This document shows positions 1-41,703 of a stretch of DNA of 41,703 nt, one piece after another. The notes beneath the pieces were generated by a model that was not told where the DNA came from, did no database searches, and was given only the letters and a program-made list of their open reading frames with translations. The position numbers were made by a program, and so were the translations under genes. Within the stretch, counting starts at the first letter, position 1. Every line of letters starts with the position of its first letter. This stretch comes from Candidatus Jorgensenbacteria bacterium RIFCSPLOWO2_01_FULL_45_25b (GTDB lineage Bacteria > Patescibacteriota > Minisyncoccia > UBA6257 > GWB1-50-10): the NCBI GenBank assembly GCA_001781035.1, contig MFKK01000002.1:4582-46284 (forward strand), in the 5' to 3' direction.

Positions 1-241
1 GACCATAAACATCCGAGCGAATACTTATGCACAGAAATCTATTTGCAACTCGTAAAAACCTGATACAATAAAGAAAGAAAAGAATTAGAACTAAAAGGAA
101 GAAAAAGAAAGGTCGTCGTTTCTTAGAAATAAAAAAAACAAGAAGCGCCGAAAAAATCGGTAAAAGAGTTTTCTAATACAAGAGAAACAAAACGACAGTA
201 AAACGTACATAAGGTTGTCAAAAGACGAAAGGACAAGGCAT

Positions 242-267
242 CTCGCGAAACGCGAGGTGTTTTGTTT
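242..267 (+). terminator. Intrinsic terminator upstream of dus
   Basis: CTCGCG-AAA-CGCGAG stem followed by GTGTTTTGTTT. Confidence 0.55.
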
Positions 268-274
268 ACCTTGT

Positions 275-301
275 ATCTTACGAGGTTGAACCTCGTAAGA
301 T
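275..301. repeat. Perfect palindrome ATCTTACGAGGTT-G-AACCTCGTAAGAT
   Basis: 13-bp arms with 1-nt centre; related palindromes at 7779-7809 and 8346-8374. Confidence 0.8.
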
Positions 302-332
302 TGAAAATAAACCGCTGTTTTAGTAGGGTGGG

Positions 333-1304
333 GTGATGAGAGATATGAATTTCTGGGAACATATTAAAAAACCCGTCATGGCGCTCGCGCCGATGGCAAA
401 CGTAACGGATGCCGCGTTTCGGAAGATGATAGCGAAATACGGAAAGCCGGACGTGATGTGGACGGAGTTTGTCTCGTGCGACGGGCTCTGCTCCAAAGGA
501 ATGGAAAGGCTCTTGCCCGACCTGTGGTACGGAGAAGAAGAGCGTCCTATTATCGCGCAGATATTCGGAAGCAAGCCGGAACATGTTTATAAGACGGCAG
601 AACTTCTAAAAAATCTCGGCTTTGATGGGATTGATATCAATATGGGGTGTCCGGATAGGAGCGTGGAAAAACAGGGAGCCGGAGCGACGCTTATAAAAAA
701 TCAAAACAAAGCGGGAGAGCTTATAAAAGCGGCAAAAGAAGGGGGAGGGGGATTGCCCGTATCGGTAAAAACAAGAATAGGGTACGCGAAAGACATAACT
801 GAAGAATGGATAGAGAGCCTGCTGGAACATGAGCCGGCGGTAATCACAATTCACGCGAGAACGAGAAAAGAAATGTCGGACGTACCGGCGAATTGGGACG
901 CGATAAGGCGCGCGGTAAACGTAAGAAATGAAAAAAAAAGCAAGACGCTAATCATTGGAAATGGAGATGTTGTTTCTTTGGATGAGGCAAGAGAAAAAGC
1001 GGAGCAAACAAAATGTGACGGCGTGATGATAGGAAAGGGAATATTCGGCAATCCATGGCTCTTTGGAGAAAGAAGTCTGAAGGAGGTGAGTGTGCCCGAA
1101 AGGTTGCGGGTTATGTGCGAGCACGCCTCCCTTTTTGAAGAAATGTTTAAGAATATAAAGAATTTTTCCATGATGAAAAAACACTTCAAGTCGTATGTAA
1201 ATGAATTTGAAGGAGCGAAGGAGTTGCGGATGGAGCTCATGGAAACAAAGCAAAGTGGGGAGGTGGGCGAGATTGTGGAGAGATTTTTATCCACAAAGCG
1301 GTAA
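333..1304 (+). CDS. dus: tRNA-dihydrouridine synthase
   Basis: MALAPMANVTDAAFRKM, GFDGIDINMGCPDRSVEKQGAGATLIKN, VSVKTRIGY; start may be ATG at 336. Confidence 0.93.
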   Translation: MMRDMNFWEHIKKPVMALAPMANVTDAAFRKMIAKYGKPDVMWTEFVSCDGLCSKGMERLLPDLWYGEEERPIIAQIFGSKPEHVYKTAELLKNLGFDGIDINMGCPDRSVEKQGAGATLIKNQNKAGELIKAAKEGGGGLPVSVKTRIGYAKDITEEWIESLLEHEPAVITIHARTRKEMSDVPANWDAIRRAVNVRNEKKSKTLIIGNGDVVSLDEAREKAEQTKCDGVMIGKGIFGNPWLFGERSLKEVSVPERLRVMCEHASLFEEMFKNIKNFSMMKKHFKSYVNEFEGAKELRMELMETKQSGEVGEIVERFLSTKR

Positions 1305-1333
1305 TGAGGTGCAATGTGCTACGATAAAAAGGT

Positions 1334-1628
1334 ATGCCAAGGAAAAAGATTGAGAAAATAAAAAAAGGAATCAAAGAAGAAACGCGGGAAATAAGAGACG
1401 AAACTCGCGAGCGTCTTTTGGGATATGTTACCGGAGCCTTCGGAGTTGTCGCGGGCTTTGCGTGGAACGAGGTAATATAAAGAGTCTATAGAATACATTT
1501 ACCCTCTTCCAAAAAATTCGCTTCTCGCGAAACTAATCTACGCGATTGTAATAACTCTCGCTGTCGTTCTCGCGACGGTGTATCTGGGAAGAGTCTTAAA
1601 AAGAACAGAAGATAAAGATTCAAAATAA
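1334..1628 (+). pseudogene. DUF5654-like small membrane protein split by a +1 frameshift
   Basis: MPRKK...LLGYVTGAFGVVAGFAWNEVI* stops at 1478-1480; +1 frame continues KESIEYIYPLPKNSLLAKLIYAIVITLAVVLATVYLGRVLKRTEDKDSK* to 1628. Confidence 0.65.
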
Positions 1629-1652
1629 AAAATCTTTATGTGTAAAAGCAAG

Positions 1653-1681
1653 TTGCAATAAAAAAGAGGCTTTGATATAGT
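1653..1681 (+). promoter_or_regulatory. Sigma70-type promoter
   Basis: TTGCAA-17-TATAGT upstream of the 1756 CDS. Confidence 0.55.
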
Positions 1682-1755
1682 ACCCGCAAGAAGCAAGGTC
1701 GAGAAAAAAAAGAAAACAAGTAACCTAAAAGTCAAACATATAAAACATAAAACGC

Positions 1756-2610
1756 ATGAAAAAAACAATACCATTCATAGTAACTTTTTCCTTAATCGCG
1801 GGAATCGCGCTCGCGCAAACGGAAGGAACGGAAAAAGATGTTAAAAGCGCAAGGCAAGAAGTAAGAACGCAAATCAAAGAAGAACGGGCAAACGTAAAGA
1901 ATGCGATTCAGGAAAAAAGAGCGGAAGTGAAAGAAGCGATAAAAAGCGGAGTGGGTGAAATAAAGGACAAGATAACGGAGAAAAAAGCGGAAGTAAAAGA
2001 CGCGATCGGAGCGAAAAAAGAAGAACTGAAGACGCTTCGGCAGGAAAAGATGGCGGAGTTGAAAACCGAAATAGAGCAAAAAAGAGCGGAGGTGACGAAG
2101 AAAATTGATGAAAAGAAAGCCACGTTGAAAACAAAAGTGGCGAAAATTAAGGATGAAAAGAAAAAACAGGCGGTTGAAAGACTGGCGGATAAGATAACGG
2201 AACTCAACACGAAAATTACCACAAATCTCACAAACGCGATTGAAAAAATTGAAACGGTTGGAGCGCGGGTGGAAGACAGAGTAGCCGCCTCTGAAGCAAA
2301 GGGTACGGATGTAACAGTGGCGAAAGAAGCGGTTGAAGCGATGAAAACGGCGATAGAAGCGGCAAAAGTCGCGGTGAAAGACCAAGTATCCAAAATATAC
2401 GCGGTTTCTGATGTGATGGGAACGGAAGCAAATCTGCGGAAGGATATTAGCGGCCTAAGAGATAGTTTGAAAAATGACCTGGAGGCCGCGCGAGCAAAAG
2501 TAAGCGCCGCGAAAGAAGCGGTGCAGAAAGTCGCGGTAACCCTGGGACAGCTTCAAGAAGGAGGCGCGGTCGAACAACCGGCAGAAAACACTGAACCGGT
2601 TAAGCCATAG
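1756..2610 (+). CDS. Secreted Lys/Glu/Ala-rich coiled-coil protein
   Basis: Signal peptide MKKTIPFIVTFSLIAGIALAQ then iterated KRAEVKEAI/KKAEVKDAI helical repeats. Confidence 0.75.
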   Translation: MKKTIPFIVTFSLIAGIALAQTEGTEKDVKSARQEVRTQIKEERANVKNAIQEKRAEVKEAIKSGVGEIKDKITEKKAEVKDAIGAKKEELKTLRQEKMAELKTEIEQKRAEVTKKIDEKKATLKTKVAKIKDEKKKQAVERLADKITELNTKITTNLTNAIEKIETVGARVEDRVAASEAKGTDVTVAKEAVEAMKTAIEAAKVAVKDQVSKIYAVSDVMGTEANLRKDISGLRDSLKNDLEAARAKVSAAKEAVQKVAVTLGQLQEGGAVEQPAENTEPVKP

Positions 2611-2629
2611 TATAATGCGTATCTAAATT

Positions 2630-2854
2630 ATGAATAAGAAAATAATCGGCATCGTTGTGGCAATCGTAGTTATTGGAGTAGTAGTGGTGCTTGCGATGAA
2701 GTCTTCAAACGCGCCGGTGGAAGAAGAAGCGGTAACGGAAGGAACGGGCGAGGTTGAAGAAACGGGAGCGGTTAATCAGGAGTTGGAAAGCATTGATGTG
2801 GGAAATCTGGAAGAAGAATTAAAAGAAATTGATGCCGACCTGAAAGACCTTTAG
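2630..2854 (+). CDS. Small membrane-anchored acidic protein
   Basis: One N-terminal TM helix followed by a Glu-rich tail. Confidence 0.65.
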   Translation: MNKKIIGIVVAIVVIGVVVVLAMKSSNAPVEEEAVTEGTGEVEETGAVNQELESIDVGNLEEELKEIDADLKDL

Positions 2855-2912
2855 AAGAAGTATGGGAAGGGGGTCGGGGAAACGGGAGTTTCCTCGTGTA
2901 GGAGAGCAGTGA

Positions 2913-2930
2913 GTCCGCCAGCTGGCGGAC
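2913..2930. repeat. 18-bp perfect palindrome GTCCGCCAGCTGGCGGAC
   Basis: Perfect self-complementarity; degenerate copy TCCGTCAGTTGGCGGA at 28678-28693. Confidence 0.75.
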
Positions 2931-2966
2931 GAGCGTCGAGAACCGAGAGGTTCTTGAAAAAAATAT

Positions 2967-2997
2967 CTCGTAGCTTGCTACGAGGTATTTTTGTTTG
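2967..2997 (+). terminator. Intrinsic terminator
   Basis: CTCGTAGCTTGCTACGAG followed by GTATTTTTGTTTG. Confidence 0.8.
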
Positions 2998-3029
2998 ATT
3001 TGAGAAAGAAAAGAATATAAAGTACCTCA

Positions 3030-5018
3030 ATGGAATTTGAGCTTATTTCAAAACATAAGCCGGCGGGCGACCAGCCGGAAGCGATAAAAAAATTGGTGGA
3101 AGGTTTGGAAAAAAAAGAAAAAGCCCAGACCCTTCTTGGCGTTACGGGAAGCGGAAAGACCTTTACGATAGGAAACGTCATCGCGGAGGTAAGGCGTCCA
3201 ACGCTTGTCATCGCGCACAACAAAACGCTCGCCGCCCAACTTTGCAACGAGTTTAAAACCTTATTCCCCAAAAACGCCGTCCACTATTTTGTCTCATACT
3301 ACGATTATTATCAGCCGGAAGCGTACATACCGACATCTGATACGTATATCGGAAAAGAGGCGATGATAAACGAGGAAATTGACCGTCTTCGACACGCGGC
3401 GACAACCTCGCTCCTTACGAGAAGGGATGTTATTATCGTCGCATCTGTTTCCTGCATCTATGGGCTTGGCGCGCCGGAAGCGTATAGCGAACATATTATA
3501 CATTTCAAAAAAGGAGACGGGATAAAAAGGAAAGAGCTTGCGCGACAACTTTTGCGCATGCAGTTCACCAGAACGAATGCCGACCTGAAACGAGGGACAT
3601 TCAGAATTCGGGGAGAAAATTGGGAAATTATGCCTCCATTTGAGGAGGTGATTTACAGCATAGAAGTGCGGGAAGAAAAGGTGGAGCGCATATTCAAAAT
3701 CAGTCCGGTGGAGGGCTTTCATTCCGGCAGAACGGAAGATACGGAAGAAATTGTCATCTCTCCGGCGCGCCACTTTATAACGCTTGGCAGAGAAAAAGAA
3801 GCGGCGATTGAAGAAATAAAAAAGGAATTGGATGAACGCCTGAAACAGTTTGAAAAAGAAAAAAAATATCTGGAGGCGGAGCGTTTGGAGCGGAGAACGA
3901 AGGGCGACCTCGCGATGATTCGGGAAATCGGCTACTGCAATGGCATTGAAAACTACTCAAGGCCTTTATCGGGGAGAAAGGAGGGCGCCCCTCCCGCGAC
4001 TTTGCTTGATTATTTTCCAAAAGACTTCCTGACGGTGATAGATGAGTCTCACGTAACCGTTTCACAGATTCAGGGAATGTATGAGGGCGACGCCTCAAGG
4101 AAACGAAATTTGATTGAATACGGTTTTCGCCTGCCTTCCGCCGCCGATAATCGTCCTCTTAAATTTCATGAGTTTGAAAAACGCATAAACGAAATAATTT
4201 TTACGTCGGCAACTCCGGGGCATTACGAGCGGGAAAAAAGCGCGCGAATTGTGGAGCAAATCATTCGTCCAACAGGCCTTGTAGACCCAAAAATAACCAT
4301 AGTTCCGGCGCGCGGGCAGATTGAAGATTTGATTCCAAGAATTAAGGAGCGGGTAAAAAAGAAAGAGCGCGTGCTCGTAACAACGCTTACGAAAAAGATG
4401 GCGGAAGATTTAAGCGAATATTTCGCGAAGGAAGGCATGATGGCGTCATATCTTCATAGCGATGTAAAAACGCTTGACCGTATTCGTATTCTTACGAACC
4501 TCCGAAAGGGAAAGTTTGACATACTGGTCGGGGTAAATCTTCTTCGCGAGGGATTGGACCTTCCCGAGGTCTCTCTCGTCGCGATTCTGGACGCCGACAA
4601 AGAAGGCTTTCTCCGAAGCGAAACATCCCTTATTCAAACAATGGGACGCGCCGCGAGAAACGTGGGAGGCGAAGTGGTGTTATACGCGGATAACATAACT
4701 GGCTCCATTGAACGAGCGGTTCGGGAAACAAATCGCAGAAGGGAAAAACAGATTTCCCACAACAAAGCGCATCGTATAACGCCTCAAACGATTGTAAGAG
4801 AAATTTCGGATATCACGTCCGTGGATGTGGATAAAATTCTGGAGATGGAAACCAAGCCTCTGCCAAAATCAAAAACAGCTCTGGAAAAACTGATGAAAGA
4901 AAAGGAACATGAGATGAGAGAAGCGGCAAAGCGCCTTGATTTTGAGCTCGCCGCTCTTCTGCGGGACGAGGTAAGGGAATTATCAAAGAGCGCAAAAACA
5001 AAACGAATTGCAAAGTGA
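3030..5018 (+). CDS. uvrB: Excinuclease ABC subunit B
   Basis: LLGVTGSGKTFTIGNVI, FVSYYDYYQPEAYIPTSDTYIGKEA, C-terminal UVR motif. Confidence 0.98.
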   Translation: MEFELISKHKPAGDQPEAIKKLVEGLEKKEKAQTLLGVTGSGKTFTIGNVIAEVRRPTLVIAHNKTLAAQLCNEFKTLFPKNAVHYFVSYYDYYQPEAYIPTSDTYIGKEAMINEEIDRLRHAATTSLLTRRDVIIVASVSCIYGLGAPEAYSEHIIHFKKGDGIKRKELARQLLRMQFTRTNADLKRGTFRIRGENWEIMPPFEEVIYSIEVREEKVERIFKISPVEGFHSGRTEDTEEIVISPARHFITLGREKEAAIEEIKKELDERLKQFEKEKKYLEAERLERRTKGDLAMIREIGYCNGIENYSRPLSGRKEGAPPATLLDYFPKDFLTVIDESHVTVSQIQGMYEGDASRKRNLIEYGFRLPSAADNRPLKFHEFEKRINEIIFTSATPGHYEREKSARIVEQIIRPTGLVDPKITIVPARGQIEDLIPRIKERVKKKERVLVTTLTKKMAEDLSEYFAKEGMMASYLHSDVKTLDRIRILTNLRKGKFDILVGVNLLREGLDLPEVSLVAILDADKEGFLRSETSLIQTMGRAARNVGGEVVLYADNITGSIERAVRETNRRREKQISHNKAHRITPQTIVREISDITSVDVDKILEMETKPLPKSKTALEKLMKEKEHEMREAAKRLDFELAALLRDEVRELSKSAKTKRIAK

Positions 5019-5115
5019 AATAAAACGCGATACTCTAATTGGACGTCTGAATGTACCCCAGTGGGTCTTATACACCCCAATCACTGGGGCAGTTCGTATT
5101 CATTCGTAGAAGTTT

Positions 5116-5193
5116 GTAGATTCGGATAACTTGTGGTGAGCGAAGTCGAACCATTCGTAGTTTCGGAGCGGTTAGGTAGTTTCGGAGCGGTTA
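5116..5193 (+). repeat. A/B leader cassette, one A and two B units, abutting the uvrA start
   Basis: A GTAGATTCGGATAACTT 5116-5132; B GTAGTTTCGGAGCGGTTA 5157-5174 and 5176-5193. Confidence 0.85.
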
Positions 5194-7766
5194 TGCAAGA
5201 ATTCATAAAAATCAAAGGAGCTCGCGAACACAATTTAAAAAACATCAATCTTGAAATTCCAAGAAATAAAATGGTGGTGTTTACGGGCGTCTCCGGTTCG
5301 GGAAAATCATCGCTTGCTTTTGATACCATCTTCGCGGAGGGGCAGAGAAGGTATATAGAATCGCTCTCGTCATACGCGCGCCAATTTCTTGGAAAGCTGG
5401 ACAAGCCCGACGTGGATGAAATAGAAGGGCTCTCTCCGGCGATTTCTATTGACCAGAAATCCCATTCGGCGAATCCGCGCTCAACGGTCGCGACAATCAC
5501 GGAAATCTACGACTACCTCCGTGTTCTTTTTGCCCGCGCCGGAGTGCCGCACTGTCCGGTATGCGGAAAAAAGATTCAGCGTTTGACGTTGGATGAAATC
5601 GTTGATATCGCGAAAAGCATCGCGAACAAAAACGCGAAAGGAAAGGGATTGATGATTCTGGCGCCCGTCGTTCGCGGAAGAAAAGGGGAGTATTATCAAA
5701 TGCTCTACGACTTCTTGGGCGCGGGTTTCTATGAGGTTCGGGTGGATGGGGTAATAAAATCGCTTCGGGAGAAGATAGAACTAAAGCGTCATCATACTCA
5801 CACGATTGATCTTGTGGTGGATAAGCTTCCGTACGGGACGAACCTTGAAGACAAGGATAATCGCACGCGCCTCTCGGAAGCGATTGAGACCGCCATGAAA
5901 TATGGCGGGGATGTGGTAACGCTCATCACGGATGAGGAGCTTAATCTTTCGGCAAAATTTACCTGCCCGGATGACAGCTTTTCGTTTCCGGAAATTGAGC
6001 CACGCCTCTTCTCGTTCAATAGCCCGTATGGAGCGTGCGAGTCATGCCATGGTATTGGAACAAAAGAACCGTGGACGGAAGAAATATGCGAAGCATGTCT
6101 CGGTAAGCGTCTTCGTCCGGAGGCCTTAAGCGTTCTTTTGGACGGAAAAAACATCGTAACGATAACAAGTATGTCTATCACCGAAGCGCGGGAATTTTTT
6201 GGAAGTATGAAGGCGTTAAAAGAAACAAGATTTCGGGAAATAACGGAGGCGCCACTTCGGGAAATAAAAAGCCGTCTGAAATTCATGGAAGATGTGGGGC
6301 TTGATTATCTGACGCTTGGAAGGAAAGCGGGAACCCTATCGGGCGGAGAGGCCCAGCGCATCCGTCTTGCTTCCCAGATTGGCTCGCGCCTTACGGGAAC
6401 TCTCTATATTTTGGACGAACCCACAATCGGGCTTCATCAAAAAGACAACGAAAAACTCATCAAAACTCTTATAGAACTTCGCGATATCGGAAATTCAATT
6501 CTCGTGGTAGAGCATGATGAAGAAACGATTCACGCGGCGGACTATCTGGTGGATATCGGCCCGGGCGCGGGCGTTCATGGGGGGGAGGTGGTCGCGTTGG
6601 GCAAAATTCCGGAAATTTTTAAAGATAAAACGCAGAAATCCCTCACGCTGGACTATCTTCGGAAGGAAAAAGAAATAGAAGTGCCGGCGTCAAGAAGAAA
6701 AGTCGCGGAGAAATCTAAAGGAGACTTTTTAAAAATCCGCGGCGCGACGGAAAACAATCTCCAAAATATAGATGTTGATATTCCGCTTCGGAGATTCACG
6801 GCGATTACGGGTGTATCGGGTTCCGGCAAAAGCACGCTTGTATATGATGTGCTGTATAAAACCCTCGCGAACAAATTAAACCCCGACGTCCGTCGAGGCG
6901 GGGTAGATGCCACGACTGAAGCGTCGGGGCGGTACAAGCCCGGCGCCGTAAAGGCAATTCTCGGTCTTGAGTATGTAAATCGGGTCATCTCTATTGACCA
7001 GTCTCCGATAGGAAGAACTCCAAGGTCAAATCCGGCAACGTACGTCGGCGCCTGGGTCTACATTCGGGAGCTTTTTACCGCGACGGAAGACGCGCGCGTG
7101 AGAGGGTACAAAATCGGACGTTTCAGTTTCAACGTAAAAGGGGGGAGATGTGAAAATTGCGAAGGCCACGGCGTCATCGCGATTGAGATGCACTTCCTTC
7201 CGACGGTCTATGTAACCTGTGATATTTGCAAAGGAAAAAGATTTAACAAAGAAACGCTTGAGGTGAAGTATAAAAAGAAAAATGTTTACGAAGTGTTAAA
7301 GATGACAATTGAGGAGGCGGCGGAATTTTTCAGAGACATTCCGTGGGTGCATGATAAACTGGGCATCTTAAACGAAGTTGGCTTGGGATATTTGGAGCTT
7401 GGTCAGTCTGCCCCGACCCTTTCCGGCGGAGAGGCGCAAAGAATCAAACTATCCGCCGAACTTGGCAAGCGGGATACGAGAAAGACGGTATATCTTTTGG
7501 ATGAGCCAACAACCGGCCTCCATTTTGATGACGTAAAAAAACTCCTGGACGTAATTCACCGTCTTGTTGACCGCGGAAATACCGTTGTTGTGATTGAACA
7601 CAATCTTGATGTGATAAAAACGGCCGACTGGGTAATAGATTTGGGGCCGGAAGGGGGAGAAAAGGGAGGAAAAATTGTCGCGGTCGGAACTCCCGAAGAA
7701 GTATCAAAACGCACCGGAAGCTACACGGGCGCCTACCTTCGGAAGGTATTAAAAAAAACAATCTAA
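5193..7766 (+). CDS. uvrA: Excinuclease ABC subunit A
   Basis: [46 protein letters not shown]; CxxC Zn fingers; two LSGGEAQRI signatures. True start is ATG 5193, not the 5133 GTG of the ORF track. Confidence 0.97.
6881..6929. repeat. Palindromic in-frame insertion in uvrA
   Basis: CCCCGACG...CGTCGGGG arms around a low-conservation peptide [22 protein letters not shown]. Confidence 0.55.
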
Positions 7767-7778
7767 AGCATCAATTTT

Positions 7779-7809
7779 CAATCTCACGAAATCCGACCTC
7801 ATAAGATTG
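7779..7809. repeat. 31-nt imperfect palindrome CAATCTCACGAAATCCGACCTCATAAGATTG
   Basis: Arms match except at transitions; followed by GAGTTTTTT. Confidence 0.65.
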
Positions 7810-7870
7810 AGTTTTTTGGCGTTTGTGTTAGTGCTTTACCTTTTTAAGTTTACGTTTTACGCTTCTTTTA

Positions 7871-9217
7871 TTGAAACAACCAAACTATAAAAATCTGCCC
7901 GAATCTCCGGGCGTCTACATATACAAAGACGCGAAGGGAAAGCTTCTCTACATTGGCAAAGCCGCGAATCTGAAGAGGCGTGTTTCAAGTTATTTTCACC
8001 TACGACCCCTCGCCTCGCCACAGCAAGGCGAGGATATTATAGTAGGTGAAAATAATCCCGAGCGAGTCCCACTTCGGCGGGACGACGAGGGGCTACCTTC
8101 AACAATACCGCGCCGCCTACTTGTCTCGCACGACACTCGCATTGAAAAACTAGTCAGCGAAATCAAGAAGATAGAATATAAAAAAACTGACTCCGCGCTT
8201 GAGGCGCTGATACTGGAAGCTGAACTTATAAAAAAGTTCCAGCCCCCCTACAACATTCGCGAGAAGGATGACAAAAGCTTCCTCTATGTGGAAATCACAA
8301 AAGAACCCTTCCCGCGCCTCCTCCTCGTTCGCGGTAAAGCCCTCCAATCTTACGAGTTACGATCTCGTAAGATTTTTGGACCGTTTATTTCAGCCTCAAA
8401 CATCCGCGAGGCGCTTCGCATACTCCGAAAAATATTCTCGTGGAATACGCACAGTCCGGAAGCATTAAAAAAAATCGCCTCCCGTCCGTGCTTTGATTAT
8501 GAGATAGGTTTGTGTCCGGGCGCGTGCGTGGGAGCGGTAAGTAGGCAGGAATACAAAAAAACCATACGGAAACTCGCCTTGTTTTTTAAGGGAAAAAAAC
8601 GGCAAATTGTCCGGGAGACCGAAAAGGAAATGAATATCGCGAGTAAACAACTTGATTTTGAAAAGGCGGAAAAATTAAAACGCGAGCTTTTCGCCCTCCG
8701 CCACATCCAAGATGTCGCGCTTATAAATGAAGAACGAGTGACGCCTAAAAGCTATAAGCTAAAAGCTATAAGCTATCGTATTGAAGGCTACGATATTTCC
8801 AATATCTCGGGTACATTCGCGGTAGGCGCGATGGCGGTGTTTGAAAACGGCGAGCCAAAAAAAAGCGAGTATAGAAAATTTAAAATTCGCTCGCTCAAAG
8901 AACCAAATGATGTTGGAATGTTGAAAGAGGTTCTTGAGAGACGCCTAACACACACCGAATGGCGCCTACCCAACCTTATGCTTATTGATGGGGGGAAGGG
9001 ACAGGTAAATATCGTAGAGCAGGTGTTAAAAGAACACGGAACAAACATTCCGGTAGTGGGCATCGCGAAAGGCCCCGAGCGCAAACGCAATGATGTTTAT
9101 GGCAATATTCCCGACTGGACAGACGAAAAAACTCTCATAAAAGTCCGCGACGAAGCCCATCGTTTTGCCATCAGCTATCACCGCGCGCTTCGTAATAACA
9201 CCTCCCTTCATTATTAG
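7871..9217 (+). CDS. uvrC: Excinuclease ABC subunit C, short form, TTG start
   Basis: LPESPGVYIYKDAKGKLLYIGKAANLKRRVSSYF GIY-YIG domain; GYDISNISGTFAVGAMAVFENGEPKKSEYRKFKI endonuclease domain. Confidence 0.93.
   Translation: MKQPNYKNLPESPGVYIYKDAKGKLLYIGKAANLKRRVSSYFHLRPLASPQQGEDIIVGENNPERVPLRRDDEGLPSTIPRRLLVSHDTRIEKLVSEIKKIEYKKTDSALEALILEAELIKKFQPPYNIREKDDKSFLYVEITKEPFPRLLLVRGKALQSYELRSRKIFGPFISASNIREALRILRKIFSWNTHSPEALKKIASRPCFDYEIGLCPGACVGAVSRQEYKKTIRKLALFFKGKKRQIVRETEKEMNIASKQLDFEKAEKLKRELFALRHIQDVALINEERVTPKSYKLKAISYRIEGYDISNISGTFAVGAMAVFENGEPKKSEYRKFKIRSLKEPNDVGMLKEVLERRLTHTEWRLPNLMLIDGGKGQVNIVEQVLKEHGTNIPVVGIAKGPERKRNDVYGNIPDWTDEKTLIKVRDEAHRFAISYHRALRNNTSLHY
7990..8092. repeat. Nested palindromic insertion inside uvrC
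   Basis: TTATTTTCACCTAC/GTAGGTGAAAATAA arms (7990-8003, 8042-8055), inner CCTCGCC/GGCGAGG, plus GTCCC/GGGAC and CCCCTCG/CGAGGGG. Confidence 0.7.
8346..8374. repeat. Palindrome AATCTTACGAG-7-CTCGTAAGATT inside uvrC
   Basis: 11-bp perfect arms; same arm sequence as the 275-301 palindrome. Confidence 0.8.
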
Positions 9218-9316
9218 GTTTACTTACTGTGGAAAACCCAGTCTTGATTATTTTTGTAATATTGGGCAACGACCTTCGTCCCTTTTTGGTTTTTAAAGGG
9301 TATAATCAAAGGTGTT

Positions 9317-9820
9317 ATGAAAAAGAAGGAGAATAATATTGCGTATATTGACGGAGCGAATTTGCATAGAGGAGCAAAAGGCATCGGACTCAATCTTGAT
9401 TACGAGCGATTTCGCACATGGCTTGGTTTTAAGTATGGCATTACTGATGCGTATATGTTTATCGGAATGGTTTCTGAATATACTGATTTATACAACTATC
9501 TGCAAAGGTCGGGGTTCAAAGTGATCTTTAAAGAAGTTATTTTTGATGGTGATGGAAAACCAAAGGGAAACTGTGATGCCGATCTGGTACTGAAGATGGT
9601 GAGTGATTTTTACGAAGGGAAAATGAATAAAGCGATTCTTGTTTCAAGCGATGGGGATTATGCAAGCACGATCCGATTTCTGATAGAAAAAGGAAAGCTA
9701 CCGACCATTCTTTCCCCGTCAGATGTAGAAAGGTGTTCAATTCTTTTAAAACGCACTGGCGCCAAAATATCTTATCTGCGTGATTTCAAAGATACCATTA
9801 AAAGGAAAGCCCCACAATGA
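9317..9820 (+). CDS. NYN-domain (LabA/DUF88-like) protein
   Basis: IAYIDGANLHRG, CDADLVLKMV, AILVSSDGDYASTIRFLIEKGK. Confidence 0.85.
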   Translation: MKKKENNIAYIDGANLHRGAKGIGLNLDYERFRTWLGFKYGITDAYMFIGMVSEYTDLYNYLQRSGFKVIFKEVIFDGDGKPKGNCDADLVLKMVSDFYEGKMNKAILVSSDGDYASTIRFLIEKGKLPTILSPSDVERCSILLKRTGAKISYLRDFKDTIKRKAPQ

Positions 9821-9929
9821 AAAAGCCCCTATTACGGTATTATCCGCAACAGGGTCCTTTTCGTAGTGAATACGAGCATAATAGCAAATTCATAAGTAAA
9901 GTCAATAATCTTATCCACAGCAAAAAAGC

Positions 9930-10010
9930 CGCACAAAGTAAAGGAAAAAGAAATTGAATAAGCAGATGTAAAGCACCACCTACCTCCCCGGTTGGACTTG
10001 GGGCAAACAT
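9930..10010 (-). pseudogene. Relic of the gltX N-terminus
   Basis: Minus strand [22 protein letters not shown] resembles [23 protein letters not shown] of GluRS with the two residues of the HIGH region missing; no downstream GluRS reading. Confidence 0.5.
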
Positions 10011-10187
10011 TCGGCGCAAAGAATCGATGTTTAAACCCCGCCTTCGCCGGAAGGTTTTGGGCTTCGGCGAGACAGGAAAAATTTTTTGCGAGAAGGTCAT
10101 GGGCAATATCGTTAAAATAAGTGTTTTTTCTTCTACTTTTAATGATATTTACTTCACCTTTTGTAGATTTCCTCTATAATAATCAAC

Positions 10188-10517
10188 ATGGAGTTTGGGG
10201 AATATCAGGCAAAAGCGCACGAGACATCCATAGTGCCGAAGATAGGCGAGATGTTTGTGTATCCGACACTTGGTCTCGCGGGCGAGGCGGGCGAAATCGC
10301 GAACAAGATAAAAAAAATCTTCCGCGACAAGAAAGGCATTGTTACCAAAGAAACGGAGGAAGAACTGAAAAAAGAACTCGGCGACGTATTGTGGTATGTC
10401 GCCGAACTCGCGACCCAGCTCAATCTCTCGCTGGAAGAAATCGCGGTTTTAAATATTGAACGTCTTCAATCCCGCAAAGTCCGCGACATGATTCAGGGAG
10501 ACGGGGATAACAGATGA
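10188..10517 (+). CDS. MazG-like nucleotide pyrophosphohydrolase
   Basis: YPTLGLAGEAGEIANKIKK...ELKKELGDVLWYVAELATQLNLSLEEIA. Confidence 0.88.
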   Translation: MEFGEYQAKAHETSIVPKIGEMFVYPTLGLAGEAGEIANKIKKIFRDKKGIVTKETEEELKKELGDVLWYVAELATQLNLSLEEIAVLNIERLQSRKVRDMIQGDGDNR

Positions 10518-11470
10518 TACTTCATATTGTCCAATTTTTTATAAGCGTCTGCCTGCTCTATGTGTCGGGCAGGTGGCTTGTGAACGGACTCTCCAAAGTG
10601 GCGGGAATTTTGAAGTGGAAAAAGTTTACGCTCTCCTTTCTTGTGATGGCATTTGCCGCCTCCTTGCCAAACTTGTTTGTTGGAATTTCATCCGCCTTGC
10701 GGGGGATTCCCGAACTGTCTTTTGGAGACGTGATGGGGGGGAACGTGATTGACCTTACTCTGGCAATCGGTCTCGCGGCTCTCTTCGCCAAACGGGGAAT
10801 CCCCGCGCGGGGAAAGACGGTTCAATACTCCGCCTTCTTCGCTGTTGCCTCCGCGCTCGCTCCCGCCCTTCTTATTGTTGATGGAACCATCTCGCGCTTT
10901 GATGGCATTCTGCTCTTTATGCTTTTTGCCTCTTATATAGTGTGGCTCTCGGAAGGCGATAATAGATTCAAGAAAACATCGGAATCCGAGGAAGTTGGAG
11001 TAAAAGCGACCGCAAAGATATTTTTTGGAAACGCGCTTCGGATTATAGCGGGAGTCGCGCTTATTATTATAGCGGCGGAAGGAATCATGAGGTCAGCTCT
11101 TTTTTTCGCGCACGAATGGAATATATCAATCGGGCTTATAGGAATTCTCATTGTGGGTTTGGGAAACGCCCTCCCCGAAACCTACTTCGCTATTCTCTCC
11201 GCGAGGAAGGGGGAGACGGATATGATATTGGGAGATATGTTGAGTTCCATTATTGTGCCGGCAACCCTCATTCTAAGTATCGTCTCAATGATACATCCGA
11301 TCGTGCTTGAGGGAATTTCATCTTTTATGTTAGTGCTGGCCTTTCTTGTTTTGGGCGGATGCGCCTTCTTGTGGTCAGCGAGAAGCGGTAAAAAACTAAG
11401 CAGAAAAGAGGGCATCTTTTTAGTGTGCGTGTATCTGCTCTTCATCGCTCTTGAGGTTGGTTCACTCTAG
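10514..11470 (+). CDS. Sodium/calcium exchanger family membrane protein
   Basis: Multiple TM helices; SLPNLFVGISSALRG...GNVIDLTLAIG and GLGNALPETYFAILSARKGETDMILGDMLSS repeats; ATGA overlap with upstream gene. Confidence 0.82.
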   Translation: MILHIVQFFISVCLLYVSGRWLVNGLSKVAGILKWKKFTLSFLVMAFAASLPNLFVGISSALRGIPELSFGDVMGGNVIDLTLAIGLAALFAKRGIPARGKTVQYSAFFAVASALAPALLIVDGTISRFDGILLFMLFASYIVWLSEGDNRFKKTSESEEVGVKATAKIFFGNALRIIAGVALIIIAAEGIMRSALFFAHEWNISIGLIGILIVGLGNALPETYFAILSARKGETDMILGDMLSSIIVPATLILSIVSMIHPIVLEGISSFMLVLAFLVLGGCAFLWSARSGKKLSRKEGIFLVCVYLLFIALEVGSL

Positions 11471-11482
11471 TATAATGAAAGA

Positions 11483-12331
11483 ATGAAAAAGAAACCGAAC
11501 ATCGGAGCGCATGTCCGAACGGAAGGAGGGCTTGTGTCGGCTATAGAAAATGCCGAAAGAATCGGAGCGAAATGCTTTCAGATATTCGGAGCCTCTCCCA
11601 GGCAATGGCGCGCGTTGTTTCCCAAAGAAGAAGACGTAAAACTCTTCAAAAAACTTCTTAAGGAAAAAGAGCTTGGCCCCGTATTTCTTCATGCTTCCTA
11701 TCTTGTGAATCTTGCGAGCGCAAACGGGGACATATTAGAGAAGTCAATCAAAAATCTCTCCGACCATCTTCAAATTGCCTCCATGCTCGGCGCGGAGGGG
11801 CTTATTTTTCACGTCGGCTCAAGTAGGGGAATGGAAAAAAAGAAGGCGCTTGACCAGGAAGTTTCTGCTATGAAAGAAGTGCTAAAAAATGTAACGGGAA
11901 GCTCGCTTATCATGGAAAACACGGCGGGAGGCGGCGAAAAAATCGGAAGCATAGAAGACATCGGGTATTTATACGGAAACATAAAATCCGACAGGGTAAA
12001 TATATGCTTTGACACCGCTCACGCTCTTGAGGCGGGAATGATAGAAAGCTACGCGCCTCCACGGATAAAAAAATTGTTTGATGAGTGGGAAGAGGCGGTT
12101 GGGCTGGAGCATATAGTCGCGATTCACGCGAATGATTCAAAAACAACATACAACTCAAATCACGACAGGCACGAAAATATCGGGATGGGCGAGATTGGCA
12201 TGGAGGGCTTCAAAGATCTCGCGAAGGAAAAAAGATTGTTGGATAAGTGCTGGATACTGGAAGTTCCCGGCTACGAAGGAAACGGTCCGGATAGAAAAAA
12301 CATAGAGACCCTCTCCTCATGTTTTTTGTGA
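11483..12331 (+). CDS. nfo: Endonuclease IV (AP endonuclease family 2)
   Basis: IGAHVRTEGGLVSAIENAERIGAKCFQIFGASPRQW, HVGSSRG, NICFDTAHALEAG, HANDSK. Confidence 0.93.
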   Translation: MKKKPNIGAHVRTEGGLVSAIENAERIGAKCFQIFGASPRQWRALFPKEEDVKLFKKLLKEKELGPVFLHASYLVNLASANGDILEKSIKNLSDHLQIASMLGAEGLIFHVGSSRGMEKKKALDQEVSAMKEVLKNVTGSSLIMENTAGGGEKIGSIEDIGYLYGNIKSDRVNICFDTAHALEAGMIESYAPPRIKKLFDEWEEAVGLEHIVAIHANDSKTTYNSNHDRHENIGMGEIGMEGFKDLAKEKRLLDKCWILEVPGYEGNGPDRKNIETLSSCFL

Positions 12332-12334
12332 TAT

Positions 12335-13129
12335 ATGGATAGACATCGGGAATACAGCGACCAATTCAGAGAAAAGCAAAAACGGAAAGGAAGATTTCTT
12401 TTTTTGCTTGTGATGTTTCTTGCTGGGCTCGCGATTATCGGGCTTCTCTACGTTCTTGTGTACTCAACCGCCCTTCAAATGAAAGAGGTGGTTATAGAAG
12501 GAAACAAGCTTGTTCCGGAAAACGAGATATGGTCGGGTGTCATGGGAGAGATGATAAGAGAACACAGATGGAAAAGCCTGTTCGGTCCGAATCATAAAGC
12601 CTTTTGGGTATTTGGAAAAACACCGGATATTCAGAGGCTCATCCCGAACATAAAAACGATTGAACTGGAAAAAGAGCTGGGAAAGGGAAGACTTGTTATC
12701 CATATAAAAGAGCGAAAAGTGGAAGGAGTCTGGTGTTTCGGAGAAATAAACTGTTACGTGTTTGATGAGGAGGGAATACTTTTCGCGAGATCGCCGGATG
12801 TAAGCGGAACGTTTATCATAAAAATTCAGGACGATTCAACATCATACGCGAGGTTGAACACGAAAATCGTGGAAGACGCGGAGTTTCAAAACATAAAAAC
12901 AACGATAGAAGACGCGGAAAAGGCGGGCTTCCACGCGCGGAAAGTTACGATAAAAAGCGAGAAAGAGGAGTGGTGGATGGAAACAATCGGAGGAACTCTT
13001 ATTCTCTTTAACATCAAATTCAAACCCAAGGGCTTTGTGGAAGTGATAAAAACCTTTTTGAAAAAAAACAGCTCTTCCCGCCCAAGCCAGATAGACTTCA
13101 GGGTTCCCGATAAGGCGTATTATAAATAA
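12335..13129 (+). CDS. FtsQ/POTRA-like membrane protein
   Basis: N-terminal TM then MKEVVIEGNKLVPENEIW POTRA-like start. Confidence 0.6.
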   Translation: MDRHREYSDQFREKQKRKGRFLFLLVMFLAGLAIIGLLYVLVYSTALQMKEVVIEGNKLVPENEIWSGVMGEMIREHRWKSLFGPNHKAFWVFGKTPDIQRLIPNIKTIELEKELGKGRLVIHIKERKVEGVWCFGEINCYVFDEEGILFARSPDVSGTFIIKIQDDSTSYARLNTKIVEDAEFQNIKTTIEDAEKAGFHARKVTIKSEKEEWWMETIGGTLILFNIKFKPKGFVEVIKTFLKKNSSSRPSQIDFRVPDKAYYK

Positions 13130-13144
13130 GAGCAAAGAGAAAAA

Positions 13145-13167
13145 CGAAAAATGCAAAACAACAGCGC
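13145..13167. repeat. 23-nt direct repeat copy 1
   Basis: CGAAAAATGCAAAACAACAGCGC, identical to 18377-18399. Confidence 0.85.
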
Positions 13168-13193
13168 TTATGAAAACATGTTATAATAACTCT

Positions 13194-13952
13194 ATGAAAA
13201 GAAAAAACGACGGCTTCTCGCTTATAGAACTCCTGATGTATATCGCGATATTCGCGGTGAGCGCGACCCTGCTTATCGGTATTCTGACGACCGTAACAAG
13301 GGTTCAGGGAAGACAGCAGTCGGAAGCGGTGGTAACAAAACAAATCACCTTCGTAAACCAGACAATTCAGCGGATAGTGCACGAATCAAGCTTGATAGAC
13401 ATGCCGTCGGGCGTCGCGAGCTCCTCGCTCACGCTTCGTATGGCATCCTCAACAGGAGACCCGACAAGGATATATGTCTCAAACGGAAGATTATACATAA
13501 AGGAAGGAACAAAAGAAGACGTTCCTCTGACGGACGGGAACGTGATTGTAGACACGTTCAGGGTAAAAAAACTTGAAAGCAAGGAGGGAAAGTCGCTTGT
13601 GCAGGTTGGATTGGGAATAAGCTATAACACCGCGGACCCGAAGGTAAAATTCTCAAGAGTGATTGAAATAATGGTAACAAGAATTACGGCGGCAAGTTTT
13701 GATTCCGACCTCGTGCCGTTAGGAAGCGGGTTAAGCGTTGGAAATTCGGGAAATAATTGGCAGAACGGCTACTTTTCGGGTGGAGTTGGAATAGGAATTG
13801 ATGCTCCAAGCGCGGGCGCGAAGCTGAAGGTGGCGGGGAATATTGAATTTTCCGATTCTTCCTACGGGCTCTTGTTGAAGTCCCCGAATGGAACCTGCTA
13901 CAAACTCTCGGTGTCAAACTCCGGCACGCTCTCCGTAGGGGGCTGTCCATAA
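13194..13952 (+). CDS. Prepilin-type N-terminal methylation-domain protein
   Basis: MKRKNDGFSLIELLMYIAIFAVSATLLIGIL; C-terminus NNWQNGYFSGGVGIGIDAPSAGAKLKVAGNIEFSD. Confidence 0.85.
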   Translation: MKRKNDGFSLIELLMYIAIFAVSATLLIGILTTVTRVQGRQQSEAVVTKQITFVNQTIQRIVHESSLIDMPSGVASSSLTLRMASSTGDPTRIYVSNGRLYIKEGTKEDVPLTDGNVIVDTFRVKKLESKEGKSLVQVGLGISYNTADPKVKFSRVIEIMVTRITAASFDSDLVPLGSGLSVGNSGNNWQNGYFSGGVGIGIDAPSAGAKLKVAGNIEFSDSSYGLLLKSPNGTCYKLSVSNSGTLSVGGCP

Positions 13953-14004
13953 TCTCTCGCGCAATAAGAATATGGGTAATGTATTCGTATATCAGCTTTT
14001 AGCA

Positions 14005-14031
14005 TTAGCACTTGACACAATTGAGTGCTAA
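14005..14031 (+). promoter_or_regulatory. CIRCE operator
   Basis: TTAGCACTT-N9-GAGTGCTAA, one mismatch to the consensus inverted repeat. Confidence 0.93.
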
Positions 14032-14040
14032 AATTATAAT
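14012..14040 (+). promoter_or_regulatory. Sigma70-type promoter of the hrcA operon
   Basis: TTGACA-17-TATAAT overlapping CIRCE. Confidence 0.9.
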
Positions 14041-14069
14041 TCCCCAGACGGTAAAGGAGGTCGAAATAT

Positions 14070-14774
14070 ATGATAAGCGGAAGAACAAAATCAATTCTTG
14101 AGGCGGGTATCCGCGAATTTATTGAGACTGGAGAACCGATAACATCCGAAAAACTGTACAAAAAATACGATTTCGGGATAAAGCAGGCGATGATTCGCTG
14201 GGAGCTCCATGACCTCGCGGAAGGAAACTATTTCTTTCAACAACATCCCTCCGGAGGCAGAATTCCTTCCGATAAGGCGTATCGGTTTTTTGTAAAAGAA
14301 ATCGTAAGCGGAATGGAGCGGGAAAGACTGGAAGAAGAGGGAGAAACGGAGGAAATCGCGCGATATTTCGCGAGGGGAGAAAACGCGAAGTTTGTAAAAC
14401 AGCTCGCGGAAAGTCTGGGAGTATTTGGTCTCTGTTACGAACAGGAAAGAAACATGGTGCACAGAAGCGGAATCGCGGAGCTTTTTGAGGCGATTGAGAT
14501 GGGGAACAGGGAAGAGATGAGGGCCCTTGTGGAAGACTTGGACAAAATTTCAGATCGGATGGAAGAAAAGAAAATATGGTGGGAGGAAGAAACGGAATGG
14601 CCACAGGTCTTCATCGGAAAAAGCCCGTTTACAAAAAGCAATCAGCTCTCGGTTGTCATAAGAAAAATTTCCAAGAAAGAAACGGGAAATGTGATTGTAA
14701 TGGCAATCGGGCCGAAGAGAATGGATTACGAAACCTCCTTAAAATTGTTTGAGTATTTAAACCAGTTAATATAG
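14070..14774 (+). CDS. hrcA: HrcA-like heat-inducible transcription repressor
   Basis: N-terminal winged helix; GEPITSEKLYKKYDFGIKQAMIRWELHDLAEGNYFFQQHPSGGRIPSDKAYRFFV; downstream of CIRCE. Confidence 0.9.
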   Translation: MISGRTKSILEAGIREFIETGEPITSEKLYKKYDFGIKQAMIRWELHDLAEGNYFFQQHPSGGRIPSDKAYRFFVKEIVSGMERERLEEEGETEEIARYFARGENAKFVKQLAESLGVFGLCYEQERNMVHRSGIAELFEAIEMGNREEMRALVEDLDKISDRMEEKKIWWEEETEWPQVFIGKSPFTKSNQLSVVIRKISKKETGNVIVMAIGPKRMDYETSLKLFEYLNQLI

Positions 14775-14789
14775 CGAATTCAATTCAAT

Positions 14790-15248
14790 ATGACGGAAGA
14801 AACAATGGAAGAAAAAGTGTCTCGCCTTGAAAAAGAAAAAGAAGAATATCTGGAGGGTTGGAAGAGGGCAAAAGCGGATTTTCTAAACATGAAAAAAGAA
14901 GAGGAAGAGAGGGTCAGAGAATTCATAAAATTCGGAAACGAAGCAATCATACGAAGCATGGTCTCCGTGCTGGAAAGCTTTTATCTGGGGCTTATGGCAT
15001 GGAAGGAAGAAACGCCGGAGAAGAAGGGAATGATGCTTGTAAGGGCTCAACTTGAAGAAACGCTCAAGAAATACGGGGTAGAAATCATTCAGGCGAAAAT
15101 CGGCGAAGAATTCAATCCCGAAAAACATGAGTGCCTCTTGTTGGAAGCTTCCGAAAGCCCCACGGGAACGATAACGGAAGAAGTGGAAAAAGGATACGCG
15201 TTATATGGAAAAATAATAAGGCCGGTAAGAGTAAAGGTATCAAAATAA
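14790..15248 (+). CDS. grpE: Nucleotide exchange factor GrpE
   Basis: LEGWKRAKADFLNMKKEEEER and EEFNPEKHECLL...EEVEKGYALYGKIIRPVRVKVSK. Confidence 0.92.
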   Translation: MTEETMEEKVSRLEKEKEEYLEGWKRAKADFLNMKKEEEERVREFIKFGNEAIIRSMVSVLESFYLGLMAWKEETPEKKGMMLVRAQLEETLKKYGVEIIQAKIGEEFNPEKHECLLLEASESPTGTITEEVEKGYALYGKIIRPVRVKVSK

Positions 15249-15260
15249 AAAAATTACTAA

Positions 15261-15331
15261 TTACTAATTTCTAATCATTAAACCATTCGGTAATAGGGAC
15301 TTGATTAGGTTAATTAGGAATTAGAAATTAT
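15261..15331 (+). repeat. Imperfect inverted repeat upstream of dnaK
   Basis: TAATTTCTAAT (15265-15275) pairs with ATTAGAAATTA (15320-15330); arms extend imperfectly. Confidence 0.7.
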
Positions 15332-15336
15332 AATAT

Positions 15337-17235
15337 ATGTCAAAAATATTAGGAATTGATTTAGGAACAACAAATTCGGCAATGGCGGTGATGGAGGGAG
15401 GAGAGCCAAGAATTATAGAAAATCACGAGGGAAATCGCACGACTCCCTCAATCGTGGCGGTAAGCAAGGGAAATGAACGGCTGGTCGGCCTGCTCGCGAA
15501 GCGTCAGGCGGTTGTAAATCAGAAAAACACCGTGTTTTCGGTGAAACGTCTGATTGGAAGAAAGTTTGACGACGAGAACGTAAAAAAAGACAAGGCGTGG
15601 TTGCCCTATGAACTTCGGAAGGCAAAAAACGGAGGAGTTGAGGTCAAAATGGGCGACGCGTGGAATTCTCCGGAAACAATCTCCGCGATGATTCTGCAAA
15701 AATTGAAAGCCGACGCGGAAGCAAAGCTCGGAGAAAAAATTGAAGAAGCGGTTATCACGGTTCCCGCCTACTTTGACGACAGCGAAAGGCAGGCGACCAT
15801 ACAGGCGGGAGAAATCGCGGGATTGAAAATAAGAAGAATTATAAATGAACCGACCGCGGCGGCGCTCGCGTATGGTCTAAACAAAGAGAAAAACGAAAAA
15901 ATTGTGGTATACGATTTCGGAGGGGGTACGTTTGATATTTCCGTTCTGGAAGTCGGCGACGATACCGTTGAGGTAAAAGCAACCGGCGGTGACACGCATC
16001 TCGGAGGAGATGATTTTGACCAGCGCATCTTAAAGTATCTTGTTGAAGAATATAAGAAACAGGAGGGGATAGATATTTCAAAAGACCCGCTGGCGGTTCA
16101 GCGCCTGAAAGAGGCGGCGGAAAAAGCGAAGCTTGAACTCTCAACGGCAATGCAGACGGAGATCAATATTCCCTACATCACGTCGGATGCGTCCGGCCCC
16201 AAACATTTCGCGCTCACGATGACGAGGGCGAAATTGGAAGAGCTTGTGAAAGACTTCATTGATAAATCAATCGCTCTTATTAAAGAAACCGTAACCGCCT
16301 CGGCGCCAAAGGGAGCAGGGTTAAAGTTAAGTGAAATAAATGAAATCATTCTAGTTGGAGGGCAGACAAGAATGCCCGCGATTCAAAAAGCGGTCAAAGA
16401 CCTCTTCGGAAAAGAACCGCACAAAAATATCAATCCGGATGAGGTGGTTGCCTTAGGCGCGGCGATTCAGGCGGGAATCCTGCAGGGAGACGTAAAAGAT
16501 ATTCTTCTCCTTGACGTAACCCCCCTTACGCTTTCTATTGAAACGATGGGAGGAGTCGCGACCGCGATGATCTCAAAAAACACGACCGTCCCGACCTCAA
16601 AAAGTCAGGTCTTCTCAACGGCGGCGGATAATCAGCCATCGGTTGAGATTCATATTTTGCAGGGAGAGCGTCCGATGGCGTCCGACAACAAAACGCTCGC
16701 GAGATTTATCCTTGACGGAATCCCTCCCTCTCCTCGCGGTATTCCGCAGATAGAAGTAACCTTTGATATTGACGCGAACAGCATCTTAAACGTAAAGGCG
16801 AAAGATAAGGCGACCGGAAAGGAGCAGTCGGTTCGGATTGAGGCGGTAACCAGCCTAAACAAGGAAGAGGTGGAGCGTCTAAAGAAAGAAGCGGCGGAAT
16901 TCGCGGCTGAAGACGAGCGAAAAAAGGAACTTATTGAAATTCGGAACCGCGCGGAAACAGCAATCTACACGGCGGAAAAAACACTGAAAGATCATGGAGA
17001 AAAAATTTCCGCGGAAGCGAAAACAATAATTGAAGAAAAGACGAAGAAAACGCAGGAAGCGAAAGATGGAGACGACAAGGAAGCGACAGAAAAAGCAACG
17101 CAGGAGTTGATGGAGGAGCTTCAGAAAGTTGGCTCGTCCATGTATAATAAGGAGACGCCCGAAACACCTGAAACACCTGAAACGCCGGAAGCGCCCGCGG
17201 AAGGAGAAAACGCCTCCAGCGAATCAAATCAGTAG
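15337..17235 (+). CDS. dnaK: Chaperone DnaK
   Basis: [38 protein letters not shown] and canonical Hsp70 motifs. Confidence 0.98.
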
Positions 17236-17299
17236 CATGCCACGGTTCCTGCTCAAGGTTTCCTTAATCTTTAATCTTTTCTCTTATAGTTTCTAAATC

Positions 17300-18355
17300 A
17301 TGCTCCCCGCGATACAACAAACAAGTAAACACAGTGAAAATAAGAGCAACTCTTTCGCCCCTCTAAAAATGATAAGCGTCGGAATGTTGGGAGTGTTGAG
17401 TAGCATAGGAACGATAGGATATGTTGAAAAGTTTCTGGCGGAAGGAACAATAGAGAGTTTGGCGCGAAGTATGATATTTGGCGCGATATTTCTGGTCGTT
17501 GTTAATTTGGAGGCAGTCATATTAAAAAAAGGAACGCTTATGTTTCTCTTCGCTCTTTTGCAGGGAGCGCTTCCTCTTGTCCTTTTTTATGACCGTTTCT
17601 CTAAACATCGTCTTCCAATCATTCTTCTCGTAGGAGCGGGCTTGTGCGTCTTATACCAGTTCACGGGGCTGATTCGCGGAAAAGGAATTGCTGAAAATAG
17701 CCTGCGCGTAAAATTTTTTCACATCGCGAGGGTTGTCGTGCCGAAGGCGATAACGGGGCTCTTGATTCTCGTCTCGGCGCTTATGTACTCAACATACTTT
17801 GAGTGGAAGCTGTTTAATGACGCGCTGGGCAAAAAGCTAAGCGGCGCGCTTCTTGATTCTTCCGAATCGGTAATAAAACTCTGGCTTCCGGATGTTTCAA
17901 TGGATCAGACGGTTGATGAATTCATAGGAGCAATCGCGCAGGCGGAAATTCGGAAAAGAAAAACCGGAGCGGCGGAAAAACACGAGATAGAGTTAAATCT
18001 TGAGCTTCTTGCGCCGGAACAAAAAGAGGTAGTGATAAAACAAATCGTGGATCAGGCGCGGGCATCCGTTGAAAACATCACGGGCCCCCTAAACGGAAGC
18101 GAAACGGTAAAGGATGCTTCTTATAACATGCTGAAAGGACAGCTGGAATCATTGAATAAAAATAAAAACGGCAAAAAGAACGCCCTCTTCGGCGTGATAG
18201 TAACGCTTACGATATTTGGCGTCTTTCGCTCCTTTGCCTTCCTGATTTCGTGGATTATAGAATTTCTTGCCTTTCTGGTATTTAAATTTTTGGTAGCGGT
18301 GCGCTTTGTGAATGTAACGTTTGAAAACACAAGCAAGGAAACGCTCGGCTTATAG
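17300..18355 (+). CDS. Multi-pass membrane protein of unknown function between dnaK and dnaJ
   Basis: At least six hydrophobic segments; intact ORF with strong GCG/GAA codon bias. Confidence 0.7.
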   Translation: MLPAIQQTSKHSENKSNSFAPLKMISVGMLGVLSSIGTIGYVEKFLAEGTIESLARSMIFGAIFLVVVNLEAVILKKGTLMFLFALLQGALPLVLFYDRFSKHRLPIILLVGAGLCVLYQFTGLIRGKGIAENSLRVKFFHIARVVVPKAITGLLILVSALMYSTYFEWKLFNDALGKKLSGALLDSSESVIKLWLPDVSMDQTVDEFIGAIAQAEIRKRKTGAAEKHEIELNLELLAPEQKEVVIKQIVDQARASVENITGPLNGSETVKDASYNMLKGQLESLNKNKNGKKNALFGVIVTLTIFGVFRSFAFLISWIIEFLAFLVFKFLVAVRFVNVTFENTSKETLGL

Positions 18356-18376
18356 CCGAGAGCGTAAGGCTCAAAG

Positions 18377-18399
18377 CGAAAAATGCAAAACAACAGCGC
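18377..18399. repeat. 23-nt direct repeat copy 2
   Basis: CGAAAAATGCAAAACAACAGCGC. Confidence 0.85.
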
Positions 18400-18521
18400 A
18401 AAACAAAAAACCACAATAATACACAAAAGTCTACCGCTTCACGCTAAAAGGTAAAAAAGAATAAAATAACTTTTGAGTTTTGAATTGTTGTTTTTCGCTT
18501 TTCCTTTTACACTTTACACTT

Positions 18522-19619
18522 ATGGAAGACTACTATAAAACCTTAAATATTTCTCGTTCCGCTTCCGAAGAAGAGGTGAAAAAGGCATACCGCAAACTCG
18601 CGCACAAGCATCATCCCGACAAGCCCGGCGGGAATGAAAAAAAGTTTAAGGAAATAAATGAGGCCTACCAGGTGCTTTCAAACAAGGAAAAGCGCGCCCA
18701 GTATGATAAATTTGGACGCGTCTTTGAGGGCGCGGGAGGCGGAGGAGGCGGATATAGCGCTCAAGGTTTCGGAGGGGCGGGCTTTGACCCGTCAAACTTC
18801 GGCTTCAACGGCGATTTCGCCGACTTGGGAGACATCTTTGAGGGCTTCTTCGGCGGTTTTGGAGGAAGAACGCGCACGACCTACAAGCACGGTTCCGATA
18901 TAGAGATGATTCAGGAAATCACGCTTGAAGAAGCGTATAGGGGAACAAAACGGCACATCGCGTTTAAGACATTTATTGTCTGCGGGGCGTGCAATGGAAT
19001 CGGACATAAAAAAGACGCGGAGATGATAGATTGCGCCGCGTGCGCGGGAAAGGGAGAGGTGCGGGAAGAAAAAAGAACCTTCTTCGGAAATTTCGCGCAG
19101 GTAAAGGAGTGCGTAACATGCGGCGGTCGGGGAAGAGTGCCGAAGGAGGCCTGCAAAACATGCGGAGGAGAGGGAAAAATTCGCGGTGAGCGGGAAGTAA
19201 GCGTTGATATTTCGGCTGGAATTGAAGACAAGCAGATTATTAAAATTCAGGGCGCGGGAGAATCCGGCGAACGTGGAGGAGGAAACGGCGACCTCTATGT
19301 GGTAGTGCGGGTAAGGCAACATTCCGTATTCAAACGGGTAAAAAACGACCTGCTTGTGGAAAAGGAAGTGGCGATAACCGATATTCTCTTGGAAAAGAAA
19401 GTTCAGGTGCGGGGAATCGGGGGCGAGACATTTGAGCTGGTGGTTCCGACAAACTTTGATGTTCGGGAAAAATTAAAAGTGTCGGGACGCGGCATGCCAA
19501 AGCTCGGCTCGCCCCGCGAAAAAGGAGACATGTTTATCTCCATTCACCTCAAGTTCCCGAAAAAACTCTCCAAAAAAGCAAAAGACCTCATTGAGGAACT
19601 TGAAAAAGAACTTCAGTAG
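18522..19619 (+). CDS. dnaJ: Chaperone DnaJ
   Basis: MEDYYKTLNISRSASEEEVKKAYRKLAHKHHPDK; G/F region; four CxxCxGxG-type zinc motifs. ORF-track start 18480 is too early. Confidence 0.96.
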   Translation: MEDYYKTLNISRSASEEEVKKAYRKLAHKHHPDKPGGNEKKFKEINEAYQVLSNKEKRAQYDKFGRVFEGAGGGGGGYSAQGFGGAGFDPSNFGFNGDFADLGDIFEGFFGGFGGRTRTTYKHGSDIEMIQEITLEEAYRGTKRHIAFKTFIVCGACNGIGHKKDAEMIDCAACAGKGEVREEKRTFFGNFAQVKECVTCGGRGRVPKEACKTCGGEGKIRGEREVSVDISAGIEDKQIIKIQGAGESGERGGGNGDLYVVVRVRQHSVFKRVKNDLLVEKEVAITDILLEKKVQVRGIGGETFELVVPTNFDVREKLKVSGRGMPKLGSPREKGDMFISIHLKFPKKLSKKAKDLIEELEKELQ

Positions 19620-19709
19620 AAATCAATTAAAGACCTTATTCTCTTTCTATTCGCAGTTTCATTAATCTTTAATCCTTTGTCTTTCATTGGTATTTGATAT
19701 AATAAAAGG

Positions 19710-20069
19710 ATGGATGAAGTTGATGAGAGGCTTGTCCCGAATCAAATTGAGGGAGAAGAGTTAAGTCCTGAAGTGATTGAAGAACTGCTCGCCTTGTACG
19801 GCCGCAAGTTAGGATTCCTGATTGCGGCTCTTAATGTTTCTCCGGACATAAAAGAAGCGTGGATAGAGGCAGTTCAGGCAATGTCTCTAAAAGAAATGGA
19901 AAAGCTTTTGAATGTGTTGGAAGCGCAGTATCTTCATGAGCAAACGCTTGAAGCGGATGAAAAGCTCCGCGAGGAAATGGAGAAACTGGTACATAGTTTT
20001 GAAAAAAAGAAAGAGGAGAATGACACCGAAGCCCTCCGAAAAATCCAAAAACTAACGAAACACATATAA
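19710..20069 (+). CDS. Hypothetical alpha-helical protein
   Basis: Preceded by TGATATAATAAAAGG-ATG; 119 aa. Confidence 0.6.
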   Translation: MDEVDERLVPNQIEGEELSPEVIEELLALYGRKLGFLIAALNVSPDIKEAWIEAVQAMSLKEMEKLLNVLEAQYLHEQTLEADEKLREEMEKLVHSFEKKKEENDTEALRKIQKLTKHI

Positions 20070-20078
20070 CAAGAAACA

Positions 20079-20112
20079 GGATGTCGGTCATCCCGTCGGA
20101 TGTCCGACATCC
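20079..20112. repeat. GGATGTC/GACATCC palindrome, copy 1
   Basis: GGATGTCGG...CCGACATCC, with nested GGATGTC-C-GACATCC. Confidence 0.7.
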
Positions 20113-20147
20113 CAAATATTCAGTTCGTCTAAACGTACGCTAATTTC

Positions 20148-23100
20148 ATGTCCAGTGAAGACCCGACAAAAAATAACGAAGTCGTCCCGCCTGCCGAACC
20201 AAACGGGGAAGCCGAACAAGAGCCCCTTAAAATAGGCGATATTGTTCAATATGGAAATTTTGAGGGCATAAGGTGGAGTGTAGAAAAATTCACTGACAGT
20301 AAATCGGAATGGGCTCTTATTAGAGAAGCGGGAGGAGAAGGAAGGACGAGAAGGGTAAAAGTAAAAATTTTGAAAAAAATAGAACCTCCTCCCATTTTAT
20401 CTCCCGAACTCACCAAAGAACAAACCGAACCTGTCACAGAACCGCCACCAGATCCAGAGGCAGAACGCCAGCGCCTTGAAGCCGAGCAAAGAGAACAAAA
20501 AAAGCGAGAGGCGATAAGTATCATCGCCGAATTTGAGTTAGAGCAGGAAAGAAAAACCGAAACGCACCAAGAGATGGAGCGATTGATAAATAAGTTTTGC
20601 GCCCTCGTAGAAGAGGTCTTGCCGTACGCCATAACGGAAAATGAGAAACGGGGACAGACGGATACAAGAATTAGTGCTGGATTTTATTGGGGAAAAAAAT
20701 ATCAAGAGATAGCAATAGTATCTAAAGAAAAAGACAATAATGGCGAAGAAGAAGAGAAAGGATATCCAAGTGCAAGCATGAGTAACATACCCGGCCTCCC
20801 ACCAGAACTTGTCACAAAAATAAGAGAAACCGCGGACAAAATAGAACAAACCCGTCTAAAACTTTGGGAAGAACGTCAGATAATTTTTGAAAAACTCCGT
20901 GCTCTGCCGTGGTATGAAAAAGAGGAGTTCAAAACAGCAAAAGTAGAGATGGAACATCGCGGTCTTTATGATAATAACGGAGTACTTGCAATGCTTATTG
21001 GAGAAGGATCGCTTAAGAAACCTATTGGGGGAGAGATAGCAACGGGGAAAGACATCGTTAATTTTTTTAAGGGTGTGGTAGCAATGAAACCTGAATTTGA
21101 AATAACTCCCGAAGAAGTTGATGCCGTGAAAGAAGCAAAGCTCGCGGAGTGGGAAGAAGAAAAAAAACGCAGAGAAGCCGAACCCGCCCCCCTATCTCCC
21201 GAATCCACCACAAAACCGTCTCCCGAACTCACCAAAGAACAAACCGAGCCTGTTACGCCTCCCACACACGAGCCTGCGAGCCCCGATGCGGGAAGTCCAA
21301 CTTCCGATTCGTCTTCTCATGAATCTTCAGAAACTTCTCCAGATTCTAAAATCTCCAAATCGCCCGGTCTCATTGAGCGCGTCAAAGAAAAAATACTCAC
21401 TCCCGAAACCGCGCGCCTTGTCCTAAGCGGAGCTATAAGAATCCCTGCCTACTTCCTCGGCATGAAAGCCGCCTCCGACCTCGTTGGTCTCGCGGTCGCG
21501 AAAATCTCAAAAAATCCGGAGTACGGATGGGGCAATTACGTAAAACGCGGAACGGAAAAAAAGCAGTCGGAACGGATTAGAGAGGCAATCGTGGAAGTGA
21601 GCCAAGCCGTTTTGGCAAGAAAACAGGAGCTTGAAGGTCTTCCGGAAAACGCGGACGGTAAAAAAGAGCGAGGCAAAAAAACCGACGAAACGCACGAAAA
21701 ATTAAAAGATGCGGTTGCAACCTTTCGTGAAAAAATAGAAGCGTCCTCCCTGCCCGAGGCGGAAAAGAAAACTCTCCGAAAAGAGCTTGCCATGATTATG
21801 GCGGAACATCGGGCAAAAAATGAGACACTAGAAACAGAAAAAGACAAGCGCGCGGAAGGAATACTGGGCACCTATCTCGCCACAAAAGCCCAGTGGATTG
21901 AGATGAGAAAAAACGAGGCAACAACCCTCCTTGCCCTTACTCCCTTTCAAGTCGCGAGAATGGGACTCTTTACGATGAACTCGCTTGTGGCAACGGGAGT
22001 GAGGCTTCATTCAAGATACACGCGCGAAGCGCTGGAAGTAAAATATGACAAAGGCGTAGCGGAAAGGAAAGCGGAAAAAGCAGAAAAAGAGGGAAGAGAG
22101 CCAGAACCAAGCGCGGAAGAAAAGCTGGAAGCGTCAATAATGTTTCACGGAGGAGAAGAAGCCTTCAAGATTCTTAGAGAAGAATACGAAGAAGTCTTGC
22201 GTCTTGAAAAAGAAGGCGCGGGCGAACTGGTTGAGGGTGAGAATGGAGCAAAAACTCCAAAGAACCCGGAGAAATTTAACGAGCTACGAGAAAAAAGAAT
22301 CAATCTTGCTTGGAAGGAATACGAAGCAATGTTGTGTGCGGAGGAAGGGAAAGAAGAAGCAAAAAAAGCACTAGAAGGGATTATCTCAAGTCCAGAAAAG
22401 CATAAAAGAATAAAGGAAGATATTGCTGAAGATATAAACAAAGGAAAGGAATTTAAGCCAACTGCATATACCCAAGAATCAGCTGTCTTACAGATGCGCA
22501 TCAATGAAGAAATTGTGAAGGGGGACGAGGAACAGGTAAAATTTTGGGAAGGAAAATTAAAGACTTTTTTTGCGCAACGACCCAGTTTTACCGGTAGGAT
22601 AGAACCTTATAACAAATACACTCTCAACCTTCAGTACAAAGAGAAAGATAAACCAAAAGAAGGATTCGCTCTTTTCGCGGATATTGTAAAAAGAAGCGTG
22701 ATGGAAACAGGCGAGAAGTTAAACATCTTCTCAAAAAACAAAACGGGATGGCAAAAAGTGGCAACGGCTGGGCGCGCCTTCGCGACGCTCGGAAGAGTAT
22801 ACGGACTTGCGAGCTTTGCCGGAATAGAACTCGCGGAACGAGGAGCGGTGGGCGAGGGCAGGTTTGAAACGGCTATCGGAAAGGGGATAGAAGAGTATCA
22901 AAAAGCGATGGAGGACAAATCTTTCACCGGTATTTTGGGAGGTTTGGCGGGAGAAACGGGAAGAAGCTTCATGCGGAATGTGGAGCGGGCATATCACATC
23001 TATAATCCTTTTGAGTGGTGGGCAAGAGTGAAAGAAATAGGAAAGGGAAGTTTGGGAATGGTAAAAGGTTACTTTGAAGCGCGTCAGCCCGCCGAAGAAT

Positions 23101-25103
23101 CAAATCCTCCAACCAGTTATAAAGAAAGCGCTGAAGGAGAAGAAAGCAACTACGATTTTAACAGACCCCAACCAGACGCGACGCAAGACACTCATCAAGA
23201 AGGAGAGGAGTCCCATGACCACGCCACGCATAAGCACACCGAAGAACAAGCTCCACCATCAGTTCCTGAACAACCTCGCCAAGGTGAGGAAGTCAGCCTG
23301 CCCGAAAAAACTCCAGTGGAGGCGGGAGAACAACATTCATCAGTCCCTGAGCCTGCCAGCCATGAAACAAATCAAAGCCATCATTCGTCAGTTCCTGAAC
23401 AACCCCGCCAAAGCGGGGGAATTGAAGGGCTACCTAATCAACCAGAACCCCCTCTTGAACCCACCGCCTACACCGAAACTCTAAAACCAAGGGAATCGGT
23501 ATGGAAAGCGATTACGGGCGGGCTTGAAAAACATAAGGCGTTTGAAAAACTGAATGAAATCGCCGAAACAAAAGCCAAAAACGCGGACATAAAAGCGGAA
23601 GATATTGACGGCGTTGTAAAAGCGAAAGTAGCCGCGATGAAAACATATATCATAGACGCGGTTAAGGATGAGATTGAGAAAAATCCCGAAGCCTTCGGCC
23701 TCCCCAAAGGAGCGAAATTAAACGCTCTGCAACCGGGTCAAACAATCAATCTTGAATCAATTCTGGGAGACGAGTCAAAAATCAAAGATATTATTGATGA
23801 AGCGAAACGCCTGACGGCGGAAGAAATGGAGAGTATCGTGAAAAACAATACCTCGATTCAGGAGTGGGCAAAAAAGAATCCAACCGAACCCCTCACAGCC
23901 GAACGCGTTGAACAAATTCTGCGCTCCGAAGAACAACATCTCAATGAATCTCCATCAGTCTCCCAATCTCCCTCGTTAGTTCCCGAGCAACCCAGCCAAA
24001 GCAGGGGAGTCACAGGATTTTCTAAAATAAACCTCAATTTTGAAGAACCCAAACCATTTTTCCAAAAACCTTCCTTACACGAACCTCTTACCGAACTTCC
24101 AAAACCCGGTCTAGCAGAAATAAGACCTCACACAGGAGACTTTGAAAAAGTTTTCTTCCCGGACCAAACCCTCTCAAAAACCACCGCCGAAAAACCCGAA
24201 TATATTATCCCACATGAAACACCAGGCGCCGGAATGGAAAAACGAGAAGCGTTAGAAAGCTTCCTTCATAAAATCTGGTATCAAGCTGAAAAAGGCGATT
24301 CGGAAAAGCTCCAAAAACTAACCGTGGGAGACGTGCTGTTTAGCATGTCCGAAGATCGTATAACCGAACTAAAAAACCAAGGATTAAAAGAAGCGGATAT
24401 GCTTAAATATGTAAACCTTACACGAGAACTCATCAAAGGAGAGGGCGGATGGATAGACGAAGGCAACGGTCGCAACGAACCACTTGACGAATACCTCTCC
24501 GGATTCGCGAAGCGCAACCCGAACCCCTTTGAAATAAAAGAAGGGCATGTTGAGAGCTGGAGACAAAACATTGAGGTTCCAAAAGAAACAACCAAACCAC
24601 TAGCTCTCGAACAAGATTCCGCACTCATTGAAATCCCGCAAAAACCAGAAATACCTACCGAAAACATTACAAAAACAGCCCTTAAGCGTGGCATGGAGCG
24701 TCTTTTTGCAACTGAAAACATTAGTAGCTTTAATAAGTGGCTTACATCAATGGGGGGGATTGCAGAAGGAGAACTTAAACCAGATTTAACCAATGGACAA
24801 ACAAAGCAATCGCTCGTAAAAAATTTCTTAACTATTATAGGGCAAAAGTATGACGAAGAGCTTAATCCTGGAGAAAACCTCATTAAAGGAACCCTCCTTG
24901 ATTTGAATGTGAAAGTTCAAGCTGGAAAGATAAAAGAGCTAAAAACGATGGACGCGGGTCTATGGAACAAGGGGTATAAGCCTGCCCTTGATGCAATTAT
25001 AGTGTGGGCTGAAAGCGCGCATAGAGCGGGAGAAGACCGTATAACATCGGAACAATACAACGCCTTAAAAAACTTGGAAGAAACCCTAAAGAGAGAGAAA
25101 TAA
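20148..25103 (+). CDS. Giant (1651-aa) multidomain hypothetical protein
   Basis: Single uninterrupted ORF; possible SH3-like N-terminus, Pro-rich repeats (SPELTKEQTEPVT, SVPEQPRQ), long charged helical regions. Confidence 0.85.
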   Translation: MSSEDPTKNNEVVPPAEPNGEAEQEPLKIGDIVQYGNFEGIRWSVEKFTDSKSEWALIREAGGEGRTRRVKVKILKKIEPPPILSPELTKEQTEPVTEPPPDPEAERQRLEAEQREQKKREAISIIAEFELEQERKTETHQEMERLINKFCALVEEVLPYAITENEKRGQTDTRISAGFYWGKKYQEIAIVSKEKDNNGEEEEKGYPSASMSNIPGLPPELVTKIRETADKIEQTRLKLWEERQIIFEKLRALPWYEKEEFKTAKVEMEHRGLYDNNGVLAMLIGEGSLKKPIGGEIATGKDIVNFFKGVVAMKPEFEITPEEVDAVKEAKLAEWEEEKKRREAEPAPLSPESTTKPSPELTKEQTEPVTPPTHEPASPDAGSPTSDSSSHESSETSPDSKISKSPGLIERVKEKILTPETARLVLSGAIRIPAYFLGMKAASDLVGLAVAKISKNPEYGWGNYVKRGTEKKQSERIREAIVEVSQAVLARKQELEGLPENADGKKERGKKTDETHEKLKDAVATFREKIEASSLPEAEKKTLRKELAMIMAEHRAKNETLETEKDKRAEGILGTYLATKAQWIEMRKNEATTLLALTPFQVARMGLFTMNSLVATGVRLHSRYTREALEVKYDKGVAERKAEKAEKEGREPEPSAEEKLEASIMFHGGEEAFKILREEYEEVLRLEKEGAGELVEGENGAKTPKNPEKFNELREKRINLAWKEYEAMLCAEEGKEEAKKALEGIISSPEKHKRIKEDIAEDINKGKEFKPTAYTQESAVLQMRINEEIVKGDEEQVKFWEGKLKTFFAQRPSFTGRIEPYNKYTLNLQYKEKDKPKEGFALFADIVKRSVMETGEKLNIFSKNKTGWQKVATAGRAFATLGRVYGLASFAGIELAERGAVGEGRFETAIGKGIEEYQKAMEDKSFTGILGGLAGETGRSFMRNVERAYHIYNPFEWWARVKEIGKGSLGMVKGYFEARQPAEESNPPTSYKESAEGEESNYDFNRPQPDATQDTHQEGEESHDHATHKHTEEQAPPSVPEQPRQGEEVSLPEKTPVEAGEQHSSVPEPASHETNQSHHSSVPEQPRQSGGIEGLPNQPEPPLEPTAYTETLKPRESVWKAITGGLEKHKAFEKLNEIAETKAKNADIKAEDIDGVVKAKVAAMKTYIIDAVKDEIEKNPEAFGLPKGAKLNALQPGQTINLESILGDESKIKDIIDEAKRLTAEEMESIVKNNTSIQEWAKKNPTEPLTAERVEQILRSEEQHLNESPSVSQSPSLVPEQPSQSRGVTGFSKINLNFEEPKPFFQKPSLHEPLTELPKPGLAEIRPHTGDFEKVFFPDQTLSKTTAEKPEYIIPHETPGAGMEKREALESFLHKIWYQAEKGDSEKLQKLTVGDVLFSMSEDRITELKNQGLKEADMLKYVNLTRELIKGEGGWIDEGNGRNEPLDEYLSGFAKRNPNPFEIKEGHVESWRQNIEVPKETTKPLALEQDSALIEIPQKPEIPTENITKTALKRGMERLFATENISSFNKWLTSMGGIAEGELKPDLTNGQTKQSLVKNFLTIIGQKYDEELNPGENLIKGTLLDLNVKVQAGKIKELKTMDAGLWNKGYKPALDAIIVWAESAHRAGEDRITSEQYNALKNLEETLKREK

Positions 25104-25143
25104 ATAAAAAGAAGAGTATGATACAATAAAAGCCATAAAAAAA

Positions 25144-25695
25144 ATGAAAAACACGAAACAAAAAAAACCAACAAAAAAGAAAGAAATGACGCTTGACGGT
25201 CTCGCCCGCATAATGCGGGGAGAGTTTGGCGTGGTACACGCGGAAATTCGGGAAGTTAAAACGGATGTAAGTGTGCTAAAAAAAGACGTGAATGAATTGA
25301 AAGTAGATGTTGCTGAATTGAAACAAGATGTAACGGGACTAAAAAAAGACGTGAATGAATTGAAAATAGATGTTGCTGAATTGAAACAAGACGTAACGGG
25401 ACTAAAAGAAGACGTAAGTGAATTAAGAGATGAGGTGGGCGGATTAAAAGTGGATGTTACCGAATTAAAGGAAGATGTGAGCGACCTGAAAGTAGATGTT
25501 GCTGAATTGAAACAAGATGTGAAATCGCTTGATTCGCGTCTTGAAAAACTGGAAACGGAATTTCATAACCTTCTTGAAAAAATTGATGAACTTATCACTC
25601 TGTTTCGCGACACGCGCGAGGAAGTCGCGGTAATGGCAAAACAGATGGAACGCTTGGAGGCGCGTGTTACCGCTCTTGAAGCGTCAAAAAAGTAA
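25144..25695 (+). CDS. Heptad-repeat coiled-coil protein
   Basis: Iterated KKDVNELKVDVAELKQDVTGL 21-aa unit; near-identical 63-bp DNA repeats. Confidence 0.8.
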   Translation: MKNTKQKKPTKKKEMTLDGLARIMRGEFGVVHAEIREVKTDVSVLKKDVNELKVDVAELKQDVTGLKKDVNELKIDVAELKQDVTGLKEDVSELRDEVGGLKVDVTELKEDVSDLKVDVAELKQDVKSLDSRLEKLETEFHNLLEKIDELITLFRDTREEVAVMAKQMERLEARVTALEASKK

Positions 25696-25717
25696 GAATC
25701 TCTCCCAGTCAGTCGCG

Positions 25718-25780
25718 AAGTCGGATGTCCCCAATATTAAAACGTAAAAATGACCCGAAGGGTCATAGGACATCCGACTT
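25718..25780. repeat. GGATGTC-family nested inverted repeat, copy 2
   Basis: AAGTCGGATGTCC/GGACATCCGACTT 13-bp arms; inner ATGACCC-GAA-GGGTCAT. Confidence 0.85.
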
Positions 25781-25814
25781 CCCAATATTGATAACAGCAA
25801 ACCGACTGTCATAA

Positions 25815-25846
25815 ATAAAAAACGGCCGTATGCTGGTGCATACGGC
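25815..25846 (-). terminator. Terminator of the minus-strand operon
   Basis: Minus strand GCCGTATGC-ACCA-GCATACGGC-CGTTTTTTATTT. Confidence 0.8.
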
Positions 25847-25861
25847 TCGTTTCGTTGTAAT

Positions 25862-25907
25862 GTTAGCTACTCTCCACCTCCTTTCCTCTGTGAGGAGAGT
25901 AGCTAAC
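25862..25907 (-). repeat. 14-bp inverted repeat whose loop contains AAAGGAGGT
   Basis: GTTAGCTACTCTCC/GGAGAGTAGCTAAC, 18-nt loop. Confidence 0.8.
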
Positions 25908-25921
25908 TGCGGGACGGGACG

Positions 25922-26869
25922 CTAGGGATTAAGTAACATCCCAAGCGTCTCCGTCGCCGCTTTCTGAATTTCGAACTTCCCACCCTTGGTCGGGTGGTCT
26001 CCTCCATCCTCGGGATCGTTATCCCGGAGTGCAAGAGCAAGGTGAGCGGTGGCATTTTCCACTGCCGTAACACGGCCCGCAAGCTCTTGAACGAAGGAGT
26101 TCTTTTCAACCTCCTCGTTCGCAAGCTCGCGAACCCGCTTTTCTGTGATGGCGGCCTCCGCGGTTTTTGGCGTTGGCGTCACCACCGGGGCAGTGGTGGG
26201 CACCGTCGCGGGGACGGCGAGCTTTTTGAACTCCACGAGGGTTTTTGCAAACCCTCCAAGGAACTCATCAAACTTCTGCTTCCCGTCCCACCCGAGGGCG
26301 GTGAGGAGCTGGCAAAGCTTCGACTCGGTCGCTTTCAAGCGAGCGAGTTCCCCTTCCGTCATCCCCGCGACAACGGGGGCGACGGGGGTCGCCTGAGCGG
26401 AGTCCTTCGCCTTCAGCTCGGCGATCTGGGCGCGGAATGCCTGAAAAACATCCGCGTTAATCGCGCCCTCAATTTCAGAGTCGTAAGGTTTTCCACCGAG
26501 CTTTTTTTTAAGCCTGGCCGTAACCTCGGCGACGCGTTGTTTTGCGAAGTTGGGGTCGTCCGTGACCCCCGCCTCAATATACATGACCCACGGTTCAATC
26601 CGTGAGCGTGTCATGTACCTGGCGGCGACTTCGCGTCGCCCGACACCCGTCGGTTGCGTCGCGAGTTGGGCGGCGACGTCAACCGTCTGGTTGACGCGCG
26701 CCGCCAGCTTCTGTTCCGGGGTGGCCTTATCCCACCCATCCGGGGTGGGAAAAACGCGATCCTTGACGGCCTGGCTCGCGCCAGAGCCGTCCTTCGTTGC
26801 CTTCACCGCCGATGCGGTGGAAGCCAACACGAAACCGAAAACGAGAAGTAAAAAAGCGAAACGTTTCAT
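25922..26869 (-). CDS. Secreted hypothetical protein
   Basis: Signal peptide MKRFAFLLLVFGFVLASTASA; GC-rich codon usage unlike its neighbours. Confidence 0.72.
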   Translation of the reverse strand: MKRFAFLLLVFGFVLASTASAVKATKDGSGASQAVKDRVFPTPDGWDKATPEQKLAARVNQTVDVAAQLATQPTGVGRREVAARYMTRSRIEPWVMYIEAGVTDDPNFAKQRVAEVTARLKKKLGGKPYDSEIEGAINADVFQAFRAQIAELKAKDSAQATPVAPVVAGMTEGELARLKATESKLCQLLTALGWDGKQKFDEFLGGFAKTLVEFKKLAVPATVPTTAPVVTPTPKTAEAAITEKRVRELANEEVEKNSFVQELAGRVTAVENATAHLALALRDNDPEDGGDHPTKGGKFEIQKAATETLGMLLNP

Positions 26870-26920
26870 CTCAAATCTCCTCAGGCAGGACGGGTTTCAC
26901 CGCCTCGCCCAAACCCGTAC

Positions 26921-27424
26921 CTACCGAATCGTGAAGACGTCGTTCGTCGGCGTCGTCACAGGCGTCGTTGCGGAGGCGCCGTCGCCGTCGGCGGGTTTCT
27001 CCGCCTCGGACGCCGCCGTCGCCGGCGGAGCGGGGGCGGTGTGGAGAGCTTTCACGTGCTCCTCTACACCTAACGACACGACTGAGGAAGCGTCCGTGTA
27101 ATCCGTGTAGTGTTCGCTGACCCACTTCTCGGTCGCGACGATGGACGTGACGGCGTTGCCGTCGGCGTCCGTCGTCTTCACCCCGTTCGTAGTGGCGGCA
27201 AGGATTGCCGCTGCGATACGGGCATCCTCTCCTCTGACGTGTAGGAGAGCAAGGAGGCCGAAAACCAGCACGAGGCTGGCGAGGGCAATTAAGCCCCATG
27301 ACCAGAGACCGATCCCCGCCGGACCCTGGGCTCCGCGGAGCCCGCGGAGCCCCTCTTTGTGCTCGGTGGCCAATAGTTGCGCCAGTGCACGAAGCTCCTC
27401 AGCGGAAAGCTGAGTCTCATTCAT
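26921..27424 (-). CDS. Membrane protein with collagen-like GxY stretch
   Basis: GLRGLRGAQGPAGIG followed by TM helix LWSWGLIALASLVLVFGLLALLHV. Confidence 0.72.
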   Translation of the reverse strand: MNETQLSAEELRALAQLLATEHKEGLRGLRGAQGPAGIGLWSWGLIALASLVLVFGLLALLHVRGEDARIAAAILAATTNGVKTTDADGNAVTSIVATEKWVSEHYTDYTDASSVVSLGVEEHVKALHTAPAPPATAASEAEKPADGDGASATTPVTTPTNDVFTIR

Positions 27425-27464
27425 TTCCGTCCCTTTCGTGCGACTCCCTCAAGAGCCGCGGTTT

Positions 27465-27655
27465 AATATTTCGGACGTCAGATGTCCAAAATATTGTTTT
27501 TCCTCCAAAAGAGGAAGGTAAAAACTACGCTTAAATTTCACTTCTAGTATATTTCGCGACCCCGTCTTGCGGGGGAGCATATTTCGTCCCGCGCCAGCGG
27601 GACATATTTCCACGAATTTCCGGAGCGTAGCGACCACCTTCCTCTTCTGGAAGAA
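27465..27655 (-). ncRNA. Candidate structured 5' leader of the minus-strand operon
   Basis: Palindrome 27465-27495; 20-nt arms 27500-27519/27636-27655; inner GTCCCGC-GCCA-GCGGGAC. Confidence 0.45.
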
Positions 27656-27731
27656 TATTCAAAAAAACCTATTTACTAAGGAAGAAGTAAGTATTTAGTT
27701 GTCAAATAGCGGTCCTCAAACTGTGAGGCGT

Positions 27732-27760
27732 ATTCTAGCATACTATTGATAATAAGTCAA
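27732..27760 (-). promoter_or_regulatory. Promoter of the minus-strand operon
   Basis: TTGACT-17-TAGAAT on the minus strand. Confidence 0.65.
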
Positions 27761-27801
27761 GAACATTGCGGGGCATGGGAAAACGTAAGCCAGACGCATT
27801 T

Positions 27802-27830
27802 TTGACCACAAGAAAAAAAAACGATACAAT
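27802..27830 (+). promoter_or_regulatory. Promoter of the MNT/HEPN pair
   Basis: TTGACC-17-TACAAT directly upstream of ATG 27837. Confidence 0.7.
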
Positions 27831-27836
27831 AAAAGC

Positions 27837-28145
27837 ATGAAGTTAGAGCATTATCCTGTAGAAAAAATAAAAAAGGAGATACGCGCGATTGTTGAAAAAC
27901 ACCTTGATTTAAAGGAATACAAGCTGTTCTTTTTTGGGTCAAGAGTAGATGGAAAAAATCACAAGGGCTCTGATATAGATGTAGGCATAGAAGGACCGGA
28001 ACGTATTTCTTCGCCAGTGTGGCTTGAAATTCAAGAAGAAATAGAAAATTTGCCCATACTTTATAAAATTGAAATTGTTGACTTCAAAAGGGTCTCGCGT
28101 GAATTTAAGGAAGTCGCTTTATCGCACGCGGAGCCGATAAAATAA
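27837..28145 (+). CDS. MNT-type nucleotidyltransferase
   Basis: LFFFGSRVDGKNHKGSDIDVGIEGP: GSR...SDIDV motif. Confidence 0.9.
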   Translation: MKLEHYPVEKIKKEIRAIVEKHLDLKEYKLFFFGSRVDGKNHKGSDIDVGIEGPERISSPVWLEIQEEIENLPILYKIEIVDFKRVSREFKEVALSHAEPIK

Positions 28146-28155
28146 ATAACATAAT

Positions 28156-28548
28156 ATGACAAAAGGAGAATCGCTCATGCATCAATTACGGAAGGCAACA
28201 GAACGCTTGAAGGAAGTATTGGATCAAGAAAAGAACGAGTTTATAAGGGACTCGGCAATTCAGCGTTTTGAATTTACGCTTGATCTTGCTTGGAAAACAA
28301 TCAAGGGAGTATTAGAAAAAGAAAAAGGTATCGTATGCACCTCTCCAAAAGAATGCGTGCGTGAAGCGTACAGACAAAACATGATAGGGTATGATGAATT
28401 TTGGCTAAAAATGATTGACTTGAGAAACGAAGCGGCGCATATGTACAGTGAAGAAAAATCGGAAGAAATTTACAGTATGCTTCCGCGAGCGCTTGAAAAG
28501 TTTTATGAACTTTTAAGCTCGCTTGGACAACAAGTTGACACGCGCTAA
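28156..28548 (+). CDS. HI0074/HEPN-like nucleotidyltransferase-associated protein
   Basis: IQRFEFTLDLAWKTIKGVLEKEKG...WLKMIDLRNEAAHMYSEE. Confidence 0.9.
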   Translation: MTKGESLMHQLRKATERLKEVLDQEKNEFIRDSAIQRFEFTLDLAWKTIKGVLEKEKGIVCTSPKECVREAYRQNMIGYDEFWLKMIDLRNEAAHMYSEEKSEEIYSMLPRALEKFYELLSSLGQQVDTR

Positions 28549-28703
28549 AAAAGCAGGTACAAATAAAGGCACACAACAAATAAAGTCCGCAGAAAGCAGG
28601 CGTTCCAAGTTCATCAAGGGACTTAATTTCCTGCCGAGGAATGATGTTGCTTTGTAACATCGCAGATGAGCGCAAAATCCGTCAGTTGGCGGAACGCAGA
28701 ATT

Positions 28704-28795
28704 ACGCGGAAACGTCAGCGTAAGTCAGCGTAAGGTCAGCGTTTATCCGCGGTTCGCGAAGCGAACACTCTGCGGCCCAAAAGGTCGTTTTTTTT
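28704..28795 (+). promoter_or_regulatory. Putative attenuator leader of rplJL
   Basis: CGCGGA/TCCGCG hairpin, GTTCGC-GAA-GCGAAC hairpin, then CGGCC-CAAAA-GGTCG-T8 terminator. Confidence 0.5.
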
Positions 28796-28866
28796 AACCC
28801 GCAAAACTACAAATAACACGAATCAACAAATGTCTACAAAAATATATTCGTAATTCGTAGCAGTTT

Positions 28867-28902
28867 GTAGATTCGGATGAATTCGTAGATTGGGACCGGT
28901 AT
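28867..28902 (+). repeat. Degenerate A/B leader cassette before rplJ
   Basis: GTAGATTCGGATGAATTC then GTAGATTGGGACCGGTAT immediately before ATG 28903. Confidence 0.65.
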
Positions 28903-29397
28903 ATGTTAACCCGCAAACAAAAGGAAGAAATCGTAAAAAATGAATCGGCGAAACTGTCCGAGCATGAGTCGCTCGTGATAGCCGACTTTACGGGTCTTTC
29001 GGTAAACAAGGTAAACGCCTTCCGAAGATCGCTTGAAGAGATAGGCGCGAGCTTTAAGGTGATAAAGAAGCGCCTTCTAAACATCGTCTTTCGCGAAAAA
29101 GGAATAGAGCTGGATACGAGAAATATGGATGGGCAGACCGGCGTTGTCTTTTCAGGCAAAGACATGGCGGAAACCGCCAAGCTCGTATACAAATTCCAAA
29201 AGGAGAACAAGGAGAAGTTTAGAATCTTGGGAGGCGTGGAGCTCGCGGAAAAGAAAGCTTTGGGAGGGAGAGAGGTGGAAATGATTGGAAAACTGCCGTC
29301 TCGAGAAGTCTTGCTGGGACAGCTGGTATATATGATTGGAAGCCCAATAAGGTCGTTTATGGTCGTTCTTAGTGAACGAGGAAAGAAAATAACATAA
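28903..29397 (+). CDS. rplJ: 50S ribosomal protein L10
   Basis: VIADFTGLSVNKVNAFRRSLEEIGASFKVIKKRL. Confidence 0.95.
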   Translation: MLTRKQKEEIVKNESAKLSEHESLVIADFTGLSVNKVNAFRRSLEEIGASFKVIKKRLLNIVFREKGIELDTRNMDGQTGVVFSGKDMAETAKLVYKFQKENKEKFRILGGVELAEKKALGGREVEMIGKLPSREVLLGQLVYMIGSPIRSFMVVLSERGKKIT

Positions 29398-29402
29398 TCT
29401 CT

Positions 29403-29511
29403 AATCTCTAAACCCTAATCTCTAAACAAATCCAAAACTCAAATATCAAAAACGCTTTTGAGTTTCGATATTTGAGATTGTTTAGAGATTAGAAATTAGG
29501 ATTTAGAGATT
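29403..29511 (+). repeat. Long inverted repeat upstream of rplL
   Basis: CTAATCTCTAAAC (29415-29427)/GTTTAGAGATTAG (29480-29492); CTCAAATATC (29438-29447)/GATATTTGAG (29467-29476). Confidence 0.85.
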
Positions 29512-29518
29512 CATATAT

Positions 29519-29896
29519 ATGTCTGAAGAAACAAAATACAGCGACATCATAGAAAAAGTGGAAAAATTAACGGTAATGGAACTCGCCGAACTCGTAAAGG
29601 CGCTCGAAGAAAAATTCGGCGTATCAGCGGCCGCGATGGCGGTAACGGCGCCGGGCGGAGGAGGTGGCGAGGAAGTCGTGGAAAAAGACTCTTTCAGCGT
29701 CGTATTGAAAGAGGTCGGAGCGCAGAAAATTAACGTGATAAAGGCGGTGAAAGAGATCACGGGGCTCGGACTAAAAGAAGCGAAAGATATTGTTGACGGA
29801 GCTCCAAAGGCGGTAAAAGAAGGAGTAAAAAGAGAGGAAGCGAATGAAATAAAGAAAAAGCTGGAAGAGGCGGGAGCGGTAGCAGAACTTCAATAA
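29519..29896 (+). CDS. rplL: 50S ribosomal protein L7/L12
   Basis: [24 protein letters not shown]...[49 protein letters not shown]. Confidence 0.97.
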
Positions 29897-29936
29897 ACGC
29901 GGACTGACGCGGACCCAAACGCAGAAGAACGCGGAA

Positions 29937-29977
29937 ACAGAAAAACGGTTTGCCTTTCGGGCGAACTGTTTTTCTGT
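29937..29977 (+). terminator. Strong hairpin, likely rplL terminator
   Basis: ACAGAAAAAC...GTTTTTCTGT long stem. Confidence 0.55.
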
Positions 29978-30028
29978 TGAAGAAGAAAGGATAGTGTTCT
30001 ATGCTAAAAACAGCCTGAAGATTGGGCG

Positions 30029-30205
30029 CGGAGAGCCGACACCAAAGGTCGTCGGCTTGGTAGAGCGCTGTTTCATCCTGCGCAAAAAAATGCGCGCTTA
30101 GCTCAGCTCCGACGCCCCTTTGGGGGTCGGAGAGCCGACACCAAAGGTCGTCGGCTTGGTAGAGCGCTGTTTCATCCTGCGCAAAAAATGCGCGCTTAGC
30201 TCAGC
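30029..30205 (+). repeat. Tandem tRNA-Val-like degenerate copies with hairpin inserts
   Basis: 79/78-nt direct repeat at 30029-30107 and 30128-30205, containing GCGCGCTTAGCTCAG and TTGGTAGAGCGC tRNA words. Confidence 0.8.
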
Positions 30206-30261
30206 GGTAGAGCGTTCGCTTCACACGCGAAAGGTCGCAGGTTCAATCCCTGCAGTGCGCA
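30190..30261 (+). tRNA. tRNA-Val (CAC)
   Basis: GCGCGCT/AGTGCGC acceptor; anticodon arm TTCGC-TTCACAC-GCGAA; T-arm GCAGG-TTCAATC-CCTGC; CCA not encoded. Confidence 0.93.
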
Positions 30262-30351
30262 CAAAAAATATTACAAGCATGTGAAAAAATTGCGTCTGTG
30301 TATAACTAGAAAGCGAAAAACGAAAAAGTAAGATAAACAAAGGAAAATTCA

Positions 30352-30389
30352 ACTTAAAACACCAGCTTAGACTGGTGTTTTAAGTTTTT
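30352..30389 (+). terminator. Intrinsic terminator
   Basis: ACTTAAAACACCAG-CTTAGA-CTGGTGTTTTAAGT-TTTT. Confidence 0.92.
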
Positions 30390-30415
30390 GACTTGTGGGG
30401 AATGAGTGCTATACT
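30388..30415 (+). promoter_or_regulatory. Promoter of the mraZ (dcw) cluster
   Basis: TTGACT-16-TATACT. Confidence 0.7.
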
Positions 30416-30435
30416 AGATACCACAAGTGGGGAAT

Positions 30436-30456
30436 TGTGGATAAAAGTGTGGATAA
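30436..30456. promoter_or_regulatory. Two TGTGGATAA repeats (DnaA-box/MraZ-operator-like)
   Basis: TGTGGATAA at 30436-30444 and 30448-30456 among GTGGGGAAT/CTGGGGATA repeats. Confidence 0.5.
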
Positions 30457-30498
30457 CTGCCAAATCTGGGGATATCTCACAACATTCTATAGTAGTTC

Positions 30499-30533
30499 GT
30501 AGATTCGGATAATTTGTAGTTTTGGAGCGGTTA
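30499..30533 (+). repeat. A/B leader cassette before mraZ
   Basis: A GTAGATTCGGATAATTT 30499-30515; B GTAGTTTTGGAGCGGTTA 30516-30533; ATG at 30535. Confidence 0.9.
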
Positions 30534-30534
30534 T

Positions 30535-30966
30535 ATGTTTCTAGGCGAATACAAACACTCAATAGACGCGAAGGGAAGAGTTGCCGTTCCCGCGAAATTC
30601 AGGTCAAAGCTGGTGAGCGGAGCGATTATTACGAGAGGATTGGATTCGTGTTTGTTTGTGTTTGACGCGAAGGAGTGGCAGAAACTTGCGGAAAAATTGA
30701 TAGCGCTACCGCTCGCCCAGGCGAATTCCCGAGCCTTCTCAAGGCTCATGCTCTCCGGCGCGAGCGATGTGAATCTTGATGTTCAGGGAAGAATTTTGGT
30801 GCCCGACTACCTTCGCGCTTACGCCGAAATAAAAAAGCAGGTTGTTGTAACCGGACTCTACAACAGAATTGAGATATGGGACGCGGAACATTGGAATACA
30901 TATAAGGCAAAAACCGAATCCCAGTCGGATGAAATAGCGGAAAAACTGGGAGAGCTTGGAATATAA
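30535..30966 (+). CDS. mraZ: Transcriptional regulator MraZ
   Basis: MFLGEYKHSIDAKGRVAVPAKFRSKL...ALPLAQANSRAFSRLMLSGA. Confidence 0.96.
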   Translation: MFLGEYKHSIDAKGRVAVPAKFRSKLVSGAIITRGLDSCLFVFDAKEWQKLAEKLIALPLAQANSRAFSRLMLSGASDVNLDVQGRILVPDYLRAYAEIKKQVVVTGLYNRIEIWDAEHWNTYKAKTESQSDEIAEKLGELGI

Positions 30967-30980
30967 AAAATCCGAAGCAC

Positions 30981-31089
30981 GAAATCCGAAATTAGAAACA
31001 ATATAAAAATCTGAATGACCAAAATTCTAAACGCGAGTTTCTGTCATTTGAATTTAGAACATTAGAATTTGTTTCGAATTTCGATATTC
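30981..31089 (+). repeat. Imperfect long inverted repeat upstream of rsmH
   Basis: GAAATCCGAAATTAGAAACAA / TTGTTTCGAATTTCGATATTC. Confidence 0.7.
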
Positions 31090-31108
31090 GAATTTCAGGT
31101 TTAATAAC

Positions 31109-32008
31109 ATGCATATTCCTGTTCTTTTACACGAAGTTATCACGGCGCTTGAACCAAAACCGGGAAATTTCTTTATTGACGGCACGCTCGGCGGGGGAGG
31201 ACACGCGAGGGAAATAATAAAAAAAATATCCCCGGGAGGAGTATTTTTGGGGCTTGATGCCGATAAACATGCTATAGAGAACGCGAGAAGAGAACTTGAA
31301 TCTCTGGGAAAAGAATTAGGGTCGGATGTGTTTGTGCGCCACGGGTCATACACGGAAATACAAGATATAAAAAAAGAAAAAAATCTGGGAAAAGCGGACG
31401 GTCTGCTTCTTGATTTGGGGCTCTCCTCAAACCAGCTGGAGGAATCAGGAAGAGGATTTACCTTCATGAAAAACGAACCGCTTGATATGAGATATGACGC
31501 GAGTGATAACCGCAACAACTTGACAGCGGAGAAGATAATAAACGGATGCGCCGAAGAGGAGTTGGCAGATATCTTTTGGAAGTATGGAGAAGAAAGAAAA
31601 TCAAGACAGATGGCGAAGGCAATCGTAACGGCGAGAAAAAAGAAGCGGATTGAAACCACGGCGGACTTGCTGGAAATTATAGGTGAAAGAAGAAATCAAA
31701 AAACAAGAATTCATCCGGCGACAAAAGTCTTTATGGCGCTTCGGATTCGGGTAAATAGCGAGTTTGAACATATTGAATCAATCATGGAACAGCTTCCATC
31801 TATCGTAAAAGGGAAAACGGCAATCATTTCATTTCATTCATTGGAAGATAGGTTGATAAAAGAAGGATTTAAACGCATTGAAAAAGAAGGATGGGGAAGT
31901 ATTCAAACAAAGAAAGTTATAAAACCATCGTATGAAGAAATACGCGAAAATCCAAAAAGCAGGTCGGCAAAACTGCGCGTCATCCAAATCTTATCTTCTA
32001 GATTCTAG
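31109..32008 (+). CDS. rsmH: 16S rRNA (cytosine(1402)-N(4))-methyltransferase
   Basis: HIPVLLHEVITALEPKPGNFFIDGTLGGGGHAREII; DGLLLDLGLSSNQLE; ISFHSLEDRLIK. Confidence 0.97.
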   Translation: MHIPVLLHEVITALEPKPGNFFIDGTLGGGGHAREIIKKISPGGVFLGLDADKHAIENARRELESLGKELGSDVFVRHGSYTEIQDIKKEKNLGKADGLLLDLGLSSNQLEESGRGFTFMKNEPLDMRYDASDNRNNLTAEKIINGCAEEELADIFWKYGEERKSRQMAKAIVTARKKKRIETTADLLEIIGERRNQKTRIHPATKVFMALRIRVNSEFEHIESIMEQLPSIVKGKTAIISFHSLEDRLIKEGFKRIEKEGWGSIQTKKVIKPSYEEIRENPKSRSAKLRVIQILSSRF

Positions 32009-32064
32009 CTTCTAGATTCTAGCTTCTAGATTCTAGCTTCTAGATTCTAGCTTCTAGATTCTAA
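31995..32064 (+). repeat. Five tandem 14-bp repeats CTTCTAGATTCTAG
   Basis: Units at 31995, 32009, 32023, 32037 and 32051 (last ends CTAA); first unit encodes the rsmH C-terminus and stop. Confidence 0.95.
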
Positions 32065-32068
32065 CGTT

Positions 32069-32389
32069 ATGACAATAACCAAACCAAACGAACAAAAAAG
32101 AAACAGCAAGGCGCTTATGGTGGTTGCCTTGTGTTTGATCGCGGGAGGAGTCGCGTATGTGTTTGAATATAATAATTTAGTTAAAGCAAGATATAGCTTG
32201 GAAAATTTGGAAAAAAATATAAAAGAAGCGAAGACAAGAGAAAGCGAGATAAAAAATTCTATATACCAGATAACCGACCCGGAAAAAATAAAAAAGTTCG
32301 CGGAAGAAAACGCGCTGATATTGGAAGAGATGCCCGCGTATATAAGCGAGAAAACAGAAAAAACATTGTCCAAGCTGATTGAGGAGTAA
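32069..32389 (+). CDS. FtsL-like single-TM coiled-coil protein
   Basis: TM helix + coiled coil, between rsmH and ftsI. Confidence 0.65.
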   Translation: MTITKPNEQKRNSKALMVVALCLIAGGVAYVFEYNNLVKARYSLENLEKNIKEAKTRESEIKNSIYQITDPEKIKKFAEENALILEEMPAYISEKTEKTLSKLIEE

Positions 32390-32436
32390 AAAAAATAATG
32401 ACCTACAAAGCCCATATCCGTAATTGGTAGTAATTT

Positions 32437-32564
32437 GTAGATTCGGATAATTTGTAGTTTCGGAGCGGTTAGGTAGTTTTGGAGCGGTTACGTAGATTCG
32501 GATAATTTGTAGTTTCGGAGCGGTTAGGTAGTTTCGGAGCGGTTAGGTAGTTTTGGAGCGGTTA
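32437..32564 (+). repeat. Expanded A/B leader cassette before ftsI (A B B A B B B)
   Basis: A at 32437-32453 and 32492-32508; B at 32454-32471, 32473-32490, 32509-32526, 32528-32545, 32547-32564. Confidence 0.95.
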
Positions 32565-32584
32565 TGTAGATGTAGATCGGTATT

Positions 32585-34177
32585 ATGAAAAAGTTTAGAT
32601 GGCTACTTATAACTTCAGGTGTGGTGATGCTTTATGGAGTTCTCTTCGTGCGCCTCTACAAGCTTCAAATATCAAAGAGCGAGTACTATACGGAACGAGC
32701 GGAAGCATTGGGAAAGATAGGAGCAGACTCAATGTATAAGCGGGGAAGGATTCTTATACAGGATAAGAACGGCAATGAGATTCCGCTCGCGGTGAACAAG
32801 GAATACCCCGTGATATACGCGGTGCCAAAGGATATAGATGACGCAAAAGAAGAAGCGTCCGCGCTTTCAGAGATATTGGGTTGGGAGAAAGAAGAACTGG
32901 AAAAAGCTCTGGATAATCCGGAATCCCGCTTCCGAATGCTTGTGGAAAAAGCAAGCGAAGAGCAAATAGAGAAGGTGCAGGAATTAAAATTGAAAGGAAT
33001 CTTTATTGATAAAAAACCTTATCGCTCCTATTCATTTGAGAAACTTGCCTCGCACGTCGCGGGATTTGTCGGAATAAACAAAGAATATAAAAACCCAAAA
33101 GGACTGTATGGAATTGAAAAGCAGTATGAGGAAACATTAAGAGCGGGAGAAGATGTAAAGCTTACGATTGACAGAAACATACAAACGGAAGCGGAAGAGA
33201 TGATACAAGGACTTGTGAAAGCGTATGGGGCAAAGACGGGCACGATTATCGTGGAAGACCCGAAGACGGGCGCTATTCTTGCACTCGCGAACGCCCCAAA
33301 TTTTAATCCAAACACATACGGCGAATCTCCGGTTGAAAACTTTATAAATCCTGCCACGCAAAATCTGTATGAACCCGGCTCGGTGTTTAAGCCCATTACA
33401 ATGGCGGCGGGTATTGATACCGGAGTGATCACCCCTCTCACGACCTATGTTGATAAAGGAACGCTTACCATTAACGGAGAAAAAATATCAAACTGGGATT
33501 TGAAAGCCCACGGGCGAATCACAATGACAAACGTTATTGAGCAATCGGTAAACACGGGCGCGGTATTCGCGGCGGTAAAAACAGGCAAAGAACATTTCGT
33601 GGAATACGTAAAAAAATTTGGATTCGGAGAAAAAACCGAGATTGAACTGCCCGATGAAGTACGGGGAAACCTCTCAAACATCGAGAGAAAAAATGTTCAA
33701 GATATAGACATCGCGACCGCCTCATTTGGCCAAGGAACGGCGGTAACGCCGATTCAGATGATAAGCGCGTTTACGGCAATCGCGAATGGCGGAGCGCTGA
33801 TGCGCCCCCATATTGACGCTTCCGTTCCAACAAAAGAAGTGCGGAGAGTGATAAAAGAAGAAACGGCAAAAAAAGTCGCGGAGATGATGGAATCCGCGGT
33901 TGAAAAAGCGAATGTCGCGGCGCTTCCCCAGCATCGGATAGCGGGAAAAACGGGAACCGCTCAAATCGCGGACCTAAAATACGGCGGGTATGAAGAAGCG
34001 TATAATCACACCTTTATCGGTTTCGGGCCGATAAGCAATCCGAAGTTCGTCGCGCTTCTGAAGCTTGAGCGTCCAAACGTAACACTCGCGGGCGCAACCG
34101 TCGTTCCGGCATTCAAAAAACTGGCGCAATTTATTGTAAGTTACTATAATATCCCACCAGATAAAGCTACTGAATAA
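32585..34177 (+). CDS. ftsI: Peptidoglycan transpeptidase (class B PBP)
   Basis: LYEPGSVFKPITMAAGID (SxxK), SVNTG, KTGTAQ motifs. Confidence 0.93.
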   Translation: MKKFRWLLITSGVVMLYGVLFVRLYKLQISKSEYYTERAEALGKIGADSMYKRGRILIQDKNGNEIPLAVNKEYPVIYAVPKDIDDAKEEASALSEILGWEKEELEKALDNPESRFRMLVEKASEEQIEKVQELKLKGIFIDKKPYRSYSFEKLASHVAGFVGINKEYKNPKGLYGIEKQYEETLRAGEDVKLTIDRNIQTEAEEMIQGLVKAYGAKTGTIIVEDPKTGAILALANAPNFNPNTYGESPVENFINPATQNLYEPGSVFKPITMAAGIDTGVITPLTTYVDKGTLTINGEKISNWDLKAHGRITMTNVIEQSVNTGAVFAAVKTGKEHFVEYVKKFGFGEKTEIELPDEVRGNLSNIERKNVQDIDIATASFGQGTAVTPIQMISAFTAIANGGALMRPHIDASVPTKEVRRVIKEETAKKVAEMMESAVEKANVAALPQHRIAGKTGTAQIADLKYGGYEEAYNHTFIGFGPISNPKFVALLKLERPNVTLAGATVVPAFKKLAQFIVSYYNIPPDKATE

Positions 34178-35488
34178 ATGACACCAATGAAATCTCGCCT
34201 CCTCCCTCTTCTTGAAAAAATAATAAAAACGTTGGCAAAGCTCACTCTAAAGCGCTACAAACCCGGCATTATTGGCATAACTGGAAATGTCGGAAAAACC
34301 TCGGCGAAGGAGGCGATAAGACTGCTTCTGGAACGGGAAAGGAAGGTGCGCGCGAATTCAAAAAATTTTAATAATGAGTTTGGACTCCCTCTTACTATTT
34401 TGGGAAATTGGAAAGATACGGAAGGAAGATTGTTTTGGATAAAAGTAATCTTATCCTCAATTATAAATCTGCTCATAAAAAGAAAGTCGTACCCCGAATT
34501 GCTGATTTTGGAATATGGCATAGACCGCCCCGGAGACATGCGAAAACTTTTGGAAATCGCCCGTCCTCACATCGGAGTGGTAACCGCGATAGGAAAAACC
34601 CCCGTGCACGTGGAATTTTTCGCGGGCAAGGAGGGAGTAATTCGGGAAAAGGCGAGAATGATAAGCCAGCTTCCCGCGACCGGTTTCGCGGTATTGAACG
34701 CCGATGATGAGGCGGTGCTTGGCATGCGGGATCACACGCGCGCTCACGGAATAACATTCGGATATTCCGAGCGGGCGGATATAAAAATATCAAACCTTGA
34801 AACGCAAATTCAAAATAGAGTTCCTTCAATCAGCTTCAAACTGAACTATGGAGGAAGTTTTGTGCCTGTAAGGATGGAGGGAGTGCTGGGAAAGACGCAA
34901 ACCTACGCGGCGGGAGCGGCGGCTGTAATTGGAGTGGTGTTTGGCATGAATCTCGTAAAAATCGCGGAAAACTTGGGAGCGTATAAATCTCCAAAAGGAA
35001 GAATGAATGTGTTGGGAGGAATAAAAAACAGCGTCATTATTGATGACACGTATAACTCCTCTCCTCTCGCGGCGAAAGAAGCGCTGGAAACCCTAAAAGA
35101 AATAAAAGCAAAGCGTAAAATCGCGGTATTGGGAGATATGCTGGAGCTTGGGAAGCACTCAATAGAAGAACACGAGAACATCGGAAAAATCGCGGCGAAA
35201 ACGGCGAAAATTCTGATAACCGTCGGCGCGAAGGGGAAATTTATCGGAGAATCCGCGATGAAAGCGGGGCTACCAAAGAAATCGGTATTTATATGCAAGG
35301 GAATAGCCGAAGCCTTCTCGCTTCTTACGAGGACAATTGAAGAGGGAGATATGGTTTTGGTGAAGGGGTCTCAAAGCGTTCGGATGGAATATGTTGTAAA
35401 GGGAGTGATGGAAGACTCGTCAAAAGCGGAAGAACTCCTTGTCCGCCAATCTAGCGCGTGGCTAGAAAAGCCTCCGATGTATAAGTAA
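34178..35488 (+). CDS. Mur ligase family protein (MurF-like)
   Basis: GIIGITGNVGKTSAKEAI ATP loop; LEYGIDRPGDM; IDDTYNSSPLAAKEALETL. Confidence 0.88.
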   Translation: MTPMKSRLLPLLEKIIKTLAKLTLKRYKPGIIGITGNVGKTSAKEAIRLLLERERKVRANSKNFNNEFGLPLTILGNWKDTEGRLFWIKVILSSIINLLIKRKSYPELLILEYGIDRPGDMRKLLEIARPHIGVVTAIGKTPVHVEFFAGKEGVIREKARMISQLPATGFAVLNADDEAVLGMRDHTRAHGITFGYSERADIKISNLETQIQNRVPSISFKLNYGGSFVPVRMEGVLGKTQTYAAGAAAVIGVVFGMNLVKIAENLGAYKSPKGRMNVLGGIKNSVIIDDTYNSSPLAAKEALETLKEIKAKRKIAVLGDMLELGKHSIEEHENIGKIAAKTAKILITVGAKGKFIGESAMKAGLPKKSVFICKGIAEAFSLLTRTIEEGDMVLVKGSQSVRMEYVVKGVMEDSSKAEELLVRQSSAWLEKPPMYK

Positions 35489-35518
35489 GAAGTAGCAACT
35501 TGCAAACTTGTTGTATTG

Positions 35519-35591
35519 CGCTCCTACGGGGAATCGAACCCCGGTTTCCGCCGTGAGAGGGCAGCGTCCTGGGCCACTAGACGATAGGAGC
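35519..35591 (-). tRNA. tRNA-Glu (CTC)
   Basis: Minus strand GCTCCTATCGTCTAGTGGCCCAGGACGCTGCCCTCTCACGGCGGAAACCGGGGTTCGATTCCCCGTAGGAGC. Confidence 0.95.
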
Positions 35592-35629
35592 AGGCAAGTG
35601 CATTATAAATACATAACAAAAAAGAGGCA

Positions 35630-36256
35630 ATGGATAAAATCGCGGAGCTGGAAAATTTGAAAGCGGAAATAGAAAAGGATTCCCTACTTCCGCTTCAGGA
35701 GTCGCATCTCGTATTCGGCGAGGGAAATCCAAACTGTGATATTCTTTTTATCGGAGAGGCGCCCGGTTTTCATGAAAACGAACAAAAACGCCCGTTTGTG
35801 GGACGCTCGGGACAGCTTCTCACGAAACTAATTGAGGCGATTGGCTGGAAAAGAGAAGACGTGTATATCACAAACATCGTAAAACGTCGTCCGCCGGAAA
35901 ACAGAGACCCCTCTCCGGAAGAAATAGAGGCGTATAAACCTTATCTTACTAGGCAAATAGAGATATTGAATCCAAAAATTATCGCTCCACTGGGAAGATT
36001 TTCCATGAACTATTTTTTGCCGAACGCGAAAATCTCACGCGACCAAGGAAAAATATTCTGGTGGGGAGAGAGGTTGATTATGCCTATTTATCATCCGGCG
36101 GCGGCGCTCCGCTCCACAAGCGTGTTGGAAGAATTAAAAAAAAGCATTCTAAAGCTAAAAATCGCGGCGGGAAAATATGAGAGGTTCCTGAAAGAAAAAA
36201 GAGAAAAAACGCAAAGTGAATCAGTAGAAGACAAGGAGCAGGAAACTCTTGTTTAG
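35630..36256 (+). CDS. Uracil-DNA glycosylase (family 4-like)
   Basis: ILFIGEAPGFHENEQKRPFVGRSGQLLTKLI, YITNIVKRRPPENRDPSPEE, PIYHPAAALR. Confidence 0.93.
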   Translation: MDKIAELENLKAEIEKDSLLPLQESHLVFGEGNPNCDILFIGEAPGFHENEQKRPFVGRSGQLLTKLIEAIGWKREDVYITNIVKRRPPENRDPSPEEIEAYKPYLTRQIEILNPKIIAPLGRFSMNYFLPNAKISRDQGKIFWWGERLIMPIYHPAAALRSTSVLEELKKSILKLKIAAGKYERFLKEKREKTQSESVEDKEQETLV

Positions 36257-36298
36257 TTTTTCAAAAAAAACGCCATCTGTTTGGGAAAACAAACGACG

Positions 36299-36508
36299 TT
36301 ATACGCGGGGAGCAATCTGACGCTCCCGACACTCTTGAATCGTAAACAACTCCTCTCTTTCCACATTGAGAATCCGGAGAAGGTCGGAAATGAGTACGAG
36401 AACGCGTCCATCGGGCATGTTTCGTACCACCATTCCATTATAGACGCCAAACGACATCTCAATACAGACCATGTCCCCCTCACGCAGTCTTTTTGCGATA
36501 TTCTCCAT
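36299..36508 (-). CDS. Small hypothetical protein
   Basis: MENIAKRLREGDMVCIEMSFGVYNGMVVRNMPDGRVLVLI; AGGGGG Shine-Dalgarno-like; divergent -10. Confidence 0.55.
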   Translation of the reverse strand: MENIAKRLREGDMVCIEMSFGVYNGMVVRNMPDGRVLVLISDLLRILNVEREELFTIQECRERQIAPRV

Positions 36509-36540
36509 CACATCCCCCTATCTGAAAACAAAATCTCCTC

Positions 36541-36550
36541 TATAATTATA
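36541..36550. promoter_or_regulatory. Symmetrical divergent -10 element
   Basis: TATAATTATA palindrome between the 36299-36508 minus gene and xseA. Confidence 0.45.
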
Positions 36551-36554
36551 CCAA

Positions 36555-38138
36555 ATGTTGGACATTCTAAATCGTCTCAAACAAAAGCGGAAAGAGCTTG
36601 CCGAAGAGGAGGGGAAAGAGCTTTTTATGATTCTTCACAACGCCACTCTGGAAGAAATGGCGGAAGTATTGCCGAAAACGATGGAAGAGCTGGAACGTAT
36701 TAAGGGGTGGGGAAAGAAAAAAAGCGAAAGGTATGGAGAAGAATTCTTGGAAATCATAAGGGGAGAAAAAGGAGAAATAAAAAGCGAAAAAAAAGAAGTA
36801 AGAGAAGCGGAAGAAGGAGAGCTTTCCGTGGAGCAGTTTGTTCATCTCATAAATAAAACCCTCGCGGGTTTTGGACAGGTAAGCGTACGGGGAGAAATCT
36901 CAAGAGTTTCGGTGCGGGACGGAAATGCCTACTTTACGTTGAAGGACCCAAAGGAAGGGCAGTATTCGGTTGATTGCTTTATGGGAAGATGGGATATGGA
37001 ATACTATGCCTATCTTTTGAATGAGGGAGAAGAGGTGATTGTAAAAGGAATTCCAAGCCTATATAAAACAGGAAGGTTTAGCTTGATAGCAAAAAAAATA
37101 ACGCCAATTGGAGAGGGCGCGTTGAAAAAAGCTTTTGAGGCGCTAAAGAAGAAGCTCGCGGAAAAAGGGTATTTTGAAGAATCAAGAAAGCGCCCGATTC
37201 CGCGCTTCGTACGAAAGATTGGTCTGATAACCTCAATGGAGGGGGAGGCGATTAACGATGTGAGAAAAAATATCGGTGAATACGGCTTCCAAATATACCT
37301 CTTTGATGTTCGGGTGGAGGGAGATCAGGCGGAAGGAGGAATCGTGCGCGCGATACGAGAGCTGAACACAGGAAAGCAAAACCTAGATGTTCTTGTTCTT
37401 ATTCGCGGAGGAGGAAGCAGAGAAAGTCTTAATGTGTTTAATTCAGAAAAAATAGCGGAAGCGATAGCGGGCTCAAGAATACCGGTTCTAACCGGCATCG
37501 GCCACGAACGGGACGAGACGATAGCCGGATACGTATCCGACAAAAATCTTTCAACTCCAACCGCGGTCGCCGTGTATCTGAAAAGGGAAAGAGAATCATT
37601 GATGGAAGAAGTAAAAGAAGGCGCGGAATCGCTGATGGAGAGGGTGGAGTATATTCTGGAGGAGAAAAAGAATAAGTACGAAATGAACTGGAAAAGAGTT
37701 CTTGCTTGCTTTGAATCGTATCTGGGCAGAAAAAATCTGATTCTAAAAAACCTCTCCGTAAGAATGGAACACGGGCTCGCGAAGACCTTCAAAAAATTCC
37801 GCGAGCTGGAACATCTCCTCCTCCGAAGGCTCTATATGTTTGAAAAAGCAACCGAAAGGAAAAAATACGAGCTAAAAAGAAAAATGGAAAAAATACGGGA
37901 AGGTTTGGAGAAGTATCTTGATAGGACAAGTTCAAAGCTTGCTTCTTTGGGAGAGGCGCTTGCTTCCTTAAATCCCGCCTCTGTCTTGGGGCGGGGATAT
38001 AGCATCGCTCGCGACAAAGAAGGAAAGATTATTAAAAAAGCCGAAGAGGTTGAAATCGGCGAGGAAATATCACTTCTTCTCGGAAAGGGGAGCATAACCT
38101 CTCTGGTGAACTCCGTAAGAAAGGAGGAGCAGTTCTAA
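36555..38138 (+). CDS. xseA: Exodeoxyribonuclease VII large subunit with N-terminal HRDC-like domain
   Basis: LNRLKQKRKELAEEEGKELFMILHNATLEEMAEVLPKTMEELERIKGWGKKKSERYGEEFLEII (HRDC-like) then SVEQFVHLINKTL...VRGEISRV...IGLITSMEGEAINDV. Confidence 0.93.
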   Translation: MLDILNRLKQKRKELAEEEGKELFMILHNATLEEMAEVLPKTMEELERIKGWGKKKSERYGEEFLEIIRGEKGEIKSEKKEVREAEEGELSVEQFVHLINKTLAGFGQVSVRGEISRVSVRDGNAYFTLKDPKEGQYSVDCFMGRWDMEYYAYLLNEGEEVIVKGIPSLYKTGRFSLIAKKITPIGEGALKKAFEALKKKLAEKGYFEESRKRPIPRFVRKIGLITSMEGEAINDVRKNIGEYGFQIYLFDVRVEGDQAEGGIVRAIRELNTGKQNLDVLVLIRGGGSRESLNVFNSEKIAEAIAGSRIPVLTGIGHERDETIAGYVSDKNLSTPTAVAVYLKRERESLMEEVKEGAESLMERVEYILEEKKNKYEMNWKRVLACFESYLGRKNLILKNLSVRMEHGLAKTFKKFRELEHLLLRRLYMFEKATERKKYELKRKMEKIREGLEKYLDRTSSKLASLGEALASLNPASVLGRGYSIARDKEGKIIKKAEEVEIGEEISLLLGKGSITSLVNSVRKEEQF

Positions 38139-38190
38139 CCACTATTCAGCGAGGGTTTGCGCGGGAAAAAACTTGGTATATAATAAGCGC

Positions 38191-38415
38191 ATGACAAAAG
38201 AAGCATCAAACGTGGAAACGGCAATTCAGCGCCTGGAAAAGATTGTGGAAGAACTCTCGGGAGGGGACATTGAAGTGGAAGCGGGACTGAAAAAATTTAA
38301 AGAGGGAGCCGAACTGGTAAAATTTTGCAGAAATGAGCTAAAAACGGCGGAAAATGAATTCAAAAAATTAAAAACGGAGTTGGAAGAAGAACCAGCCGAA
38401 ATGAAGGAGTTTTAA
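38191..38415 (+). CDS. xseB: Exodeoxyribonuclease VII small subunit
   Basis: VETAIQRLEKIVEELSGGDIEVEAGLKKFKEGAELVKFCRNEL. Confidence 0.93.
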   Translation: MTKEASNVETAIQRLEKIVEELSGGDIEVEAGLKKFKEGAELVKFCRNELKTAENEFKKLKTELEEEPAEMKEF

Positions 38416-38455
38416 CGGGAAAAATCTTTGCGCGGCGGGTCTACAAACAAAACAT

Positions 38456-39061
38456 ATGAAAAACATCGGAAAACCAATACTCTTTATCGTTCTTGCCTTC
38501 GGAGCGGGCTTTTTTATGGGAAATCAGATTCCGGGTTCGGGAGAGAGGCTGGTCGCCTCTCTCGTTCAGCTTGGGAAAGAGGAGAAGAAACAGGAAGTAG
38601 AAATAAGGGAGGAGAAAAAATCGGAAACATTTATCGTAACAAACGTCATTGACGGCGATACGATTCAAATTGAGGGAGGCGAACTTGTTCAATACATAGG
38701 AATTGACGCGCCCGAAGGAAAAAGCGGAGATTCGGAAGTATGCTTCGCGTCCGGCGCCAAGGTGCGTAATCAGATTTTGCTTGCCGGAAAGAAAGTCCGG
38801 CTGGAACGCGACGTAAGCGACCGCGACGGGAAGGGCAGGCTTCTGCGATATGTGTACGCGGAAGACCCCGAAGGAAAAGAAGGCGAGATATTTATAAACC
38901 TTGCCCTTGTAAAAGACGGAGCGGCCTTCACCGTCTCCTACCCTCCGGACGTAAAGTACCAAAAAAGCTTTGAAGCCGAGGAAGAAAAAGCAAGAGAAAG
39001 GCGCGTCGGTCTTTGGGCAACATGCGATGAGACATTAGAGGTTCTGCTTCCGGGAAAATAA
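38456..39061 (+). CDS. Membrane-anchored thermonuclease (SNase) 1
   Basis: VTNVIDGDTIQIEGGELVQYIGIDAPEG...VRLERDVSDRDGKGRLLRYVY...VGLWATC. Confidence 0.93.
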   Translation: MKNIGKPILFIVLAFGAGFFMGNQIPGSGERLVASLVQLGKEEKKQEVEIREEKKSETFIVTNVIDGDTIQIEGGELVQYIGIDAPEGKSGDSEVCFASGAKVRNQILLAGKKVRLERDVSDRDGKGRLLRYVYAEDPEGKEGEIFINLALVKDGAAFTVSYPPDVKYQKSFEAEEEKARERRVGLWATCDETLEVLLPGK

Positions 39062-39092
39062 ATCCTCTCACTCTTACGCGATTTATTATTAG

Positions 39093-39674
39093 ATGAAAAC
39101 AATTCGCTATAAACGTCTGATTGTGCTTATAGGAACACTACTCGTGTTCCTTTTTGGTGTCTGGTCGGGAGAGCTCGGAGATAAAAAAACAAAAGAAACA
39201 GAAGAGGTGCTAAATATCGCATCAGAAGAAAGTCAAGAGAACAAGGAAAACGAAAGGGAAACGACGAAAGCCATACGAGTGATTGATGGCGATACGATTG
39301 AAATAGAAGGAGGGGAGAAGGTTCGCTACATCGGCATTGATGCTCCGGAAAGCGTTGACCCTCGGCGAAAAGTGGAGTGCTTCGGGAAAGAAGCGGCAGA
39401 AAAGAACAAAGAGCTGGTGGAAGGAAAGGAGGTGGCTCTTGAAAAAGATATAAGCGAGAGGGATAAATACGGCCGTCTTCTGCGGTATGTGTATGTGAAA
39501 AACGCTGACGGCGCGGAGCTCTTCGTAAACGCGGAACTTGTAAAAGAGGGGTACGCGAACACCTCCACCTATCCGCCGGATGTAACGCAGAGCGCGCTCT
39601 TTAGGGAAAAAGAGAAAGAAGCGAGAGTAAAAAAAATCGGTCTCTGGGGCTCGTGCGGGAAAATCAACGAATAG
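39093..39674 (+). CDS. Membrane-anchored thermonuclease (SNase) 2
   Basis: AIRVIDGDTIEIEGGEKVRYIGIDAPES...LEKDISERDKYGRLLRYVYVK. Confidence 0.93.
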   Translation: MKTIRYKRLIVLIGTLLVFLFGVWSGELGDKKTKETEEVLNIASEESQENKENERETTKAIRVIDGDTIEIEGGEKVRYIGIDAPESVDPRRKVECFGKEAAEKNKELVEGKEVALEKDISERDKYGRLLRYVYVKNADGAELFVNAELVKEGYANTSTYPPDVTQSALFREKEKEARVKKIGLWGSCGKINE

Positions 39675-39730
39675 CGAATTGCGTACGAACAATCAAATAC
39701 GCGAACGATTCGTTTATTCGTATAGATTTG

Positions 39731-40339
39731 TTATTCGCTGATATTGCCCCAGTTCACCACATTCCACCATGCCGTGATATAATCCGCTCGGCGGTTTTGA
39801 TATTTGATATAGTACGCGTGCTCCCAAACATCAAGTCCGAGAAGCGGAACAAGTCCTTGGGAAATAGGGCTATCCTGATTCGCGGTTGAAATAACCGTAA
39901 GCCCGCCTGAAGCATCTTTTATTAACCACGCCCACCCGCTTCCGAAGCAGGCAAGAGCCGAGTTTGTAAAAACCTCCTTAAATGTTTCAAAGGAACCAAA
40001 AGATACCTCAATCTGTTTCAAAAATTCACCCGTCGGAGCGTCTTTTCCAATAATAGGAGGAGTCATCCACTTCCAAAATAGGGAATGATTGTAATGCCCG
40101 CCACCGTGATTTCGCACGGCTCCTCGTATTTCCTCCGGTACGCCCGATAAGTCTTTCAAAAGCTCCTCAACCGTCTTCTCTTGCAAATGAGGATATTTCT
40201 CCAAAGCGGTATTCAGCTTATCCACGTATGCCTGATGATGCTTTGCATGATGAATCCTCATGGTTTCCATATCAATAAAAGGCTCTAGAGCGTCGTAGGA
40301 ATAAGGAAGCGTTGGAAGTTCGTGTTTCATGAATACCAT
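39731..40339 (-). CDS. Superoxide dismutase (Fe/Mn family)
   Basis: [69 protein letters not shown]. Confidence 0.97.
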
Positions 40340-40448
40340 TATAGAACAATTTAATTATTTGTTAAGCAGACGCCTAATGATATAATAACAAGGCGAAGCA
40401 GAAGATTTTATATTCTTCTCATCTTGAATTCAGGGGGTGGAAAAAAAT

Positions 40449-40679
40449 ATGAAAAAATCAAGAAAAAAACAATTTGTGCATTATGACGCGAAAAGCGACG
40501 TTTTGTATTTTGGCATAAAGCAGGGAGCAGAAGAGGAATTTGTGGAAATCGCGCCTGGTATGATGGCGGAACTTGACGAACAAGGAAAAGTTATCGGCGT
40601 TGAGGTTTTTAACGCCTCAAGCATGTTTCAGTCAGTTGCGAAATCAATTGAGCTTCGGGCAATGAGTATGGTAAGTTGA
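40449..40679 (+). CDS. DUF2283-like protein
   Basis: VHYDAKSDVLYFGIKQGAEEEFVEIAPGMMAELDEQGKVIGVEVFNAS; GGGGGTGG SD-like. Confidence 0.85.
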   Translation: MKKSRKKQFVHYDAKSDVLYFGIKQGAEEEFVEIAPGMMAELDEQGKVIGVEVFNASSMFQSVAKSIELRAMSMVS

Positions 40680-40715
40680 TGTAATAAATTTCAACACATT
40701 TCTATGAATTTCATG

Positions 40716-40737
40716 AGTCCCGCTCTATGGCGGGACT
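40716..40737. terminator. Hairpin between DUF2283 gene and atpB
   Basis: AGTCCCGC-TCTATG-GCGGGACT. Confidence 0.5.
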
Positions 40738-40817
40738 TATGTATTTCTGCCACATGTTGACCAAAAAAAGGTTTTCCAATAAAATTACTCTGTTTATTAA
40801 GGTCTAGTATCACTCTC

Positions 40818-41703
40818 ATGTTGTCTATTTCTCTTGTAGCGGAAGAGGTGTTTAATATAGCCGGCACGCCGGTTACAAATTCACTGCTTACCACCTGGGT
40901 AGGTATCGTAATAGTTTCTCTGCTCGTTATCATCGGGCTTTGGAAGCATAGTATCGTGCCGAAAGGTCTCCAGCTTATATTGGAAAGCGTATACTCGTTT
41001 TTTTTGAATCTTTGCGAAACGGTGCTGGGAGAAAAGCGTCTCGCGGAAAAAGCCCTTCCGTTTATCGGAACAATCTTCATCTTTGTCTTCGCGGCAAACA
41101 TATTTGAGGTTATTCCGGGGGTTGGAACAATCGGAATAAAAAAAGTGGAAGAACACACGACGGAAGCTCCTATCCAAGCCACGCAAGCTATGGAATCCGA
41201 TATGTACCAATATCAAAATGAATACGCGGAGAATGTATTTCTTCCCGAACCGTTAGAAACGAGCGAAACAATAGAAGTTAAGGAAGCTCATATGGTTCCG
41301 CTCTTTAGACCGGGCACTACCGACCTGAACACCACGCTTGCTCTCGCCCTTATATCGGTTATCGTAACCCAGATAGTGGGCTTCAGCGCGCTCGGATTCG
41401 GGTACCTGAAAAAATTCTTCAACTTTTCAAGTCCTATCAATTTCTTTGTGGGCATACTGGAACTCATTTCGGAATTCGCGAAAATCATCTCATTCTCCTT
41501 CCGTCTTTTTGGAAACATATTCGCGGGAGAGGTGCTCCTAACGGTTATATTGATGCTTGTTCCGTATTTCGTGCCGATTCCTTTTTACGGACTGGAGGTG
41601 TTTGTGGCGGTTGTGCAGGCGTTCGTGTTCGCGATGCTAACTTTGGTATTTATGAAACTCGCGATGACAAGCCATGACGAGGAGAGCCATGCGGCAGCGC
41701 ATT
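40818..41703 (+). CDS. atpB: ATP synthase F0 subunit a, truncated by window end
   Basis: Frame from ATG 40818: ...VPLFRPGTTDLNTTLALALISVIVTQIVGFSALGF...ISFSFRLFGNIFAGEVLLTVI. Confidence 0.93.
   Translation, partial: MLSISLVAEEVFNIAGTPVTNSLLTTWVGIVIVSLLVIIGLWKHSIVPKGLQLILESVYSFFLNLCETVLGEKRLAEKALPFIGTIFIFVFAANIFEVIPGVGTIGIKKVEEHTTEAPIQATQAMESDMYQYQNEYAENVFLPEPLETSETIEVKEAHMVPLFRPGTTDLNTTLALALISVIVTQIVGFSALGFGYLKKFFNFSSPINFFVGILELISEFAKIISFSFRLFGNIFAGEVLLTVILMLVPYFVPIPFYGLEVFVAVVQAFVFAMLTLVFMKLAMTSHDEESHAAAH

Follow-up and report, generated by a model that had tools for sequence, protein, structure and literature searches.

The tRNA-Val(CAC) locus described here probably descends from a tRNA-targeting GIY-YIG mobile element that is found across the phylum, in a form that has no ORF and has been duplicated in tandem. 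The locus lies in a window of 41,703 nucleotides, which is the whole stretch of DNA analysed, and the source genome (804 kb in 38 contigs) has a reduced gene content. Its genes and its small size suggest a genome of Patescibacteria type. Loci of this type resemble degraded copies of a little-known mobile element, one that disrupts tRNA genes and brings a functional substitute, and the hairpins they carry are probably one part of the element and not the whole agent.

The features of the locus are presented in Table 1. As the initial annotation had claimed, tandem tRNA-Val-like copies bearing hairpins are located upstream of an intact tRNA-Val, an arrangement confirmed by the sequence, ARAGORN and Rfam. 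The period of the two upstream units, given there as roughly 98 nt, is 99 nt, or 98 nt after a missing A. From hairpin 2 onward the copies are identical except for one A in the A-run; in the first copy, the start is gone, as is most of hairpin 1. The short segment GGGCGCGGAG probably stems from the original tRNA start, shortened by an internal deletion. The middle copy had been described as lacking the anticodon arm. Its arm is indeed incomplete, but the copy continues into CTGTTTCA, a segment similar to the first strand of the anticodon arm and its loop (TTCGCTTCA in the intact tRNA). It is therefore a 5' half that stops close to the anticodon. ARAGORN and Rfam scored neither of the upstream copies as a tRNA.

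Table 1. Features of the tRNA-Val(CAC) locus and its flanks (positions in the window)
Feature	Position	Strand	Basis or remark
rplL (ribosomal protein L7/L12)	29519..29896	+	ORF; upstream synteny anchor
First displaced copy, remnant of start (GGGCGCGGAG)	30024..30033	+	Between rplL and the repeats; 66-nt repeat family begins here
Hairpin 2, first copy (AGCCGAC-ACC-AAA-GGT-C-GTCGGCT)	30034..30057	+	Sequence reading and repeat analysis
Displaced tRNA-Val fragment, first copy, D-arm 3' side to anticodon region (TGGTAGAGCGCTGTTTCA)	30058..30075	+	Match to intact tRNA (GGTAGAGCG, 100%)
16-nt spacer (TCCTGCGCAAAAAAAT)	30076..30091	+	GIY-YIG ORF or AT-rich spacer here in relatives
Middle copy, displaced tRNA-Val 5' part (GCGCGCTTAGCTCAG)	30092..30106	+	Identical to start of intact tRNA
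Hairpin 1 of twin (CTCCGAC-G-CCCC-TTT-GGGG-GTCGGAG), bulged G	30107..30132	+	Repeat analysis, fold, family consensus
Hairpin 2 of twin, second copy, bulged C before GTCGGCT	30133..30156	+	Sequence, repeats, family consensus
Displaced tRNA-Val fragment, second copy, D-arm 3' side to anticodon region	30157..30174	+	Sequence, repeats
D-arm 3' part of that fragment	30157..30166	+	
CTGTTTCA of that fragment	30167..30174	+	
Short spacer before intact tRNA (TCCTGCGCAAAAAAT)	30175..30189	+	Sequence; A-run at its end
Intact tRNA-Val(CAC)	30190..30262	+	ARAGORN and Rfam, 70.5 bits
Next ORF 3' of tRNA-Val(CAC), mraZ-like	30535		

The palindromes occur far more often than chance predicts: four CCGAC..GTCGG hairpins were found in the window against 0.4 expected, three of them at this locus, and 22 were found genome-wide against 5 in the reversed control. 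No ORF of at least 100 amino acids was identified from rplL to the gene after tRNA-Val, and the 16-nt spacer leaves no room for one. A group I intron was not detected in the window, where Rfam finds only two tRNAs, and the insert precedes a complete tRNA. Likewise, the insert contains no ORF that could be the integrase gene of a tyrosine-recombinase integration. By eye, TTGAAG/TATGCT at 29978-30005 looked like a promoter driving the displaced unit, but the promoter scan did not call it. Separately, a large imperfect AT-rich inverted repeat (tctaatctctaaa ... tttagagattaga) was observed between rplJ and rplL, at 29400-29515 of the window.

Displaced tRNA fragments were also observed at many other loci. 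In the search of relatives at the DNA level, G028 showed the twin hairpin in the D-loop of a tRNA-Ile 5' fragment, followed by a GIY-YIG ORF (broken by one internal stop) and then by an intact tRNA-Ile. Comparable arrangements were identified at tRNA-Lys in G021, tRNA-Thr in G272 and tRNA-His in G292. Upstream 5' fragments were detected in 24 of 128 tRNA records, a sample picked through earlier matches so that the fraction is not a rate, and in none of the reversed flanks at that score. Most of these displaced 5' fragments contain hairpin-forming inserts at tRNA positions 9-30. Around the 51 tRNAs of the window's own genome, seven upstream 5' copies and eleven downstream 3' copies were counted (reversed control 0 for each), and another twin was found within a displaced tRNA-Val(TAC). 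Hairpin sequences vary between loci, and the context stays constant. Three tRNA-Lys(TTT) elements from three genomes (L067, L109 and L120) contain near-identical palindromes at the same D-arm position; the GIY-YIG ORF is kept in L067 and L109 and is absent from L120, which belongs to the window's own genome (TCCGTCAGCTGACGGA). ORF-less versions of ORF-bearing elements therefore exist.

Other arrangements around tRNA genes were noted alongside these. In L006 and L236, the native tRNA is divided at the anticodon loop, and between its parts stands a complete tRNA that differs from it but is of the same kind; by their acceptor stems, the displaced 5' and 3' halves fit each other and not the inserted tRNA. 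Complete tRNA genes inside the anticodon loop of another same-kind tRNA were observed at L006, L009, L016, L018 and L236, with inverted repeats flanking the inserts of L006, L009 and L236 (CCCCGTTAGAT..TTAACGGGG in L006). The CCCCGTTAGAT repeat of L006, L016 and L018 resembles the repeat flanking the GIY-YIG ORF of L111. In the window's own genome, six loci with tRNAs for Arg, Gly, Met, Tyr and Leu (L115, L118, L122, L125, L146 and L155) show an inverted T-arm copy downstream (GATTCGAACGGGAAAGGGGTCGGG... or GACTCGAACGGAACTTTTGCGCC...), together with a direct copy of the tRNA 3' end 125-160 nt after the tRNA. These downstream copies constitute a second, shared tRNA-end element. A further case is L245 in G301, a possibly functional tRNA-Arg(GCG) with the twin hairpin in its D-loop and an acceptor stem that looks degenerate; 34 tRNAs were found in this genome with no other Arg(GCG), but many isoacceptors are missing too.

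Small GIY-YIG genes are present in every genome of the family. A same-strand tRNA lies within 400 nt of 22 of the 70 small GIY-YIG loci in the family, compared with 3 of 70 for the opposite strand, and the remaining 48 loci have no same-strand tRNA nearby. Two layouts were identified. In the first, a displaced 5' part is followed by the GIY-YIG gene and an intact tRNA, as seen with a GIY-YIG gene at tRNA-Pro in the window's own genome; in the second, an intact tRNA is followed by the GIY-YIG gene and a displaced 3' part. Complete copies consist of the native upstream region, a displaced native tRNA 5' part whose D-arm or anticodon arm is interrupted by one or two hairpins, a GIY-YIG ORF of about 80-95 codons and an intact tRNA of the same kind. 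The ORF is present at L111 (tRNA-Pro, in the window's own genome), L042, L210 (tRNA-Thr) and L216 (tRNA-His) and absent from the window copy. Proteins found with twins of the TCCGAC type have a common tail motif (KRKDY/KRKDI). Beside the 70 family loci, a search with the TCCGAC motif found no twins, because those elements use other palindromes.

The strongest single result came from a prediction made before the loci were read. With the G292 GIY-YIG protein as the query, 11 loci were recovered in 287 genomes of the phylum, two of which (G272 and G292) were already known, and a tRNA and hairpin context was predicted for them. All 11 loci adjoin tRNA sequence on the same strand, and in at least nine of them a hairpin lies in the D-loop, or replaces the anticodon arm, of the adjoining displaced tRNA copy.

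The twin hairpin itself constitutes a dispersed family. At the family level, the pattern was detected in 19 copies in 13 of 43 genomes, and at the phylum level in 37 strict copies in 16 of 240 genomes, with none in either reversed control. Displaced tRNA 5' fragments (Lys, Val and Ile) contain some of the 19 copies; others are in-frame insertions in protein genes, or lie in an RNA gene or in intergenic positions. Among the 54 distinct phylum-wide hits, a few of which were counted on both strands, a bulged G follows the CTCCGAC of hairpin 1 in 48; for hairpin 2, 40 of 46 have a bulged C ahead of GTCGG. The bases at the two free positions of hairpin 2 are complementary in 43 of 46 cases, against a mean of 21.8 and a maximum of 29 in 2000 shuffles. 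Pairing and bulge pattern therefore point to a design of two inverted copies of one bulged hairpin. In tRNA D-arms, twins are located at TAGCT^ or CTCAG^ and nearby (the window, L031, L210, L211, L222, L228 and L236), and other positions include the anticodon loop (L223), the T-loop (L228) and the inside of other hairpins. TCCGAC twins also occur in many places with neither a tRNA nor a GIY-YIG gene.

This distribution bears on the explanation that a REP/BIME-like or Rickettsia-type palindromic element acted alone, in which case the hairpin doublet would have entered the D-loop of an ordinarily duplicated tRNA-Val and the GIY-YIG genes would be unrelated. Besides being dispersed, head-to-head and covarying, the twins occur in frame in tsaD, gyrA, leuS, rplL and tsaE and inside rnpB. 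Compared with solved homologues, the twin adds about 9 residues to tsaD of the window's own genome (L043, contig C35) and 11 to gyrA of G018 (the query was off at one residue, outside the insertion). The RNase P RNA gene of the same genome (rnpB, L039 1177-1677, contig C34) carries a twin in the P12 region and scores just under the Rfam cut-off. Several different palindromes in displaced fragments, and tRNA copies that are degenerate but otherwise full-length and whose D-loop or T-loop carries a twin (L211 and L228), also fit this explanation. However, 9 of the 30 phylum-wide twin loci have a same-strand tRNA within 400 nt and only one has an opposite-strand tRNA, and a single GIY-YIG subfamily accompanies hairpin-bearing tRNA fragments in distant families. 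Neither would be expected if hairpins and GIY-YIG genes were unrelated, and we regard a palindrome acting alone as unlikely. Of the options offered by the initial annotation, a palindromic element that targets tRNA genes came closest: the twin is dispersed, and hairpin-bearing halves occur at many tRNA genes, often with a GIY-YIG gene, but the hairpins alone are probably not responsible.

The orthologous sites in relatives weigh against a functional RNA, that is, a tRNA mimic, a tRNA-derived regulator or a tRNA-Val maturation leader folding into a multi-stem cruciform. The order rplL-tRNA-Val(CAC) is kept in G002 and G058, where the insert is absent, while the same site in G004 is differently occupied, by a displaced 5' half. 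The conservation anticipated for a tRNA mimic was thus not observed, and an intact conserved gene with empty alleles in relatives is the pattern of a homing insertion. Folding gave mixed indications. The stretch including the tRNA is predicted to fold stably (z = -4.6), and with shuffled letters in place of the hairpins the predicted cloverleaf probability falls from 0.68 to 0.42, as a functional RNA might lead one to expect; deleting the hairpins in silico has no such effect (0.69 vs 0.68). Since hairpin sequence also varies by locus while the context stays, we consider a functional RNA highly improbable. Insulation, in which the hairpins would prevent the displaced half from misfolding the new tRNA, was also modelled and rejected as a thermodynamic effect, as in most of 11 constructs the predicted cloverleaf was the same after deletion of the hairpins. 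The hairpins may ride along as REP-like passengers that do no harm in a displaced tRNA half, or they may be retained for silencing that half.

An assembly error, or a plain decaying tandem duplication with chance hairpins, is scarcely credible: two nearly identical 99-nt units in a 38-contig assembly do invite the suspicion, and the tandem copy number by itself could be wrong, but the same anatomy recurs at independent loci in this genome and in many other assemblies. The decaying duplication proposed initially is the right description of the tandem copies and leaves the recurrence unexplained.

For the tRNA-targeting GIY-YIG element, we infer the following course from the displaced halves, the hairpins, the restored tRNA, the GIY-YIG link in relatives and the empty orthologous sites, all of which are read directly in the sequences. 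A putative endonuclease would cut the tRNA gene near the anticodon, and repair would then copy the mobile element in, along with the tRNA part that it carries. The tRNA gene would thereby be restored and the original half pushed upstream. In the window copy, the ORF may have been lost or may never have been present, a REP-like twin hairpin would have come to occupy the D-loop of the displaced half, and the displaced unit would afterwards have been duplicated in tandem (99 nt). Several observations count against this course: the window copy shows no direct trace of a GIY-YIG ORF, 48 of the 70 family GIY-YIG loci are away from any same-strand tRNA, many TCCGAC twins stand apart from both tRNA and GIY-YIG genes, and fragment ends scatter around the anticodon more loosely than for known homing enzymes. 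Furthermore, the displaced 5' part in the window is identical to the start of the intact tRNA, and a foreign origin of the restored part therefore cannot be demonstrated at this locus. A broader possibility, offered tentatively, is a 'cleave and rescue' family in Patescibacteria, whose GIY-YIG nucleases would cleave an essential tRNA gene close to the anticodon while bringing a replacement tRNA part. A cell that loses the element or the rescue it provides would then lose the tRNA, and the hairpins in the D-loop or anticodon arm would mark the displaced half, which could neither serve as a tRNA nor recombine the element away.

If the proposed explanation is true, tRNA genes of these reduced genomes are repeatedly broken and replaced by tiny selfish elements. 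It would also help to explain why Patescibacteria have so many small orphan GIY-YIG genes and why hairpins occur in their tRNA, RNase P and protein genes, and it might account for part of the unexplained rRNA insertions. In addition, it gives a directly testable pair of enzyme and target. Caution is advisable in tRNA annotation, where displaced halves may be found among the calls near such loci.

Several known systems resemble the locus in part. A survey of rRNA insertions in CPR bacteria describes non-intron insertions with GIY-YIG ORFs, as well as short insertions that lack an ORF at the tops or bases of stem-loops, thus sharing with our loci the CPR hosts, the GIY-YIG ORFs and the short ORF-less forms (PMC11270868). 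The rRNA GIY-YIG cases were judged to fall outside spread by homing; the survey covers rRNA only, and its main text mentions neither tRNA nor hairpins (PMC11270868). In the open-access PMC literature, we found no description of the present arrangement in CPR tRNA genes. Like REP/BIME sequences with GTAG or CGTC tags (PMC3733652), the twins are short bulged palindromes in head-to-head dimers, dispersed, sometimes intragenic and sometimes inside other palindromes. In contrast to them, inspection revealed no GTAG or CGTC tag at the hairpin foot, the flanks of the twins vary, and the link to tRNA is strong. A link to REP-associated (RAYT) transposases was not supported either: twins occur near 1 of 30 scanned Y1_Tnp loci, and Y1 genes are present in 5 of 13 twin-bearing genomes against 22 of all 43, although CGTC families of REP also have no Y1 transposase link (PMC3733652). 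The doublet is therefore without the two features by which classical REPs are defined, the tag and the transposase link (PMC3733652).

Rickettsia palindromic elements are also in-frame palindromes in conserved protein genes and in RNA genes. In-frame insertion is seen in the twin family and not in the window copy, and the twins are set apart, by description and not by sequence, by their two-hairpin design and by the displaced tRNA halves and GIY-YIG genes. Integrative elements of tyrosine recombinases likewise target a tRNA gene that is rebuilt by the incoming DNA; here there is no integrase, the insert is very small and the 5' half is displaced in the main class. Fungal mitochondrial double-hairpin elements are mobile twin hairpins, and the small genome that contains them has many GIY-YIG endonucleases. 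The likeness is again one of description and not of sequence, the host is different, and to our knowledge these elements have no link to tRNA.

Free-standing GIY-YIG homing genes (Pfam PF01541) are small ORFs placed in a conserved gene that is intact afterwards, with ORF-less derivatives and with empty alleles in relatives. The host gene here is a tRNA; a second copy, partial or whole, mends it in place of splicing, and the displaced half bears hairpins. The window copy contains no ORF and is therefore not a homing endonuclease element by definition. In its way of working, the locus comes closest to a free-standing homing endonuclease system to which a REP-like hairpin doublet has been added.
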